From Candidatus Methanoperedens sp. (GTDB lineage Archaea; Halobacteriota; Methanosarcinia; Methanosarcinales; Methanoperedenaceae), in assembly GCA_026552975.1 (NCBI GenBank), contig JAPMTR010000070.1, positions 1-62,273 of the forward strand: a DNA stretch of 62,273 bases, in the 5' to 3' direction. The translations under genes and the position numbers were made by a program. Positions within the stretch are counted from its first letter, which is position 1. Each line of letters begins with the position of its first letter. This document shows positions 1-62,273 of the stretch, one piece after another. The notes beneath the pieces were generated by a model that did not search any database, had not been told where the DNA came from, and saw nothing but the letters and a program-made list of their open reading frames with translations.

Positions 1-122
1 TCCAGCCTGTTCTTCAATCCATTTTATGATAGAAGCGAGTGTGGAAGGAATTTATTAGTAGTTATTTATATAATCCAAGCGAATCATGACGGTATGGATA
101 AGTCATATATGCTCCCTCTCCC

Positions 123-2048
123 TCACATATCCGTCCTCAATTTCGCGATCTTATCCCTCAACTTCACGGCCTTCTCAAAATCAAGATCCTTCGCAGCCCG
201 ATGCATTTCTGCCTCCATCTCCACAATATAATTAAAGACTTCCTCTTTGGGCGGCGCCTCTTCGGTAACGGTGCGCGGCTCAACAGCCTTTATAATAGAT
301 TGCGGTGTAATATTATTCTCTTTATTATATTCGATCTGCATCGTTCGCCTCCGGTTCGTCTCCTCTATTGCCCTTTGCATGGAACCTGTCATCCTGTCCG
401 CATACATAACAACCCGTCCCTCGACATTCCTCGAAGTCCTGCCTATTGTCTGCAAAAGCGATCGGTCAGAGCGCAGGAAACCTTCCTTATCTGCATCAAG
501 AATGGCAACAAGCGCAACTTCTGGCAGGTCAAGACCCTCCCGCAAAAGGTTGATCCCCACAAGCACATCGAATTCACCAAGACGCAGACTTCTAATTATC
601 TCTATGCGTTCAAGTGTCTCGATCTCGGAATGCATGTACTGCGCCTTAATCCCAACGCCCAGAAGATATTCGGTCAGGTCTTCCGCCATTCTTTTTGTAA
701 GCGTTGTGACAAGAACCCTGAATTTTTTAGCGGTTTTTTCATTGATCTCCCCTATGAGGTCATCTATTTGTCCTGTTATTGGTTTCACCACAATAGCAGG
801 ATCAACAAGTCCGGTGGGGCGGATGATCTGCTCTACTACCTGTGCGCTCATATTGATCTCATAATCTGCAGGGGTCGCTGAAACATACATGACCTGGTTC
901 ACCCTGGCGCTGAATTCATCAAAAGTGAGCGGGCGGTTATCGTATGCAGACGGCATCCTGAATCCGTATTCGACAAGAGATTCCTTTCGTGCATGGTCTC
1001 CTGCGTGCATGCCCCGGATCTGCGGGATGGTAACATGTGATTCATCGATCACGATAAGGAAATCTTTCGGAAAATAATCAATAAGCGAATACGCGGGTTC
1101 ACCTGCACGGCGTCCATCCATGTGGCGGCTGTAATTTTCGATCCCCTGGCAATAGCCGATCTCATGCATCATTTCAATGTCAAATCTTGTGCGCTGCTCA
1201 AGACGTGCAGCTTCCAGGACTTTCCCTGTTCGCTTTAATTCCTGTAATCTTGTTTTAAGTTCCGCTTCTATTGATTCGATGGCAAGGTCAATTTTTTCCT
1301 GCGGCATAACGAAATGTTTTGCAGGATAGATGACCAGGGTATCATTTTCCCGCAGAGTCTTGCCGGTCAGGGGATCGAACTCCCAGATCCGTTCTATCTC
1401 ATCCCCGAAAAGTTCGATCCTGATCCCTGTTGATGCATAAGACGGAAAAACTTCGATCGTATCACCCCGCGCCCTGAATTTTCCTGTACTGAAATCAAGG
1501 TCATTTCGTTCATATTGCATATCCACAAACCTTCTTAAGATCTCCTTTCGAGTAATCTGCTCTCCTTTTCGAAGAAGGATTGCCATGTCGCGCCATTCAG
1601 TTGGTGATCCGATGCCGTAAATGCAGGAAACACTTGCTACAACTATAACATCCCTGCGTTCAAAAAGTGACCGTGTTGCTGAAAGGCGCATCCTGTTTAT
1701 TTCTTCGTTTATCGAGGCATCTTTTTCAATATATGTATCTGTCTGCGGTATGTATGCTTCTGGCTGGTAGTAATCGTAATAACTTACAAAGTATTCAACC
1801 GCGTTTTCAGGGAAGAACCCCTTGAATTCCGAGTAAAGCTGGGCTGCAAGGGTCTTATTATGTGAAATGACTAGCGTTGGTCGCTGGATCTTCTGGATAA
1901 CATTGGCGACCGTGAATGTTTTCCCTGAACCGGTCACACCCAGGAGTGTCTGATGCTTCATATTCTGATCAAGACCAAGGGTAAGTTTCTCGATGGCTTT
2001 TACCTGGTCGCCTTTTGGGTCAAATGGTGATATGAGTTTAAATGGCAG
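123..2048 (-). CDS. uvrB: UvrABC excinuclease subunit B
   Basis: UvrB is the damage-verifying helicase-like subunit of nucleotide excision repair. The ORF carries the Walker A segment [10 protein letters not shown] near residue 37, the DNA-inserting beta-hairpin [12 protein letters not shown] near residue 90, Walker B with DESHV near residue 337, helicase motifs (GRTSRN) and the C-terminal UvrA/UvrC-binding UVR motif in the last 36 residues. The first ATG (1961) would cut off about 29 conserved residues ([14 protein letters not shown]...). That N-terminus is open in frame but has no ATG, GTG or TTG. A CTG at 2048 sits 7 nt after a perfect GGAGG, so I place the start there, giving 641 aa. Family identity is certain; the start codon is inferred. 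The gene diverges from the surface-protein genes at 2162. Confidence 0.95.
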
Positions 2049-2060
2049 GTTTTTGCCTCC
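2046..2060 (-). promoter_or_regulatory. Shine-Dalgarno and CTG start of uvrB
   Basis: On the minus strand GGAGG (2060-2056) is followed by a 7-nt spacer and CTG (2048-2046). No ATG, GTG or TTG occurs in this frame between the upstream stop and the internal ATG at 1961, yet the intervening codons match the conserved UvrB N-terminus. This decides the start used for the gene. Confidence 0.6.
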
Positions 2061-2161
2061 AGATAAGATTCTGTCATTCTGTTTATAGATAATAAAATGA
2101 TTACATTTCGGAACGTTTAAATATCATGAATAATCTTGATAATTGTGGTGATCTCTTGTAT

Positions 2162-4363
2162 ATGAAATCGAATTGTATTCTTGTTCTCTTGGTGACATTG
2201 TTTTTTATCCAGCCTGCACTGGCAGCGGTATCCGAAATATCCTCAGTTTCTGATTTTGGTTCATCGGCGACTACAATTAACTTTGATGACCTATCTGTTG
2301 CCACGCATGTTGGTGCCCAATATTCTTCAAAAGGCGTTACGTTCCTTGATGATAAATTAAGGACACCTCTTGTAGTGAACAGTAATAATCGAGGTTCTGT
2401 AGCCACGAACTCTGAACCGAACTCTCTATTCAATGATGCAGATTATCCCACGACAAATGATAACCTTCCCCTTGAGATCACATTTGAAAAACCGGTTCGA
2501 AAAGTAGGAATGTACATCGGTAACGGGAAGCAATCACAATTGATAGCAGTATTATCAGCGTTTGATCGATCAGGAATATCAATAGGCTCCGTGAGAAAAC
2601 AGGTCCCGGATCCTGTGACAGGTTTCATTGGTCTAAAATCTGATACTGATATTTATAAGGTAACTCTTGATTATGGAATATCCAATCTGGGTGAACAGAT
2701 CGATGACCTGATATTTGAGGCTGCAGGCCCGGTGATCATGCCGGTCAAAACATCAATAGTCGTTTCAACGATCAATCCGATCAAAACACCATTAGTAGTT
2801 ACGACTATCAAACCCATCCCGACACTTATTATAGATGATACTATCCAGCCGACAGTAAGTGCTTCACATTCACCTCCAGGTCTATCGACATCGCAGAAGG
2901 TAACTTTCACAGCAACTGCTAGTGATGCTGGAGGGATACACAGGCTCCTTATATGGGTTGATGGATCTTATGTAAAAGATTGTTATGATGTTGAAACCTG
3001 TACTTATACAGGCGGACCCTACACGAGCCGGGTAAAATACTTCGGTTACGCTATAGATAATGCTGGAAACTACAAAGCCACAGGGTATAAATATATTGAT
3101 TTTGGACCTGTGGACAAGACAAAACCAACTGTGAGCGCCTCACACACACCAAATAATCCTTCCACATCCCAAAGCGTTACTTTCACAGCGACGGCCAGTG
3201 ACCCGGCGGGTATCAAACGGCTTCTTATATGGGTCGATGGCTCTTATGTGAAAGATTGTCCGGGTTCCCCATGTACCTATACAGGCGGTCCTTACGCTGG
3301 ACCCCGTGTTAAATATTTTGGATATGCTATTGATAATTACGATAATTACGCGGCAACTGATTATAAATATGCAAATATTGGCCCTATTGATTTAACGCTT
3401 CCTGAGGTGTATGCCCTTCATTCACCACTTCATCCCACGAACGGTCAGACGGTCACATTCACCGCAAAAGCAACAGATAATCATCCAAGCGGTATCGATC
3501 ATATCTGGCTCTGGGTAGATGGAAGCTATGTTAAACGATGCGACAGCGATACATGTACTTACACAGGTGGGCCGTATTCAAAGAACAACATAAAATATTT
3601 CGCCCTTGCATATGATAAATCCGGGAACAGAGGCTTTAGCGGATATATTGACTTTACCGTAGGCCCTTATTCAGGGAATACAGTGCCAATATTACATACG
3701 GGTGATTCCAGGACAAAGATAGATGTAGTTTTCATACCTTCTAAAGAGTATGATGGAAATATGGCACAGTTCTATAGTGATATATCGAATTCTATAAAGA
3801 ACGGATATTACGCATCAGACCCCATATTCAAGAACAGGAATAAGTTCAATTTTTATTATTTTAAGAATACGGTCAATGTTGGAACAAAAACTATTCCTGG
3901 AGTTTCAGGGACATTGTGTGACTGGAGTGCTCCATCGGGATGGGGTGGTGTCACATTCGCGGACTCAGGTGCTATCATCCACAGGTTCGATTGCCGTGAT
4001 TCAGCCGGAGGAGGGCTATTCTCTTCAGAATGGAATAGCTACAGGACATTGGTACATGAATCAGGCCATGCGATCTTTGGAATTGCTGATGAGTACTGCT
4101 GTGACAGTTATTACTTTGAACCAAGCCCGAATCCCAATATATGGAACACGCTGGCCAAATGTAAAAATGCAGCTACTGCGAATGGATGGAATCCGAATGA
4201 TTGTGTTAAATTAACAGATGGTACATCCTCTATAAACTGGTGGAAGTCAGACCCTGAACCAGATATCATGAAAACTGGAGGAGGTACCGTATGGGCTTTC
4301 AATCGGGCGGATATGAGGAACCTGAACTGGTTGTTCGGAGAATGTAGCGCAGGGAGGTGTTGA
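2162..4363 (+). CDS. Secreted M64-type metallopeptidase with three Ig-like repeats
   Basis: A 733-aa exported protein. I start it at ATG 2162, nine bases after GGTGAT, because the signal peptide (MKSNCILVLLVTLFF then a small-residue site at ALAA) begins there; an in-frame ATG at 2126 would add 12 polar residues. The middle holds three tandem domains of about 90 residues, each with ATASD or ATDN, a WVDGSYVK strand, a Cys pair and CTYTGGPY, suggesting disulphide-stapled Ig-like folds. The C-terminal domain has HESGHAIFGIADEY near residues 632-645, matching the HExxHxxxGxxDE zinc site of M64 (IgA peptidase-like) enzymes, and many more Cys. It probably acts outside the cell on proteins. The next gene starts 2 bases after its stop, so they are co-transcribed. 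Substrate unknown. Confidence 0.8.
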   Translation: MKSNCILVLLVTLFFIQPALAAVSEISSVSDFGSSATTINFDDLSVATHVGAQYSSKGVTFLDDKLRTPLVVNSNNRGSVATNSEPNSLFNDADYPTTNDNLPLEITFEKPVRKVGMYIGNGKQSQLIAVLSAFDRSGISIGSVRKQVPDPVTGFIGLKSDTDIYKVTLDYGISNLGEQIDDLIFEAAGPVIMPVKTSIVVSTINPIKTPLVVTTIKPIPTLIIDDTIQPTVSASHSPPGLSTSQKVTFTATASDAGGIHRLLIWVDGSYVKDCYDVETCTYTGGPYTSRVKYFGYAIDNAGNYKATGYKYIDFGPVDKTKPTVSASHTPNNPSTSQSVTFTATASDPAGIKRLLIWVDGSYVKDCPGSPCTYTGGPYAGPRVKYFGYAIDNYDNYAATDYKYANIGPIDLTLPEVYALHSPLHPTNGQTVTFTAKATDNHPSGIDHIWLWVDGSYVKRCDSDTCTYTGGPYSKNNIKYFALAYDKSGNRGFSGYIDFTVGPYSGNTVPILHTGDSRTKIDVVFIPSKEYDGNMAQFYSDISNSIKNGYYASDPIFKNRNKFNFYYFKNTVNVGTKTIPGVSGTLCDWSAPSGWGGVTFADSGAIIHRFDCRDSAGGGLFSSEWNSYRTLVHESGHAIFGIADEYCCDSYYFEPSPNPNIWNTLAKCKNAATANGWNPNDCVKLTDGTSSINWWKSDPEPDIMKTGGGTVWAFNRADMRNLNWLFGECSAGRC

Positions 4364-4365
4364 TA

Positions 4366-5370
4366 ATGATAAAACAAATTCTATTGTGTTTGATCCTGAT
4401 CGGATCAGTACAGATGGTAAATGCACAGAACGAACCTTATCCTTCAGTACCGGCAGAAGTAACTGAAAGGACCCAGGAGGTAAATGCCCTGCCAGCGATA
4501 CCTGAACAACCAGAACCCTCTTTGCCGCAAGAAGAGAATGTAGAGATAATTAAAAAACTTCCCGAAAGACCAAAATCGATCGTAATGGAATATAATCTGA
4601 AAGACGGCAAGATGACTCTGATCTCAAAGAGCGTTGTTTATGGTATCCCAAGATCGAATGCCATAGGGTATGACCAGTTCAATGTACAGGTGATGGACAC
4701 CGAAGGTAAGACGATTCAGGATATCGGGATAATGGATCCACGGGTCAGGATCGTAGAAGATGGCCCTGCAATAATTCTTGATGACGTTAATTTTGCAGTA
4801 TCAATCCCATTTAAGGAGAATATAAGAGCAATATCCATCGTCAATGTTACTACAAAGCAGGAATTTTTGAAGGTTGACATTCAAAGTGATATAAAGGTCT
4901 TCCTTGAAAATACAAAGAATGAAGAACAGGAAACACCCGGTGAAACATCCAGGGAAACCTCAACACCCAGGGAAACACAAAAAGGTGATGAGCCTGACTT
5001 TTTCATTTCCATTGAACCAAAGAGCATAGATGCAAAACCTGGAGATACCCTGGATTTCAGGATAAAAGTTACCACAAAAGGCGGATTCAATGAACCGGTA
5101 AAAGGAAAACTCATTGTATCCGGGCCATTGAATTTATCCCTGGAATATGAGCTTCCTGAGATCTCACCCCCTTATCCAAAAGAGTTCAATTATCCTGTCT
5201 CAATTCCAGCAGAGACGATAAGTGGTTTATATTCGGGAAAAATAATCGCAACAGGAGGAGGTATCACAAAAGAAGATACTGCAGTTGCCAGAATTCCGAA
5301 TGTCGGTTTTTTTACCGCAACTGTTGTCCTTTTAATAGGATATTTTGCATCAAGAATGAAAAAGAAATAA
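4366..5370 (+). CDS. Membrane-anchored surface protein, unknown function
   Basis: A 334-aa protein with an N-terminal signal peptide (MIKQILLCLILIGSVQMVNA) and one C-terminal membrane span followed by RMKKK, so the bulk is outside the cell. The start is ATG 4366 behind a strong GGGAGGTG ending 7 nt upstream; the GTG at 4357 lies inside that ribosome site. After a Pro/Glu-rich segment there is a beta-rich region, then a Thr/Glu-rich linker (GETSRETSTPRETQ) and a domain starting near IEPKSIDAKPGDTLDF that resembles archaeal CARDB/COG1361-like surface domains. It follows the M64 peptidase gene by 2 bp and ends in a hairpin terminator. It could be a partner or anchor for that peptidase; this is inference. 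Confidence 0.75.
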   Translation: MIKQILLCLILIGSVQMVNAQNEPYPSVPAEVTERTQEVNALPAIPEQPEPSLPQEENVEIIKKLPERPKSIVMEYNLKDGKMTLISKSVVYGIPRSNAIGYDQFNVQVMDTEGKTIQDIGIMDPRVRIVEDGPAIILDDVNFAVSIPFKENIRAISIVNVTTKQEFLKVDIQSDIKVFLENTKNEEQETPGETSRETSTPRETQKGDEPDFFISIEPKSIDAKPGDTLDFRIKVTTKGGFNEPVKGKLIVSGPLNLSLEYELPEISPPYPKEFNYPVSIPAETISGLYSGKIIATGGGITKEDTAVARIPNVGFFTATVVLLIGYFASRMKKK

Positions 5371-5393
5371 AACCACCATGTGGGTGGTTTTTT
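5371..5393 (+). terminator. Hairpin plus T-run terminator
   Basis: AACCACC (5371-5377) pairs perfectly with GGTGGTT (5383-5389) around a 5-nt loop and runs into six T. It directly follows the stop of the surface-protein gene. It also argues that the next gene starts at ATG 5420 and not at the in-frame ATG at 5378, which lies in the loop. Confidence 0.75.
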
Positions 5394-5419
5394 CTATAAA
5401 TATAACAATAAAGGCGCAT

Positions 5420-6688
5420 ATGATGCCTTCTTTTACCAGGGATGAAACAGCGTCCATAGAGATCCCCATCAGGCTTGTGGTATATGTGATCCTGACCGCG
5501 GCGATCATAGCCCTGACTGCTATTGGATTATCACATATATGGCCGGGTATCACAACTGATTCAATGGAAAAGCAGATCGCACCGATGATAGTTTCATTAA
5601 ACTCAATGCAAGGTGGAAGCGCGCGGAATTTGATTGATACTGATTTTCCTTCCGGGAATATCCGCACTTTTAAGATCACGATCCCTGAAGATGTGGATTA
5701 TCTTGCTTTTGGAGCAGACCCGGATCCTGATAATGACCATAACCTGACGAATACACCGCCGGATTTGCTAACCGAAGGAGGAGATGTCATTTTTTACAGT
5801 TCGCAAAAAGGCGGAAAAATACGAATTCCCCTTGATGGATATGTCGAACTTCGCGAAGGTCTGCTTGATAATGGGAGATGGATACTCAATAATATAGGGA
5901 ATAAACAATACGGCGCGGTGATCACTGAAAAAGGACATTTTGAAATGACTTTTGAACTGGTCTATGATCCAATATCTAAAGAAAAATACACACTTGTTCA
6001 TTTTACGGATGACCTGGACGCTTATATTAATCCTTATGATCCTTCAATACTTCCAAACAATATCAGGATCTCCCTGAATCCTGCCTCCATTCCCGCAGAT
6101 GGGGTCACAAAAGCAGATATTCTTGTCAGGTTAAAAGACAAAAAAGGACGGGACGCCCCAACAGATAACGTAATTATAAATCTGTCAGCTTCTTCTGGAA
6201 ATCTCTCGCTAATGAACCTGACGACTATTAAAGGAAAGGCTACAGCGAACATCAGTTCGGATATTGTGGGAACGTCTTTGATAACTGCGACCTCATCAGG
6301 TCTAAATCCGGGTTATGCCTATTTGACAATATCACCTGTGCCAATAATATTGAAATTAAACAAATGGATATCGAATGAATCTTATATTCTTGAAGGGAAT
6401 TTTTCAACGAGAGAGGATCTGGAATATACGATCTTGTTCTCAGGATATGGGACAAAATTCGAGGTGCCTTTGATGGGAGTCTGGTGGCCCAATGCAAGTA
6501 TGGAGATCGATGGCCAAAAGATAGGTGAAGAACTAATAGACAGTGGTTTCCTTACCACAAGATCATTGAATAAGACAATGATCCCGGCCGGGAACCATAG
6601 CCTGAATATAAGATTGAAAAATGACAAATATCTTCCACTGTTGGGGGATACAAATATCTACGTTGAAAAAATTGAATTAATGTGGTAG
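5420..6688 (+). CDS. Pilin-like N-terminus plus invasin/Big-1-like surface protein
   Basis: A 422-aa protein. The start is one of two adjacent ATGs (5420 or 5423). Residues 1-10 are polar (MMPSFTRDET), followed by a long hydrophobic helix (IPIRLVVYVILTAAIIALT) like the class III signal/anchor helix of archaeal pilin-like proteins. The middle, near residues 205-305, contains a Big-1/invasin-like domain (ISLNPASIPADGVTKADI ... GKATANIS), and a further beta domain ends the protein in a Trp. Many N-x-S/T sites suggest surface glycosylation. It lies after a terminator and so may have its own promoter, but belongs to the same surface cluster as the two genes before it. Confidence 0.65.
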   Translation: MMPSFTRDETASIEIPIRLVVYVILTAAIIALTAIGLSHIWPGITTDSMEKQIAPMIVSLNSMQGGSARNLIDTDFPSGNIRTFKITIPEDVDYLAFGADPDPDNDHNLTNTPPDLLTEGGDVIFYSSQKGGKIRIPLDGYVELREGLLDNGRWILNNIGNKQYGAVITEKGHFEMTFELVYDPISKEKYTLVHFTDDLDAYINPYDPSILPNNIRISLNPASIPADGVTKADILVRLKDKKGRDAPTDNVIINLSASSGNLSLMNLTTIKGKATANISSDIVGTSLITATSSGLNPGYAYLTISPVPIILKLNKWISNESYILEGNFSTREDLEYTILFSGYGTKFEVPLMGVWWPNASMEIDGQKIGEELIDSGFLTTRSLNKTMIPAGNHSLNIRLKNDKYLPLLGDTNIYVEKIELMW

Positions 6689-6750
6689 AGAAAAATTACA
6701 AAAAAGCTAAAAAAGTAAAAACTGAAATTTAAGATCGGATCTTTTCAATC

Positions 6751-7839
6751 TTAAACCGCAGCTGTGGAGCCAGAATACGATTTCATGCAGGCATTGGATA
6801 AGTTGCCAAAAGTATCTGCATAAGTCTTTGCTGCTTTCTTCACAGGTTCCATGATCTCTTTAAATGGGCTGAATGAGGGTGTGTTCTCGAAGAAGTTGTC
6901 AAACGCCTTCCCATACATTTTTCCCCATACGTTACATAGTTCTGTATATGCCTCTGGATCAGCACCCTGCTTTGAAAGTTCTTTGGCCTTCTGTGCCATC
7001 TGCCCAAGTACCTCGATCCAGGATTTGTAGAATTTTTGGTTTACATTTGAGCTGCGTTCAAATTGCTCCAATACTTCCTTTGAAGGTCTCATGGATTGGG
7101 CATCAAATAATCTGCCATAGATCTCCTGATGGGTATTCATCCATAATGCATAGAATTCCTTATATGCTTCAGGACTTGCATTGCCCTTTGAGAGCTGGGC
7201 TGATTTCAAAGATAGCTTCATCATAGATTCGGTATATGGCACATACAACTTTGTGTATGAATCATTCCATATCCTTGATATCTGCTCAAAAGCTTCTGAA
7301 TATATGTCTGGTGTTCCAGTGATGTTCTGGAATATCTCTTTCATATTTTGTCTCAATGGAAGAGTAAGAAGCTCGTTTAGCATTTTTCCATAAGAGTTGA
7401 TCCACATATCATACACTTCTTTATATTTTACCGGATCTGCTTCGCCAGCGAGAACTTCGCGGGTCACCTTTGAGTTTTCTTCTAATTCAGATATCCATGA
7501 ACCGTATATCTTTTTTGATTCTTCTGCGCTGACAAGGAGTTTCTCAAATATTTCCTTATTAGATTCCATTGTCGGGATCTGATAAAATTTTCCAAAGCTG
7601 TTCTGGGAGGTTTTGAGCCATTCACCATAGAATTCTTTGTATGTTTCTGGCGCGGCATCCTTTGACAGTTCGAAAGCCTTTCCAAAAAGCGCTTCTGTTG
7701 AAGCGAACCATGGTTTATATAACTTTAAGCAAGATTCATCCCACATTTTGGATACTGCTGTGAAATTATCCTGGTAAGTTCTAAAGACGTCCTTATTTTC
7801 GTTATTTTCATTTTTTATTTCATCACTTTTCTTAGCCAT
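6751..7839 (-). CDS. PhaE-like PHA synthase subunit or phasin, internally duplicated
   Basis: A soluble, helical 362-aa protein with no signal or membrane segment. Its pattern (PExYKEFYxxWxxxxxxxxGK) resembles the PhaE subunit of class III polyhydroxyalkanoate synthases and related phasin-like helical proteins. The motif occurs four times, near residues 63, 135, 222 and 293. The spacing (63 to 222 and 135 to 293, both about 159) shows that a two-motif unit of about 159 residues has been duplicated. A charged N-terminus (MAKKSDEIKNENN) and a Ser/Ala-rich tail flank the repeats. No phaC neighbour is present, so it may coat granules rather than activate a synthase here. Family assignment is moderately sure; role is inferred. 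Confidence 0.6.
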   Translation of the reverse strand: MAKKSDEIKNENNENKDVFRTYQDNFTAVSKMWDESCLKLYKPWFASTEALFGKAFELSKDAAPETYKEFYGEWLKTSQNSFGKFYQIPTMESNKEIFEKLLVSAEESKKIYGSWISELEENSKVTREVLAGEADPVKYKEVYDMWINSYGKMLNELLTLPLRQNMKEIFQNITGTPDIYSEAFEQISRIWNDSYTKLYVPYTESMMKLSLKSAQLSKGNASPEAYKEFYALWMNTHQEIYGRLFDAQSMRPSKEVLEQFERSSNVNQKFYKSWIEVLGQMAQKAKELSKQGADPEAYTELCNVWGKMYGKAFDNFFENTPSFSPFKEIMEPVKKAAKTYADTFGNLSNACMKSYSGSTAAV

Positions 7840-7870
7840 ATTTGTAGCCTCTTTTATTGTATTTAATTAT

Positions 7871-7997
7871 TTAATCATTAAGGGAAAGCTGAATTTCAAT
7901 ATCCAGCGTTGTATTCCCACTCTGGATTTACTTCATATCCAAACTCATATATATACTTAATTAATACATATTAATCATTAAATACTATTAATCATTA
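7871..7997. promoter_or_regulatory. Three exact copies of TTAATCATTA in a divergent promoter
   Basis: The 157-bp spacer between the PhaE-like gene (-) and the zinc-ribbon gene (+) contains TTAATCATTA at 7871-7880, 7971-7980 and 7988-7997. The third copy overlaps the ATG at 7997. A TATA-like run (CATATATATACTTAAT) lies just before the second copy. The copies could be sites for a regulator controlling both directions; no regulator is identified. Confidence 0.45.
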
Positions 7998-8275
7998 TGT
8001 TTTCTTCACCTATTACAATCGCAGCATCAGCAGATAGAAGAGGAGCAGGACAGCGGAAGAGGGTGAAAGCAAATGGAAGCTGCAACATGTATGTGAACGA
8101 ATGGGCGCAGGAATTGATATTCAAAGTTATGGACGTTGATGGGGAAGAGAAACAAAAAGCATGCCACCATTTTGGATTTTTATTTTATTCAAAGGAAGAT
8201 AAAAATATATTGATCTGCCCTGCTTGCGGTTCCAGAATTCCGGCACAAAAAAAATCTGATAGCGGTGGTGAATAA
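7997..8275 (+). CDS. Small zinc-ribbon-like protein
   Basis: A hypothetical protein of up to 92 aa. The conserved-looking part begins at Met31 (8087): MYVNEWAQELIFKV, then CHHFGFLFY and ICPACGSRI, a CxxC pair that with the upstream Cys/His could bind zinc. Residues 1-30 are basic and less protein-like, and the third regulatory repeat overlaps the first ATG, so GTG 8063 or ATG 8087 could be the true start. The stop overlaps the start of the next gene by one base, implying translational coupling with the UPF0158 protein. Function unknown. Confidence 0.55.
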   Translation: MFSSPITIAASADRRGAGQRKRVKANGSCNMYVNEWAQELIFKVMDVDGEEKQKACHHFGFLFYSKEDKNILICPACGSRIPAQKKSDSGGE

Positions 8276-8799
8276 TGTCAGAAAAGATCAAGGTGTCTGC
8301 TGACTTGCAGGAAATATGCTTCCTTTTTGAAGACTCTTCATGCGAACATAGAGGTTACCTTGACATAAAAACTGGTGAGATAATCCAGATATTTGATGAT
8401 ATCATGGATCCCGATGAAAAGGAATTCCTTGATGACAAAGTGGATGAAGGAGGAGAGCGTTATATTGCAATCCCGAATGCGCAATCGCACGAAGGCTACC
8501 AGGATATGGAGGATTTTATTGAGACCGTAAACTCAGTAAAACTTAAAGAAAAACTTTATAATGCAATAACCAGAAAAGGCGCTTTCAGGCAGTTTAAAGA
8601 TGTGCTAAACTCTTATCCGAAGGAGAGAGAAGGATGGTTCAAGTTCAAGGATGAGATGGTCATGGGGCGAGTAAATGAATGGCTTGAGGAGGAAGGTATC
8701 GAGATAATACCTCAAAAATCCATTGAGATAAGAGAAATATCACTGCGCAAGATCAATAAGTCAAAAGAAATTTGCACAAGAGATCGCAAAAAGGGATGA
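8275..8799 (+). CDS. UPF0158 family protein
   Basis: A 174-aa soluble acidic protein that fits the UPF0158 family: an N-terminal beta-rich half (LDIKTGEIIQIFDD), then FIETV, and the helical end GWFKFKDEMVMGRVNEWLEEEGIEI. Its biochemical role is not known. It is coupled to the upstream gene by a one-base overlap. The last 16 or so residues (RKINKSKEICTRDRKKG) are unlike the rest, and a protein-like continuation exists in the +1 frame from 8768, so the annotated C-terminus may come from a frameshift. Confidence 0.7.
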   Translation: MSEKIKVSADLQEICFLFEDSSCEHRGYLDIKTGEIIQIFDDIMDPDEKEFLDDKVDEGGERYIAIPNAQSHEGYQDMEDFIETVNSVKLKEKLYNAITRKGAFRQFKDVLNSYPKEREGWFKFKDEMVMGRVNEWLEEEGIEIIPQKSIEIREISLRKINKSKEICTRDRKKG

Positions 8800-8872
8800 T
8801 GCCGTTTTCTATCTGAGGAAATTGTTACAGGATGGCAAACACTGGCGCGACAGCGATCCAGAAAATGAATAA
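8768..8872 (+). other. Out-of-frame continuation of the UPF0158 ORF
   Basis: Skipping one G at 8767 (tca aaa g aaa ttt) leads into 34 codons encoding KFAQEIAKRDDAVFYLRKLL and then QDGKHWRDSDPENE, ending at TAA 8870-8872. This frame is open only from 8732 and has no start codon, so it is not an independent gene. It reads like a genuine helical C-terminus. Explanations are a recent frameshift mutation, an assembly error, or programmed +1 frameshifting. Confidence 0.5.
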
Positions 8873-8964
8873 TTGTTAGATTCTTCCTCCCCCTCCCTGA
8901 AACACCACCAATCAACCAGATATTTTCTAAGAAAAAGAACATGGAATTAGCTAAATACGTAGTA

Positions 8965-9047
8965 TGCGGGGAAAGGGAGTTGAACCCTTGAATCACTGCT
9001 GAAACAGATCTTGAGTCTGTCGCCTTTGACCACTTGGCTACCCCCGC
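8965..9047 (-). tRNA. tRNA-Leu (CAA)
   Basis: A class II tRNA with a 7-bp acceptor stem (GCGGGGG with one G-U pair), anticodon stem ACAGA/TCTGT around the loop CTCAAGA, a long variable arm, and T arm AAGGG-TTCAACT-CCCTT. Anticodon CAA reads leucine UUG. CCA is not encoded and no intron is present. It is isolated between the UPF0158 region and the hydrolase gene. Confidence 0.92.
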
Positions 9048-9108
9048 ACATTGGGGTATGCTGAATTATCCTGATTAAACTTAAGGATGTCGTTAAACCG
9101 ATGGATCT

Positions 9109-10038
9109 CTATCCGAACATGATCTTTAATTCATTCATGAGCGGTATTTTCATACCCTCGCTATACCCGTGAGTACCGGTGGTAACGCTATAAAACTGTT
9201 TTGGTTCCATCGCTTTTTCAAACGTATTCTGTGCGAATCCGATCTGGATGATGGAGTCATTAACTGAATGAAGCATCACGAACTTTCTGGGCGGGATGGA
9301 CTTAAGATAGGTTTCAGGGTCTATCGAGCGATAGAACCTGATTACACTTTCATCGTTGATACTTTTTATCTGTGTTTCGGTATCATATCCGCTTGTGCTT
9401 ATCCCGATAACCCCTGAAATTTTCGGATCGATCGCCGCTGCAATGATTGCAAAACGCCCGCCGTTGCTCTCACCCACAATAGCGATCCTGGCAGGGTCGA
9501 TCATTGGCTCCTGTCTTAAAACATCTACTGCCCTGAGAGCATCATAAACCATTTTATGCTCGACAGGTTCATTCCCGTTCTTCCACAATTCATAATCATA
9601 CCGCAAATCCACCCCGCCCCTGTTTCGTTGTTCTATACCTAAACTGGCGTATCCCATACCGGAAAAGATATCAGCAAGCGTTTGTGTTCCTTCCTTTGGG
9701 ACGGTAGCTCCTGGAAGGATCACAATGGCAGGAACTTTTTCACCCGTCGCAGGAATGCGAAGCAGTCCTTCCACGATATAATCTTTGCTCGGAAAAGAGA
9801 TGGTTTCAAGAGTATAATTTGGAAGAGCCTCAGTTTTGAGTATCACAACATCGACTTTTCCTCTGTTTTGCGGGTAAGAGAGGATACCCTGTTCACTTAC
9901 ACCCCATTCATCGCTCCTCTCTGGAATAAAAACATAGATCAGGATGATAAGGAACAATGCGGCGATAATTATTAAAATTTTCGTATTAAAAAATGAACTT
10001 TTTTTTCCCTTCAATTTTTTTGTGTTCTTTTTACCCAT
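9109..10038 (-). CDS. Membrane-anchored alpha/beta hydrolase
   Basis: A 309-aa hydrolase of the dienelactone hydrolase/prolyl-oligopeptidase type. A Lys-rich N-terminus (GKKNTKKLKGKKS) leads into one membrane span (about residues 20-37), placing the catalytic domain outside. The nucleophile elbow is GESNGG with Ser near residue 191; an acid should lie in the DP/DS segments that follow and the His in TGTHGYSEG near the C-terminus. I chose ATG 10038, just after the chorismate mutase stop, over the GTG 21 nt upstream, which lies within that gene. It is the last gene of the aro/sepS operon; whether the linkage is functional is unclear. Substrate unknown. Confidence 0.75.
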   Translation of the reverse strand: MGKKNTKKLKGKKSSFFNTKILIIIAALFLIILIYVFIPERSDEWGVSEQGILSYPQNRGKVDVVILKTEALPNYTLETISFPSKDYIVEGLLRIPATGEKVPAIVILPGATVPKEGTQTLADIFSGMGYASLGIEQRNRGGVDLRYDYELWKNGNEPVEHKMVYDALRAVDVLRQEPMIDPARIAIVGESNGGRFAIIAAAIDPKISGVIGISTSGYDTETQIKSINDESVIRFYRSIDPETYLKSIPPRKFVMLHSVNDSIIQIGFAQNTFEKAMEPKQFYSVTTGTHGYSEGMKIPLMNELKIMFG

Positions 10039-10039
10039 A

Positions 10040-10324
10040 TCACGGCAAATTCCCTTCACCGCTCAACTCATGCTGCCTCTCGATATTCATCTTGATCAAT
10101 ATCTCAAATATCCTCATTACTTCCTCACCATCCAATCCCCTCTCTGTAGCCATGTTTGAAACCCTCTCAAGAACTATTTTGTTCTGATCAACATCATTTA
10201 TGGGTTTACACTCTGTCTTTTTGGCCTCAAGGACATCTTTTGCCATCGCAGTCCTTTGTTCGATAAGATCAATTAAATGAGCATCGATCTTTTCTATCCT
10301 GGTTCTGATATCTTTTAGAGGCAT
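10040..10324 (-). CDS. Chorismate mutase, AroQ fold
   Basis: A 94-aa monofunctional chorismate mutase, converting chorismate to prephenate for Phe and Tyr. The sequence has the AroQ three-helix pattern: IRTRIEKIDAHLIDLIEQR, then the catalytic-type Lys-rich segment around KDVLEAKK, and a C-terminal helix with IERQHEL. Its length is typical of free-standing AroQ domains. The start overlaps the end of the shikimate kinase gene by 10 nt, so translation is coupled. With aroC and aroK nearby it completes a late shikimate-pathway cluster. Confidence 0.88.
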   Translation of the reverse strand: MPLKDIRTRIEKIDAHLIDLIEQRTAMAKDVLEAKKTECKPINDVDQNKIVLERVSNMATERGLDGEEVMRIFEILIKMNIERQHELSGEGNLP

Positions 10325-11166
10325 GCTTTTCCACCATCATTGTTGATCCTTGTTCTTATCACTTTTTCACCCATTCGTTCCCACACAGGCTGGAGCTTAT
10401 CAAGAAGCTCAGGATTTCCAAGGGCCGTATATGCCGGTCCTGTTCCTGAAAGGCTTACACCTTCAATTCCCAGTTCAAGCGCAGCCATCATGGGTTCTGT
10501 ACTGAAACCAAGGGCAGCACAATAAAGGAAACCGTTAAGTGTCATTGCTTTTTCATAATTTCCTGCAACTGCTTCCCGGTAAGCCATTTCAACCCACTTG
10601 CCTATAAGCCGTGAGCGCAGGACATTCGTGCCAGAGCTTAAAACTTTTTTTTCAGGTGCAAGTATCAGCACCTGCGATGCTCGCTCTTCCCTTTTAATTA
10701 GCTCCCTGTTCTTGTTATCGGTTATGACGAATCCTCCAAGCATCGATGCGCAAGCATCATCAAAGGCGCCTGTGATGGTCACTTTTGCATCAAGAGCAGC
10801 CTGGACTCCGATCTTTATGGCTTCCATGGGTTCAAGGTACTCTCCCAGAGCATCAAGGGTTGCAAGTACGCTAGCATTCGCGGCAGCGCTTGAACTCTTA
10901 AGCCCGCTTGCTATGGGTATCTGGCTTTTTGTGGATACTCTGGCACCGGACTTTGAGCCAAAACGCAACAGTGTCAGTTCAACGCAGCGCTCAATAAGTT
11001 TAGTATCTCCGCCCTCTTCTATGTATCCAGTTATTTTATTATCATTGGTCAGGACGACTTCAGCTTCTGTCTTGAGGTCAATACCAAAAGCAGCGCCTTT
11101 CCATGTGGAAATAGCATTGATTATCGTGCCGGCGCCATATGCATAAGCGTATCCAGTTTGCTTCAT
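10315..11166 (-). CDS. aroK: Archaeal shikimate kinase (GHMP family)
   Basis: A 283-aa GHMP-superfamily kinase that phosphorylates shikimate at O3; archaea use this enzyme in place of bacterial AroK. The GHMP signature is PIASGLKSSSAAANAS near residue 86. The glycine-rich C-terminal motif GVSLSGTGPAYTALG is also present. The length matches archaeal shikimate kinases. The start overlaps the sepS stop as ATGA and the end overlaps chorismate mutase, so the three are one translational unit. A homoserine kinase is the main alternative in this superfamily, but context and the KSSSAAANA motif favour shikimate kinase. Confidence 0.9.
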   Translation of the reverse strand: MKQTGYAYAYGAGTIINAISTWKGAAFGIDLKTEAEVVLTNDNKITGYIEEGGDTKLIERCVELTLLRFGSKSGARVSTKSQIPIASGLKSSSAAANASVLATLDALGEYLEPMEAIKIGVQAALDAKVTITGAFDDACASMLGGFVITDNKNRELIKREERASQVLILAPEKKVLSSGTNVLRSRLIGKWVEMAYREAVAGNYEKAMTLNGFLYCAALGFSTEPMMAALELGIEGVSLSGTGPAYTALGNPELLDKLQPVWERMGEKVIRTRINNDGGKACL

Positions 11167-12776
11167 ATTATCTCCATTTTCACTGTTGTAAATACAGGTC
11201 CTCTTGTATCTATTTTTTTATTCAATCCTGTGATATACCTCGAAGCTATCGGATCTATCTTTATATTTACCTCGGAGGGAACTTTGATGATCCTGATCCT
11301 TGTTTCGGATCCGCTGCCATTCTTTGCGGCATCTTCTATCTCTTTTGCACAACGCGCCGCAAAAGCATCGATATATCTTATACCGGTGCTCACACCGTTC
11401 TTGAAAGCTTCATCCCATTTTGAGGTTCGCGGCAGTCCCAGGATATCATTCCTGTAGGAAATGATCTCATTCATCGCGGCAGGTCCGCAAAGCTTTGTAT
11501 TTTCTTCAGGCTCTATAACCTTTACGCAAATATTAGTATCATACAATTCCCCTTCCCATGCCATGAATTCACAGGGGCTTGCTGTATTCCCGTACTGAAT
11601 GCATGTTCTCACTATTGCTTCCTGTATATCTTTTCCCTTTACAGTTTCCGGCGCGTCCTCCACAAATATCATGGCTGCTATCTCACTATCTGCCATCTTC
11701 CAGTTGATCTTATACTGGAACTGCGGATATACAAGAGCGCGTACATCGCTTGAATCATGCAATATCATGGCAAGGCGCTCAACTCCCATTCCTAAATTCA
11801 TCACAGGATAAGGGATATCATACTGCGAAAGTGCAGATGGCGAATATATTCCGAATGTTGCTACTTCAACCCATCCGTCGTTGTATTTTGTTTTTGAACC
11901 CACAAGCTTTGGATGAAATGCGAATACCTCGGTCTGGGTATCTGGCACATAATACTTGCTGCGTTTTTCATCAGGCCTGAACATGAAATTCGAAAAACCG
12001 AATTGCGAGAGGAGCCCTGATGCAACTGCTTTTCCATCCTCGACACTTACATTCTCATCTGCCATGACACACGAAGCGGAATAATAAGCCATAAGCCGCG
12101 TGGCATCCTCGGCCTGCTCACGCCTGAACACGCGATCTACTGAAAATAAACGCATGGGGATCTTTCGGTATTCGCACATTTCACTCAGACTGATGAACCA
12201 GCCGGATGTCATGTGACTTCTTAATGTATTCTGTGAAGAAACAGGGATGAGTGACCTGAATTCCGGGAACACATGGTCGATCATAACTGCAACTTTTGAA
12301 TCTGGCACTTTTAATCTGCCTGCAATTTCTGGAACGAGATCATCCCCTTCTATCTCTCCTTTTTTATAAGAATGAAGGATCAGCCTTATCTTTTCCACAC
12401 CCTCATCTCCGATATCTCCAAGGATGTTCTTGATATCTTCGATCCTCTCATCAGATATCCCCACATTGGGTCTTGGAAGCCCGCCAATGTAATAGCACCG
12501 GTCAAGAACAGCCAAGGCTTCGTATCCGAACTGTTTATGGATATCCCGGTCTTCTACGATGATGGGGTTCATGAACTCCTCAAAACCCATCCTCATATAC
12601 GCTTCACGCAGGCGCTGTATCGTATCAAAAACAGGATGCGGTTTACCATATTTTAAGGATGTGCGTGGATATTTTTCGTTGATGCCGGGGAATGTTACGA
12701 ATTTTTTACCATCGTTCCATGCTGCATCAAAATCTTTTTTTGTCGCTTCTTTTATTTCATCTGGATTAAATTTCAT
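11163..12776 (-). CDS. sepS: O-phosphoserine--tRNA(Cys) ligase (SepRS)
   Basis: A 537-aa class II aminoacyl-tRNA synthetase that charges tRNA-Cys with O-phosphoserine, which SepCysS then converts to Cys. It shows the SepRS N-terminus (MKFNPDEIKEATKKDFDAAW), KYGKPHPVFDTIQRLREAYM, motif 2-type FRREQAEDATRL, and motif 3-type NLGMGVERLAM. Length is typical. SepRS is almost confined to methanogens and close relatives, so the gene is a lineage marker. It is cotranscribed with aroK, chorismate mutase and a hydrolase. No cysteinyl-tRNA synthetase is seen in this window. Confidence 0.95.
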   Translation of the reverse strand: MKFNPDEIKEATKKDFDAAWNDGKKFVTFPGINEKYPRTSLKYGKPHPVFDTIQRLREAYMRMGFEEFMNPIIVEDRDIHKQFGYEALAVLDRCYYIGGLPRPNVGISDERIEDIKNILGDIGDEGVEKIRLILHSYKKGEIEGDDLVPEIAGRLKVPDSKVAVMIDHVFPEFRSLIPVSSQNTLRSHMTSGWFISLSEMCEYRKIPMRLFSVDRVFRREQAEDATRLMAYYSASCVMADENVSVEDGKAVASGLLSQFGFSNFMFRPDEKRSKYYVPDTQTEVFAFHPKLVGSKTKYNDGWVEVATFGIYSPSALSQYDIPYPVMNLGMGVERLAMILHDSSDVRALVYPQFQYKINWKMADSEIAAMIFVEDAPETVKGKDIQEAIVRTCIQYGNTASPCEFMAWEGELYDTNICVKVIEPEENTKLCGPAAMNEIISYRNDILGLPRTSKWDEAFKNGVSTGIRYIDAFAARCAKEIEDAAKNGSGSETRIRIIKVPSEVNIKIDPIASRYITGLNKKIDTRGPVFTTVKMEII

Positions 12777-13210
12777 TAGTAGGTACTCCTGGAATTGAAT
12801 GTTGTTGAATAGAAAGTGGTAAATTCAGATGCCAGTCAATTAATCTGCGTTCATCTGCGTTTATCTGCGGTTTGTTTTTTGATGAATTCAGGCAAGAGTG
12901 GATTTGCCATTTATCTCTGTGCTCTCTGTGGGTTTCAAATACGAAAATAGTATAAAATTTCTGAAATAATTTAAATTTGTTTTTCTGGATTATATCGCAC
13001 AATGAAATGAATATTAACCGCGGATGAAGCTCATCCTTTTTCCATTCCAGATTATTCTTTAGCCTCGCTTTGTTAAATAATCTCGACGTATCCGTGAAGA
13101 TCCGCGCAATCCGCGTCATCCGTGTTCTTAATCGTGCTGTTGCCACATTTTCATTAATTTTTGGGAATAGTACAAATTCGATTTTTCGGTTTATCAGTTT
13201 TATCTGGAGT
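12777..13210. repeat. 434-bp spacer with dispersed ATCTGCG / ATCCGTG repeats
   Basis: The spacer between aroC and sepS has no convincing gene. A 155-codon ORF crosses it on the minus strand, but its product is built of repeat-derived peptides such as NADERR and I reject it. Repeat units lie at about 12839-12873 (ATCTGCG at 11-nt intervals), 12905-12935 (CTCTGTG units) and 13089-13131 (ATCCGTG, ATCCGCG, ATCCGTG). Related blocks occur near 20451, 46590, 49300 and 60861. Confidence 0.7.
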
Positions 13211-14320
13211 TTAAAATTTCTCATAATCACCAATAGTGGACGTTTTTAAAAATCCCCCTCGCATCATCATATCAACAAGCACGAGCGCAACCATCGCTTC
13301 GGCCACCGGAACGATACGCGGCGGGATCGTTGGATCGTGTCTGCCAGTTATCTTTATTCGGGTATCTTTCATGGCAGCAAGGTCCACTGTGCTTTGTTCC
13401 TTTGATATAGAGGGTGTTGGTTTAACAGCTATCCTGCAAATGATAGGCTCGCCATTGCTGATGCCGCCAAGGATACCGCCAGCGTTATTTGTAAGGGTTC
13501 CTGGTTTTCCATCATGCATCCTTATAGGGTCATTCATCTGGCTGCCCTTCATGAGTGAACATTTTGCCCCGATACCGATCTCCACTGCTTTTACGGCCCC
13601 GATGCTCATCAATCCATGCGCAAGCTGCGCATTAAGCTTATCAAAAACAGGCTCGCCAACACCTGCAGGGACTCCAATGCAGAGGATCTCGACTATTCCG
13701 CCAACGCTGTCCCCTTCAGCTCTCACGGCATGTATCATCTCTTCCATTTTCAATGCAGCTTCAGGATCTGCGCATCTTACTGGATTTTTTTCCGTATTTG
13801 AACGGATCTGTTCAACACTGGCTTCCTTCGCATGGACCCCACCGAGCTCGACAACATGGCCCAGAACTTCGATGCCATTCATATGAAGGATCTTTTTTGC
13901 GATAGCACCAGCTGCGACACGCCCGATTGTTTCGCGCGCAGATGACCTGCCTCCGCCGCGCCAATCCCGGAATCCATACTTTTGTTCATAAGTCAGGTCT
14001 GCATGCCCGGGGCGGGGAGTGTTTCGAAGCGCTTCATATTTACTTGAATCAACATCCTTATTCCTGACAAGTATCAAGATCGGTACACCTGTAGTTTTTC
14101 CGGAAAATACTCCTGAAAGGATCTCTGCTTTGTCCTCCTCTTTTCTTGGGGTGGTTATATCGCTTTGCCCCGGGCGCCTGCGGTCAAGTTCTTTCTGGAT
14201 GTCAGATACATCGAGTAAGAGACCTGCCGGGCAGCCATCGACCACAACCCCGACGGCAGGGCCATGGCTTTCACCCCAGGTAGTTATCCGAAAGAGTGTG
14301 CCAAAAGTATTTCCAGACAT
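13211..14320 (-). CDS. aroC: Chorismate synthase
   Basis: A 369-aa FMN-dependent enzyme that turns EPSP into chorismate, the last shared step of aromatic biosynthesis. Signatures include [21 protein letters not shown] at the N-terminus, [14 protein letters not shown] and [14 protein letters not shown] (the FMN and phosphate-binding Arg/Ser region), and [12 protein letters not shown]. Length is standard. The ATG at 14320 matches the family start ([12 protein letters not shown]). It lies upstream of sepS-aroK-chorismate mutase on the same strand but is separated from them by 434 bp of repeat-bearing spacer. Confidence 0.97.
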
Positions 14321-14343
14321 GCGCTTTAATTTAGTATTATTGC

Positions 14344-14351
14344 TTATATAA
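14344..14351 (+). promoter_or_regulatory. TATA-box-like element for ferredoxin gene
   Basis: TTATATAA lies 20-27 nt before the two adjacent ATGs at 14371 and 14374. Without a Shine-Dalgarno, this spacing suggests a leaderless or nearly leaderless transcript. The element lies in the 50-bp gap between divergent aroC and the ferredoxin gene. Confidence 0.45.
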
Positions 14352-14370
14352 GTGCTTGGAAAGACCGATC

Positions 14371-14574
14371 ATGATGGATATACTAATTGACCAGGAAAAA
14401 TGTATTGGATGCGGCGAATGTATAAAAGTATGTCCCAAAGGACCAAGGATCTACTGGTTAATTGAAAAAAAAGGTCGAAAAGTAGCCGAAGTTGGGGATA
14501 AGAGTTTTTGCATCGGTTGCGCGAACTGTATGGCAATGTGCAGGCCAGGTGCGATACGGCTGGTGCGTAAATAA
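14371..14574 (+). CDS. 2[4Fe-4S] ferredoxin
   Basis: A 67-aa bacterial-type ferredoxin. The first cluster motif is CIGCGECIKVCPKG and the second CIGCANCMAMCRPG, so eight Cys can hold two [4Fe-4S] clusters. The spacer between them carries a charged loop (WLIEKKGRKVAEVGDK). It is a soluble low-potential electron carrier; its partners are not evident from its neighbours. I chose ATG 14371 (or 14374) rather than TTG 14356, because of the TATA-like element at the leaderless distance. Confidence 0.85.
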   Translation: MMDILIDQEKCIGCGECIKVCPKGPRIYWLIEKKGRKVAEVGDKSFCIGCANCMAMCRPGAIRLVRK

Positions 14575-14608
14575 TTTATCACTTTCGATCATTATATGTC
14601 AATAACGA

Positions 14609-15622
14609 TCAAATAATAACAGTTTTTTTTGAAAAATCCTTACAGGCGGCCTTGAATCTTTGTGGGTCAACAGCCGGGAAGGCGTCGATCAAACAAATAT
14701 CAGACTTCTTGACCACCCGGTCAAGTTTCCGTATATCGCCATGAAATACCATAACATGAGCGCTGCCCTTCGCAGTTGCCATTAGCACGGGTTCATCTGC
14801 GATGAGTTTACGATTTTCCTTATTTTCAAAATCCATCTCTATCCCGAGCAGGTTTGAGTTCGCTTTAAGGTTCAAGATAGTATTTTCTAATGCAGGAAGC
14901 CATGCGTCATTGAAGATCACTTTTTGCGCCCCTGCAAGGATACATAACATACCCAGGGTCCCGGGACCGCAAAGACCATCAACGATTATCGAATTTTCGA
15001 GTTCCCCCCTAAAGAAAAGCTCTTCCATTTTAGCTATTTTTGTATTATTGAACTCTATATGTATTTTTGACTGGTTCTTATAAACGCACAATTCCCCGAA
15101 TGATGAAGATATTATATCGCATCTCATATCACATCCGGCAAGCAATTCATAGGTGTGTGGTATGCTTGTGGTGTCAAGGATACCTATGCTCTGTGATTGG
15201 CTTCCAGTTCGTTTAACTACTCCCTTTACTTCCGGTACCTGTCCAAGTATTTCTCTGGCAATATCCCGGGTCACAGAATCCATGATAAGAACAAGACTCT
15301 TGGTATCGAGTCTTGGTGGATATGGCAATGTAAAACCAAAAGCAATAAGCGGTGTTCCTACATCTTTGAGCGATGCATCTTCAGGGAATATACCTTCTTC
15401 CTTTAAGATCGTAAGGACATTCCCGATCACAAGATCCAGATGTCTCCTGCCGCATTTCTTGCATTTTCCTGATGTGCTATTGAGCTTTTCTGTCAGGGGG
15501 CCGGATTTGTTGTATCCGGGATCAGGAGGACAGGCGCTGCAGGCCATATACTTCCCAAATATCTCATCCAGTACCTTTTCAGGGGAAAGTATGCAATCTC
15601 CTTTGCATGTAAGGCATTTCAT
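14609..15622 (-). CDS. Zinc-ribbon, Trm5-like SAM methyltransferase, unknown target
   Basis: A 337-aa protein. The N-terminus has several Cys pairs (CLTCKGDC, CSACPPDPG, CKKCGRRH) that look like structural zinc sites. The C-terminal half has a class I SAM-binding motif (IIVDGLCGPGTLGMLCI near residue 213) followed by VIFNDAW and a later DAFP, an arrangement like Trm5/Met-10-type methyltransferases. I do not recognise a characterised protein. Possible targets are tRNA or a methanogenesis protein. It is convergent with the ferredoxin gene. The next gene upstream on the same strand is the small membrane protein at 15632. Confidence 0.5.
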   Translation of the reverse strand: MKCLTCKGDCILSPEKVLDEIFGKYMACSACPPDPGYNKSGPLTEKLNSTSGKCKKCGRRHLDLVIGNVLTILKEEGIFPEDASLKDVGTPLIAFGFTLPYPPRLDTKSLVLIMDSVTRDIAREILGQVPEVKGVVKRTGSQSQSIGILDTTSIPHTYELLAGCDMRCDIISSSFGELCVYKNQSKIHIEFNNTKIAKMEELFFRGELENSIIVDGLCGPGTLGMLCILAGAQKVIFNDAWLPALENTILNLKANSNLLGIEMDFENKENRKLIADEPVLMATAKGSAHVMVFHGDIRKLDRVVKKSDICLIDAFPAVDPQRFKAACKDFSKKTVII

Positions 15623-15631
15623 ATTAGTTAT

Positions 15632-15991
15632 TTAATTTATTTTTTCCAGGAATTTCTTCTTTTTTGCAAACGGTTTCAAAACTTTATACCAATTATATAC
15701 AAATAGCAAAAGTGTAACGATCGCCATCATTTCAATGAATTCAAAATAGATCATTGAATTGGGTATTTTCAATCCTTCCAAAAACTCATGAATTATGAAA
15801 AATGAACTGAATAAAAAAACATTAATACAATTTTTCCTGAAAAAAGATTCATTAGCTAATGATTTTAAGAATAAATCTGTTTTTTCAATATCTTTCCATA
15901 AGAACCATATTTGCACCAATAAATAGATAAAAATTAGATAAATAGAAAATATAAAAAACTCCATATATAAATATAATGTATATTCATTCAT
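15632..15991 (-). CDS. Small membrane protein, HEFxEG family, copy 1
   Basis: A 119-aa protein with about three hydrophobic segments: an N-terminal one (FIFSIYLIFIYLLVQIW), a middle one (INVFLFSSFFIIHEFLEG) and a C-terminal one (MMAIVTLLLFVYNWYKVL). A basic tail (KPFAKKKKFLEK) follows. It shares the pattern HEFxEG, then E..E, then WYKxL with the 123-aa protein at 21616, so the two are paralogues of an unrecognised family. The His and Glu inside the membrane region are unusual and may bind a cofactor or proton; this is inference. It ends 9 bp from the methyltransferase start. Confidence 0.6.
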   Translation of the reverse strand: MNEYTLYLYMEFFIFSIYLIFIYLLVQIWFLWKDIEKTDLFLKSLANESFFRKNCINVFLFSSFFIIHEFLEGLKIPNSMIYFEFIEMMAIVTLLLFVYNWYKVLKPFAKKKKFLEKIN

Positions 15992-16050
15992 AACCTTACT
16001 TCCTATTCTGGTATTGATACGTATTAATTATGATAAACATTACGGTCATA

Positions 16051-17172
16051 TTATAGGCACAATTCAAGATCGGAAATGAACAGATCTATTATCTTCTCAT
16101 CCAGGTGAGGCATTATGATCAGTCTCATTGCCCCTGGATTTCGTGTAACCGAGGTTGTCCATCCTTTTGTTCTCATTTTTTTCCGGACATCGTCAAGGTT
16201 GGGCACATCAAGAGCAACGATGTTCATCACAGGATCTATAAGTGGCCGCACACCGAGTTTTCGTGTTCCTTTTACAAGCATATCTGTCATTTTTATGCAA
16301 TTCTTTACGATATGCCGGTATCCATCATGACCCAGGTGTTTCATAACAGCATAAGTCGCAGCTACTGCCGCACCACTTCGTGTCCCTGCCAGGGAGTATT
16401 GCTTCCTGATCGTCAGGTATGGTGTGTCAATTTCAAGTGGAAGGAGACATGCTTCATCCTTAAAAAGAAGACCACCTGCGGGAATGGTAGACAGACCCAT
16501 TTTATGCGGGTCTGATGTTATTGATGTGACCCCATTCACAGAAAAATCAAAATCATATTTCTTATCAAGGTATGGAATGACAAAACCCCCAAATGCCGCA
16601 TCTATATGCAAGAACAGGTCATTTGACATTGCCAGTTTGGCCAGTTTGTCTATGGGGTCGATCTGGCCGAATTCAGTCGAACCTGCAATTCCCACAAGGG
16701 CTATTGTATTTTTATCGATAAGGTTTCCCACAGAGTTGATATCAACTCTAAATTCCCTGTCCATTGAGGCTTTTCTCAATTCAATTCCAAGGAGATCTGC
16801 GATCTTGTCAAATGAAAAATGAGCTGAAGCTGGAACAACCATATTTGGATTGCTTTTGTTCTTGATATTCCTGGCTGTTCTTAATGCCTGGATGTTGGCT
16901 TCCGTACCTCCTGTTGTCAAATAACCGCATGCACTGGAATCACCAAGCATGTCTCCCATCATTCTTATCACTTCTTCTTCAAGATATTTTGTACCCGGGA
17001 ACAATCCAGAATCTCCCATATTTGAATAAATAAATTGCATATGGGCTTTTACGGCTATAGGGTGCGGTTTTGTGCACATGGAGCTCAATACCTTATCATA
17101 TGAAGTGTCTTTTTGCTTGGCTGATTTAAGCAGAGACAATACTTCATTTTCAAAGAGCCCTTTCTCGTTCAT
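16051..17172 (-). CDS. mfnA: L-tyrosine / L-aspartate decarboxylase MfnA
   Basis: A 373-aa PLP-dependent group II decarboxylase. In methanogens MfnA makes tyramine for methanofuran; archaeal homologues can also make beta-alanine from aspartate for CoA. The PLP-binding Lys is in [12 protein letters not shown], with [17 protein letters not shown] upstream binding the phosphate and HIDAAFGGF carrying the ring-binding Asp. Length and N-terminus agree with the family. The ATG at 17172 is used. It supports a methanofuran-using archaeon. The downstream gene on this strand is the small membrane protein at 15632. Confidence 0.92.
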
Positions 17173-17233
17173 GTGCTAACTCAAGAATACTTGTTTATAA
17201 AAGTTTGGAATCATTTTTCTCTTTTGTATTCTT

Positions 17234-17881
17234 TCAAGTTGTTTCTATAAACTCGTAGAATTTATCCCAATCAAGAACAGTCGCAACGCATCCTGCTTTT
17301 TCAAGAACAAGACCTTCCCCATACAGGTTCAATTTTTCACACATTTCAAGTCCGGCTTTTATTTCAGTTATGCAGCCAACACCCAATATCGCAGAAGGTT
17401 TATGTTTCCGCACAAGACGCCTAATAAAGCTTGAACCCGGTACTATGAATACTTTATATCCAAGGACTTCAGCAGCTTTTTTTGCGTCACCGACTTCACA
17501 ATTACCGCAACTGATGCACTGCATACCTTCAGAGCTTAATTTGGAAGGACAATTAAAGGCTCTTAAACATTGAGGGAAAAATATCAGGCGTTTATCTACA
17601 GGTGTATTCCTGAATTTGCTAATTGATATCTTATTTTTCAGGGCGATACCAACATTATCCACGATAGAATCATCCATATTTATCAACCTGAACATTGCTT
17701 TTACAAGATTTTCAAGAAGCGTGATCGAGAAAAGCATAAAACCCGGGAATATGAATTTTTCCGACTTGAATGAATAAGCGATAAGAAATGAGCCCAGGAT
17801 CGCCACGATTAACATGAGCAATCCAAGATATACTACAGCTCTGCCAATAATTGTAAATAAAAGTTCCATTTGAATTTCCAT
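17234..17881 (-). CDS. DUF116 membrane protein
   Basis: A 215-aa protein with two N-terminal membrane spans and a cytoplasmic DUF116 domain. The domain contains FFPQCLRAFNCPSKL and CISCGNCEVGDAKKAAE, a Cys-rich region that may bind an Fe-S cluster or zinc, then GVGCITEIKAGLEMC. DUF116 proteins are common in methanogens; their biochemical role is not established. It lies between mfnA and the MBL-fold gene on the same strand with gaps of about 50-60 bp. A Met at residue 5 is an alternative start. Confidence 0.8.
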   Translation of the reverse strand: MEIQMELLFTIIGRAVVYLGLLMLIVAILGSFLIAYSFKSEKFIFPGFMLFSITLLENLVKAMFRLINMDDSIVDNVGIALKNKISISKFRNTPVDKRLIFFPQCLRAFNCPSKLSSEGMQCISCGNCEVGDAKKAAEVLGYKVFIVPGSSFIRRLVRKHKPSAILGVGCITEIKAGLEMCEKLNLYGEGLVLEKAGCVATVLDWDKFYEFIETT

Positions 17882-17931
17882 TTATATAATATTAATATTT
17901 TCTCAAACCTTAAGATTATCGCAGGTCTGAT

Positions 17932-18909
17932 TCAAAGTTCAAGAATAGTATTTATCTCAAGGAGCGCCTTTGCATAGATACCTGTTTTGCGCAGATGCGT
18001 TGCCAATTTGAGTGGCCGGTTGCCACCAGGATGGTATGTTATAACAGCAGATGGCGCACATTGTTTAGTCATGCCGATCAATCCATTGACATCCATATGA
18101 TCGCTGATATTGATCGTGGGAAATTTAAAGTCCTTTCGCCCTGTAAGTATGAATTTATTTTTCGCTTTAAGTTTTGTGACTTTATCAGGTGTGGTTATTT
18201 TGATCCCGCTATCAGCTTCAAGATCAACAAGCTGTCCTGCGTCCTGCATTAATCCCCTGGTAAGCGCCGTGGATACCGGATCCATCCCGACAGCCCCATC
18301 ATATCCTGAATCGCGTATTAATTTAACAGCGCGCTGGGCTTTACCAAAAGAGTATGCTCCAAAAGCAATATCCTTTGATCCAAGCGACTCCCGGAATACA
18401 TCCAGGTCATCTTCGAAATGGCATTTTGGGTCATCAGGATCACCATAATTTGCTTCAGTGACAAGACAATCGCATTTGGGCAGGTCTTTTGAATCCTTGA
18501 CATCCCCTGTGACCATGATCTTAGTTCCGACTTCATTCTCCCAGGAAAAAGCGCATGAACCAATGGTGTGATGGGTCGGGTATGTTCTTACAGATACACC
18601 TGCAATATCAATAGAATCCCCGATCGAAAAAGTTCTCCCTGCATACTTCTTTCCATAGAGTATCTCAAGGGCCTGCGCCGTTTCCTTTGAACAAACGGCA
18701 TTTTCAGACATCATCGCCGATTTGCCATGATGGTCTGAATGGGCATGGGTTATCAGGTAAGCATCGGGCTGCTGGGAACGGGAATTCGTAGTATCCACAG
18801 CAAAAGTTAATCGTTTGCCTGCATTAAAAACAAGTGAAACATGGGGTTTGAATCCCTTACTTGTCCTGTGTCTTATTGGAAGTACCCCAAGATCGAATAA
18901 AGGTTTCAA
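17932..18909 (-). CDS. MBL-fold exonuclease-like hydrolase
   Basis: A 325-aa metallo-beta-lactamase-fold protein. The metal-binding motif HAHSDHHG is at residues 55-62, with a further His in THHTIGSCAF and Asp in VTGDVKDS. Later motifs (FGAYSFGKAQRAVKLI, and the C-terminal YHPGGN) resemble the beta-CASP-less archaeal group related to RNA/DNA exonucleases. Substrate unknown. The start appears to be TTG (18909), 10 nt after the thioredoxin stop and following GGTTTGA, so it is likely cotranscribed with thioredoxin. Confidence 0.7.
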   Translation of the reverse strand: MKPLFDLGVLPIRHRTSKGFKPHVSLVFNAGKRLTFAVDTTNSRSQQPDAYLITHAHSDHHGKSAMMSENAVCSKETAQALEILYGKKYAGRTFSIGDSIDIAGVSVRTYPTHHTIGSCAFSWENEVGTKIMVTGDVKDSKDLPKCDCLVTEANYGDPDDPKCHFEDDLDVFRESLGSKDIAFGAYSFGKAQRAVKLIRDSGYDGAVGMDPVSTALTRGLMQDAGQLVDLEADSGIKITTPDKVTKLKAKNKFILTGRKDFKFPTINISDHMDVNGLIGMTKQCAPSAVITYHPGGNRPLKLATHLRKTGIYAKALLEINTILEL

Positions 18910-18919
18910 TCAAACCACG

Positions 18920-19192
18920 TTATTTTAGAGCTTCGTTCAAGTCCGCTTCAAGGACTTTAGCCTGGGTCACTCCAGTATATCTTTTAAAAACAGCCCCGTC
19001 TCTTTCGATCACAAGTGTGGGAACGGCATGTACGGTGAATTTTGCTGCAAGTTCATTGTTGTTATCAACGTCAACTTTCTTAAATTCAACTTTATCACCG
19101 AATTTTTTCTTAAGCTCTTCGAGGATAGGGTCTTGCATCTTGCAAGGGCCGCACCATACTGCAAAAAAGTCCATTAGAACAACTTTACTCAT
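18920..19192 (-). CDS. trxA: Thioredoxin
   Basis: A 90-aa thioredoxin with the redox-active WCGPC at residues 13-17 (FFAVWCGPCKMQDP), DVDNNNELAAKF, and the cis-Pro region HAVPTLVI. It lacks the long N-terminal helix of bacterial thioredoxin, as is usual for short archaeal forms. It reduces disulphides in the cytoplasm. It is directly upstream of the MBL hydrolase on the same strand and diverges from the DUF362 gene. Confidence 0.93.
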   Translation of the reverse strand: MSKVVLMDFFAVWCGPCKMQDPILEELKKKFGDKVEFKKVDVDNNNELAAKFTVHAVPTLVIERDGAVFKRYTGVTQAKVLEADLNEALK

Positions 19193-19282
19193 TTTTTTCC
19201 TCTGGTATATATTATACCTTATACATTACCTAATAATACGCTTATGATTTAAAATTGTTGCCTTTTATGAGGTATCGAAAAA

Positions 19283-20437
19283 ATGGAGAATGAAAACAAT
19301 ACTGCAACAGTATCGCTTGTGAAATGCCAGGACTATGATGATCCAAACATCGGATCAGCGATCGATAAAACGCTGGAACTTATCGGAGGCATTGAAAATT
19401 ATGTTCGACCGGGTGATAATGTCCTCCTGAAGATCAATCTCCTGACCGGGGATGTTCCTGAAAAGGCGGTTACAACACATCCATCAATTGTCAGGGCTAT
19501 GATACACCAGGTTAGAAAAGCCGGAGGCATCCCTCTGGTTGGTGATTGCAGCGGCTATGAAGGAAAACCAAACCAGAAAAGATATCTGGACGCATGCCGC
19601 AGTTCCGGGATAATGCATGTCTGCGAGGAAGAAAAAACGCAGATCGTACATCTTAGCGCAGAATCCGTTGAGGTAAAAAATGATAGTGGTCGCATGTATA
19701 AGACCTTTATTTTGTCAAAGCAGGTCATGGATGCTGATGTATTGATATCCCTTCCAAAACTTAAGACCCATGGGCTGACATTATTTACCGGTGGTGTGAA
19801 AAATATTTTTGGTTGTGTGACAGGCCTTAACAAAGCAAAAATGCATCTTCGCGCCCAGGATCCGGAAACATTTTCCCAGATGCTTGTGGATCTGCTCGGC
19901 ACAGTGCGGCCTGATCTTACTTTAATGGATGCAGTGGTGGGTATGGAAGGCAACGGACCAAGCAATGGAACGCCAAAACAGATTAGTGCTATCCTTGCCA
20001 GTAGCGATCCTGTGGCACTCGATGCAGTAGCCTGCAGGATGGTTGGCATTGATCCATTCATGGTGCCTTCAACACGCCTGGCGCATGAACAGGGTATGGG
20101 AACAGGGGATATTTCAAACATCAATATTGTGGGAGAATCCCTGGAGAATATGCAAATTGATGGTTTTAAGTTCCCTTCAGGCACCGCATCATTTTTCCGT
20201 GCCAGGGGCTTGATGCGGTTTGTTCGGGGTATGCTGTTGGCAAAGCCAGCTCTCGTTAAAGAAAATTGCCAGAAATGCTGGATATGTATTGAACACTGTC
20301 CTTCAGGCGCATTGTCCGAGAAGGAAGGTTATCCTTCATTCGACCATAAGAAATGTATCAGATGTTACTGCTGCCAGGAATTATGCCCCGGAAATGCAAT
20401 TGAATTGAAAACACCTCTCCTGGCAAGGTTTGTGTGA
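19283..20437 (+). CDS. DUF362 protein with C-terminal 2[4Fe-4S] domain
   Basis: A 384-aa protein. Residues 1-300 are a DUF362 domain (SVGDCSG-like GDCSGYEG, LPKLKTHGLTLFTGGVKN, DAVVGMEGNGPSNG, DPVALDAVACRMVG). The C-terminus has two ferredoxin motifs: CQKCWICIEHCPSG and CIRCYCCQELCPGN. The family occurs next to redox enzymes in anaerobes and its reaction is not established. It stands alone between the divergent thioredoxin and the convergent methyltransferase. Confidence 0.88.
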   Translation: MENENNTATVSLVKCQDYDDPNIGSAIDKTLELIGGIENYVRPGDNVLLKINLLTGDVPEKAVTTHPSIVRAMIHQVRKAGGIPLVGDCSGYEGKPNQKRYLDACRSSGIMHVCEEEKTQIVHLSAESVEVKNDSGRMYKTFILSKQVMDADVLISLPKLKTHGLTLFTGGVKNIFGCVTGLNKAKMHLRAQDPETFSQMLVDLLGTVRPDLTLMDAVVGMEGNGPSNGTPKQISAILASSDPVALDAVACRMVGIDPFMVPSTRLAHEQGMGTGDISNINIVGESLENMQIDGFKFPSGTASFFRARGLMRFVRGMLLAKPALVKENCQKCWICIEHCPSGALSEKEGYPSFDHKKCIRCYCCQELCPGNAIELKTPLLARFV

Positions 20438-20450
20438 AAAATATGGAAAC

Positions 20451-20488
20451 AATATCCGTGCGTATCCGCGCAATCTGTGTTCTATAGG
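20451..20488. repeat. Dispersed ATCCGTG/ATCCGCG repeat block
   Basis: About 38 bp just after the DUF362 gene contain ATCCGTG, ATCCGCG and ATCTGTG at 10-11-nt intervals ending in TTCTATAGG. It matches the block near 13089 over most of its length. Confidence 0.65.
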
Positions 20489-20509
20489 AACTCTCAGGCT
20501 ATCCAGGCA

Positions 20510-21271
20510 TCACCTGATTTTTGCGACCAAAATGATCGTATCATATGCAAAAACTAATCTCCCATTTTCAAACTTCATGCGAAGACCTGTACTATCACCA
20601 GCCAGACTTTCCTTCATCAAACGCCTTATAACCGCGGTTTTTGCCTCATCAGTTCCCGCCCGCTCCATCCACTCCTCGAAATCCTGGGGAATATCCCAGT
20701 TTGATATGTCTTTGATTTTGGCTCCTATATCATTGAACATTTCTACCATTTCACTCAAAGCATTAATTCGAACATGCGAAGGATCGCGCATCTTTTCAAG
20801 CTCATTATGGAAGCGACTTTTTTCACTATCCTCAGATGACGCGCCATCTACAAGCAAAATAATATCCCTGCATACCCGCTTCATTTCCCTCAGTGCCTTT
20901 TCCGGGTTCGGGAAGTGATGGAATGCGAACCTGCATGAAACGATATCGAACGCCTGGTCAGGAAAAGGCAATGATTCAACATCACTCAGGAGAAGATCAA
21001 GATGATCAAGTCCCAGATTTGTCTTTTTTTCCCTGGCTTTAAGGAGCATTTCGTGAGTTATGTCGCACCCCACAACAAAATTCCCTCTTTTTGCAAATTC
21101 AAGGGCGAGAAATCCTGAGCCTGTGGCGATATCGAGTATCCTTTGATCTTTCTTCAAACCACTTTTTTCAACGATCTTTGAAAGATGAAAACCATCGACA
21201 AAAATATTGGCTTTTGAATATACTTCTGCCTGTTTTGCGAATTGCCTCATGGCATTTTCTTTAATTCCCAT
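20510..21271 (-). CDS. Class I SAM-dependent methyltransferase
   Basis: A 253-aa UbiE/Coq5-type methyltransferase. Motif I is ILDIATGSGFLALEFA, the acidic residue ends VVGCDIT, motif II is FDIVSCRFAFHHFPNPEKAL, and a post-motif helix REMKRVCRDIILLVDG follows. The target is not evident; methyltransferases of this type modify quinones, small molecules or arsenic. ATG 21271 is used in preference to the in-frame GTG at 21283. It converges on the DUF362 gene. Confidence 0.75.
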   Translation of the reverse strand: MGIKENAMRQFAKQAEVYSKANIFVDGFHLSKIVEKSGLKKDQRILDIATGSGFLALEFAKRGNFVVGCDITHEMLLKAREKKTNLGLDHLDLLLSDVESLPFPDQAFDIVSCRFAFHHFPNPEKALREMKRVCRDIILLVDGASSEDSEKSRFHNELEKMRDPSHVRINALSEMVEMFNDIGAKIKDISNWDIPQDFEEWMERAGTDEAKTAVIRRLMKESLAGDSTGLRMKFENGRLVFAYDTIILVAKIR

Positions 21272-21615
21272 TGCAGTGAACACTATGAGGAATGATAAAT
21301 AATTTGTGCAAAGGGAAAAGATACAAGGGAAAAAATAGTTATATTGAATATAAAATAACTAACCCACCGCCACAACCCAACCTGCCAGCATTTTACATAC
21401 CACCTAATCGGTGATTAATGATTATTCTATTTAAATGATTTTTCCCAAACTTTACCCAAGCCATCTTTAAACTTAGATGAGAAATGCCTTGTGTTAATTC
21501 GACCCTGCAAATTTCAAATGAATAAATTTATGTACTCGAATACAAATATATGTTATATCGTGGATAGAGTAGTTTTACTTTAGTTTAAATATTAAGGATA
21601 GGTGGAGATGAAAAA
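21272..21615. other. Intergenic region without a visible gene
   Basis: About 344 bp between the methyltransferase and the second small membrane protein. It is AT-rich; a C-rich stretch (near 21361-21400) and a TATA-like TTTAAATATTA (about 21582-21592) are visible, the latter a likely promoter element for the gene at 21616. No ORF with coding character and no tRNA-like fold was seen. Confidence 0.5.
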
Positions 21616-21987
21616 ATGGATAGGTGGCTCGGAAGCATAATTGATGATCATACCCTGTATCAGATAATTCAAGGATTTATAATAATACTCTGCATGATCA
21701 CTGTATATATTGGTATTCATATAGCTCTGACATGGAAATTCATAACAAAGTGCAAACAAAATTCGGATGATGTAATTTCACAAAAAGGAAGTTTCATTCG
21801 AAGTGTCATATTTATCTCTGTTGCTGGCTTGTTTATGCTGGCACATGAATTTTTTGAAGGGTTTGAAGAATATTCGCCAGATTCTGCAACGTATGAATTA
21901 TTTGAACTCATAGCATTTTCTGGATTAGTATTGTTTCTTATTGAATGGTATAAAATATTAAATAAGATAAAAAAAGAAGTGAGATGA
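21616..21987 (+). CDS. Small membrane protein, HEFxEG family, copy 2
   Basis: A 123-aa protein with three hydrophobic segments: IIQGFIIILCMITVYIGIHI, SVIFISVAGLFMLAHEFFEG and LIAFSGLVLFLIEWYKIL, ending in a basic tail. HEFFEG, the following E..E pair and EWYKIL align with HEFLEG and NWYKVL in the protein at 15632, which establishes them as paralogues about 6 kb apart on opposite strands. Ribosome site GGTGG ends about 9 nt before ATG 21616. No family recognised; not associated with an obvious partner. Confidence 0.6.
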   Translation: MDRWLGSIIDDHTLYQIIQGFIIILCMITVYIGIHIALTWKFITKCKQNSDDVISQKGSFIRSVIFISVAGLFMLAHEFFEGFEEYSPDSATYELFELIAFSGLVLFLIEWYKILNKIKKEVR

Positions 21988-22015
21988 ATTTTAAAAACTG
22001 CCCACAAAAAGTTTA

Positions 22016-22090
22016 TGGGCCTGACCGGATTTGAACCGGTGGCCGCCCGGTTATGAGCCGGGCGCTCTAACCTGACTAAGCTACAGGCCC
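22016..22090 (-). tRNA. tRNA with CAT anticodon (Met elongator or Ile2)
   Basis: A canonical 75-nt tRNA with acceptor GGGCCTG/CAGGCCC, anticodon stem CCCGG/CCGGG around the loop CTCATAA, T arm ACCGG-TTCAAAT-CCGGT and A73. Anticodon CAT could be elongator Met, or Ile2 if the C is modified to agmatidine. Sequence alone does not settle this. No intron. Confidence 0.93.
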
Positions 22091-22134
22091 TAAAATTGTT
22101 TTCCGATCAATGGTCCTCTATGCCAATGAATAGA

Positions 22135-22207
22135 CGCCACCAACAGGGCTCGAACCTGTGACATCCTGGTTAACAGCCAGGCACTCTACCAACTGAGTTA
22201 TGGCGGC
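22135..22207 (-). tRNA. tRNA-Asn (GTT)
   Basis: Seventy-three nucleotides, acceptor GCCGCCA paired with TGGTGGC (one G-U), anticodon stem CTGG/CCAG with loop CTGTTAA, T arm CAGG-TTCGAGC-CCTG, discriminator G. The anticodon GTT reads Asn. It lies 44 bp from the CAT tRNA on the same strand. Confidence 0.93.
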
Positions 22208-22367
22208 ATTCTTGAAGTGACCCCCTAGAGGACATACCTTGATTTAAGCCTTTTGTTAAAGAACGCTACAAAGGTGTCTATAATCAGAGGAGTCAAAATA
22301 CCGGTGATTTTCACGACCCTTGCAAAAGGCTTAAATGTATAAAACCCCTTAAGAGAAATCCCCCAAA

Positions 22368-22440
22368 GTCCGGATAGTGTAGCGGCCTATCATGGTGGCC
22401 TGTCGAGTCACCGACCCGGGTTCAAATCCCGGCCCGGACG
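22368..22440 (+). tRNA. tRNA-Asp (GTC)
   Basis: Acceptor GTCCGG/CCGGAC, anticodon loop CTGTCGA with anticodon GTC, T arm CCGGG-TTCAAAT-CCCGG and discriminator G. Position 7-66 is A-C, a mismatch at the base of the acceptor stem. A TATA-like CTTAAATGTATAAAA lies about 30 nt upstream. It is divergent from the two other tRNAs. Confidence 0.92.
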
Positions 22441-22564
22441 TTTTTTTATTATTTTTCCGAAAGTTCGTTGTGTTCGTTGCTATTTTTTTCATATCAGGAC
22501 CCAAAGATAGTTAGAATTGCAAAAACACAAAATATATTACTTTCTCTACTAATTTCAGTAAACC

Positions 22565-23830
22565 ATGGGAACAGAGAAATCAAAAAAATTATTTGAAGAA
22601 GCCAAGAAATTATTACCCGGGGGCGTAAGCAGCCCGGTTCGCGCTATCAAGCCATATCCATTTTATACAAAAAGTGCCAACGGCTCAAAGATAACCGATA
22701 TTGACGGCAATGTTTACATTGATTATGTTATGGGTTACGGGCCGCTACTTCTTGGTCATAACCATCCTGCAATAAAAGAAGCTGTTACAAACCAGCTATC
22801 AGATGGCTGGCTTTATGGTACTCCATCCGAGCTTGAAGTGTCGCTTGCAAAGGAAATAATCAAACTTTATGCAAGTATCGACATGGTGCGGTTCGTTTCC
22901 ACAGGAACAGAAGCGACCATGGGCGCACTTAGGGCGGCGAGAGGGTTCACAGGTAAGGACAAGTTCATAAAGATCGAAGGCGGCTTTCATGGCGCTCATG
23001 AGGCAGCGCTTGTAAAAGCAGGTTCAGGTGCAACAACTCTTGGTACGCCGGATTCTGCAGGAGTTCCAAGAGATTTCACGAAAAACACACTTCAGGTCCC
23101 ATATAACGATATCGAAGCCATGACAGAGGCGATAGAAGCTTATAAAGATGATGTGGCAGCAGTTATCATTGAGCCTGTCCTTGGAAATATTGGCCCTATC
23201 CTGCCAGAAAAGGATTACCTTAAAGAAGTCCGCGCGGTCACAAAAGAAAATGATGTAGTTCTCATTTTCGATGAAGTTATCACAGGATTTCGGCTTGCCA
23301 TGGGCGGGGCGCAGGAATATTATGGAATAATACCCGACATGACGACACTGGGAAAGATCCTGGGCGGCGGGTTCCACATTGGCGTAATTGGTGGAAATCG
23401 TGAGATTATGGAGATGATCTCGCCGGCTGGACCGGTCTATCAGGCAGGAACATTTAATGGCAGCCCTGTTTCAATGACAGCTGGACTTGCAATGATTAAC
23501 ACGATGAAAAAAGAAAACGTTCATGAGAAAATAAATAAGACCGGGGAAACGCTTCGCAAGGCATTATCCGACGTCGTTTGTGATCTTGGACTTAAATATA
23601 GCATAAGCGGCGTTGGCAGCATGTTCAAAGTTTTCTTCGGGGATAGACCCCATAATTACAGCGAAGCTCTGAAATGTGATATTGGTAAATTCAATATATT
23701 CTTCAAGAAAATGTTCAATGACGGTATATTCCTTCCACCGTCGCAGTTTGAGACAAACTTCCTTTCACTTGCTCATTCCAAAGAAGATATCGACAGGACG
23801 ATAGATGCTTACCAAAGGAACCTGAAATGA
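22565..23830 (+). CDS. hemL: Glutamate-1-semialdehyde 2,1-aminomutase
   Basis: A 421-aa PLP enzyme making 5-aminolevulinate from glutamate semialdehyde (C5 pathway). Diagnostic parts are [12 protein letters not shown] at the N-terminus, [29 protein letters not shown], and the PLP Lys in [14 protein letters not shown]. It is the first gene of a compact hemL-hemC-cobA-hemD operon; its stop overlaps the hemC start by 4 nt (ATGA). The cluster feeds haem, sirohaem, F430 and cobamide synthesis. Confidence 0.97.
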
Positions 23831-24765
23831 GCCATGGAAAACCATTGATAATAGGAACGCGGGGCAGCAAGCTCGCCCTTGCCCAGGCAAACCTTGTGAA
23901 AAACCTTCTCTCCAAGAACGGTGTTCCCACTCTGATCAAAATAATCAAAACAAGCGGCGATGCGATCACGGACAGGCCTTTGCATGAAGTGCAGGGTTTC
24001 GGGGTTTTTGTGCGTGAGATCGATGATTCCATGCTTGCCGGAGAGATCGATATCGCGGTTCACAGCATGAAGGACGTTCCCACAGAACGCCCGGCGCAAC
24101 TCACGATAGCTGCGGTCATGAAACGTGACTCACCTTATGATTTTCTACTAACAAGGGAAGAGAAAAAATTAAAAGACCTTCCAAAAGGAGCCGTTGTCGG
24201 AACCACGAGCCTTCGAAGACGTTCCCAGTTAAGCAGGTTCAGGGATGACCTTGTAATCAAAGAATTACGCGGCAATATTGACACTCGTCTTCGAAAACTT
24301 AAAGAGGGGCAATATGATGCCATTTTTCTGGCAGAAGCAGGACTTGAAAGGTTAAAATGGGATCTTCCTGGAGAGCGACTCAGTCCGAATGAATTCGTAC
24401 CATCAGCAAATCAGGGAACTGTGGTCATTGTCACTAAAAAGGATTCAGAGGCACAGATATCGGTCAAGGTGTTAAACGATGCGCTGACACAGCTTGAGAC
24501 AAGGATCGAACGCATAATAATCGGAATTCTGGGTGGCGGTTGTCTTGTACCGATAGGTGCTTTTGCACAAACTGAAGGTAACAGGATCCACATACGCACA
24601 GAAGTCCTCTCAGTGGACGGGAAACGCTGTGTAAAAATAGATGAATTTATAAACCCCGAAGAATATGAAAAGGAAGCAACACGGATCGGCAATGAGCTGA
24701 ACAACAAAGGCGGAGGCAAACTTGTTGAAGAGGCTGTAAAAATGTTTGCCGCAAAAAGAGGCTAA
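23827..24765 (+). CDS. hemC: Hydroxymethylbilane synthase (porphobilinogen deaminase)
   Basis: A 312-aa enzyme joining four porphobilinogens. It shows [48 protein letters not shown], and the dipyrromethane-binding Cys in [15 protein letters not shown] near residue 238. Length and order are standard. The ATG overlaps hemL and the stop is one base before the cobA ATG. Confidence 0.97.
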
Positions 24766-24766
24766 A

Positions 24767-25504
24767 ATGAAAGGTAAAGTTTATCTTGTAGGCTCAGGTC
24801 CCGGTGACCCGGAGCTTTTGACAGTAAAAGCAAAAAGACTGATTGAGAGCGCCGAGGTCATCCTTTATGACCAGCTTCCAGGCAAGGCCATACTTGCAAT
24901 GCTTCCGGAATTTGCTGAAAAAATCGATGTCGGGAAATATGCCGGGGATCATAAACTTTCCCAGTGGCAGATAAATGAGCTATTGGTCAAAAGAGCCAAA
25001 GAAGGAAAGATCGTAGTGCGCCTCAAAGGGGGTGACCCATATCTTTTCGGACGTGGTGGTGAGGAGGCCCAGACACTTGCTGCTGAAGGGATCAAAATAG
25101 AGATCGTACCAGGCATTACCTCGGCAATAGCGGTTCCTGCCTATGCCGGAATTCCGGTAACGCATCGGGATTACGCATCCATGGTCACATTTATCACAGG
25201 GCATGAAGATCCTGATAAGGAAGAAACGGCTCTTGATTGGGAATTGCTTGCAAGATTCCAGGGGACACTTGTTATCCTTATGGGAGTGACCATGCTTGAG
25301 AGAAATGTGAAAGAATTAATTAAATATGGTAAATCTGTTGATACCCCAGTTGCTGTTATCGAAAGAGGCACACGTCCCGACCAGCGCGTAACCATAGGGA
25401 CACTTGCTGACATCGTAAGCCTGTGCAAACAGCGAAAGGTGAAAGCTCCAGCGATAACCATAATAGGTGATGTTGTAAAATTACATCACGAACTTGCTCC
25501 TTGA
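24767..25504 (+). CDS. cobA: Uroporphyrinogen-III C-methyltransferase
   Basis: A 245-aa SUMT that makes precorrin-2 from uroporphyrinogen III. Signatures are VYLVGSGPGDPELLTVKAKR, RLKGGDPYLFGRGGEE, VPGITSAIAVPAYAGIPVTHRD and the late AITIIGDVV. I start at ATG 24767, one base after the hemC stop; the in-frame upstream ATG 24746 lies within hemC. It is a single-domain enzyme without the CysG dehydrogenase/ferrochelatase half. Precorrin-2 is the branch to sirohaem/haem (alternative Ahb route), F430 and cobamides. Confidence 0.96.
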   Translation: MKGKVYLVGSGPGDPELLTVKAKRLIESAEVILYDQLPGKAILAMLPEFAEKIDVGKYAGDHKLSQWQINELLVKRAKEGKIVVRLKGGDPYLFGRGGEEAQTLAAEGIKIEIVPGITSAIAVPAYAGIPVTHRDYASMVTFITGHEDPDKEETALDWELLARFQGTLVILMGVTMLERNVKELIKYGKSVDTPVAVIERGTRPDQRVTIGTLADIVSLCKQRKVKAPAITIIGDVVKLHHELAP

Positions 25505-25513
25505 AAGATCAAA

Positions 25514-26275
25514 ATGAAAGTAATAGCCATTATGAGACCTGCCGGATACCAGGCAGAGTCAGTCAGGCTGGCAAATTCCATGGGTTTTTCGGTCATCAGC
25601 GCACCCATGATCGATGTGGTTGACCGCAGAGATGCTAATTTCGATGGTTTTGTAAATCGCATAATGGAAGGAGAATCTGATTATGTGATCTTCACAAGTG
25701 CTAATGGTGTTGAGTTCACGTTATTAAAGTTCAAAGACCCGGATGAATTTATTGAACGGCTTAATAAAACACAGGTCGTGGCAGTTGGCCCAAAGACCAG
25801 GGACGCTATTTTGAAGAACGATATCCATGTAAGCATTATGCCGCGAACCTACAGTTCACAAGGACTGGTGGAAGAACTTACAGGAATTGAAGGAGCTGTC
25901 ATCGATATCGCAAGGAGCAGCCACGGAGCGCCGCAACTTGTGACAGGTCTTCTTGAGAAGGGGGCAGTGGTTTATGAAACACAGGTATACCAGATTATCA
26001 GCCCCAGGGATGAGCGCCATGTTGCGCTTATGAATCGTGCGCTTTCCAGGGAAGTGGATATTTTCGCATTCACAAGTACAATGATGGCAAGGAATTTTAT
26101 GTCGATCGCAGATGAAATGGGGATAAAGGATGAACTTATAAGGATCATGAATGAAAAGACTGTGGCTGCAATAGGCAAACCCACAGCTGATACTTTGTCG
26201 CGCATGGGGGTAGAAGTTAAGGTGATGCCGAAACAATATACGTTCGAAGAATTATTGAAGGAGTGCAGGAAATAA
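25514..26275 (+). CDS. hemD: Uroporphyrinogen-III synthase
   Basis: A 253-aa HemD. This family is weakly conserved; recognisable parts are MRPAGYQAES at the N-terminus, DYVIFTSANGVEF, VVAVGPKTRDAI, DIFAFTSTMMARNF and AAIGKPTADTL. Position directly after hemC and cobA supports the call. It converts hydroxymethylbilane to uroporphyrinogen III with ring-D inversion. Nine bases separate it from cobA. Confidence 0.9.
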   Translation: MKVIAIMRPAGYQAESVRLANSMGFSVISAPMIDVVDRRDANFDGFVNRIMEGESDYVIFTSANGVEFTLLKFKDPDEFIERLNKTQVVAVGPKTRDAILKNDIHVSIMPRTYSSQGLVEELTGIEGAVIDIARSSHGAPQLVTGLLEKGAVVYETQVYQIISPRDERHVALMNRALSREVDIFAFTSTMMARNFMSIADEMGIKDELIRIMNEKTVAAIGKPTADTLSRMGVEVKVMPKQYTFEELLKECRK

Positions 26276-26352
26276 AAAAAGTTCAGACTGATGATATTAT
26301 TTCTTGAAAAGATAAAAAACCATTTAAAGAAGTAATAATAATCTAGAGCCTA

Positions 26353-27267
26353 ATGGTCAAAGTTGATAAATTCATTCAGGACAGCATACACAAAATAAAG
26401 AAAGACATCAGGGGAAGAGCAATAATCGCCCTCTCCGGAGGAGTCGATAGCTCAGTCTGCGCAGTTCTAGCGCACCGGGCGATCGGGGATCTTCTGACGC
26501 CTATTTATATCGATACCGGACTTATGCGAAAAGGGGAAACTGAAATAATTAAGAAAATATTTTCTGATATGAACCTCCAGGTCGTGGATGGAAAAGAGAA
26601 CTTCCTCAAGGCGCTTAAAGGTAAAACAGATCCTGAGATAAAAAGAAAAGCAGTGGGTGAAGCATTTATTCGTGAATTTGAACGTGAAGCTAAATTACTG
26701 GGAGCAAAGCACCTCATCCAGGGAACGATCTATCCTGATAGGATCGAATCCGAAGGTGGGATAAAGAGCCATCATAATGTTGGCGGCCTTCCAAGCGTTA
26801 TGGATTTTGAAAGTATCGTGGAGCCAATAGCTGATCTTTATAAAGATGAAGTGAGGGAAGTAGCAAGAGCTCTGGGGCTTCCAAAGGAAATATCAGACCG
26901 CATGCCATTCCCCGGCCCCGGTCTTTCCGTTAGGATCATTGGCGAAGTGACAGAGGAAAAACTGGATGTGGTCAGGGAAGCCAACGCAATCGTGGAAGAA
27001 GAACTTCTGGAACAATTCAAACCATGGCAGACATTTGCCGCACTTCTTGAAAAAGGCACCGGTGTAAAAGGAGATGTAAGGGTGCACGGCTGGATTATAG
27101 CGGTTAGAGCTGTACGATCAAGGGATGGTATGACCGCTGACGCTATGGAATTGCCCTGGGATGTGCTGCAAAAGATCCAGTCAAGGATCACAGGCGAGAT
27201 ACCCAATGTTTCAAGGGTGCTGTACGATTTGACGCCAAAGCCTCCGGCTACGATTGAGTTTGAATAA
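26353..27267 (+). CDS. guaAB: GMP synthase ATP-pyrophosphatase subunit
   Basis: A 304-aa ATP-PPase half of GMP synthase; archaea encode the glutaminase half separately. The PP-loop is [52 protein letters not shown] and the C-terminal [26 protein letters not shown] match the family. It aminates XMP to GMP using ammonia from a separate GuaAA, which is not in this window. Spacing of 77 bp from hemD and 52 bp to RaSEA allows loose coexpression only. Confidence 0.95.
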
Positions 27268-27319
27268 TTGTTTAATAATAATAAAATAATAAGCAAGAGT
27301 ATATTTATTGAAATGAAAT

Positions 27320-28345
27320 ATGTCACTCACTAAAATTATCCAGAATATCCGCGAAAAGCAGAAGATCAAATACAACCCTCCGGACAGACCCACAGCAGTC
27401 TGGACAGGAAAAGACCTGCTGGATGGAAAGCCAATAACCGCTCTTACTGTGATCTTCCAGACATCTGGATGCAGGTGGAAAAATTGCACCATGTGCGGGT
27501 ACATCTATGACAGCGCGCGGGAGGCGCCGTCACATAATGACCTGATGAAGCAGTTTGAGAATGCGATGTCAAGATGTAAGGATGAAGAGATCATTCTTAA
27601 AATATTCACATCAGGAAGCTTTCTAGATGACGGTGAAATATCCCTGGCTACAAGGACGGAGATGCTCACACGTCTGAATAAAGATAACAGGGTAAAAAAA
27701 GTAATAGCAGAAACAAGACCTGAATATGTGACAGATGAAAAAGTCAGTGATGCAGTATCAGCTCTTAGAAAAAGATTCGAGGTAGCGATCGGTCTTGAAA
27801 CAAGCAACGACATGATACGAAAGGAGAGCATCAATAAGGGTTTTTCATTTTCGGATTTTGTCCGGGCAAGTGAAGTTGCAAAAAGGAATAATGCAACTGT
27901 AAAAGCATATCTTATGATGAAGCCCCCGTTTCTTTCAGAAGGTCTGGCCATGGATGATATGATACGGTCCATAAAAGATGCAGCGCCCTTTGCAGGAACA
28001 ATATCCATGAACCTGTGTAATGTCCAGAAAGGAACGCTTGTTGAGGAAATGAATGAGCGCGGAGATTACCGGCCCCCCTGGTTGTGGAGCGCAGTTGAAG
28101 CTTTAACGAGAGGTAAAGAATCATCCCCAGAATCAGTCATAATGTCAGATCCTGTGGCGGCAGGTTCAAAGCGCGGCCCCCATAATTGCGGCAAGTGCGA
28201 TGATGATGTGGCAGAGGCCATCAGGATATTCTCGGCCACACAGGATAATGCAGTTTTTAAGAATCTTGATTGTGATTGCAAAGAATTGTGGAAAAAGGTC
28301 ATCGAGCTTGAGGATTTCACATTTGGGTCACCACTTGTGAAATGA
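27320..28345 (+). CDS. raSEA: Archaeosine biosynthesis radical SAM protein RaSEA
   Basis: A 341-aa radical SAM enzyme with the Elp3-like pattern. The cluster motif is SGCRWKNCTMCGY (C-x4-C-x2-C), and EIILKIFTSGSFLDDGE and EVAIGLETSND follow as in this family. A C-terminal Cys group (HNCGKCDDD, DCDCKELW) is present. RaSEA works with ArcS to turn preQ0-lysine-tRNA into archaeosine at tRNA position 15. It is an archaeal marker. Downstream lies a QueH-like gene, another member of a deazaguanine-related family. Confidence 0.88.
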   Translation: MSLTKIIQNIREKQKIKYNPPDRPTAVWTGKDLLDGKPITALTVIFQTSGCRWKNCTMCGYIYDSAREAPSHNDLMKQFENAMSRCKDEEIILKIFTSGSFLDDGEISLATRTEMLTRLNKDNRVKKVIAETRPEYVTDEKVSDAVSALRKRFEVAIGLETSNDMIRKESINKGFSFSDFVRASEVAKRNNATVKAYLMMKPPFLSEGLAMDDMIRSIKDAAPFAGTISMNLCNVQKGTLVEEMNERGDYRPPWLWSAVEALTRGKESSPESVIMSDPVAAGSKRGPHNCGKCDDDVAEAIRIFSATQDNAVFKNLDCDCKELWKKVIELEDFTFGSPLVK

Positions 28346-28401
28346 TTGAGTAAATGATAGACTTTGTATTATCTTGTGGTTGAAATTGGTGAAAATAAAC
28401 T

Positions 28402-28956
28402 ATGAAAATCCTTGTCCATGTCTGCTGCGCCCCATGCTTCACATATCCGAACGAATCCCTTGTTGAAAAAGGACATGATGTAACAGCTTTTTTTTACAAC
28501 CCCAATATTCATCCTTACATGGAATACAAGAACCGCAGGACTTCCCTTGAGCAATATGCACAAATGAAAAAAACAAAAGTGATCTACAATACTGAATATG
28601 ACCTGGAAAACTATCTCAGGGGAGCGCTTTCTGCCTCAGAAAGATGCAGATTCTGCTATGAGTCCAGGATGGAAGTTACTGCAAAAACTGCAAGTGAATT
28701 AGGATTTGATGCTTTCACGACAACATTATTGATCTCACCTTTCCAGAAGCATGAACTGCTTGCTGATGTCGGGAAAAAAGCTTCAGATGAACATGGCGTG
28801 GAATTCTATTATGAGGATTTCAGGGTCGGATACAGGAAATCCCGCGAGATATCAAAAGACATGGGACTTTATAGTCAGAAATATTGCGGGTGCATATTCA
28901 GTGAAAAGGAGAGATATCTCAAGCCAGAAAAACTATTACGATCAAAACCCAGTTAA
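28402..28956 (+). CDS. queH: QueH family epoxyqueuosine reductase-like protein
   Basis: A 184-aa QueH (DUF208) protein. Motifs are HVCCAPC near residue 7, NIHPYMEYKNRR, RCRFCYESRM, TTLLISPFQKHE and YCGC near the C-terminus; the Cys pairs bind a [4Fe-4S] cluster and an additional metal in characterised bacterial QueH, which reduces epoxyqueuosine to queuosine. Archaea normally use archaeosine and lack queuosine at position 34, so the reaction here may differ. Its placement 56 bp after RaSEA suggests a role in a modified-nucleoside pathway. Confidence 0.85.
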   Translation: MKILVHVCCAPCFTYPNESLVEKGHDVTAFFYNPNIHPYMEYKNRRTSLEQYAQMKKTKVIYNTEYDLENYLRGALSASERCRFCYESRMEVTAKTASELGFDAFTTTLLISPFQKHELLADVGKKASDEHGVEFYYEDFRVGYRKSREISKDMGLYSQKYCGCIFSEKERYLKPEKLLRSKPS

Positions 28957-29056
28957 AACTACGGAATTAACGCCCGTCAAGGAATTCCCAATAGAGGTTC
29001 GATGCGGCGGGACGCTTAATCCCTTTCGGGTTCGTGTAGTTCACGAAATTGAGATT
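28957..29056. other. GC-shifted intergenic segment with two small hairpins
   Basis: Following queH is about 100 bp of locally GC-richer sequence with a perfect inverted repeat TTCGTG-TAGTT-CACGAA (29031-29047) and an adjacent weaker AATCCC/GGGTT. No gene start is visible. It might be a terminator region or a scar from a lost element. It sits at the 3' edge of the reductase remnant. Confidence 0.35.
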
Positions 29057-29218
29057 TCAGTCCCCAACGAATTGTTCTTTTTTTATTTGGGTTTCAGGTA
29101 TGTTTAATAACTTTAATATTCCCACCATTGCATCTACCATCCCTGGAGGGCCGCATATATAAAAGACTCGTTCTTTATAATCCGGTATCACTTTTTGTAT
29201 CATTTCTCCATTGATGAC
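29057..29218 (-). pseudogene. C-terminal remnant of an FNR-family reductase
   Basis: On the minus strand 53 codons between two stops encode VINGEMIQKVIPDY, then RVFYICGPPGMVDAMVGIL and KKEQFVGD before TGA. The CGPPGMVDAM segment and the ending match the NAD-binding C-terminus of ferredoxin-NADP reductase-like flavoenzymes. The upstream flavin-binding part is missing: the frame is closed by TAA at 29221-29219 and I find no in-frame continuation. It is therefore a truncated relic rather than a gene. Confidence 0.7.
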
Positions 29219-29280
29219 TTAACATATGTTTCAAAATGCATAATTAATTCAACCTTTCTGGATAATTTCGAATGATCTGA

Positions 29281-29565
29281 CTATAATTCAAATTCCTCAA
29301 TAAAACCCAGAATTAGTTTATATTTCTCCAGATATTTAAATCCTTTATCAGTCAATGTCAGGAACTTGCGTTCATTTTCATCAGTAATTTCCTTGACCAG
29401 ATCTTTTTCCAATAATTCGTTTAAATATTCGGTAAAACTTTGCGAGGAAAGATTTGATTGCCGAAGCAAAGGTGTTGGTTTTATGGAATTTTGATGATTC
29501 CGGATAATAGTTAAAATATCAAATATCATCTCCAGGCGTTCTCTCTTTCGCTTTACTTTGTCCAT
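29281..29565 (-). CDS. Winged-helix transcriptional regulator
   Basis: A 94-aa archaeal winged-helix protein of the ArnR1-like (HTH_45) type. Basic N-terminus (DKVKRKRERLEMIFDIL), a recognition helix in LSSQSFTEYLNELLEKDLV, wing ERKFLTLTDKGFKYLEKY, and a short hydrophobic tail. These are commonly repressors in archaea. Its start overlaps the end of the upstream membrane-protein gene by 13 nt, so the two are translationally coupled and probably function together. Nearby operator-like palindromes at 30303-30334 are candidate targets. Confidence 0.75.
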   Translation of the reverse strand: MDKVKRKRERLEMIFDILTIIRNHQNSIKPTPLLRQSNLSSQSFTEYLNELLEKDLVKEITDENERKFLTLTDKGFKYLEKYKLILGFIEEFEL

Positions 29566-30218
29566 TTAGACACCTTTAAGTATATTATTCCGATCACAGA
29601 TATCGATATTATATGAAATATCGTTTGTATTTCAATTGGAACAAACCTTTTCGGACCCAGGGTGAGCAGATTAACTATCCAGAACAGGATAAATAAAACA
29701 TATAATACAAATATCCGGGAGATCTTTTTTGATCGACTATAAATATAAATAGCTATTATTATTGCAAAAACCAGCAATATTGCCTGAGCCCCCATCATAA
29801 TAGTAGGGGATCTTAAAAAAAACATAATACCCGATATTATAATAGCAATGGCATTAGATACTATTAAAATATTTTTTATCGACAGCTCTTTCCAGACCAT
29901 ACTGTATGTTAATAACAGAATAGCCATTGTGCTAAAGTATCCATTAAAAGCAAGCGGAAAGACCCTGAAAAGATACATTGAAATATCAAGATCAAATGTG
30001 ATCCCCATTAACATTACAAAAATAGACAGGAACCTGAAAAGAAATGCCAGGCCAAAGAATAAGAATGCGATCCTGAAATATTTTACCCCTTCATACTTTG
30101 TTAGATCATATATTTCTTTAGTTTTATAAAATATTCCAAAGCACAAAAATACAACTATGAGGGTGTAGATAAGTTCCACAAGCAGTCTGGCAGGTTCAAT
30201 TACATGAAAGGGTGGCAT
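29553..30218 (-). CDS. Seven-helix membrane protein, unknown function
   Basis: A 221-aa integral membrane protein with about seven hydrophobic segments, short loops and no recognised catalytic motif. Its charged residues (KTKEIYDLTKYEGVKYFR) are all in loops. It overlaps the downstream winged-helix regulator by 13 nt and diverges from a secreted small protein gene. A membrane sensor working with the regulator is plausible but not shown. I do not recognise the family with confidence. Confidence 0.6.
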   Translation of the reverse strand: MPPFHVIEPARLLVELIYTLIVVFLCFGIFYKTKEIYDLTKYEGVKYFRIAFLFFGLAFLFRFLSIFVMLMGITFDLDISMYLFRVFPLAFNGYFSTMAILLLTYSMVWKELSIKNILIVSNAIAIIISGIMFFLRSPTIMMGAQAILLVFAIIIAIYIYSRSKKISRIFVLYVLFILFWIVNLLTLGPKRFVPIEIQTIFHIISISVIGIIYLKVSKWTK

Positions 30219-30302
30219 AAATTATCAATATTTTTACTTGACATTAATAAACAAAGTGGACTTGAAGTGTACATTTTACCTTCTTTCCTCTTATAAATGA
30301 GT

Positions 30303-30334
30303 TCAAATAATATAGTATTTGAGGTGACTCAAAT
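30303..30334. promoter_or_regulatory. Palindromic operator candidate with a third half-site
   Basis: TCAAATA (30303-30309) and TATTTGA (30316-30322) form a perfect inverted repeat with a 6-nt spacer, and a third TCAAAT (30329-30334) abuts the ATG at 30335. The ribosome site GGTGA lies between the second and third half-sites. Binding here would block transcription or translation of the secreted-protein gene; the divergent winged-helix regulator is the obvious candidate. Confidence 0.55.
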
Positions 30335-30757
30335 ATGAATAAAAAAACAATATTTGGTGTTCTGGCTATTTTTATAGTCATAGCATCCATAGCAGGAGTA
30401 TCAGCCTTTGCAGGAAAATTCTCAGGAATGGATCAGCAAGGCCAAAGCAACATGGTAAACGAAAAGATGTCGCAAATGCGAGGAAGAATGTCTACTGGAA
30501 CAGCAGTTTGTAATGGGGAAATGGAACAGGCATTAGAAAATGGTGACTATGAAGCCTGGAAAACGGTAGCAGTGAATTCTCCAATGATATCAAATATCCA
30601 GAACGAGGACGACTTCAAAATACTTGTTCAGCTTCACCAGGCAATGGAAGATGGAAATTACACACAAGTAAAAGAACTCAGAGATCAGCTTGGTTTACCA
30701 GGCGGACCTGGCAAAAATAAGATGTCAGGAAACTTTGGAAGAGGAAGGATGAGCTAA
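30335..30757 (+). CDS. Secreted small protein, unknown function
   Basis: A 140-aa exported protein with a signal peptide (TIFGVLAIFIVIASIAGVSAFA). The mature part is Met/Gln-rich near the N-terminus, then contains two related helical segments (MEQALENGDYEAWKTV and MEDGNYTQVKELRDQLG) and a Gly-rich tail. One Cys is present (TAVCNGEM). The DY/NY repeat pattern is recalled from small secreted proteins of methanogens; no function is known. It is preceded by a palindromic operator candidate and followed by the MacB-like operon. Confidence 0.65.
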   Translation: MNKKTIFGVLAIFIVIASIAGVSAFAGKFSGMDQQGQSNMVNEKMSQMRGRMSTGTAVCNGEMEQALENGDYEAWKTVAVNSPMISNIQNEDDFKILVQLHQAMEDGNYTQVKELRDQLGLPGGPGKNKMSGNFGRGRMS

Positions 30758-30808
30758 TTCCCTTCTCTTCATATTTCAGTTCTTCGAAAGATCAAATTGT
30801 ATCCGTTT

Positions 30809-30943
30809 ATGTTCAAAGGTGGAATATTATTCACCCGGGCTGGAGACCAGAAAGTTGTTCCTGTAGTTATTTCATATACGAACATAACCTATATAGTCCA
30901 AACCGATATGAAAAAAGTGGCTATTGTGAGAAAAGTGAAGTGA
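30809..30943 (+). CDS. Possible 44-aa protein before the MacB operon
   Basis: A short ORF, ATG 30809 to TGA 30943, encoding MFKGGILFTRAGDQKVV and then PVVISYTNITYIVQTD and a basic tail. It ends 3 bp before the MacB-like ATG, as an operon member would. The amino-acid pattern looks coding and beta-rich. It has no clear ribosome site and is in the same frame as the upstream secreted protein, so it could be a remnant of a larger gene. Low confidence. Confidence 0.35.
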   Translation: MFKGGILFTRAGDQKVVPVVISYTNITYIVQTDMKKVAIVRKVK

Positions 30944-30946
30944 AAT

Positions 30947-31624
30947 ATGGAAAATAAAATTGAACTTCAAAATGTCTGGAAAATATATCGTATGGGTGAG
31001 TTTGACGTGCCTGCGCTTGCAGGAATAGACCTGGCGGTCAAAGCGCGTGAATTCGTGGCTATAACAGGCCCCAGCGGCTGCGGAAAATCAACGATGCTAA
31101 ATATGATCGGGTGTCTGGATATGCCAACGAGCGGAAAAGTATTACTTGAGAATAAGGATATAACAGAGTTCGAAAGTGATGAATTGGCGCGAGTACGAGG
31201 TAAAAAGATCGGGTTCATATTTCAGACTTTTAACCTGTATCCTACATTAACAGCTGTTGAAAACATTCGATTACCTATGAGGATACATGAATTTCCTGAA
31301 AACGAAGTGGAAGACACATCAAGAAGACTTCTCGAAATGGTTGGTTTATCGGAACGAGGAAACCATTTTCCTTCCCAGTTATCAGGCGGCCAGCAGCAAA
31401 GAGTTGCGGTTGCAAGAGCGCTTTCAACAGGTCCTTCCATCCTTCTGGCCGATGAACCGACCGGGAATCTTGATACAAAATCAGGAGGCGAAGTTATGGA
31501 TGTTTTTAAAAAATTGAACGGTGAGGGAATAACTATAGTAATGATAACACACGACCCGAAAATTGCAGGATCTGCAGGAAGAGTTGTAAAAATGCTGGAT
31601 GGAAAAATAGTAGGCGGAAAATGA
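30947..31624 (+). CDS. MacB/LolD-type ABC transporter ATPase
   Basis: A 225-aa ABC ATPase. Walker [11 protein letters not shown]-loop [12 protein letters not shown], signature LSGGQQQR, Walker [13 protein letters not shown] and switch His in ITHDPK are all present. The FNLYPTL and GNLD wording is typical of the MacB/LolD/FtsE clade that drives periplasmic or surface export rather than channel transport. It overlaps the next gene by 4 nt, and with the permease at 32810 forms a complete transporter. Confidence 0.93.
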
Positions 31625-32823
31625 ACAAATATAATAAAATAATATTTATAATATATACATTATTGTTAGCACATGTCGCATCTGCATCCTCAAATTACCT
31701 GGTGACTGAAAACGCACCAGTATATCCCGGAGATACGACGTATGTCTATGTCCCGATAAAGAATATTGGATATGGCAACACGATGGAAGATGTTTCCGTA
31801 CAACTTGCCCCCAAAGAAAATGCTTCAGCGAATGCTGTAACTATACTGAATGATGTAGATTCACTTGGAACAATAACAGATTGGGGATCCCAACGCACTG
31901 CAAAGTTCCGGATCTATGTGGATCCTGATGCAATCGAAGGTGATTATTATTTCAATGTTTTTGTTAATTACCGGGGACTTCAGACAAGCAGTTCCAACAT
32001 ACCGATGATGCAGACCACTAAACTCATTGACCAGATATTGGTCGTTAAGGGTAAACCAATGATCATCATCATAAATTCATCTCTAGATATAGTGGCGCCT
32101 ACGAGCAAGAACACAGAGAAGATCACATTTAAAAATACCGGCACTGGAACTGTGCAAAACGCTGTCGCTGAAATCACTCTTGCCAGCTCGAATTCAGTAT
32201 TCTCTATCCTGGGTGGAGGAAAACAATTTTCCCTGGGTACTATGAAGGCAGGAGATATTTCAACTATTACATTCAATATGGCAGTAGATATCGCTGCACG
32301 TCCGGGCGTGTATAATATTCCTGTAAAGATCACAGGGCAGAACAATTATTCGACCGATAACATTATCGGACTGGTCGTTGCGGGAATGACAGAATTTGAC
32401 ATAAGCTATGTGGAGGCTCTGGGATCATTTTCACTCAATGTCGCAAATGTCGGGATAAGCCCTGCAAGCGCAGTGGCAGTCAGCCTGCCGCGCCAGGAAA
32501 ACTTCTCCGCTACCGGAAGCAGTACTTCCGTACTTGGAAATTTAAATCCTGGTGATTACACATCTGCGCCATTCCAGATCACAAAGACTCTTGGAGCCGG
32601 GAACACTCTTGAAATGGAAATACAATATACTGATACAAGCGGACAAAGACACACCTTAACAAAGTTCCTGACTGTGGAATTATCCTCAACAGGAACACAA
32701 ACGAAATCTACTGGTACAAATTATACAACATGGATGCTTGCAGCTTTGATTATTGTGGTGCTATACTGGCAGCGAGGAAAAATAACGTCATTATTCCAGA
32801 GATCCAAACATGAAAACGTATGA
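31621..32823 (+). CDS. COG1361-like extracytoplasmic protein of an ABC exporter
   Basis: A 400-aa protein with signal peptide ([16 protein letters not shown]), a string of beta-sandwich domains (VKNTGTG-like [16 protein letters not shown], and [11 protein letters not shown]) and one C-terminal membrane span with a basic end. This is the COG1361 S-layer-domain architecture often found between MacB-like ATPase and permease genes in archaea, where it may replace the bacterial MacA adaptor. It overlaps the ATPase by 4 nt and the permease by 14 nt, so the three are tightly coupled. Confidence 0.8.
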
Positions 32824-34057
32824 TATATTCAAGTTATCGTTAAGCCATGTCAGGAAAAGTAAGATGCGAAGCTGGCTTACGATAGTTGGCATCGTAATTG
32901 GAGTGGCTGCTATCGTGGCGATCATCTCCATAGGTGAGGGTATGCAGGCAAGCGTCCAGAAGAGTCTTGGAAGTCTTGGGGCGGACCTGATAACCGTCAC
33001 TCCGGGGTATTCAAGAGCCACTGGTATGGGAGATAGGCATGGGCCTGAGGGCGGGGGTGTTACGACCGTGAATCTTACAGACAAAGATGTGAATATGATC
33101 AAACAGGTACCGGGTGTTATTCTTGTAAATGGGCTTGTTTCAGGCAGGTCTGATATAATATTGGGTAATGAAAAGACCTCAGCTTCTATAAGCGGGGTTG
33201 ATACCACCGTTTGGCGTTCCTTAATTACTACTGATCTTGAAGCAGGCAGGTATCTCCAACCAGGGGACTCAAATGCTGTCGTGATAGGATATTCTTTAGC
33301 CCATGAGGTTTTTTTGCAGCCGATCACCCAGAACAGGCCAATAACGATAGGAGGAAAAACCTTTAAAGTCGTGGGTATTTTTGCCCAATCGGGTGGCTTT
33401 GGCGGAACGGATCACGCCGTATTTATGCCTGCTGAATCGGCTCGTGATGTTATTACAGAGACTTTAGAGAATAACCAGTTCTCCTCAATAACTGTGAAGA
33501 TCGCTGACCAGAATTTAGCAGATAAAGTGAAAGCCGATATGGAACAGAAGCTTATGATGTCACGGCACGTGAATTCAAGAACAAGAGATTTTACAGTGAC
33601 CGCTTTTGCATCCATCCAGCAGCAGATAAGCAGTGTCACCTCGGCTATAACGATGTTCCTTGGCGCAATTGCGGCAGTTTCACTTCTTGTGGGCGCTGTG
33701 GGTATAGCAAATACCATGTTCATGTCTGTTATGGAGCGTACAAGACAAATTGGACTACTCAAAGCCCTTGGGGCCACTGATAGTGAAGTGATGAAACTTT
33801 TCCTGATCGAATCGGGATTATTCGGTGTCGTGGGGGGAGTGATAGGAATAACTATCGGTATTTTGATATCATATTTGATCTCGGCAATTGGTCTTCAGAT
33901 GATAGGGCCTGGAGGGGCTATGACCACGGTCGTCCCACCGTCACTAATTATATTTGCGCTTGCATTTTCTATAATCGTAGGTGTGCTTTCAGGAGTTGCT
34001 CCTGCCAGGAATGCAGCAAAGATGAATCCGGTGGATGCATTGAGGTTTGAACAATAA
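32810..34057 (+). CDS. MacB-like ABC transporter permease (FtsX domain)
   Basis: A 415-aa permease. One membrane span near the N-terminus (WLTIVGIVIGVAAIVAIISI) is followed by a large extracytoplasmic MacB_PCD domain and three C-terminal spans with the FtsX motif (RTRQIGLLKALGATDSEVM, and APARNAAKMNPVDALRFE at the end). It partners the ATPase at 30947 and the COG1361 protein. The substrate may be an envelope protein or small molecule; not determined. Confidence 0.92.
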   Translation: MKTYDIFKLSLSHVRKSKMRSWLTIVGIVIGVAAIVAIISIGEGMQASVQKSLGSLGADLITVTPGYSRATGMGDRHGPEGGGVTTVNLTDKDVNMIKQVPGVILVNGLVSGRSDIILGNEKTSASISGVDTTVWRSLITTDLEAGRYLQPGDSNAVVIGYSLAHEVFLQPITQNRPITIGGKTFKVVGIFAQSGGFGGTDHAVFMPAESARDVITETLENNQFSSITVKIADQNLADKVKADMEQKLMMSRHVNSRTRDFTVTAFASIQQQISSVTSAITMFLGAIAAVSLLVGAVGIANTMFMSVMERTRQIGLLKALGATDSEVMKLFLIESGLFGVVGGVIGITIGILISYLISAIGLQMIGPGGAMTTVVPPSLIIFALAFSIIVGVLSGVAPARNAAKMNPVDALRFEQ

Positions 34058-34139
34058 GATGAAAATATCCCATTCGCTTAAACGCAAATTTTTATATCCC
34101 AATCATCCCTATGAGCCCTCCTATAGAGATGAATAAAAC

Positions 34140-34985
34140 ATGTCATTTACCATTTTAAAAAAACAGGAACTTATGCCCACAATTTTTCTCATGGACATAG
34201 AAGCCCCGCGTATTGCCAAAAAGGCCCAGCCCGGACAATTCATCATACTCAGGATCGATGAAACAGGGGAAAGGATACCTCTTACGATCGCAGATTTTGA
34301 CCGCAAAAAAGGAACGATCGCTATGATATTCCAGGCGGTTGGAAAAACCACAGCTAAATTAGCGGCACTCAAGACTGGCGATGCGATCCTGGATTTCATC
34401 GGGCCTCTTGGGAACCCGTCTGAGATCGAAAAAGGCGGTATGGTAGTTTTAGTGGGCGGAGGCGTTGGAGTTGCGCCTATTTTTCCACAGGCGCGGGCTT
34501 TCAAGGAAGCAGGGTATAAAGTTATTTCGATAATAGGTGCCAGAAGCGCAAACCTGCTCCTGTGGGAAGACAGGATGAGGGAGTTTAGTGATGAACTGTA
34601 TATCACCACAGATGATGGAACAAAAGGACATCATGGTTTTGTGACCGATATTGTCAAGAAAATATTAGAAAGCGGAACGAAAGTTGATCGGGTTATCGCT
34701 ATTGGTCCTCCGGTCATGATGCGCGCTGTGGCAGGTGTAACAAGGCCGTTCAATGTCAAAACCATAGTCAGTCTTAATTCTATCATGGTTGACGGCACAG
34801 GGATGTGCGGTGCATGCAGGGTGCTTGTGGGAAATGAGACGAAATTTGCTTGTGTGGATGGGCCAGAATTCGATGCTCATCTTGTGGATTTTACTCTTCT
34901 TATGAACCGTCTTTCCATGTACCAGCCAGAGGAGAAGGCTGCATTTGAAAAATACAAATGCGAAAGGGAGGGATGCACATGTTAG
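34140..34985 (+). CDS. nfnA: NfnA / sulfide dehydrogenase subunit (ferredoxin:NADP oxidoreductase)
   Basis: A 281-aa FNR-fold flavoprotein with a C-terminal [2Fe-2S] site in DGTGMCGACRVLVG and FACVDGPEF. FAD-binding residues lie in IPLTIADF and the NAD-binding domain in VVLVGGGVGVAPIFPQA. It is the small subunit of NAD-dependent ferredoxin:NADP oxidoreductase (electron-bifurcating NfnAB) or of the related SudB. It overlaps the next gene, its partner, by 7 nt. It exchanges electrons between NADH, NADPH and ferredoxin. Confidence 0.88.
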   Translation: MSFTILKKQELMPTIFLMDIEAPRIAKKAQPGQFIILRIDETGERIPLTIADFDRKKGTIAMIFQAVGKTTAKLAALKTGDAILDFIGPLGNPSEIEKGGMVVLVGGGVGVAPIFPQARAFKEAGYKVISIIGARSANLLLWEDRMREFSDELYITTDDGTKGHHGFVTDIVKKILESGTKVDRVIAIGPPVMMRAVAGVTRPFNVKTIVSLNSIMVDGTGMCGACRVLVGNETKFACVDGPEFDAHLVDFTLLMNRLSMYQPEEKAAFEKYKCEREGCTC

Positions 34986-36352
34986 CGCGCCAGAAGATGC
35001 CATTACAGGACCCCGGGATCCGCAGATCCAATTTCAAGGAAGTCGCTCTTGGTTATACTGATGAGCAGGCTGTTGAAGAAGCAAAAAGATGTCTCCAGTG
35101 TAAGAAACCCAAATGTGTGGAAGGATGTCCTGTTGAGGTACATATACCAGATTTTATTAAGCATCTGGCTGAAGGTGATTTCGACAGTGCCATAAAAAAT
35201 ATTAAAACCGATAATGCGCTTCCTGCTGTCTGCGGGCGCGTCTGTCCGCAGGAAACGCAGTGTGAAGCATCATGTATCCTGAAAAAGAAAGGTGAGCCAG
35301 TTTCGATCGGAAGACTTGAGCGTTTTGTTTCAGATAAAGAACTGGCAAAAGGAAGTGAAGTCCCTGAAAGACCAAAACCCTCAGGAAAGAAAGTTGCAGT
35401 CGTGGGTTCAGGACCTGCTGGACTGACAGCGGCTGCGGATCTTGCGCGAATGGGTCATTCGGTCACGATATTTGAAGCATTGCATGCAGCAGGGGGCGTT
35501 CTTACTTATGGTATACCGGAATTTCGTCTTCCCAAGGATATTGTAAAAGCAGAAGTGGAATATGTGAAAAAACTCGGTGTTAATATACTTCTTGATTCGG
35601 TGATCGGGAAGATCGATACTGTTGATGACCTGCTGCTTGAATTCGATTCTGTTTTCCTGGGGACAGGCGCAGGACTTCCTGTATTTATGAATATCGATGG
35701 TGAGAACTTAAACGGTGTATATTCTGCCAATGAATTCCTGACGCGTGTCAATCTTATGAAATCCTACAGGTTCCCCGAATATGATACTCCTGTCCGTAAA
35801 GGTAAGCATGTAGTCGTTGTTGGGGGCGGAAATGTAGCCATGGACTCAGCAAGATGCGCCCTGCGCCTTGGAGCAGAGGAGGTCACGATCGTTTACAGGC
35901 GCGGGGAAGAGGAGATGCCAGCGCGCGCTGAAGAGATAGAGCATGCAAAAGAGGAAGGGATACAGTTCAGGCTCCTTACAAATCCTTTGAGACTGGAAGG
36001 GGATGCTAAGAACTGGGTCACTCATATCGAATGTATCAATATGTACCTGTGCGAGCCTGACGGAACAGGACGCTGCAGGCCTATGCCCCTTTCCGGTTCT
36101 GAACATAAGATCGAAGCAGATGTTGTGATAATGGCGATCGGGACATCGCCAAATCCACTCGTTCCAAGAACAACGACCGGGCTTGAGATGTCAAAACACG
36201 GAACAGTCGTTGCAAAAGAAAATGGTGAAACAACTAAAAAAGGTGTTTATGCCGGAGGTGACGCAGTGACAGGTTCTGCCACGGTGATCTCTGCAATGGG
36301 TGCCGGAAAGATCGCAGCTCGGGCGATAGATGATTATCTCAAGACAAAATAG
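34979..36352 (+). CDS. nfnB: NfnB / glutamate synthase small-subunit-like flavoprotein
   Basis: A 457-aa large subunit with N-terminal Fe-S motifs (CLQCKKPKCVEGCPVEV and CGRVCPQETQCEASC), an FAD site VVGSGPAGLTAAADLARMG and a second nucleotide site VVVGGGNVAMDSARCALR, ending in GVYAGGDAVTGSATVISAMGAG. It is the NfnB/SudA partner of the preceding gene. I start at ATG 34979 behind GGGAGGG. No glutamate synthase large subunit is adjacent, so NfnB is favoured over GltD. Confidence 0.9.
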   Translation: MLARQKMPLQDPGIRRSNFKEVALGYTDEQAVEEAKRCLQCKKPKCVEGCPVEVHIPDFIKHLAEGDFDSAIKNIKTDNALPAVCGRVCPQETQCEASCILKKKGEPVSIGRLERFVSDKELAKGSEVPERPKPSGKKVAVVGSGPAGLTAAADLARMGHSVTIFEALHAAGGVLTYGIPEFRLPKDIVKAEVEYVKKLGVNILLDSVIGKIDTVDDLLLEFDSVFLGTGAGLPVFMNIDGENLNGVYSANEFLTRVNLMKSYRFPEYDTPVRKGKHVVVVGGGNVAMDSARCALRLGAEEVTIVYRRGEEEMPARAEEIEHAKEEGIQFRLLTNPLRLEGDAKNWVTHIECINMYLCEPDGTGRCRPMPLSGSEHKIEADVVIMAIGTSPNPLVPRTTTGLEMSKHGTVVAKENGETTKKGVYAGGDAVTGSATVISAMGAGKIAARAIDDYLKTK

Positions 36353-36390
36353 ATACAAGCTAAAAACCAGACTATAAATTTACGACGAAC

Positions 36391-36654
36391 TTATAAATTT
36401 CCATAGCATTTCTGGACAAGATCGGTTATTTTACTAAGAACATAGCCACATCTTACAATAAATGGTTTGTCTGTGACAATTATTTTCAGATTTGATCTCC
36501 CATCCCATTCAAAATGGGCTTTAACGCCGCTGCCTTGCATTTCACCGCTGTTTCCAGGGGGGACATTTATTCCGGCGTCTCCAAGCTTTTTCTTCATACA
36601 TGCGAATACTTCTGGTGTAACATTATTATAATTAATGGGTTGACAGGCTGACAT
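36391..36654 (-). CDS. Hypothetical protein, unknown function
   Basis: An 87-aa soluble protein (99 aa if started at 36690), MSACQPINYNNVTPE and ending DLVQKCYGNL. Ser/Gly-rich middle (PPGNSGEMQGSG), then a beta-rich part (KAHFEWDGRSNLKIIV) and FIVRCGYVLSK. Four Cys without CxxC pairing. ATG 36654 is preceded by GTGAG-like sequence. It diverges from the CbiA/CfbB gene and converges on NfnB. Not recognised. Confidence 0.5.
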   Translation of the reverse strand: MSACQPINYNNVTPEVFACMKKKLGDAGINVPPGNSGEMQGSGVKAHFEWDGRSNLKIIVTDKPFIVRCGYVLSKITDLVQKCYGNL

Positions 36655-36711
36655 AATCTCACTTCTTTTACAACATGATTTTATATTCATTTAACTCCTT
36701 ACGTTTAAATC

Positions 36712-38061
36712 ATGTATATTTCCAGAACAAAAGCCCTCATGATCGCCGGAACAGGCAGTGGCGTTGGAAAAACCACAATCGCAATGGGACTTATGGCTGC
36801 TATATCCAGGAAGGCAAGGGTACAGCCATTCAAGGTCGGACCTGATTTCATCGACCCGACCCACCATACGCGAATTTGCGGCCGTCCATCCAGAAATCTT
36901 GATAGTTACATAATGGAGGAAAAAGGTGTTGTAGAAACATTTATCCGGGGAGCACATGGAGCTGACTTTTGCATTATTGAAGGTGTAATGGGTCTTTTTG
37001 ATGGGCTTGACGCAACCGAGATCGCAAGTTCGGCGCATATCGCCAAAATCCTGAAAGTACCTGTCATTCTTGTAATAAATGCGCAGGGTGTTTCAAGAAG
37101 CACTGCCGCCCTGGTAAAAGGTTTTATGGAATTTGACCGGGATGTCAATATCCAGGGGATCATCCTTAATAACATCGGCAGTGAAAGACATGTTAAACTT
37201 ATCCGGGATTCGCTGGAAGGCGCCGGCTTAAATATCCCTGTTATCGGAGCAGTCCCGAAAAATAAGAATTTTTCTATTCCTTCACGTCATCTTGGTCTTG
37301 AGATGGCACACGAAAATAAGAATAACTCTGAAAATATTATTGTAGAATTGGCCGATTTCATTGAAAAATATGTCGATATAGATGCAGTAAAAAGCATAGC
37401 TGGAAATTTTAATGAGCCAGAATGTAATTTTGAGACGCTTCATGAGAAATTCGTTGTAAAGATTGGCATCGCAAATGACAGCGCATTCTGTTTCTATTAC
37501 CAGGATACCTTTGACTCCTTGAAAAGATCAGGCGCAGAACTCGTTTTCTTCAGCCCTATAAAAGATAAACTGCCAGAAATTGATGGATTATATCTTGGAG
37601 GAGGATATCCTGAACTTTTTGCAAAGGAACTTGAAGCCTCAAACACCAGGCATGAGATAAAAAAAGCAGCACAGGATGGGATGCCCATCTATGGCGAATG
37701 CGGAGCTTTACTGTACCTGGGAGCCAGTCTTGAAACAGAAAGGAATTACAGGATGGCGGGCGTCCTTGGTGCAAGTTCCAGGATGACCGGGAAACTACAG
37801 GCGCTTGGTTATACGCAAGCTCATACCGTCATGGATTCCCCTTTCACAAAAAGAGGAACAATAATACAGGGGCATGAGTTCCATTATTCAACAACTGAAT
37901 GTGACCGGGATGCCCGCCTTGTATATACTTTACACAGGGGAAAAGGGATATTTGAAGGGCGGGACGGGTTGATGGAGTATAATACATTAGCCAGTTACAT
38001 GCATACACATCCTGCCTCGAATTCGTTTGATGAATTCCTGAAGCATTGCATTAAATTATAA
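36712..38061 (+). CDS. cbiA: CbiA/CfbB cobyrinate or Ni-sirohydrochlorin a,c-diamide synthase
   Basis: A 449-aa ATP-dependent amidase. The N-terminal P-loop is IAGTGSGVGKTTIAMGL; a glutamine amidotransferase domain follows with the nucleophile Cys in PIYGECGALLYLG and a C-terminal triad around QGHEFHYS and MHTHPAS. CbiA amidates cobyrinate in cobamide synthesis; the closely related CfbB amidates Ni-sirohydrochlorin in F430 synthesis. Sequence alone does not separate the two here. Both need sirohydrochlorin made from the precorrin-2 pathway at 22.5-26.3 kb. Confidence 0.88.
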   Translation: MYISRTKALMIAGTGSGVGKTTIAMGLMAAISRKARVQPFKVGPDFIDPTHHTRICGRPSRNLDSYIMEEKGVVETFIRGAHGADFCIIEGVMGLFDGLDATEIASSAHIAKILKVPVILVINAQGVSRSTAALVKGFMEFDRDVNIQGIILNNIGSERHVKLIRDSLEGAGLNIPVIGAVPKNKNFSIPSRHLGLEMAHENKNNSENIIVELADFIEKYVDIDAVKSIAGNFNEPECNFETLHEKFVVKIGIANDSAFCFYYQDTFDSLKRSGAELVFFSPIKDKLPEIDGLYLGGGYPELFAKELEASNTRHEIKKAAQDGMPIYGECGALLYLGASLETERNYRMAGVLGASSRMTGKLQALGYTQAHTVMDSPFTKRGTIIQGHEFHYSTTECDRDARLVYTLHRGKGIFEGRDGLMEYNTLASYMHTHPASNSFDEFLKHCIKL

Positions 38062-38069
38062 ATGGCTCA

Positions 38070-38666
38070 CTATTCGATCCAGTGTTCCCCTTCGCTATCA
38101 TGCACACATAAATTGCCATGGCCCCTCGGATTGAACCCATTGAACTTTTCAAACAGTGCTATCGATTCTTTTATTTCCCGGACATATCTTTCTTTGAGAA
38201 TTCCTGCCAGCTCATTGCTATCAATATCGCTTATTATTCCTCCGATCCCCATACATTCACAGACCACGAGTTTCCCATCAAGGAGGTAAAAAGGATAAGT
38301 TCTGCATATAAATGGCCTGCATTCATATATTTCACACATTTTTTCCTTCAGGAAAATGCACTCCCCATTTCTCTTCAGTCTCCATTCAAATGTATGGATA
38401 TTACCATTCTCATCCCTGTCCTGTGAAGGCATAGGGATCACGAAATCATCATGCATTAGCCCATATCTGTCACAAATTAGCTTTATCTGCGAAGGAGACA
38501 CGATTACAGTATTATCGCCAAATTCACTCATACAGCAATTGGCACATTTTCTGCATTCAAAACCTACAGTCCTGATATGGTTTGCAAGCTTTTTCGCATC
38601 AATATCGTGAGCATTTTCAAGATCTTTCTTGAGGTAAGCGATCATAGCTTCTTTTTTGTGAGACAT
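38070..38666 (-). CDS. YkgJ family cysteine-cluster protein
   Basis: A 198-aa protein with the YkgJ-type Cys pattern FECRKCANCCMSEFG, then CIFLKEKMCEIYECRPFICRTYP and CECMGIGG, which bind a metal or Fe-S cluster. The start is uncertain; ATG 38666 (MSHKKEAMIAYL) is chosen over 38678 and 38714. The N-terminus is helical and basic. It converges on the CbiA/CfbB gene by an 8-bp gap. Role unknown. Confidence 0.75.
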   Translation of the reverse strand: MSHKKEAMIAYLKKDLENAHDIDAKKLANHIRTVGFECRKCANCCMSEFGDNTVIVSPSQIKLICDRYGLMHDDFVIPMPSQDRDENGNIHTFEWRLKRNGECIFLKEKMCEIYECRPFICRTYPFYLLDGKLVVCECMGIGGIISDIDSNELAGILKERYVREIKESIALFEKFNGFNPRGHGNLCVHDSEGEHWIE

Positions 38667-38885
38667 TTTTAAGGTCATGAGTTTAGAACTTAAATTCAGA
38701 AAGATGGATCCCAAATAGAATAATTAGAAAAGGTAGAGGATTTCAAGAGTTCTTGGATAGATTTGGATAGGATAGGAAGTGAATCTTGATGATTGTTATT
38801 TATCCTCTACGCAATCAATAATTGACCTGTCCTTTAATAGTATTTTTCCAGAATTATACCCAAATTATATCCAAAAGTATCTATT

Positions 38886-40037
38886 TCAGCTCTTTTTCTC
38901 TGAAATATCGCGAATATCGATCACAGCGATTATCCCTTCATCAGTTTCCAGTGGGCTCATATTGATCTCCACCGGGAATTCACTACCATCCCTTCGTCTT
39001 GCAACCGAGCTTAGATGAAGCGCCATGATTTTTGTTGTTGGATCGGCAAAATAACTCTTGCAGTATGCAATATGTTTTCCTCTGTATCGCATTGGTATCA
39101 GGATATCATAAGAGCCACCCAACAATTCGAGTCTGCTATATCCAAATAGTCTTTCGGTTTTCGAATTGATAAGAAGGATATGAGCATTCTGGTCGATGGC
39201 AATGATGGCATCTGGAGTCCCATCAATTAACATCTGGAAGTTCTTCTGTGCTCTTTTGCGATGAGTAATATCAATGACCATGCCTTCAAGACCAACTACC
39301 ATGCCCTTCGTATCCCTTAAGGCATGAGCATTTATTGAAACCCAGATCTTACTTTCATCCTTTCTAAATATCTGGGCTTCAAAATCGGAAACTTTGCCAT
39401 CTGCCTGTATCAATCTAAAAAGATGGAGGCGCCTTCCCGGATCTGCATATAATTTGCGGGTATCTGTCACAGTCGCAATAAGTTCCTCTGCTGATGAATA
39501 GCCCAGAAGTTCCACACAAGCAGGATTTGCTGAAAGAAAACGTCCATTTTTCGTTGTCTGGAAAATCCCTTCAGCGGCATTTTCAAAAATGCCCCGGTAT
39601 TTTGCTTCACTTATCTTTATTGCCTCTTCCATCTTCTTGTGTTCCGTGATGTCACGGACAATGCTTAAAACATTAATGCCGTCTGGTGTTTCGATATAAC
39701 CAAGGGCTATATCAACTGGAAATTCAGAACCATCCTTTCTCAATGCATAAAGCTCAAGGTCAGCTCCCATGAGGCGTATCCTGGGATGTTGCATGAACTC
39801 TTTCATTTTTAAATTGTGCTTTTCCCTGAAGCTCTCAGGTATGATGAGATCGACGGGTTTTCCGATCAGCTCTTGCGCGGTATATCCGAAGATTTTCTCA
39901 GCCTGGGCATTGGCGTTTAATATGATACCTTTATTATTTACAACAATTATCGCATCAGGAGCAAAATCAAAAAGACTCTTGAACAATGTATTAACTTCTG
40001 GCAAATTAGAACCGGTATTTTTTTTGATATCATTCAT
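38886..40037 (-). CDS. Protein with three PAS domains and no output domain
   Basis: A 383-aa soluble sensor. PAS 1 spans about residues 14-125 (PDAIIVVNNKGIILNANAQA), PAS 2 about 130-250 (FENAAEGIFQTTKNGRF), PAS 3 about 260-383 (GTPDAIIAIDQNAHILLINS). PAC-like ends (LSIVRDITEHKKMEE, IDITHRKRAQ, DIRDISEKKS) follow each. No histidine kinase, GGDEF, effector or HTH domain follows; the protein ends right after the third PAC. It must act through another protein or be a fragment of a split kinase. ATG 40037 is chosen over 40052. Confidence 0.85.
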   Translation of the reverse strand: MNDIKKNTGSNLPEVNTLFKSLFDFAPDAIIVVNNKGIILNANAQAEKIFGYTAQELIGKPVDLIIPESFREKHNLKMKEFMQHPRIRLMGADLELYALRKDGSEFPVDIALGYIETPDGINVLSIVRDITEHKKMEEAIKISEAKYRGIFENAAEGIFQTTKNGRFLSANPACVELLGYSSAEELIATVTDTRKLYADPGRRLHLFRLIQADGKVSDFEAQIFRKDESKIWVSINAHALRDTKGMVVGLEGMVIDITHRKRAQKNFQMLIDGTPDAIIAIDQNAHILLINSKTERLFGYSRLELLGGSYDILIPMRYRGKHIAYCKSYFADPTTKIMALHLSSVARRRDGSEFPVEINMSPLETDEGIIAVIDIRDISEKKS

Positions 40038-40143
40038 GCTAAGCTCCCACAAATATATTGTTTCACCATATCATCATATTAATCCATAGAACGAACAAAT
40101 GTTTTTTAATATAACAATTTTAAAGAATAAGAAACTATGTTTA

Positions 40144-40320
40144 TCAATCAACCTTGAAAAAAATCGGCATGATCCCGATCATTCCTCCAAGTCCAAAAAG
40201 AAAAAGGGCTAAATAATAATTGCCCTTTGAAACATTATCGATGCAAAGGGCTAACAGGATGAGTCCTGTGAATTTTGAAACCGCATCTATCTTTTCGTAT
40301 TTCGATCTTGAAAATCTCAT
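40144..40320 (-). CDS. Small membrane subunit of the Rieske/cytochrome b operon
   Basis: A 58-aa protein starting MRFSRSKYEKIDAVSK, with two hydrophobic helices (FTGLILLALCI and LALFLFGLGGMIGIMPIFF). Its ATG overlaps the stop of the cytochrome b C-terminal gene by 1 nt, so it is the last gene of the operon. It could be an accessory subunit of the complex. A longer ORF of 139 aa in this frame is an artefact of reading through the neighbour. Confidence 0.55.
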   Translation of the reverse strand: MRFSRSKYEKIDAVSKFTGLILLALCIDNVSKGNYYLALFLFGLGGMIGIMPIFFKVD

Positions 40321-40778
40321 CAATGGTGGACTATGCTGAAGTATGTGAAATAGAGTATCCCAAGAAGCGCTATTACCCCAAGAGCCACTGCGACCTTTCT
40401 TTTCCTGATATCGATCGAAGGGTTTCGGTCTATGAATGGAACCATGAAGAGAAGGCCGTACCACAATACCATGGGTAACGTAACCCCTATCATTTTTGCA
40501 TCTATCGGTCCTATATCCCATGTCCAGAATTTGAGGAAACCAAAGACATACAGGAAATACCATTCAGGATATATAGGCGTGGGTGTATCGAAAGGGTCAG
40601 CCGGTTTTAGAAGGCCTGCCGGATAAATTGATGCCATCAATATGAGACTTCCTGCTATGAAACACATAACAACAACTTCACGTAGCAGGAAATGCGGAAA
40701 GAAGGGAAGACCGGTTATCCTGACAGGTTCCCTGTCTTTTTTCTCTCCTTTCTTTTTTTCTGTTTCTGTCAATGACAT
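40320..40778 (-). CDS. Cytochrome b C-terminal domain (subunit IV-like)
   Basis: A 152-aa membrane protein corresponding to the PetD/cytochrome b C-terminal half. It has the Qo-site motif PEWYFLYVFGFLKF, preceded by TPTPIY, and three predicted membrane spans. The charged N-terminus (MSLTETEKKKGEKKDREP) is cytoplasmic. GGGAGG precedes ATG 40778 and only 1 bp separates it from the b-haem half, so together they make a split cytochrome b as in b6f complexes. Confidence 0.9.
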   Translation of the reverse strand: MSLTETEKKKGEKKDREPVRITGLPFFPHFLLREVVVMCFIAGSLILMASIYPAGLLKPADPFDTPTPIYPEWYFLYVFGFLKFWTWDIGPIDAKMIGVTLPMVLWYGLLFMVPFIDRNPSIDIRKRKVAVALGVIALLGILYFTYFSIVHH

Positions 40779-40779
40779 A

Positions 40780-41442
40780 TTATAACCTCCCTGAGATGCC
40801 CTGTATCCTTACCATTGCAAAATGCAATACCAGGAGAATTGCAGTTGTTAAAGGAAGGACCATTACATGGATGGCAAAGAAACGCGTCATAGTCTCTGCG
40901 CCAATGTCAGTTCCACCCACCAGGAGCAAGGAAATATATTGACCCATAATTGGAATTGAACCTGCAATTCCTGTTCCTATTTTTGTCGCCCAGAAAGCAA
41001 GCTGGTCCCAGGGCAGCAGATATCCCGAGAAACCAAAAGTTGTAGTGATCAACAACAATGTTACGCCAACCACCCAATTCAGTTCACGCGGTTTCTTATA
41101 GGCGCCCATAAAGTAGATCCTCATCATATGAAGCATTACTGCGGCTATCATCATATTTGCCGCCCAGTGATGGATGCTTCGTATCAGGCTTCCCATTGGC
41201 ACCACGGTCATGATGTGTTCCACGCTCTTATAAGCTTCAAGCGGAGTGGGTTTATAGTACATGGCAAGGAAGATCCCTGTCCCGACCAGGATAAGGAAAC
41301 ACAAAAACGCAGTTCCTCCAAGACAATATAATGGATTTGTTACCGCGTAGTCTGGCGCAGGATGCTTCACTATTGATGTTAATAGATCCTTTATTTTGAA
41401 CCTGCTATATATCCATTCGTTGATATTATCTAATAAAGACAT
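40780..41442 (-). CDS. Cytochrome b N-terminal domain (b6-type)
   Basis: A 220-aa diheme cytochrome b. The first His pair region is RSIHHWAANMMIAAVMLHMMR and the second HVMVLPLTTAILLVLHF, with the Qo-site sequence PWDQLAFWATKIGTGI. There are four predicted spans. It should oxidise menaquinol or methanophenazine at the membrane and pass electrons to the Rieske protein. GAGGTAAT precedes its ATG. Gene order Rieske-b6-subunit IV is standard. Confidence 0.94.
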   Translation of the reverse strand: MSLLDNINEWIYSRFKIKDLLTSIVKHPAPDYAVTNPLYCLGGTAFLCFLILVGTGIFLAMYYKPTPLEAYKSVEHIMTVVPMGSLIRSIHHWAANMMIAAVMLHMMRIYFMGAYKKPRELNWVVGVTLLLITTTFGFSGYLLPWDQLAFWATKIGTGIAGSIPIMGQYISLLLVGGTDIGAETMTRFFAIHVMVLPLTTAILLVLHFAMVRIQGISGRL

Positions 41443-41448
41443 ATTACC

Positions 41449-41943
41449 TCACGCTGCTCCTGCATAGAATGAAATGGTATTTACGTAATTCGGGTCTTTC
41501 CATTTAAGGGCGAACACCTCTCCATCCTTAACTACTACATCTATAGCCGGCAAAGGAGATGGTGGTGGTCCCGATAATACCGCGCCTGTATTGGGGTCGA
41601 ACTTGCCAAGGTGGCAAGGACAGAAAAGGATATTCTCATCCTGTTTCCAGTAAGCGATACAGCCCAGGTGTGTGCAAACAGACCCGAATGCCCTGAAACC
41701 CGCAGGCATATGGATCAGGACAGCCGCTTTTCCATTGAACATGAATTTCTTTACACTTCCAGATGGCACTTCATCAGCATTTGCAATTTTTATTTCAGTG
41801 CTCTCTCCCTTTGCAGCAGTCGCAGGCCAGAGATATTTCAATATAGATGCTATTGTTCCTCCTGCAAAGAACAATGCAACCAATCCCATAAGAATTTCAG
41901 TAAGTTTCCTTCTTGTAATAGTAAGTGTGATCTTATCTTCCAT
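41449..41943 (-). CDS. Rieske iron-sulfur protein
   Basis: A 164-aa Rieske protein with an N-terminal membrane anchor (ILMGLVALFFAGGTIASIL) and the [2Fe-2S] ligands in CTHLGC and CPCHLGKFD, followed by the GPPPSPLP hinge. The start is ATG 41943, 8 nt after GGAG, just beyond the stop of the upstream gene. Together with the split cytochrome b it forms the core of a bc1/b6f-like complex on the outer face of the cell membrane. Confidence 0.95.
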   Translation of the reverse strand: MEDKITLTITRRKLTEILMGLVALFFAGGTIASILKYLWPATAAKGESTEIKIANADEVPSGSVKKFMFNGKAAVLIHMPAGFRAFGSVCTHLGCIAYWKQDENILFCPCHLGKFDPNTGAVLSGPPPSPLPAIDVVVKDGEVFALKWKDPNYVNTISFYAGAA

Positions 41944-41948
41944 AGATA

Positions 41949-42224
41949 TCACTCCAATGTCGTAACGTATTCGTCGCGCAGCAATCCTTTAACGTAAAGG
42001 TAGATTATCGCTCCCAGGTCAAAGAGGAGATATGCAAGCAATGTTCCAACTTCTTCAATGAATGATCTTGTCGCAGCCATTTCAGCATCGCTTGAAAGGA
42101 TCTTCCAGAAAATACTACCGGTTATCACTGTTGCCAGAAGTGTTAATAAAATTACCAGCGCAAATGCAACATTTGACCACATTCCTGTTTTTTCGGGCCC
42201 ATATTCGATTTTTTCTATATGCAT
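41949..42224 (-). CDS. Small two-span membrane protein of the Rieske operon
   Basis: A 91-aa protein with two membrane helices (VAFALVILLTLLATVITGSIF and LAYLLFDLGAIIYLYVKGLL) and a cytoplasmic-looking C-terminus. It contains no haem or Fe-S motif. Its location between the monohaem cytochrome and the Rieske gene in an operon with short gaps suggests it is a structural subunit. Not recognised by family. Confidence 0.6.
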   Translation of the reverse strand: MHIEKIEYGPEKTGMWSNVAFALVILLTLLATVITGSIFWKILSSDAEMAATRSFIEEVGTLLAYLLFDLGAIIYLYVKGLLRDEYVTTLE

Positions 42225-42233
42225 AAGATCATC

Positions 42234-42581
42234 TCACAACCGTATTAAATAAACAACCAAAAGCATGAGGAGTAAAATAGAGAATGCTCTCATTCCAACA
42301 TCCCAGGTAGTCATGTGAACTCCGATCTCGATCTCCTTTATCGGCTCCGGGGTCGGTGTCGCCTTTGGCGCCGGGACATAGCCTTCGGCAGAATGATTGT
42401 GGGTCACATAATAGACGCCGATTTCATTGAGCTGCGGCGGTCCATCCCTTGTGTGGCAAAATGGGCAATTCCTGCTTTCTTTAACAGCATATTCAGGTCT
42501 TGCAAAAGCCAGAGATGGCGTGAATAATAAGAAAACTAATGCAATCAGAATTATGATCTTATTAAATCGTCGTTTATTCAT
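42234..42581 (-). CDS. Membrane-anchored monohaem cytochrome c
   Basis: A 115-aa exported protein with signal (IIILIALVFLLFTPSLAFA), one CxxCH site (CPFCHTRDGPPQLNEIG) and a C-terminal membrane span. A Pro-rich stalk (PAPKATPTPEP) separates them. It can carry electrons from the Rieske protein to the multihaem cytochromes encoded upstream. The axial second ligand could be a His in YVTHNHSAEG. Operon gap to the next gene is 9 bp. Confidence 0.85.
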   Translation of the reverse strand: MNKRRFNKIIILIALVFLLFTPSLAFARPEYAVKESRNCPFCHTRDGPPQLNEIGVYYVTHNHSAEGYVPAPKATPTPEPIKEIEIGVHMTTWDVGMRAFSILLLMLLVVYLIRL

Positions 42582-42597
42582 AATAATTACACCTCTT

Positions 42598-43527
42598 TCA
42601 TTTTCGTCTTACCAGTAGATAGATGGAGCTCATTCCGATCAGTGATGATATTATTCCGAATCCCGGTGTTTTTGGCTTTTCAGGCGGGAAACCAGAGTCC
42701 TCCTGCGAGGTCCGTGCATAATTTATACCTTCGTCAGTCACATTCTGGAAATGCGGAAGGTTGAAGCTATGCCACTGGATTGGAAGATTGTCCTGTATGG
42801 ATATTGCAGCATCAAGATGTTTCTGGGCAGCTGTGATATCTTTTCCCTGTTGTTTTGCCCGTTGTATGGCTGATCTGGCTTTGAAGATCTCCGATTTCAA
42901 TGCCTGTGCATTTTCAATGGCCTTTGAAGCTTTTTCAGGAATATCCGGGGCGATCTCCAATTCAATATTATGACAACTGCTGCAAAGATCCTTAAAATCA
43001 GTGCTATTCAATACCTTAAATTCATGAGGGCTGTGACATGTATCGCACGTTGGGGCCTGTTTAAGATCTTTTAATCTTTGATAATGTAAGGACTCTTTAA
43101 ACTGATTATATTCCTCCGTATGACATTTTCCGCAGGTCTCCGGTACATTCCTGTAGAACACCGAACCATTAGGATCTGATGATCGCAAAACTCCTATATG
43201 AGCAGACTCTTTCACATCAGAAGAAGGATCCCCCCCATGACAATTATTGCATGTTACCTGGAACAGGGCATGTTTGGATCTTGTCCATTGTTCATAGTTG
43301 CTTTTTGCAAATTTATCTAATGTAGTCGCATGGCATTCAAGAGAACATGCTACATCTCTTTCGAGATGTTTTATTCTTACTTCATTCAGTTGTTTTTCTT
43401 TTTCATTGAATGCAGTAAGTTTTTCATGACAATCAAGGCAGGAGTTATCTGAAGCCAGGGATGGAGCACCAAAAAGTGTTAATATACAAATAAAACATAC
43501 AAATGTGAACATTTCTCTTTTTTTCAT
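42598..43527 (-). CDS. PGF-anchored multihaem cytochrome c (six sites)
   Basis: A 309-aa exported protein with signal peptide (FVCFICILTLFGAPSLA). Haem sites are CLDCH, CNNCH, CGKCH, CDTCH and CSSCH plus an unusual CSLECH with three residues between the Cys. A helical segment without haem follows, and the C-terminus PGFGIISSLIGMSSIYLLVRRK-like tail fits a PGF-CTERM surface anchor. It is a paralogue of the neighbouring gene at 43571, sharing HALFxVTCxxCHGGDP, the LHYxxL segment and the C-terminal half. Likely carries electrons across the outer surface. Confidence 0.88.
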   Translation of the reverse strand: MKKREMFTFVCFICILTLFGAPSLASDNSCLDCHEKLTAFNEKEKQLNEVRIKHLERDVACSLECHATTLDKFAKSNYEQWTRSKHALFQVTCNNCHGGDPSSDVKESAHIGVLRSSDPNGSVFYRNVPETCGKCHTEEYNQFKESLHYQRLKDLKQAPTCDTCHSPHEFKVLNSTDFKDLCSSCHNIELEIAPDIPEKASKAIENAQALKSEIFKARSAIQRAKQQGKDITAAQKHLDAAISIQDNLPIQWHSFNLPHFQNVTDEGINYARTSQEDSGFPPEKPKTPGFGIISSLIGMSSIYLLVRRK

Positions 43528-43570
43528 TTGATCACCTTGTTTAAATCATTGACTTTTTGATAATGATCCT

Positions 43571-44431
43571 TCAGTGCCTCTTTATAAAATATATTATGAT
43601 CATGACAGACATTAATGTGAATATCCCAAATCCTGGCGATTTTGCAGGTGGGGTTTGTGTGGCAGTTGCTCCAGCCAATAATTTTTCTGCATTCTTTGCA
43701 TTTTCGATACCTTTTTGCACTTCAGTGTCAAAGTAAGTAAGGTTAAACCTGTGCCAGACCGAAGGAGCACTTTTCAAGATAGTCCTTGCTTCCTCAAGAT
43801 CGATCTCAGCTGATCTTACATCTTTCCCATTTTCTTTTGCAGATATAACCGCTCCTCTGGCGATTGAAATTTCAAACTGCAATTCTTTTAATGATTCAAG
43901 CGCTTTCTTGGCTTTCCCGGGTACTGATGGATTGATGCCTGTATCAATATTATGGCAACTAATACAGAAATCCATTAATTCTGAAGATGTCAGGACGCGT
44001 ACAGTATGTTTCTGGTGGCATGTGATGCAAGCAGGGGCAGGTCCGGACTGGCCGGATTCTAATTTCTTGTAATGCTGTGAACCCTTGAACTCATTAAGTT
44101 CAGGTTCATGGCATTTGCCGCACATTGCTGGAGTATTTTCATTTAAAATAGCTTCCTTTGAAATATTCTTATGTGCGTCCTCCTTTGAAACCATTAATGG
44201 GTCTCCACCATGGCACTTTTCACATGTTACCTCAAATAGCGCATGTGTGGATATTGCCCACTTTCCATATGTGTTCGATATACCATCTTCGGCAGGCATT
44301 TTTCGATGGCAGTCCGCGCATGAGTTATTCGGCATATCCGGAGCTTTTGCTTCAACGGGTTGCATCGCCTGAAATATCAAAAATACAAAAGCTATTCCTA
44401 TAATAATTTTTGAAACGTTTTTATTTATCAT
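43571..44431 (-). CDS. PGF-anchored multihaem cytochrome c (five sites)
   Basis: A 286-aa exported protein starting at ATG 44431 (MINKNVSKIIIGIAF), six bases after GGAG; upstream in-frame Mets add a non-signal extension. Five CxxCH sites are CADCH, CEKCH, CGKCH, CITCH and CISCH. It has the same layout as the protein at 42598, with the tail PGFGIFTLMSVMIII ending KRH, a PGF-CTERM-like anchor. It is the first gene of the Rieske operon, so its promoter is in the AT-rich spacer 44432-44588. Confidence 0.88.
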   Translation of the reverse strand: MINKNVSKIIIGIAFVFLIFQAMQPVEAKAPDMPNNSCADCHRKMPAEDGISNTYGKWAISTHALFEVTCEKCHGGDPLMVSKEDAHKNISKEAILNENTPAMCGKCHEPELNEFKGSQHYKKLESGQSGPAPACITCHQKHTVRVLTSSELMDFCISCHNIDTGINPSVPGKAKKALESLKELQFEISIARGAVISAKENGKDVRSAEIDLEEARTILKSAPSVWHRFNLTYFDTEVQKGIENAKNAEKLLAGATATQTPPAKSPGFGIFTLMSVMIIIYFIKRH

Positions 44432-44588
44432 ATAATACTCCATCATATACATCACCATCATTAGTTAAATTATTAATAATGATATTTACACTCACTTTTA
44501 TTTGTAAATATTTAAACTTATCCCAGAAAAAGATATAAACACATATATTATAATTATATTATTATATTATATTATGTGATACTATTTT

Positions 44589-46565
44589 CTAATCTTTAAG
44601 TTCGCGACGCCTCACGCTCCTGTACTCTTCCACAAGCGATTTAAGCCATTCTTCCTTCGCGATCATCCTTCGCTTTTGCGCATTCTTGTCCCATTCTTCC
44701 AGGGCGTTGTTTATATCATCTGGATCTATCACAGCAAGGTCTTCGGCGGGATCAAATTGGACTTTAACATCCATGGCCTTGAGTACCGGCACTCCAAGAT
44801 TGAAAAGTTCTTCTTCCGCAGCATGCGACATTTCATTGCACACGATCAGTGCCCGAACACCAAAATCTGCGATTATCTTAGCGGTAATTGTTCCACCACC
44901 GCTTGCATCTTTTAGCAAAATAATGTCATCTTTTTTTATCCCGACAGTTTCCCTTGTTTTTTGGATACTGTCCCTGGTAAAAGAAAAGATTATCTTTACA
45001 GGCAGGACACGCCCGCTGATTTCAAGCCTTCTTACTCGTTTAAGTTTATGGATCCTGTCATTGAGGTCTGAAATTCTCTTGTTCTTTTCTGATATTTTAT
45101 CCTGGAGGCGCTGGATATCCATGTCTTTAATCTTAATGGTCTTGTCTTTCTTGAGTTTTTTATAAACCTCTGACCGCTGTTTTTTAACCAGCTCTTCAAG
45201 TTCCAGTATCTTACCATCTTTAAAGGAAAGCTCCTTTTTTAAGAGCTCCTGTTGTTCTTTCACCTCATGGATTATGTCTTCATATTTTTTGATGGAACCT
45301 CTCAAATGTGATGCTTCTGCGTCATTTTTCTCAGGAACTTCGTGCATCTTCGGCTCTTCAGGTTCAGGCTTTGATAAATCTGAGATCACAGATTCCATAG
45401 ATCTTCCTCGAATTACCTGCGCTATTACTTCGTCAGCATCAACTCCAGAGGGTATTTTTTTTCGCAGCTGTTCCAGTTTATTTTTATTCTTCCGGAAAAA
45501 AGACACAGCAGCAGCTAGAGCATCACGTTCATGGTTGTTTGAATAACCATAAGGAGTTGCAAACTCGATCTTACTTTGCGCCGAAAGGACTTCAAAAGGA
45601 GAACTCGATACCGCATTAAATGCCCTTCGGATCTTTTCAACAGCATTCGGGGTAGGGAATACATCGCTTGCTATCACCAGCGGTCGTCCCTGTTCTGCGA
45701 TCATTTCAATAACCTGTGGTATCGAGATCGTTCTTGAGCTGTGAAGCATTCGCAATTCCCCGTTAAGTGCCAGGACTGCGATAGCGGTCGTAGTGCCGGG
45801 ATCCACCCCAACGATTATGTAATCTCTCTTTTTTGACTTGAGGGGCTTAAAAACAAGTGCGTCGCGCTCAATGCTCCTGACACTTACCTGCACATCACCA
45901 TATTTCCCTGAACCGATATGGAGCTGGCTTCTTGGTGCATCTACAAGGAACTCGGCTTTTGAATATCCTCCGAATCTTTCAGTTATATTCCGGGAAAATG
46001 TGAACCCTCTGGCTCTTGACTGTTCATTCAGGTGGTCTTCGACATCCCTGGCTTTCTGGCGCACATAACCATGCATTTTACGCCTGTACCTGTTCTGGCT
46101 CCAACCCCCCCTTCCCGGAGAGCGACCCCTGCTGACCTTGATCACGGTCTTGTCTTCAAACGCTGACACTTTGTAACCAATACCCATCTGCGCAAGCCTG
46201 GCACAGGCAAGAGCCTCTGCATTCGGGTCAAATCTGTCAAAAGATAATCCCTTCTCCCGGGCAAGTTTGGTGAGGGGCATAAGCTGCTCTCCACCTGTGA
46301 CCTGAACAAGTTTGGTGGTGGCAGGTAATCTCTGGAGAAATGAAATCAGGTCACGCTTATCTGAAACGATCTCGTAAATATTGTCCACGGCAATGATGGA
46401 TGGTTTTTCCATGAAGATTATTCGCATGATCTTGTGGAAGTTTACCATTCGATGATGCTCGATCTCGCCGTTTCGGAGTATCACTACAGCATAACCCGGT
46501 TTTTCCTTCGAATGTAAAGAGCCTTTTGCGATGTCTATGCCAAAAATTATATTTTCGCTAACCAT
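44589..46565 (-). CDS. DUF460 protein, RNase H-like fold with coiled coil
   Basis: A 658-aa archaeal protein. The N-terminus (FGIDIAKGSL, then AVDNIYEI) and residues around 250 (YIIVGVDPGTTTAIAVLALNG) look like RNase H/RuvC-like nuclease folds with conserved Asp. From about residue 430 there is a long charged coiled coil (YKKLKKDKTIKIKDMDIQ), and a C-terminal domain follows. DUF460 is widespread in Euryarchaeota; its activity has not been assigned to my knowledge. ATG 46565 is used. It is upstream of the cytochrome operon on the same strand. Confidence 0.85.
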   Translation of the reverse strand: MVSENIIFGIDIAKGSLHSKEKPGYAVVILRNGEIEHHRMVNFHKIMRIIFMEKPSIIAVDNIYEIVSDKRDLISFLQRLPATTKLVQVTGGEQLMPLTKLAREKGLSFDRFDPNAEALACARLAQMGIGYKVSAFEDKTVIKVSRGRSPGRGGWSQNRYRRKMHGYVRQKARDVEDHLNEQSRARGFTFSRNITERFGGYSKAEFLVDAPRSQLHIGSGKYGDVQVSVRSIERDALVFKPLKSKKRDYIIVGVDPGTTTAIAVLALNGELRMLHSSRTISIPQVIEMIAEQGRPLVIASDVFPTPNAVEKIRRAFNAVSSSPFEVLSAQSKIEFATPYGYSNNHERDALAAAVSFFRKNKNKLEQLRKKIPSGVDADEVIAQVIRGRSMESVISDLSKPEPEEPKMHEVPEKNDAEASHLRGSIKKYEDIIHEVKEQQELLKKELSFKDGKILELEELVKKQRSEVYKKLKKDKTIKIKDMDIQRLQDKISEKNKRISDLNDRIHKLKRVRRLEISGRVLPVKIIFSFTRDSIQKTRETVGIKKDDIILLKDASGGGTITAKIIADFGVRALIVCNEMSHAAEEELFNLGVPVLKAMDVKVQFDPAEDLAVIDPDDINNALEEWDKNAQKRRMIAKEEWLKSLVEEYRSVRRRELKD

Positions 46566-46589
46566 TTGATGCCACTTCCAGACAAATCA

Positions 46590-46624
46590 TTCAATCTGCG
46601 TTCATCGGCGTTGATCTGCGGTTC
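46590..46624. repeat. Dispersed ATCTGCG repeat block
   Basis: A block upstream of argS containing ATCTGCG, a CATCGGCG variant and ATCTGCGG at 11-12-nt intervals. It matches the block near 12839, and GATGCCA occurs on the left side of both. Confidence 0.65.
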
Positions 46625-46731
46625 CATTTATTCAAACCCTTAGTATTTATCGCATTTTAAAACTATGTATATTTTTTCCGGGTATTTTAAGAAATAATTA
46701 TGTACCTGGCTGTTGTGTATTCATCGATTTT

Positions 46732-48426
46732 ATGTTCCTTAAATTCAAAGATGAAGTTTCATCAATATTATCAGATGCTATTGCAGGATCGGGATTTCAA
46801 ACAGACGACCTTGCCCTGGGAGAATCACCACATGCAGACCTTGCATCTTCTGTGGGGTTCAAGCTTGCGTCAAAATATAAACAGAGTCCAAAAGCGATCA
46901 GTGAAAAAATATACGAAAACATCAAATTGCGGACTGGTTCATATGTTACCAGGGCAGAAATGGCCGGCCCTTACATTAACTTTTTCATGAGCCGCACATT
47001 CTTTAATGAAACCGTGCGCAGCGTGCTTTTTGAAAAGGAAAATTTCGGGAGCCTTGATAAAAAAGGAAAAGTGATCCTTGAGCACACATCTGCAAATCCG
47101 GATGGCCCTTTACATATAGGCCATATACGAAACTCAGTGATCGGCGATACACTTGCCCGGATCCTGAAGCGCGCCGGTTACGATGTCAAAACCCAGTATT
47201 ACATAAACGATATGGGCAGACAGATCGCGGTAGTGGTCTGGGGTCTTGAGAATTTTAAGTTCGATGAGACAAAGAAGAAAGACCATGCCATAGCTGAAGT
47301 TTATATTAATGCCAATAAGTCCCTCGTTGATGAAAAAGAGCACTCTCCTGAAGTTGACGGCATAATGAAAAAATACGAGGCAGGCGGTACGGAAATTGAG
47401 GGTAAATTCAATAGGGCTATCGATACCTGTATGGAAGGGATTAAGGAATCCCTGACCCGCATGAACATACATCATGATGAATTCATCCGGGAATCACGCT
47501 TTGTCCGTTCAGGCGAGGTTAATTTGATAATGGATCGCGTAAAGGCGCTTGACCGCACAGCACTAAAAGATGGAGCGTTCATGGTCGACCTGAAAGATGC
47601 AGGGATCCAGAAATCACTTGTCATCCAGCGTTCAGACGGCACATCCCTTTACACTACGCGTGACCTCTCATATCATGAATGGAAAACGACCCGGTGTGAC
47701 AGGATGATCGATATTCTGGGCGCAGATCATAAACTTATATCTTCGCAGTTAAAAGCAGTTCTTCGCATCCTTGGTTCAAAGGAGCCAGAGATCGTGATCT
47801 TTGAATTCGTATCTCTTCCTGAAGGCTCAATGAGCACGAGACGAGGTGTATTCATTTCAGCCGATGAACTGATCGATGAAGTTGAAAAAGCAGCTTATGA
47901 AGTAGTAGATAAGAAACTTCCTGATAGGGATGAAGAGTTTAAGAGAAAAGTCGCTAAATTTGTGAGCATAGGCGCGGTGCGATATGATATTGTCCGTATC
48001 TCCCCTGAAAAAGCGACAACTTTTGACTGGAAAGAAGCAGTGGATTTTGAAAAACAGGGTGCGCCTTTTATCCAGTATGCACATGCAAGAGCTTGCAGCA
48101 TAATAAAGAATGGAAAGGATGAAGGAATATCCTTTGAGGATTTTGACCCCAATATATTGCTTGAGTCGCAGGAAATAGCGCTCATCAAGAAGATCTCGCT
48201 ATTTGAAAATGTGATCGATAATGCGTCAAGAGAACTGAAACCAAATATTGTTGCCATTTATGCAAGAGAACTTGCTGATACTTTCAATCAGTTCTACAGG
48301 TTCGTGCCCGTTATAACCGCCGAGCCAGAGTTTAGGCCAGCGCGCCTTGCTCTTGTGGAATGCTCACGCATAGCACTTGCAAACGTACTTGATACACTTG
48401 GGATATTTGCCCCTGAATCAATGTGA
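46732..48426 (+). CDS. argS: Arginyl-tRNA synthetase
   Basis: A 564-aa class I synthetase. The HIGH motif is GPLHIGHIRNS and a KMSKS-like motif is in SMSTRRGVF; ArgRS characteristically has a degenerate KMSKS. HTSANPDG precedes the HIGH box and the C-terminal anticodon-binding domain ends YRFVPVITAE and CSRIALANVLDTLGI. The N-terminal additional domain is present. Start at ATG 46732. Confidence 0.97.
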   Translation: MFLKFKDEVSSILSDAIAGSGFQTDDLALGESPHADLASSVGFKLASKYKQSPKAISEKIYENIKLRTGSYVTRAEMAGPYINFFMSRTFFNETVRSVLFEKENFGSLDKKGKVILEHTSANPDGPLHIGHIRNSVIGDTLARILKRAGYDVKTQYYINDMGRQIAVVVWGLENFKFDETKKKDHAIAEVYINANKSLVDEKEHSPEVDGIMKKYEAGGTEIEGKFNRAIDTCMEGIKESLTRMNIHHDEFIRESRFVRSGEVNLIMDRVKALDRTALKDGAFMVDLKDAGIQKSLVIQRSDGTSLYTTRDLSYHEWKTTRCDRMIDILGADHKLISSQLKAVLRILGSKEPEIVIFEFVSLPEGSMSTRRGVFISADELIDEVEKAAYEVVDKKLPDRDEEFKRKVAKFVSIGAVRYDIVRISPEKATTFDWKEAVDFEKQGAPFIQYAHARACSIIKNGKDEGISFEDFDPNILLESQEIALIKKISLFENVIDNASRELKPNIVAIYARELADTFNQFYRFVPVITAEPEFRPARLALVECSRIALANVLDTLGIFAPESM

Positions 48427-48456
48427 AGATGAGATATATTTGAATGAAGAAGGTTT

Positions 48457-49302
48457 ATGAAACTAATTTCAGTTGCAGGTTATAAAAAGACAGGCAAGAC
48501 TACCCTGGTAGAAAGGCTGGTCAGCTCATTAAAAAAATATGGATCAGTCGGGACGATCAAACATCTGCAGGAACATAAAATTAGTACGCCCGATACCGAC
48601 ACATGGAAACATGCCAGGGCAGGCGCTGATGTGGTGGTTGGGATAACCGTTCATGAACTTGTAAAATTTACGCGCAATAATGATCTTTCCCATGGACTTG
48701 ACGAACTTGCAAATGCGGGGATGGATTTTGCCATAGTCGAGGGGTTCAAGGACAGCAAAATTCCTAAGATAGCTCTTGGTGATGTTGAAGCGCCCCATAT
48801 TGTAAAAAGATTGGAAAGCCCGGAAAATGCAGATATTGAGGAACTGCTGGAGATCATCTTCAAGCAGCCTGAATATCATACAATTGATTCCATGCTTTGC
48901 AAACTCAAACAGTCAAAGAATATTGAAAGATCAGGAGCTATCGGAACATTCACAGGAATTGTCAGGGGAATGACAGAAAATACCCGGACTGAGTTCCTGG
49001 AATTTGAATCACACGGAGAACTGGCTCAGAAAAAAATGAATGAGATCTGTGAAGATCTAAGGAAAAAAGATGGCATTGTCGATGTCCTGATGCATCACAG
49101 GACAGGAATTATCGCATCTGGTGAGGACATTGTATATATCGCTGTTGCAGCGGGTCACAGGGAAGAGCTTTTCCCGGTTTTAAGGGAAGCTATCGAGCGC
49201 CTGAAAGTTGAAGTCCCGATCTGGAAGAAAGAGCATACGGTGGAAGGCGAGTGGTGGGTGCATGATGCGGATATTAAAAAAGTTGGTGGATCCCGACGAT
49301 AA
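48457..49302 (+). CDS. MobB-MoaE fusion protein
   Basis: A 281-aa fusion. Residues 1-155 are MobB-like, with P-loop GYKKTGKTTLVERLV, which supports attachment of GMP to molybdopterin. Residues 160-281 are MoaE, the catalytic subunit of molybdopterin synthase (GAIGTFTGIVRG, then HHRTGII, and VPIWKKEHTVEGEWW with the active-site Lys). Both act in molybdenum cofactor synthesis. A fused arrangement occurs in archaea. It starts 30 bp after argS. Mo-bisMGD is needed for enzymes such as nitrate reductase and formylmethanofuran dehydrogenase. Confidence 0.9.
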   Translation: MKLISVAGYKKTGKTTLVERLVSSLKKYGSVGTIKHLQEHKISTPDTDTWKHARAGADVVVGITVHELVKFTRNNDLSHGLDELANAGMDFAIVEGFKDSKIPKIALGDVEAPHIVKRLESPENADIEELLEIIFKQPEYHTIDSMLCKLKQSKNIERSGAIGTFTGIVRGMTENTRTEFLEFESHGELAQKKMNEICEDLRKKDGIVDVLMHHRTGIIASGEDIVYIAVAAGHREELFPVLREAIERLKVEVPIWKKEHTVEGEWWVHDADIKKVGGSRR

Positions 49303-49343
49303 GACACGGATGACACGGATCGTACGGATTTTCACGGATAACA
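49300..49343. repeat. Dispersed ATCCGTG repeat block, reverse orientation
   Basis: CACGGAT occurs three times and CGTACGGAT once. Reading the reverse strand, ATCCGTG, ATCCGTACG, ATCCGTG and ATCCGTG follow at about 11-nt intervals, closely matching the 13089-13131 block. It begins at the stop of the MobB-MoaE gene. Confidence 0.65.
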
Positions 49344-49391
49344 ATATGGAGTGCGCCCCTCTCGTCTGGGGAAGCGGAGAATTATGAACTA

Positions 49392-49769
49392 CTAACTTTC
49401 TCTCCTTTTTTCCAGGAACTCATTCAAGTCAGTTTTTTTCATTCGTTTAAATATTGGCAACTCTAAAAAATCATCCACTCCCTCCGGGGTTTCTGCATCA
49501 TAACATTTATTTTTGTAAATAACCCACATATGAGGTGTCAGAATATTATCACTATCAACGTCGATTGATTCTTGTAAAGTAGCTTCATCGCCTATTTCTG
49601 ATGCAATTGTCATGGCAAACCATGAACAACCGATCTTATTGATCTCCTGTGGATTTCTCCCCCATCCCTTTTCGCTAAATAATATTTTTGTGGATTCAAT
49701 AATTTCCTCAATGCTTTCTTTCATATTCTGTCCATTTGAACACCTGCTTTGAAGGCAATAATCACACAT
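49392..49769 (-). CDS. Hypothetical protein coupled to a DnaJ-domain protein
   Basis: A protein of 125 aa from ATG 49769, or 110 aa from ATG 49724. The long form begins [13 protein letters not shown] with a possible CxxC; the short form begins [12 protein letters not shown]. Body is acidic with [16 protein letters not shown] and [23 protein letters not shown]. The 49769 start overlaps the DnaJ gene end by 8 nt, consistent with coupling. I do not recognise the family. Confidence 0.55.
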
Positions 49770-50139
49770 ACATAATATTCATGGCTTCTTTTTCTCTTTC
49801 TTTATATTTTATACGTTCCTGTTCCTGGAATTCCCATAGCATCTGGATCGTTCTGGCTTCTCTTTGTTTTTGCTCTCTTATTATTTGCCACATCTGTTCC
49901 TGTTTCTTTCTGCGCTGGATAGCTCTGGGTTCATTGTCCATGTCATATTGTTTCCGCTGGTCGGGATCTGATAGAACTGAATAAGCCTCCGCTATCTTTT
50001 TAAACATTTCTTCGGCTTCAGGCGATTGGTTCTTGTCGGGATGATAGAGCATAGCCAGTCGGCGGTAAGCTGACTTTATAGCTTCCTGAGAGGCTTTTTT
50101 ATCTACTTCTAATATCTGGTAATATGTTTTTTTAACCAT
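49762..50139 (-). CDS. DnaJ-domain protein
   Basis: A 125-aa protein with a J domain at residues 4-68 ([15 protein letters not shown], and the HPD motif in [11 protein letters not shown], then [10 protein letters not shown]) that would stimulate an Hsp70. The rest is a charged coiled coil ([20 protein letters not shown]). It lacks the Gly/Phe and zinc domains of DnaJ, so it is a type III-like co-chaperone. It overlaps the downstream 125-aa hypothetical gene. Confidence 0.85.
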
Positions 50140-50163
50140 AGAGTGTTGGTATCGCCTGGATCT

Positions 50164-50607
50164 CTATACTATTATATATTCTGTTGATTTGTTTTTTTGT
50201 TTAGGATGTTCCACCAGTTCAATCAGCACACCATTAGGGTCTTTGAAGGATGCAAGTTTCAGCCCGCCTTCCAATTGTGCAGGCTCCATGCAAAATTCGA
50301 CCCCCTTCTCTTGAAGTTCAGCCACAGTAGCTTCGATGTCATCTACTGAAAAAGTAATGTGGTCGTTTAAGGGAATTGAACTCCCACCCATTTTAACATC
50401 AATGCCTTCTGAACGCTTTGGAATTGTGTCTTTATAACCCATGAGTTCAATCTTGCTTCCATTTTTTTCGATAAAGATCGCAGAAAAACCTGCTTCTTCC
50501 ATTTCAATTTTCGCGGAAACAGAAAATCCAAGGACATCAGTATAGAATTTAACTGATCCCTGTAAGTCATCTGTCAAAATCCCGAGATGGTCAATAGTTT
50601 TAATCAT
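50164..50607 (-). CDS. VOC family protein (glyoxalase/epimerase-like)
   Basis: A 147-aa vicinal oxygen chelate protein. HLGILTDDLQGSVKFYTDVLGF begins the first beta-alpha-beta unit; HITFSVDDIEATVAELQEKGVEF and ELVEHP carry the other metal ligands. Such proteins include glyoxalase I, methylmalonyl-CoA epimerase and dioxygenases; sequence does not decide the reaction. It lies between the DnaJ-like and methyltransferase genes on the same strand. Confidence 0.85.
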   Translation of the reverse strand: MIKTIDHLGILTDDLQGSVKFYTDVLGFSVSAKIEMEEAGFSAIFIEKNGSKIELMGYKDTIPKRSEGIDVKMGGSSIPLNDHITFSVDDIEATVAELQEKGVEFCMEPAQLEGGLKLASFKDPNGVLIELVEHPKQKNKSTEYIIV

Positions 50608-50652
50608 TGTTTTTTTCTCTTTATCTCCACATTGTTTTTTGGGATATAAGTT

Positions 50653-51225
50653 TTACTTAAAATAAATGTCAAATATCAGCAAATAGTTATAAGGGCCTGC
50701 ATTTAATTTTTCAACAATGGTAAATCCATTTTCAGAACAGGTATCTATGACCTCTTTCTCATCCAGCCTTTCCTGAAGAGGAGGGCCAAAATCCATTTCC
50801 ATTTTTTTCCAGTCGATAATTATTAGCCTGCCATTCTTTTTAAGAACTCGGTTCACTTCTTTTAACATGGAAAACCTGTCTTCAAGTTCGTGGAAAACAT
50901 TGGCCATAACAATGATATCCACAGATATATCCGAAAGTGGAATAGAAGATTCTCCTGAGTGAAGAACCTCAATGTTAGTGATTCTTTCAGTCTTGATCTT
51001 TTCCTTGAGAATATCAAGCATTTTTTCCTGAATGTCAAGTGAAAACACCTTTTTGACCCGCATGGCAGCTGGAATAGATAAAAATCCTGTTCCGCAGCCA
51101 AGGTCTGCTAGGACCATATCCTCTTTAAGATCCAGCTTTTCAAGAATACTGGCCGGGTCTAAAAATTTTACTCTTTCTGGATCGTCAAGTATCCCGGCTT
51201 TTTTTGCATCGAATTTGTGAACCAT
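50653..51225 (-). CDS. Class I SAM-dependent methyltransferase
   Basis: A 190-aa methyltransferase. LADLGCGTGFLSIPAA is motif I, VFSLDIQEKML carries the ribose-binding Asp, IIVMANVFHELED is motif II, and VNRVLKKNGRLIIIDW motif III. Size matches small UbiE-like enzymes. Target unknown. It sits 26 bp downstream of thrS on the minus strand and is probably cotranscribed with it. Confidence 0.8.
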   Translation of the reverse strand: MVHKFDAKKAGILDDPERVKFLDPASILEKLDLKEDMVLADLGCGTGFLSIPAAMRVKKVFSLDIQEKMLDILKEKIKTERITNIEVLHSGESSIPLSDISVDIIVMANVFHELEDRFSMLKEVNRVLKKNGRLIIIDWKKMEMDFGPPLQERLDEKEVIDTCSENGFTIVEKLNAGPYNYLLIFDIYFK

Positions 51226-51250
51226 ATTATTTTTAAATAGTTACTATAAT

Positions 51251-53149
51251 CTATACGAACCTTGGTCTGGCTGACAACCTCGCAGAAAGCGGATGTCTCT
51301 TGAATGGGAAGCCTTCTACCTCTTTTGATATCCTTCCATTGAGTTCCTCAATGCTCATAGTAATATTTGCAGGCTTGTTCGGTGCTGATTCGCTCCGTAC
51401 AGTTACGCTGATCTTCCCGCTCTTGACTTCTTCGTCACCAACTACTGCCACATATGGAACCCATTCTTTTCCAGCATCGCGGATCTTTTTACCCACAGTC
51501 TCATCACGGTCATCGATATCCACCCTGCCGTTTATCTCTTTTGCCACTTTTTCAGCAAATCCCATATGCGATTGCGCAATTGGGATAACGCGCACCTGAG
51601 TGGGTGAAAGCCAGACCGGGAACATTGGGACTATTCCCTTCTCAGAGTTCATGTTGGCCTTCTCAAGGAGTGCATAGATGCATCTTTCAATGGCGCCGCT
51701 TGGTGAACAATGCAGAATGAATGGTCTTTTCTCAGCACCTGTCTGGTCAATGTATTTTATGCCATATCTCTCAGCATTCTCAACATCTATTTGCACGGTT
51801 GACAGGGCGCTTGCTTTTTCTATCGCATCGATGTAATTGAATTCGAATTTGAGGACAAAATAAAAGAATCTCTGGTCCCATAGCTCTATCAAAACGGGTT
51901 TGTTGACTGTCTGGACAAGGCCGACTATGAAATCCTTGTTCTCTTCATAAAAATCCCTTGTAAAGCGGATAGCAACTTCATAATCCGCAAGGCCAATACC
52001 GATCTTTGAAAGAACATTGATGCACATATTGTACTGCTCGTTGAATTGGGTTACTGCCTCATCCATATCCCTGCACAGAGAATGCATGTCAGGCATGGTG
52101 AATGCGCGCAGGCGCCTCAGGCCCACAAGCTCGCCACTTTGCTCTTTTCTGAAGCTGTATCGTGTAAGCTCGACCATCCGCAGCGGAAGGTTCCTGTATG
52201 AAATGGTCATATCGTGGTTCATGAGGAACTGGCCGAAACATGCCGCAAAGCGAAGGAATAATTGTTTTTTGTCAGCCTCGATCGAGTACTGGCGCGCCGG
52301 GAAACGGTCAAGATATTTCTTCAACGTGGGATGGTTCATGTCATACATTATAGGAGTTTCTACTTCCATGGCCCCCATTTTTGCGGTTTCATCGAGCACA
52401 AAGGTTTCAATAAGGCTCTTCATAAGTCTACCTTTCGGGTAAAATCTCATATTCCCTGAATCTGAGCCAGGTTCATAATCAGCAAGCTCAAGCCGCCTCA
52501 TAAGTTCAACATGCGGAGGGATCTTATCAACAGCACGACTCTTATGGATCTCATAATTCACGAATTTTTTAAGATTATCATGATCTGTGAAATCAAATTC
52601 TTCGGGTTTGCAAAGATTTCCATCAGGTGTCAGGATATGCCAGTAAGATTTAGCTTTTGCTTCGGATTTGAGGGCCTCAGAAACGACTTCTTCTTTCTCC
52701 TTGATCACTGTAATGCATTTTTCCTCACTCGATCTTATAGTTCTTGAAAGTTCGGAGAGGGGATGGCCTTTGCATTTAATTGTAAAAGATTTATACCACC
52801 CGAATGGCGCGCGTTTGACTTCAAATGAAGACTCTTTAAGTAATTCTTCGATTTTCTTGAGGGTTTCAACCGCCGCTTTTGGTGATGAAAGATTGGAACT
52901 GAGATGCGCATAAGGATATAACATCACGCGGTTCGTCTTGACCTGTTCTGCGACTTTCTTTATCTCAACAACAGTTTTTATTACAGCGCTTTCTATCTGA
53001 TCCTCATCGCTCTTTTCGACAGCCACAAAAGCTGTAAGAACCTCTTCCATCCTGCCCTTTTTGAGTTCATCATCTATTTTTTCAGCAACAGGGGTGCTCT
53101 TTTTAGTTTCATATTCTATTAAATCAGAATGAATAAGTAGTATCTGCAT
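51251..53149 (-). CDS. thrS: Threonyl-tRNA synthetase, archaeal type
   Basis: A 632-aa class II synthetase with the archaeal N-terminal editing domain ([14 protein letters not shown]...) related to D-aminoacyl-tRNA deacylase instead of the bacterial TGS/editing domain. Catalytic features include [15 protein letters not shown], the Cys in [13 protein letters not shown] and [17 protein letters not shown] for zinc and ATP, and the C-terminal anticodon-binding domain. I start at ATG 53149, which matches the family; ATG 53167 adds six residues. Confidence 0.95.
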
Positions 53150-53203
53150 TGTATCACTTTCACGCATCTACACAGCAATTAAGCTTAAAGTTTTGTCGGT
53201 TTT

Positions 53204-53728
53204 TCAGGGCAGCATTTCCCGTGCATAACCGATAAGACCGCCTGCATCAACTATGCTTCGAACGAAATCCGGTAGCGGCGTTGCCTGATAGGTTTCCTTC
53301 TTTGTTGTATTTGTTATTACCCCTGTTTTAAAATCAACTTCGATGTGGTCTTTCTCATCGATCTTATCTGTATCCGGGCATTCCAGAAGAGCAACTCCGA
53401 TATTTATTGCATTGCGAAAGAAGATTCGTGCAAATGATTTAGCGATAATGCATTTGACCTTAGCGCCTTTGAGTGCAAGAGGGGCATGTTCGCGTGATGA
53501 GCCACACCCGAAATTAAAGTTTGCTACAATTATATCCCCTGCTCTTACTCCTTGAGCAAACTCAGGACGCACACCTTCAAAAGCGTGCTTTGCAAGTTCA
53601 TCTGGTTTGTTGATCGTAAGATATTTGCCGGGAATAATGGCATCCGTATCAATATCATCCCCGAATTTCCATACATTTGCGGGATTTTTCAGGTCTTTTT
53701 CAAGGTCAACTGTGAGTTTTTGGTTCAT
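53204..53728 (-). CDS. leuD: LeuD / HacB-type aconitase-family small subunit
   Basis: A 174-aa small subunit of isopropylmalate isomerase or homoaconitase. [19 protein letters not shown] and [15 protein letters not shown] are the active-site loops; [16 protein letters not shown] and [11 protein letters not shown] follow. In methanogens paralogues act in leucine, isoleucine (citramalate) or coenzyme B (homoaconitase) synthesis; the specificity loop here (YLTINKPDE) does not decide. The large subunit is not in the window. The homocitrate synthase-like gene at 59031 is 5 kb away. Confidence 0.85.
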
Positions 53729-53865
53729 AACGGGTTGAATTGGCAGGATTGGTAATAAGATTTATTCCTTGAAAAATAACGAGGAGAATTGAAGAACATT
53801 ACCCCTGTATGCTTTATAATTTATTATTTAGTTATTTATTAATAATAGCCAATTTCTTGATATTA

Positions 53866-53882
53866 TACTATAATTTATAGTA
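53866..53882. promoter_or_regulatory. Perfect 17-bp palindrome upstream of cooS
   Basis: TACTATAA-T-TTATAGTA is a perfect inverted repeat with a one-base centre, 136 bp before the cooS start. A TATA-like run (TTTATACAATATAAAAT) follows. It could be an operator for CO- or redox-responsive control, or an AT-rich promoter feature. Confidence 0.45.
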
Positions 53883-53940
53883 ATAACGTTTATACAATAT
53901 AAAATACAATTAAGGTTCACCCCTCAAAAGAGGTAATTCA

Positions 53941-54000
53941 ATGGTAGAAAAAACAAATAAAACAAAATCAATAAGATTTTATTTAGAAAATGACCATTAA
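53941..54000 (+). CDS. Possible 19-aa leader peptide before cooS
   Basis: ATG 53941 to TAA 53998-54000 encodes MVEKTNKTKSIRFYLENDH. It has a good ribosome site (GAGGT at 53930-53934, 6-nt spacer) which also forms the 3' arm of a small hairpin CCTC-AAAA-GAGG (53922-53933). It ends 17 bp before the cooS ATG. A leader peptide or small protein is plausible; expression is unproven. Confidence 0.4.
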   Translation: MVEKTNKTKSIRFYLENDH

Positions 54001-54017
54001 CATTAAGGAGGAATTAT

Positions 54018-55895
54018 ATGGAACAAGTTAGTGCACATAGATCAGTAATAGAACTTCATAGTATTCTGAATAAAGATAATATGACAAATAGTTTTGATAG
54101 GGCCATAGCTCAGGGAAAACGCTGTTCATTCTGTGAACAGGGTGTTAGCTGCCAGCTTTGCAGCAATGGGCCATGCAGGATAAAACCCGGTGCTGAACGC
54201 GGAGTATGCGGCATTGATGCAGATGGGATGGCAATGAGGAATATGATGTTCTTAAACACAATGGGAACAGCCACTTATACCTATCATGCAAAGCAGGTCG
54301 CAAAAACATTAAAAGCCACGGCACAGGGCAAAACACCATTCAAGATCAGTGATGAAGCAAAACTTCGAAGCTTTGCCGGAAAGATGGGGTTAAAAACCGA
54401 CGGAAGCGCGAACGATATCGCCATCGCATTGGCGGATGCTATGACCTCAGAAATAAAATCCGATTCTGACGTGGAGCTTTCAAATGTTCTTCGTTTTGCT
54501 CCAAAATCAAGGATCGACCTCTGGAGAAAACTTGGTATCCTTCCGGGCGGACCGATGAATGAGGTTATGGATTGTGTTGCAAGCACCATGACTAATATCG
54601 ACGGGGATTATGTTTCCCTTGCAAAAAAGGCTTTACGTCTTGGAATTTCCTGCATTTACGGCTCGCAGATATCTCTTGAAATGGGACAGGATATTCTGTT
54701 CGGAACACCACAACCGCATGCAGTAAATGTTGACCTTGGGATCATCGACCCCACATATGTAAATATTGCTGTGAACGGTCATGAACCCTTCATTGGCGTA
54801 GCACTTATCAAAGCGGCTCATGAAGCAAAAAACCAGGAAAATGCCAAAAAAGCTGGAGCAAAAGGACTTCATATAATTGGTTCTATTGAATCCGGACAGG
54901 AGCTTGCCCAGAGATATAATATTGATGATGTTTTCGTTGGCCTGACCGGCAACTGGCTATCTATCGAACCAGCACTTGCAACAGGCGGAATAGATGTCCT
55001 TGCAATGGATATGAATTGTAGCCCTCCAGGATTGGCTCAATACCAGGATAAGTACAATACAAATCTTATTTCAGTTTCTAAACTTGTCAATGTGCCAGGT
55101 ATGAAAGATCAGATTATTTACAAGCCCGAAGAAGCAGCAGCTCAGGCACAGAAACTCATAGATATCGGTATTGAGAATTTCAAGAAGAGAAAAGGAAAAG
55201 TAACAAATCCATCAAACAAGAAACAGAACGCTGTTATCGGTTTCTCAACAGAGGCATGTCTTGGTGCTCTTGGCGGAACTCTTGACCCGCTTCTTGATGT
55301 TATCAAGAAAGGTACCCTGAAAGGAGTTGTAGCGCTTATCAGCTGCACAACCCTTCGCGATGGAGGCCAGGACATCAATACCCTCAAGATGGCGCGTGAA
55401 CTTATCAAAAGGGATATCCTCGTTATCAGTGCTGGATGCGGCAATGCTGCCCTGCAGGTCGGAGGACTCACGACACTTGAAGCTAAACAGGAAGCTGGTC
55501 CAGGACTAAGGGCAGTTTGCGAATTGCTCAAGATCCCGCCGGTACTTAGCTTTGGCACATGCACAGATACAGGAAGGATAACTCTCCTTGTAACGGCTGT
55601 GGCAGATGCCCTTGGAGTTGATCCATCCCAGCTTCCTGTTGCGGTCACTGCTCCTGAATATATGGAACAAAAAGCAACGATCGATGCAATATTTGCCCTG
55701 GCATTTGGCCTATATACCCACGTTGCTCCTCTTCCACCTGTTGCAGGAGCCCCACGTCTTGTGAAACTCCTGACACAGGACCTTGTAGGAATAACAGGTG
55801 GAAAGCTCGCTGTAGAAACTGACATGGTTGACGCAGCAAATGGCATTGAAGCCCATATAATGAGTAAAAGGGCTGCCCTTGGATTGCCTAAATAA
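54018..55895 (+). CDS. cooS: Carbon monoxide dehydrogenase catalytic subunit (CooS)
   Basis: A 625-aa Ni-Fe CO dehydrogenase of the CooS type, oxidising CO to CO2. The N-terminal cluster ligands are RCSFCEQGVSCQLCSNGPC and GVCG; C-cluster ligands are spread in the rest (DMNCSPPG, FSTEACLGALGG, VISAGCGNAALQ, FGTCTDTGR). A strong AAGGAGGA precedes ATG 54018. No cooF, hydrogenase or Cdh genes flank it, so the electron acceptor is not evident. It has its own leader and terminator, so it is monocistronic. Confidence 0.95.
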   Translation: MEQVSAHRSVIELHSILNKDNMTNSFDRAIAQGKRCSFCEQGVSCQLCSNGPCRIKPGAERGVCGIDADGMAMRNMMFLNTMGTATYTYHAKQVAKTLKATAQGKTPFKISDEAKLRSFAGKMGLKTDGSANDIAIALADAMTSEIKSDSDVELSNVLRFAPKSRIDLWRKLGILPGGPMNEVMDCVASTMTNIDGDYVSLAKKALRLGISCIYGSQISLEMGQDILFGTPQPHAVNVDLGIIDPTYVNIAVNGHEPFIGVALIKAAHEAKNQENAKKAGAKGLHIIGSIESGQELAQRYNIDDVFVGLTGNWLSIEPALATGGIDVLAMDMNCSPPGLAQYQDKYNTNLISVSKLVNVPGMKDQIIYKPEEAAAQAQKLIDIGIENFKKRKGKVTNPSNKKQNAVIGFSTEACLGALGGTLDPLLDVIKKGTLKGVVALISCTTLRDGGQDINTLKMARELIKRDILVISAGCGNAALQVGGLTTLEAKQEAGPGLRAVCELLKIPPVLSFGTCTDTGRITLLVTAVADALGVDPSQLPVAVTAPEYMEQKATIDAIFALAFGLYTHVAPLPPVAGAPRLVKLLTQDLVGITGGKLAVETDMVDAANGIEAHIMSKRAALGLPK

Positions 55896-55920
55896 ACAAC
55901 TTGAATAAACAGTGAGAGAA

Positions 55921-55954
55921 ATGGTGCGCAGGATAGTGCACCATAATTTTTTTT
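55921..55954 (+). terminator. Rho-independent-like terminator after cooS
   Basis: ATGGTGC (55921-55927) pairs perfectly with GCACCAT (55938-55944) across a 10-nt loop, followed by AA and eight T. It lies 26 bp past the cooS stop and gives the gene a defined 3' end. Confidence 0.75.
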
Positions 55955-56095
55955 ATCAAAATGGAACAAAGGCTCAATTTTAAGGTTCCTGTTTAAGATA
56001 TGATGTGATCCGGAATATTGGTCCTATCTGGAGTAAATTTGTGCCATACGATATATTAATTACAGACCACTAACATTTAGACAAAACCTCAGATA

Positions 56096-56185
56096 GGGCG
56101 CGTGGCCTAGTCCGGATATAGCGGCAGCCTCCTAAATCATCTTGGAGTTAGCTGTAGATCGGGGGTTCGAATCCCCCCGCGCCCG
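56096..56185 (+). tRNA. tRNA-Arg (CCT) with 15-nt intron
   Basis: Acceptor GGGCGCG/CGCGCCC, anticodon stem GCAGC/GCTGT, T arm CGGGGG-TTCGAAT-CCCCCG, discriminator G. The anticodon loop reads CTCCTA then a 15-nt insert AATCATCTTGGAGTT then A, that is, after position 37, the canonical archaeal intron site. The intron GGAG can pair with the exon CTCC, giving a bulge-helix-bulge-like substrate for the splicing endonuclease. Mature length is 75 nt. Confidence 0.9.
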
Positions 56186-56252
56186 TTCATGATGCTCGAG
56201 AGAAGGAATTACTTGAAAAGGAATCTACTTCATCCCCGGCTCATTTCACCTA

Positions 56253-56300
56253 TTTATTTAAAATAAACAGGATTTTTCCAAATCATTTATTTTAAAATAA
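56253..56300. promoter_or_regulatory. Two AT-rich palindromes in the rpiA promoter
   Basis: TTTATTT-A-AAATAAA (56253-56267) and TTATTTTAAAATAA (56287-56300) are both perfect palindromes, with centres about 33 bp apart (three helical turns). The second lies about 20-33 nt before ATG 56320 and can act as a TATA box for a leaderless message; the first may be an operator. Confidence 0.45.
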
Positions 56301-56319
56301 GACGTTTCACCATAAAATC

Positions 56320-57003
56320 ATGAAAAATTCACCTAATAACCCCAAAGAAGTTGCAGGTCGCCAGGCAGCCCGGCTCGTAAAGGATAACATGGTCATTGGA
56401 CTGGGCACGGGTTCAACAACTGCATATGCTATAAAAGAAATGGGAAGACTGGTTGCAGAAGGCTTGCATATACTTGGCGTTCCCACATCATATCAATCCG
56501 CTTTTCTGGCTACTGAGAATGGCATTCCACTTACCACGCTTGATGAGCATCCTGTTCTCGATATTGACATTGACGGCGCCGACCAGGTCGCAAATTTCGT
56601 CGCAATCAAAGGGGGGGGCGCGGCTCATACGCGGGAAAAGATCGTTGCCATGTCAGCGAAAAAGTTCGTTGTTGTTGCTGATGAATCCAAAATGTCAAAC
56701 GCGCTTAGCCATGTTGTTCCTCTTGAAGTTATACCCTTTGCGCGCAAACTGGTAGAAAAGGAAGTTGCACAACTAGGAGGAAAAACAGAAGTGAGAATGG
56801 GAATCAGTAAGGATGGGCCAGTGATTTCTGACAATGGAAATTTCATCCTGGATGCTGATTTTGGGGAAATACATGATCCTGCATCGCTGGATGTCGCTAT
56901 TTCACAATGTACGGGCATTGTTGAACATGGGATATTTATGAATTTAGATGTAGTATATATCGGGAAAAAAGACGGGACAGTAGAAATATTCGAAAAATCC
57001 TGA
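56320..57003 (+). CDS. rpiA: Ribose-5-phosphate isomerase A
   Basis: A 227-aa RpiA interconverting ribose-5-phosphate and ribulose-5-phosphate. Key motifs: [34 protein letters not shown] and [14 protein letters not shown], and VVADESKM. Length is standard. The gene appears leaderless with palindromic AT elements upstream. It supplies ribose for nucleotides. Confidence 0.96.
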
Positions 57004-57025
57004 AATCGAAACAAAAGCATTTTTT

Positions 57026-57259
57026 TTATTCGTCACGTTTGAAAAAGCTCGCATCGAGATTAAAACCTGTTTTCTCTCTCAGCCGTCGAATTTTTTCCAT
57101 ACCCCCTTCAGTCCTGGCAAGACGCTCATAGAAATTATTTGCTATGATTATCTGTGAGTCTATCAGAGGTTTTACTTCTTTGATCCAGATTGATCGCGGA
57201 TGAGTTCTTACAAATTCGGCCCATTTTTCAATATGCTCGGTATGAGTTTTGTCCCTCAT
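57026..57259 (-). CDS. Small protein paired with a nucleotidyltransferase
   Basis: A 77-aa charged, helical protein (MRDKTHTEHIEKWAEFVRTH, ending LDASFFKRDE). Its ATG overlaps the stop of the upstream nucleotidyltransferase-like gene by 4 nt (ATGA), so it is translationally coupled to it. I recognise no family. The pairing resembles toxin-antitoxin or accessory-pair arrangements, but nothing here shows toxicity. Confidence 0.6.
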   Translation of the reverse strand: MRDKTHTEHIEKWAEFVRTHPRSIWIKEVKPLIDSQIIIANNFYERLARTEGGMEKIRRLREKTGFNLDASFFKRDE

Positions 57260-57819
57260 GATAGACGCAGCCTGCGGATATCCGTTTTTATTTTTCTTAT
57301 TTCAGTTTCATCCAGGGTGTCCGAGTATATAATACGCAAATGCTTCGAATCTTCCATGTCTTTTTCCGACCTGAGCAGTTCTTCCTTAAAAGCTATATTC
57401 ATTTCAATACTTGAAAAATAGAGATTCATCCCAGTAAGAGGAAGTTTTTTCCTGGTCTTGATCTGGTAATCATCCAATTCATCTTTTGCCAGTTTCAATT
57501 CCATATCAGGTATAATAAGCCCTTTCCTTACATATCGAACACTGGTTTTTTCTTTTAAGTAATCATCATATATCAAGTCAGGATATTCTGATTGAAGGCA
57601 TTCAAAACCTGCCTGCAAAAGATCATAATGCATTTTTAAAAAAACATCTTTTCCTATCCTTTCAATAATTATATCGATATCTTCCGTTCCTCTGCTTCTG
57701 CCGTGAGCGATCGCAACAAATCCTGAAACAATGATGTATTTTGTATGCTTTTCCACAACACGAACGAAATCTTCTGCGAACGAATCAAGGATAGTTCGTT
57801 CATTTACTTCCCGTTTCAT
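57256..57819 (-). CDS. Nucleotidyltransferase-superfamily protein
   Basis: A 187-aa protein. YIIVSGFVAIAHGRSRGTEDIDIII near residues 28-52 follows the nucleotidyltransferase (NTase) pattern, in which the paired acids (D-x-D) bind metal; the first Gly-Ser is weak (SGFVA). Similar proteins are called AbiEii-like or DUF-type NTases. It overlaps the downstream 77-aa gene and abuts the sugar nucleotidyltransferase gene by 0 bp. Role unknown; could be a toxin-like or RNA-modifying enzyme. Confidence 0.65.
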   Translation of the reverse strand: MKREVNERTILDSFAEDFVRVVEKHTKYIIVSGFVAIAHGRSRGTEDIDIIIERIGKDVFLKMHYDLLQAGFECLQSEYPDLIYDDYLKEKTSVRYVRKGLIIPDMELKLAKDELDDYQIKTRKKLPLTGMNLYFSSIEMNIAFKEELLRSEKDMEDSKHLRIIYSDTLDETEIRKIKTDIRRLRLS

Positions 57820-58995
57820 TCATGAACCCTTAATATGATTCCCGAAATCCTCATTCCCGACGTTCTCAATAACTTTTGTCCCATTTTTTACCCTGACTTC
57901 AGGCCAAATTCTTACATTTGAATTTACGGTCACTTCATCACCTATTATCACCCTTGGGCCTATAACAGTGCCAGTTTCAAGGATACAGGACTCTTTTATT
58001 TTTGTGGCATTGTCAATGATCGCCCCTGAAACAGCTGTGTTTGAGCCGATCTCAACATTATTAAAAATATACGAAGATAATATCCTCGAATTATTGCCGA
58101 TCTTGCAGTTCGATCCTATGGCGGTATAAGGGCCGACCAGGACATTGTCCCCTATCGTTGTATTCTCACCGATAACGATCGGACCGACTATAGAGGAATT
58201 TGAACCCAGCGATACATCATGACCGATCTCAATAGGGCCTGTAACTCTCGCGTCTTTGATATTGAGGCGCCCTGATATCTTTGTCCCCGGCATCTGTTCC
58301 AGCATCCATCGGCATGCTTCACGGTAAGCCTGGGGGTTTCCTATATCAGTCCATCTGCCATGGACAAGGAAACCATTGATGTTCCTGCCTTTTTTCATAA
58401 TATCCGGGAAAAGGTCTTTTGCAAAATCATATTTTTCTGCCGGGATCCAATCAAGGACTTCAGGATCACAAACATATATGCCAGTGCTTGCAAGGTTGCT
58501 GAATATCTGACCTGGGCCGGGTTTTTCAAAGAACCTGTTTATCCTGTTATTTACATCAAGGTCAGCGATACCATAATCGCGCGGATCGTCAATAGGAAGA
58601 AGACCAATAGTCACCAGCGCATCATTTTTTTCGTGGAAACGCACGAATTCCCGAAGCTCAAGATCCATAACATGGTCGCCTCCTACCACCATAAAGGGTT
58701 CACCCTCAAAAAGCTCCTGGGCATTCTTGACACCGCCTGCTGTTCCCATCTTTTCTTTTTCGCGGACATATTCAATATGCACGCCGTACATGCGTCCATC
58801 GCCCAGCTCTGCTTCTATTTCCCCGCCCATATAACCAAGCGTAAGAACTATATCATTGAAACCTTCAATGGCAAGGTGTTCCACAAGATGTACTAATGAT
58901 GGTTTATTCAGAAGCGGGATCATCGGCTTTGGCCGGTCAAAAGTAAGCGGTCGCAGACGTGTTCCTTCGCCTCCGCACATTATGCAAGTTTTCAT
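57820..58995 (-). CDS. Sugar-1-phosphate nucleotidyltransferase with left-handed beta-helix
   Basis: A 391-aa bifunctional-type NDP-sugar synthase. N-terminal Rossmann-like domain has CGGEGTRLRPLTFDRPKP; VGGDHVMD carries the metal Asp. From about residue 240 there are hexapeptide repeats (IGENTTIGDNVLVGPYTAIG and so on) forming a left-handed beta-helix, as in GlmU or GlgC relatives. The product could be UDP-GlcNAc, GDP-mannose or dTDP-glucose; sequence does not decide. It probably feeds surface glycosylation. Downstream is the nucleotidyltransferase-like gene. Confidence 0.88.
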   Translation of the reverse strand: MKTCIMCGGEGTRLRPLTFDRPKPMIPLLNKPSLVHLVEHLAIEGFNDIVLTLGYMGGEIEAELGDGRMYGVHIEYVREKEKMGTAGGVKNAQELFEGEPFMVVGGDHVMDLELREFVRFHEKNDALVTIGLLPIDDPRDYGIADLDVNNRINRFFEKPGPGQIFSNLASTGIYVCDPEVLDWIPAEKYDFAKDLFPDIMKKGRNINGFLVHGRWTDIGNPQAYREACRWMLEQMPGTKISGRLNIKDARVTGPIEIGHDVSLGSNSSIVGPIVIGENTTIGDNVLVGPYTAIGSNCKIGNNSRILSSYIFNNVEIGSNTAVSGAIIDNATKIKESCILETGTVIGPRVIIGDEVTVNSNVRIWPEVRVKNGTKVIENVGNEDFGNHIKGS

Positions 58996-59030
58996 GATAA
59001 TACCCTCTAAAATTGGTATAGGAGTAATTA

Positions 59031-60332
59031 TTACTTCTTCTTACTTCTCTTTTTACTTGAATGCATCTCATTGGAGCTATGGTCTTCAATGATCGATTCA
59101 AGCATGAAATATTTTTCAACGAATTTCTTGAGTTCTTCATCTGAAATGGCTGAAATACGTTTCTCCTCATTATACAATCTCTGGATATCAGCCTGGATCG
59201 ACTTTATGCGCGGGTCACGCTTATCGATTTTTGTATTAACATGCATCAATTCGTTCAGCGTTTCTTCAACTTTAAACCTGATAACCTCCTGACCTGAAGA
59301 ATCACCTATCAGGAGCTGCCTTTTTCCACCAACGATATCAGGTGAAAATGGTTCATAAGTAAATGGATTTTTGATGATGCCCGCGGTATGAATGCCGCTT
59401 TCATGAGCGAAAATATTCTTCCCAACCACTGATTTATTGCGGGGAACGCGTATCCCAATTTCTCTTTCCATGAATCTTGCAAACTCAGTTATGGATTTTA
59501 AATCGTATTTATCAAACCCTTCAACTCTCATTATTAAAAATAATGCTACTTTTTCAAGCTCTGCATTCCCTGCCCTTTCACCAACGCCAAGAAAAGTAAG
59601 ACTTGACCAGTTCGCACCATACCAGTATCCAGCAATGGAACATGCCACTGACATTCCGAAGTCGTCGTGCACATGAGTCTCGATATTCTTTGTTCCTATC
59701 TCGCGAAGCCTTTGAGTGATATGAGGTATTCCATATGGTTCATCAACTCCTGGAAATGGTATCCCAAAGCCTACAGTATCACAGAGGCGAATTATGCAAT
59801 CGGGGTCTATCTCAAGAAGTTTTTCGACAAGCGGGAAAACAAAACCCTCATTATCGGCGCGCGTCATATCTTCGATATGCGCTCTTGTCTTAAGCCCATG
59901 GTCAACAGCATACTGCAATGCATCGGTGTATTTTTTTTCTGCCTCTTCCCTGTTCTTAAGTCCCATCTTATCGAGGATGTGTGAATCTGAGACTGACATC
60001 AATATTCCGGTTTCCTTTATCCCGTCCATGCTCAGGATAAAATCAATGTCCTTTGGATTTGCACGCGCCCATCCCGTCACTTCAGGGAATTCATAACCCA
60101 TGTCAAGCATTTCTTTTGCAGCTTCTCTGTCACGATCATTAAATACGAATGTCTCTAGCTTTTCGATGCCGATCTTGTGAAGATATTCATAAATTTCAGT
60201 CTTATGCCTTTTTTTCATCACTATTCCGGGCATCTGCGAGCCATCCCGTATCGTGCTATCGCTTATAAAGACTTCCTGCCCGAGGGGCAGTTTGATCTTT
60301 GGTAAATCCTCATATGACCTGTATATTTTCAT
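59031..60332 (-). CDS. Homocitrate / Re-citrate synthase-like enzyme (LeuA family)
   Basis: A 433-aa member of the LeuA/homocitrate synthase family. The N-terminal HMGL-like motif is FISDSTIRDGSQMPGI, and metal-binding His occur in ETHVHDDFGM. AHIEDMTRADNEGFVFP and LCDTVGFGIPFPG also fit. Family members condense acetyl-CoA with pyruvate, 2-oxoisovalerate, 2-oxoglutarate or, in the Re-citrate synthase group, oxaloacetate. The ending, with a Lys-rich tail, lacks the LeuA regulatory domain. I favour Re-citrate or homocitrate synthase; substrate is not proven. Confidence 0.75.
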   Translation of the reverse strand: MKIYRSYEDLPKIKLPLGQEVFISDSTIRDGSQMPGIVMKKRHKTEIYEYLHKIGIEKLETFVFNDRDREAAKEMLDMGYEFPEVTGWARANPKDIDFILSMDGIKETGILMSVSDSHILDKMGLKNREEAEKKYTDALQYAVDHGLKTRAHIEDMTRADNEGFVFPLVEKLLEIDPDCIIRLCDTVGFGIPFPGVDEPYGIPHITQRLREIGTKNIETHVHDDFGMSVACSIAGYWYGANWSSLTFLGVGERAGNAELEKVALFLIMRVEGFDKYDLKSITEFARFMEREIGIRVPRNKSVVGKNIFAHESGIHTAGIIKNPFTYEPFSPDIVGGKRQLLIGDSSGQEVIRFKVEETLNELMHVNTKIDKRDPRIKSIQADIQRLYNEEKRISAISDEELKKFVEKYFMLESIIEDHSSNEMHSSKKRSKKK

Positions 60333-60432
60333 CGGCTGACTGATTGTTATCAGGATTTATATTATTTGTGGTTTCTAAACAAATCAAAAGTTTTATGGCC
60401 AATGCATACTAAACGAATGATTGTGATAAATT

Positions 60433-60831
60433 ATGGTGAAAATGCCTGCAGAAATAAAGGATATTGTCGCAAAGCAAAAACCATTGCCAATAGCGACTGC
60501 TGATAAGAACGGAAAACCCAACGTCGTATTTGTTACAATGTGGAAAATACTTGATGATGAGACTATCTTATTTGTTGATAATTTCTTTAATAAGACACGA
60601 AAGAACATAGAAGCTAACCCCAATATGGCGATCGTTGCCTATGATGGAGACGCCAAGAAATCCTATCAGATAAAAGGCACGGTGGATATTGAAAATAAGG
60701 GGGATAAATTTGCAAGCGCCAAAGAGATGGCGGATTCTAAGAAATTGCCGGGAAAATCTGCATTTGTGTTCCATGTAAAAGAAATATTCGATGCGACATA
60801 TGGCCCAAATGCCGGTAAGAAACTGGCTTAA
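60433..60831 (+). CDS. Pyridoxamine 5'-phosphate oxidase-like flavin-binding protein
   Basis: A 132-aa PNPOx-like split-barrel protein. KPLPIATADKNGKPNVVFVTMW and DNFFNKTRKNIEANPN fit the FMN or F420 binding fold. It is short, so more likely a single-domain flavin reductase or F420-binding protein than pyridoxamine oxidase itself. ATG 60433 follows a TATA-like region. It diverges from the homocitrate synthase-like gene. Confidence 0.8.
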   Translation: MVKMPAEIKDIVAKQKPLPIATADKNGKPNVVFVTMWKILDDETILFVDNFFNKTRKNIEANPNMAIVAYDGDAKKSYQIKGTVDIENKGDKFASAKEMADSKKLPGKSAFVFHVKEIFDATYGPNAGKKLA

Positions 60832-60860
60832 TTTATTTTTTCGCAAAATGAACACAGACA

Positions 60861-60892
60861 TGTGAAAATCCGTGTCATCCGTGTTCTATTCA
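60861..60892. repeat. Dispersed ATCCGTG repeat block before the HDAC-like gene
   Basis: AAAATCCGTG, TCATCCGTG and TTCTATTC units occur in the 64-bp spacer. It matches the end of the blocks near 13089 and 49300. It runs almost to the ATG at 60896. Confidence 0.65.
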
Positions 60893-60895
60893 ATT

Positions 60896-61939
60896 ATGTT
60901 TAATTCATTTCTAAATTACCGAAGCAATATAATCTATCACCCAGATTACCTGAAGCATGAAACTGGCTCCCATCCAGAAAATAAAAAGCGGCTGATGTCG
61001 ATACTTTCCCATCTTCGGGAAACAGGCATGCTTACAAAGCTTGAATTGAAAGAGCCCAGGTATGCAACGCTGGATGAAATACAGTATGTTCATTCAAAAG
61101 AGTGTATTGAAAAGGCCAGAAAATATTCCGAACTGGAGATGCAGCTTGACCCTGATACTGTATTATGCAAAGATTCCTACAATGTAGCGCTTCTTGCTGC
61201 AGGTGGGGCAATAACCGCGGTTGATGCAGTATTAGACAAATCAGACACTGCTTTTGCTCTTGTAAGGCCGCCAGGACATCATGCAACCCCAACTAAGAGT
61301 ATGGGATTTTGCATATTCAATAATATCGCCATAGCAGCACGACATGCCCAGAAAATGGGGAAGAAACGCGTCCTGATCGTTGATTGGGATGTTCATCATG
61401 GGAACGGGACGCAGGATGCATTTTACGATGACCCCACTGTCTTCTATTTTTCAACGCACCAGTACCCCCATTATCCCGGAACGGGGTGGATGGATGAAGT
61501 TGGCAAAGGAGATGGCGAGGGATTCAATATCAATATCCCTCTCCCAGAAGGTACTGACGATTCAGGATTCATCGCAGCTTTTGAAGAAATACTTGTTCCG
61601 ACGGCGCGCGAATTTAGTCCGGACATCGTTCTTATCTCTTCAGGAATGGATGCATGTAATAATGACGGGCTCGCCCACATGCGGATGAGCATTGAAGGTT
61701 TCAATACTCTTGCATCCATCGTAAAATCGATAGCTAAAGAGTCATGTGAAGGGAAGGTCGCTGCTGTCCTTGAAGGCGGGTATGACCTGAAGTTGCTTTC
61801 GCATTCTGTTGCTGCAGTCCTGGATGCTTTCATGGGGAAGAAGGCTGAAGTACAACAACATGAAGTAAGCCCACAGGTGAGATTTAGGTTGGATGAGATA
61901 AAAAAGATACAGAGAAGATTTTGGCAATCGATACATTAA
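60896..61939 (+). CDS. Histone deacetylase family hydrolase
   Basis: A 347-aa class II HDAC-like protein (acetoin-utilisation/acetylpolyamine amidohydrolase type). Active-site motifs are [36 protein letters not shown] and SSGMDA; the zinc ligands (Asp, His, Asp) lie in these. I start at ATG 60896, which matches the normal N-terminus; an in-frame upstream start at 60872 lies in repeat sequence. It may deacetylate lysine in archaeal chromatin proteins or a small acetylated substrate. Confidence 0.88.
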
Positions 61940-61973
61940 TACGTGAAAAGCAATAAGTTAGGCATCCACTCGA

Positions 61974-62046
61974 AGCCCGGTAGTGTAGCGGTCAATCATG
62001 CGGGACTCTGGATCCTGCGACCAAGGTTCGAATCCTTGCCGGGCTA
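61974..62046 (+). tRNA. tRNA-Gln (CTG)
   Basis: Acceptor AGCCCGG/CCGGGCT, anticodon stem GCGGGA/TCCTGC with loop CTCTGGA (anticodon CTG), T arm CAAGG-TTCGAAT-CCTTG, discriminator A. The A1 start and layout match archaeal tRNA-Gln. No intron. Confidence 0.92.
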
Positions 62047-62112
62047 TACCACTTTAGTAAGTAATCCGTACAGTTTTGCCGTTTCGGGATTAAATTCGGA
62101 AGGTCTTATTTT

Positions 62113-62268
62113 ATGAGGTTAATAGCTTATTTTCGGGGAACTCAATACGTTACCAATGACCCAACAAATGCTATACTCTTACCGCAGATCGCTTCTGGTT
62201 TCCAGAAATGCAGATCCTGCGGGGACGGGACTTTTATTGTGCCATCGATTATTGCAGGTAAACCATAA
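62113..62268 (+). CDS. Possible 51-aa protein, low confidence
   Basis: ATG 62113 to TAA 62266-62268 encodes a 51-aa product ending FIVPSIIAGKP, with CRSCG in the middle. No ribosome site and no recognised family; composition is not clearly coding. It may be chance. Confidence 0.2.
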   Translation: MRLIAYFRGTQYVTNDPTNAILLPQIASGFQKCRSCGDGTFIVPSIIAGKP

Positions 62269-62273
62269 CCCGA

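Follow-up and report, generated by a model that had tools for sequence, protein, structure and literature searches.

Described clusters of this type

An operon of the type analysed here has already been described in 'Ca. Methanoperedens nitroreducens' MPEBLZ (MPEBLZ_00816-00823; Arshad 2015, PMC4683180). As far as the accessible text of that paper goes, the cluster encodes two pentahaem cytochromes, a further cytochrome c, a Rieske protein, two cytochrome b parts and two hypothetical proteins, which is also what is found in our window (by which we mean the whole stretch of 62,273 nucleotides analysed), and its eight genes are all transcribed at similar levels; the same text reports a menaquinone pathway encoded in both M. 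nitroreducens genomes. Both MPEBLZ multihaem cytochromes (MHCs) are said there to carry an extra CxxxCH, whereas the window's upstream MHC (MHC-A) lacks both the CX3CH and its distal His. In the BLZ2 genome (L036/L076) the gene order is that of the window and both CX3CH sites are present.

In the accessible portions of Leu 2020 (PMC7327174, PMC7082337), five menaquinone:cytochrome c oxidoreductase clusters are distinguished and the present operon type is among them, as a non-canonical bc1/b6f complex beside two hypothetical proteins and two MHCs; the arrangement is like that of the window, although both of those MHCs have six haems whereas one of the window's has five haem sites. The group numbering in these portions is not consistent from one place to another. 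In M. nitroreducens, the cluster that Zhang 2023 numbers Group 5 has its highest expression with nitrate, and we infer that this is the window's operon type because the NrfD cluster has the gene spacing expected for their Group 1. No biochemistry of the complex was found in the literature searched. The terms 'heme ci' and 'covalent' are absent from all four main texts in which they were sought, that of Arshad 2015 (PMC4683180) being one, and no published statement on a covalent haem ci for Methanoperedens was found among the matches listed, a scope within which subscription papers mostly do not fall.

One Methanoperedenaceae cytochrome b group clusters with Archaeoglobi according to the accessible portions of Leu 2020 (PMC7327174, PMC7082337), and Archaeoglobi also provide the closest relatives in the present analysis. 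In Archaeoglobi JdFR-42, an MHC with CX3CH and a c-type cytochrome are followed by homologues of the 91-aa protein, the Rieske protein, cytochrome b6, subunit IV and the 58-aa protein, in the order seen in the window; JdFR-37 begins in the same way up to the Rieske gene, in which its contig stops, and has the homologues of b6, subunit IV and the 58-aa protein on another contig. Unlike the window, the archaeoglobal operon has a c-type subunit with two haem motifs and is adjoined by an NrfD-like gene set, and the JdFR-42 locus has one MHC.

The operon and its conservation

Eight co-directional open reading frames, all on the minus strand in the ORF list, occupy complement(40144..44431) of the window in the order MHC-A, MHC-B, monohaem cytochrome c, 91-aa membrane protein, Rieske protein, cytochrome b6, subunit IV and 58-aa membrane protein. 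The spacings between them are 43, 16, 9, -4, 6, 1 and -1 bases (range -4 to +43), and the eight tightly spaced genes of the original prediction are thus borne out, as is its upper end at 44431, a better start for MHC-A (MINKNVSK..., in agreement with the relatives) than the 44461 of the longest open reading frame. Genes 1-7 are present in 26 of the 27 relative loci examined (named loci being the best 80 of 177 stretches), the 27th running off its contig; all eight are present in 25, and one further locus gives no match for the smallest gene. No exception in gene order or strand was found among these 27 loci. Since gene set, order and strand are kept across the relatives, the operon is not a product of chance. 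Its cytochrome b is found in 28 of 34 Methanoperedenaceae genomes, its own included. In one locus (L049) the reading frame of the monohaem protein is short, at 55 aa. As an operon this is the published complex in another genome, ordinary apart from the loss of CX3CH in MHC-A.

A b6f-like core

The core consists of a Rieske iron-sulphur protein (41449..41952, minus strand; CTHLGC ... CPCHLGKF; Pfam Rieske, 4.4e-11), cytochrome b6 (40780..41442, minus strand; Pfam Cytochrome_B, 2e-54), with b-haem histidines at 91/92, 105, 192 and 207, and a subunit IV-like half of cytochrome b (40320..40778, minus strand; Cytochrom_B_C, 6.2e-12), with PEWY at 40557-40568. Cys40 of cytochrome b6 (PLYCLGG; codon 41323..41325, minus strand) stands at the haem-ci position, aligning with the YC[IL]GG cysteine of b6f cytochrome b6 (1q90, 6rqf). 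A lack of quinone-site residues, which would have spoken against the original reading, is not seen at the level of sequence: PEWY and the haem-ci cysteine are in place, as are the histidines for the b haems and the ligands of the Rieske cluster. The relatives agree, with YCLGG in 27 of 27 aligned cytochrome b6 rows, PEWY in 27 of 27 subunit IV rows and the Rieske box CPCH[LI]G[KR][FY] in 27 of 28 rows, the remaining one being cut by a contig end. This box means that the potential-raising serine is missing in all 27 readable rows; a serine and a tyrosine at these positions increase the potential of the Rieske cluster.

With cytochrome b6f (1q90, 6rqf) the complex shares a split cytochrome b, the haem-ci cysteine and PEWY, and its cytochrome b6 matches that of b6f (1q90) with E 1.3e-65, whereas the best match to bc1 reaches only 2.1e-36. 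The spacing of the helix-D histidines is also of the b6f type. It differs from b6f in lacking cytochrome f, in having another kind of monohaem protein and a Rieske protein without the Ser, and in its added MHCs; it differs from bc1 in having cytochrome b in two pieces and no match to c1 in Pfam or NCBIfam. Since no family match is found for the c-type subunit, a monohaem protein of 115 aa, we speak of a b6f-like complex, not of b6f. The original reading of this core beside c-type cytochromes as a quinol:cytochrome c oxidoreductase is supported, and the published authors agree with it.

This b6f-like core would suit menaquinol, which the Rieske residues, together with the published menaquinone pathway, suggest as the probable substrate. 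From the one cysteine, haem ci is predicted in cytochrome b6. Glu34 of subunit IV, invariant in 27 of 27 rows, aligns with b6f one residue away from Phe40, which we take to lie at haem ci, a hint that Glu34 may be a ligand of that haem.

The monohaem c-type cytochrome (42234..42581, minus strand; 115 aa) has a C-terminal membrane helix, and its CXXCH, His63, His89 and Met90 are invariant in 20 of 20 aligned sequences; it has no match in Pfam or NCBIfam at E 0.1, and its role could be in docking or assembly. The 91-aa membrane protein (41949..42224, minus strand) is weakly DUF7318-like (20.9 bits, cut-off 27). The last gene encodes a predicted membrane protein of 58 aa (40144..40320, minus strand), and the archaeoglobal operon has one too.

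More distant Rieske/cytochrome b clusters of the phylum, probably haloarchaeal for the most part, also have a split cytochrome b, and in 18 of 27 such loci the profile of the 91-aa protein finds a match beside it; unlike the window, they have PDWY for PEWY in 27 of 27 and lack YCxGG in 26 of 27. That the haem-ci cysteine is unique in the phylum to the window's complex is refuted by one of these, L177, in which YCLGG is in place together with PDWY.

Two multihaem cytochromes and the loss of a CX3CH site

The two tandem cytochromes that the original prediction placed beside the monohaem protein are indeed paralogous, with 41% identity. MHC-A (43571..44431, minus strand; longest ORF from 44461) has a signal peptide, five CXXCH, a C-terminal helical bundle and a tail of SPGF, helix and basic residues; MHC-B (42598..43527, minus strand) has five CXXCH and one CX3CH, a C-terminal helical bundle and a PGF-CTERM-like tail. 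In the family, 12 histidines are invariant in 17 aligned rows, six in haem motifs and six distal. On the tree the window's proteins fall into the A-type and B-type clades, which have support of 100/99 and 100/97. A recent tandem duplication giving A and B is not supported, as the family divides into four supported clades, A, B, C and D, among which the tree gives no firm branching order.

The CX3CH of MHC-B is CSLECH (residues 61-66; 43330..43347, minus strand), and the distal histidine that co-varies with it is residue 54 (43366-43368). MHC-A has no CX3CH at all; after its first haem motif (44260..44306, minus strand) the relatives are about 30 residues longer and there carry both the distal His and CX3CH. 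One paralogue had originally been thought to have gained the site, but the polarity is the reverse: CX3CH is present in 28 of 28 upstream (A) paralogues of other genomes, in 29 of 29 downstream (B) paralogues and in the archaeoglobal relatives, which rules out a gain in MHC-B. The gene order, tree position and other features of MHC-A agree with those of its relatives, and its lack of CX3CH is therefore read as a loss inside the family.

Motif and distal His go together, both being present in 110 and both absent in 8 of 118 rows, with no mixed cases (113 of 127 named family matches, after score and length cuts, plus five rows contributed by the window, the rest of its genome and G009). Four changes are forced on the tree (5-95% range 4-4 across 200 bootstrap trees), and with them independent losses. 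The 118-row tree is a quick-search version, and the 59-row tree a chosen subset that omits a long-branch Archaeoglobus copy (L135_5649) and two of the five bacterial rows. These five bacterial relatives have neither CX3CH nor its distal His, and, depending on where the tree is rooted, the site may have been acquired once, at an earlier stage, where the archaeal branch begins. The distal His that is lost together with CX3CH probably holds that haem. A short EDGIS stretch in MHC-A is ambiguous in the alignments as a remnant of the missing segment. MHC-A was also considered as a protein in accelerated decay, which its terminal branch of 0.36, next to 0.35 for MHC-B in the same tree, does not bear out.

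Alternative explanations

For the missing site in MHC-A one may also consider an assembly or sequencing artefact, or a CX3CH that is no haem site to begin with. The genome is a draft in 121 contigs, CX3CH is an unusual motif, and AlphaFold confidence is low around it (the models of the two MHCs are poor in the haem region, with pLDDT near 50-60 for MHC-B residues 20-80, and the CX3CH haem cannot be placed). The gap is in frame, however, and no frame-shifted remnant was found near MHC-A, where the strong tblastn match is MHC-B itself; the site has also been lost, with different boundaries, from a further paralogue in this genome (L062, contig C60) and from a paralogue in G009. Together with the strict pairing of motif and distal His and the repeated changes on the tree, this makes such an explanation most improbable. 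A second possibility is that MHC-A and MHC-B are no wires and instead form a redox enzyme or sensor of their own, encoded in the operon without belonging to its complex; their helical C-terminal bundle recalls multihaem enzymes of the NrfA/HAO/MccA type. The first Foldseek matches of MHC-B are the undecahaem S-layer cytochrome of Carboxydothermus ferrireducens (6qvm), HAO, NrfA, octahaem nitrite reductases and MccA, the Cytochrom_C552 (NrfA) profile reaches 35 of 58 family members at E <= 0.01, and a WHxF after the helices is conserved. No fold match has E < 0.05, though (the best is at 0.05, and NrfA, at prob 0.97, has a TM of 0.28 with a model whose haem part is poor); a candidate distal His is available for every one of the six haems, so that none is left open for catalysis; and a paralogue lies within an FeS/NrfD cluster, which is compatible with a role as electron carrier. 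An enzyme or sensor therefore seems distinctly unlikely.

The original prediction had gone further and seen a direct route to the cell surface; on this reading PGF-processed MHCs would be exposed outside the S-layer and would themselves reduce metals or electrodes. Its PGF-type anchors stand in part. Both C-termini have PGF, a hydrophobic helix and basic residues, and all of the 34 family genomes encode an archaeosortase A family protein, this one having three matches that exceed the cut-off (the best at 6.4e-73, one of the three with an in-frame TGA). Profile support is borderline: MHC-B scores 19.0 bits with PGF-CTERM PF18204 in Pfam (cut-off 18.8) and 14.8 with TIGR04126 in NCBIfam (cut-off 24.5), MHC-A matches neither at E 0.1, and of 58 family members 24 are matched by the PGF-CTERM profile at E <= 0.01; PGF is also absent from 2 of the 29 A orthologues and from 4 of the 29 B orthologues (one B being truncated at a contig end). 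Anchoring of the two proteins is thus plausible, but the surface was over-read, as nothing in the sequence shows such a location. Membrane-anchored proteins of about 30 kDa would hardly traverse the S-layer, the crossing of which is attributed to large S-layer-fused cytochromes, and the probable orthologous cluster of M. nitroreducens, if rightly identified, peaks with nitrate and not with an electrode or soluble iron. A role towards metals is possible in view of 'Ca. M. manganicus', in which, according to the accessible text of Leu 2020, the bc1/b6f operon is among those highly expressed during manganese reduction. Overall we regard the direct surface route as unlikely, and it is more likely that the small anchored MHCs hand their electrons to pseudoperiplasmic acceptors.

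Proposed role

We consider it probable that the operon encodes the Methanoperedenaceae Rieske/cytochrome b menaquinol:cytochrome c oxidoreductase, with a proton-pumping Q-cycle that feeds the monohaem and then the five- and six-haem cytochromes and pseudoperiplasmic acceptors. Menaquinol would be oxidised at the outer (PEWY) site, the first electron going to a low-potential Rieske cluster and the second across the two b haems to an inner covalent haem ci, where menaquinone would be re-reduced, with protons pumped through the Q-cycle. From the Rieske head the electron would move to the monohaem cytochrome, a small protein anchored in the membrane that stands in for cytochrome f or c1, and from there to the membrane-anchored MHC-A, a five-haem wire after the loss of the CX3CH haem and its distal His, and MHC-B, a six-haem wire. 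The acceptors may be an enzyme of the nitrate-reductase type or larger cytochromes reaching across the S-layer. No NarG above the family cut-off was found in this genome; a 1172-aa molybdopterin enzyme on contig C63, below that cut-off, resembles one of G001.

A more far-reaching reading, to which we give an even chance, is that CX3CH and its distal His are a true separable haem module throughout the archaeal branch, cleanly removed several times and twice in the paralogues of this genome. If so, a five-haem A and a six-haem B would make a natural haem-knockout pair within one respiratory complex, and the sixth haem would be a tuneable one, for exit or docking. The complex would also be a menaquinol oxidase of archaea in which haem ci is covalently bound.

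Methanoperedens couples the oxidation of methane to nitrate, metals or electrodes, and the path by which electrons get out of its quinone pool is a central question; the operon has been proposed for this exit step since 2015. Beyond the published complex, the additions made here are the modular loss of a haem and the prediction of haem ci. The natural five- and six-haem pair bears on whether CX3CH binds haem at all, on the identity of the ligating histidine and on the function of that haem, and together with the predicted haem ci and low-potential Rieske protein it makes the role of the operon testable.

Operon structure and distribution

Eight genes on the minus strand, running from 44431 to 40144, make up the operon: the multihaem cytochromes (MHC) MHC-A, the first gene (43571-44431), and MHC-B (42598-43527), a monohaem cytochrome (42234-42581), a 91-aa membrane protein (41949-42224), a Rieske protein (41449-41952), cytochrome b6 (40780-41442), a subunit IV-like protein (40320-40778) and, last, a 58-aa membrane protein (40144-40320). 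The intergenic gaps are, in order, 43, 16, 9, -4, 6, 1 and -1 bases. The Rieske, b6 and subunit IV-like proteins exceed the Pfam cut-offs for Rieske, Cytochrome_B and Cytochrom_B_C, respectively, and neither the monohaem cytochrome nor the 58-aa protein had a Pfam or NCBIfam match at E 0.1. A gene for a PAS-domain protein, without a Pfam kinase match, lies on the same strand 91 bases downstream (38886-40052).

The contig belongs to a 2.57-Mb draft genome, one of 34 family genomes examined, and the nearest named loci (among the best 80 of 177 stretches) were recorded under 'Candidatus Methanoperedens' or Methanoperedenaceae, with BLZ2 and M. nitroreducens ANME-2d among them. We observed the first seven genes in 26 of 27 relative loci (the 27th ends at a contig edge) and all eight in 25, with zero exceptions in gene order and strand, so the operon of the original prediction is real; it is also already known. 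The cytochrome b6 profile matches 28 of the 34 family genomes, own genome counted, and 20 of the 21 with at least 90% completeness and at most 5% contamination, always as a single copy save in one genome (G010) with a second, weaker match.

Beyond the family, the operon was observed in two Archaeoglobi; in a comparison of 294 phylum genomes, these gave the best b6 matches after the own genome (E about 1e-106). In JdFR-42 the locus comprises an MHC bearing CX3CH, a two-haem c-type subunit and the other five homologues in matching order; that of JdFR-37 starts in the same way and its contig stops within the Rieske gene, with homologues of b6, subunit IV and the 58-aa protein found on a separate contig (L168). 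In these Archaeoglobi the counterpart of the monohaem subunit carries two haem motifs (L134:7846-8385 and L135:7561-8133), so one form is either a shortened or an extended version of the other. Monohaem-like stretches also occur within 5- to 6-haem proteins of other phylum genomes (L159:8567-9376, L163:2339-3190, L164:2496-3203 and L165:4070-4993), where the gene setting differs. The b6 matches ranking below the Archaeoglobi (E 4e-60 and weaker) come from genomes that are probably mostly haloarchaea, and a homologue of the 91-aa protein was found in 18 of 27 loci from this group.

A b6f-like core with a predicted haem ci

Cytochrome b6 matched b6f structures (1q90, E 1.3e-65) far better than bc1 structures (best E 2.1e-36). 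Its Cys40 aligns with the cysteine to which haem ci is bound in b6f. PLYCLGG is present in 27/27 rows, and PEWY likewise in 27/27, window counted. The b6 histidines are found at 91/92, 105, 192 and 207, the 192-207 spacing being of the b6f type. The haem-ci prediction is a new point for this b6. Of 27 loci from the weaker matches, all have PDWY and 26 lack YCxGG; the remaining one, a more distant split cytochrome b (L177, genome G267), carries YCLGG at the haem-ci place, and this complex is therefore not the only one in the phylum with the cysteine. Glu-ligated cN haems have been described, in a source that also cites a covalent haem on a Bacillus cytochrome b (PMC12954380).

CTHLGC is present in 28/28 Rieske rows and CPCH[LI]G[KR][FY] in 27 of them, the other row ending at a contig edge. 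The Rieske serine is missing from all readable rows, and the tyrosine position is Phe in 20 of 27. In yeast, loss of the serine or the tyrosine lowers the potential by about 130 or 65 mV, respectively, and the tyrosine rule has an exception (PMC12954380). With the serine gone and the tyrosine mostly replaced, a lower Rieske potential, suited to menaquinol, would be expected.

Loss of a putative haem site from MHC-A

MHC-B has an unusual haem-type motif, CX3CH (as CSLECH), that is missing from MHC-A, a difference that the original prediction took for a gain in one paralogue. The direction is the reverse: CX3CH is found in 28/28 MHC-A and 28/28 MHC-B proteins of relatives (29/29 for B counting the window's), including one B shortened by a contig end. 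An additional CxxxCH was reported in both MPEBLZ cytochromes (Arshad 2015, PMC4683180). In a set of 118 rows, all archaeal ones have the motif save the window's MHC-A, a type-D paralogue of the own genome and an extra B-like paralogue of G009, and the five bacterial rows lack it. Given this distribution, it was the window's MHC-A that lost the site.

On a 59-row tree, built with residues 28-80 excluded, supported branches force all four changes needed to explain the absence of CX3CH (5-95% range 4-4 over 200 bootstrap trees), and a quick 118-row tree agrees. One change falls between bacteria and archaea and the other three are most simply losses, although the long branch of the G009 row makes its position less certain. 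Seventeen aligned members share 12 invariant His, six within motifs and six outside, which is the number that six putative bis-His haems would need; one distal His, His168, is Met in five of the 118 rows. Of these 118 rows, 110 have both CX3CH and the non-motif His54, eight have neither, and none has one of the two alone. Judging from these sequences, the best reading is that a putative haem was removed along with its ligand, and such modular loss is a new point.

In the type-D paralogue (C60:27845-28723, or L062:5846-6724), the putative CX3CH haem and distal His were lost through a gap that leaves the first motif-1 Cys joined directly to the CH end of CX3CH, and the long-branched G009 paralogue (L068:1573-2451, contig C196, minus strand) has a similar fused-motif loss. 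In MHC-A motif 1 is intact, so the gap boundaries are unlike those of the other two. Types C and D occur together in the NrfD cluster of M. nitroreducens (L063:6761-12405); in the own genome C, adjoining NrfD on C98, and D, on C60, are on different contigs (L061 and L062).

Anchoring and fold

PGF was found in 27/29 MHC-A and 25/29 MHC-B tails, one of the four B proteins lacking it being truncated. MHC-B is barely above the PF18204 cut-off and MHC-A has no match to this profile, which matches 24/58 family members at E <= 0.01. All 34 family genomes encode archaeosortase A family proteins, including those of M. nitroreducens ANME-2d and a near relative, whose MHC-B tails have PGA instead of PGF (L051:4275-5216 and L054:4006-4938). 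C-terminal anchors or PGF-CTERM motifs had been noted earlier in small cytochromes of ANME archaea (Chadwick 2022, PMC9012536). Anchoring on the outer membrane face is likely; exposure past the S-layer is not supported, and the proposed route to the cell surface over-reached. AlphaFold models (mean pLDDT 77.6 for MHC-B, 74.5 for MHC-A) were good mainly in the C-terminal helices, and the first Foldseek matches of MHC-B were the Carboxydothermus ferrireducens undecahaem S-layer cytochrome, HAO, NrfA, octahaem nitrite reductases and MccA, all with E of 0.05 or higher.

Published expression and a proposed electron path

Arshad 2015 (PMC4683180) describes MPEBLZ_00816-00823 as two pentahaem cytochromes, one cytochrome, Rieske, cytochrome b parts and two hypotheticals, all eight similarly expressed, with a proposed role in passing electrons from menaquinol to a pseudoperiplasmic nitrate reductase. 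One of the five menaquinone:cytochrome c oxidoreductase clusters listed by Leu 2020 (PMC7327174, PMC7082337) is of a non-canonical bc1/b6f kind and includes two 6-haem MHCs; it was reported to be one of the clusters with high expression when 'Ca. M. manganicus' reduced manganese. In Zhang 2023 (PMC10542353), 'Group 5' (two MHCs, Methanoperedens_01167/01168) peaks with nitrate and 'Group 1' (02260, 02261, 02264, 02265) with soluble iron. Since Group 1 gene spacing agrees with the L063 NrfD cluster (by Pfam an MHC, a small cytochrome, a 4Fe-4S protein, NrfD, an MHC and a 12-haem cytochrome), the operon described here most likely corresponds to Group 5. A 1172-aa molybdopterin oxidoreductase of the own genome (C63:9054-11564), similar to a 1157-aa M. 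nitroreducens protein, falls below the NarG cut-off.

The general role originally proposed for the operon was right. As the PEWY motif suggests, menaquinol would be oxidised at that site and would reduce the Rieske protein, whose ligands are present, while the b haems and haem ci, predicted from their ligands, would form the next step; the monohaem cytochrome, recognised by its motif, may then pass electrons to MHC-A and MHC-B, which have haem motifs and whose order is presumed, and from there to pseudoperiplasmic acceptors, which would fit the published expression.
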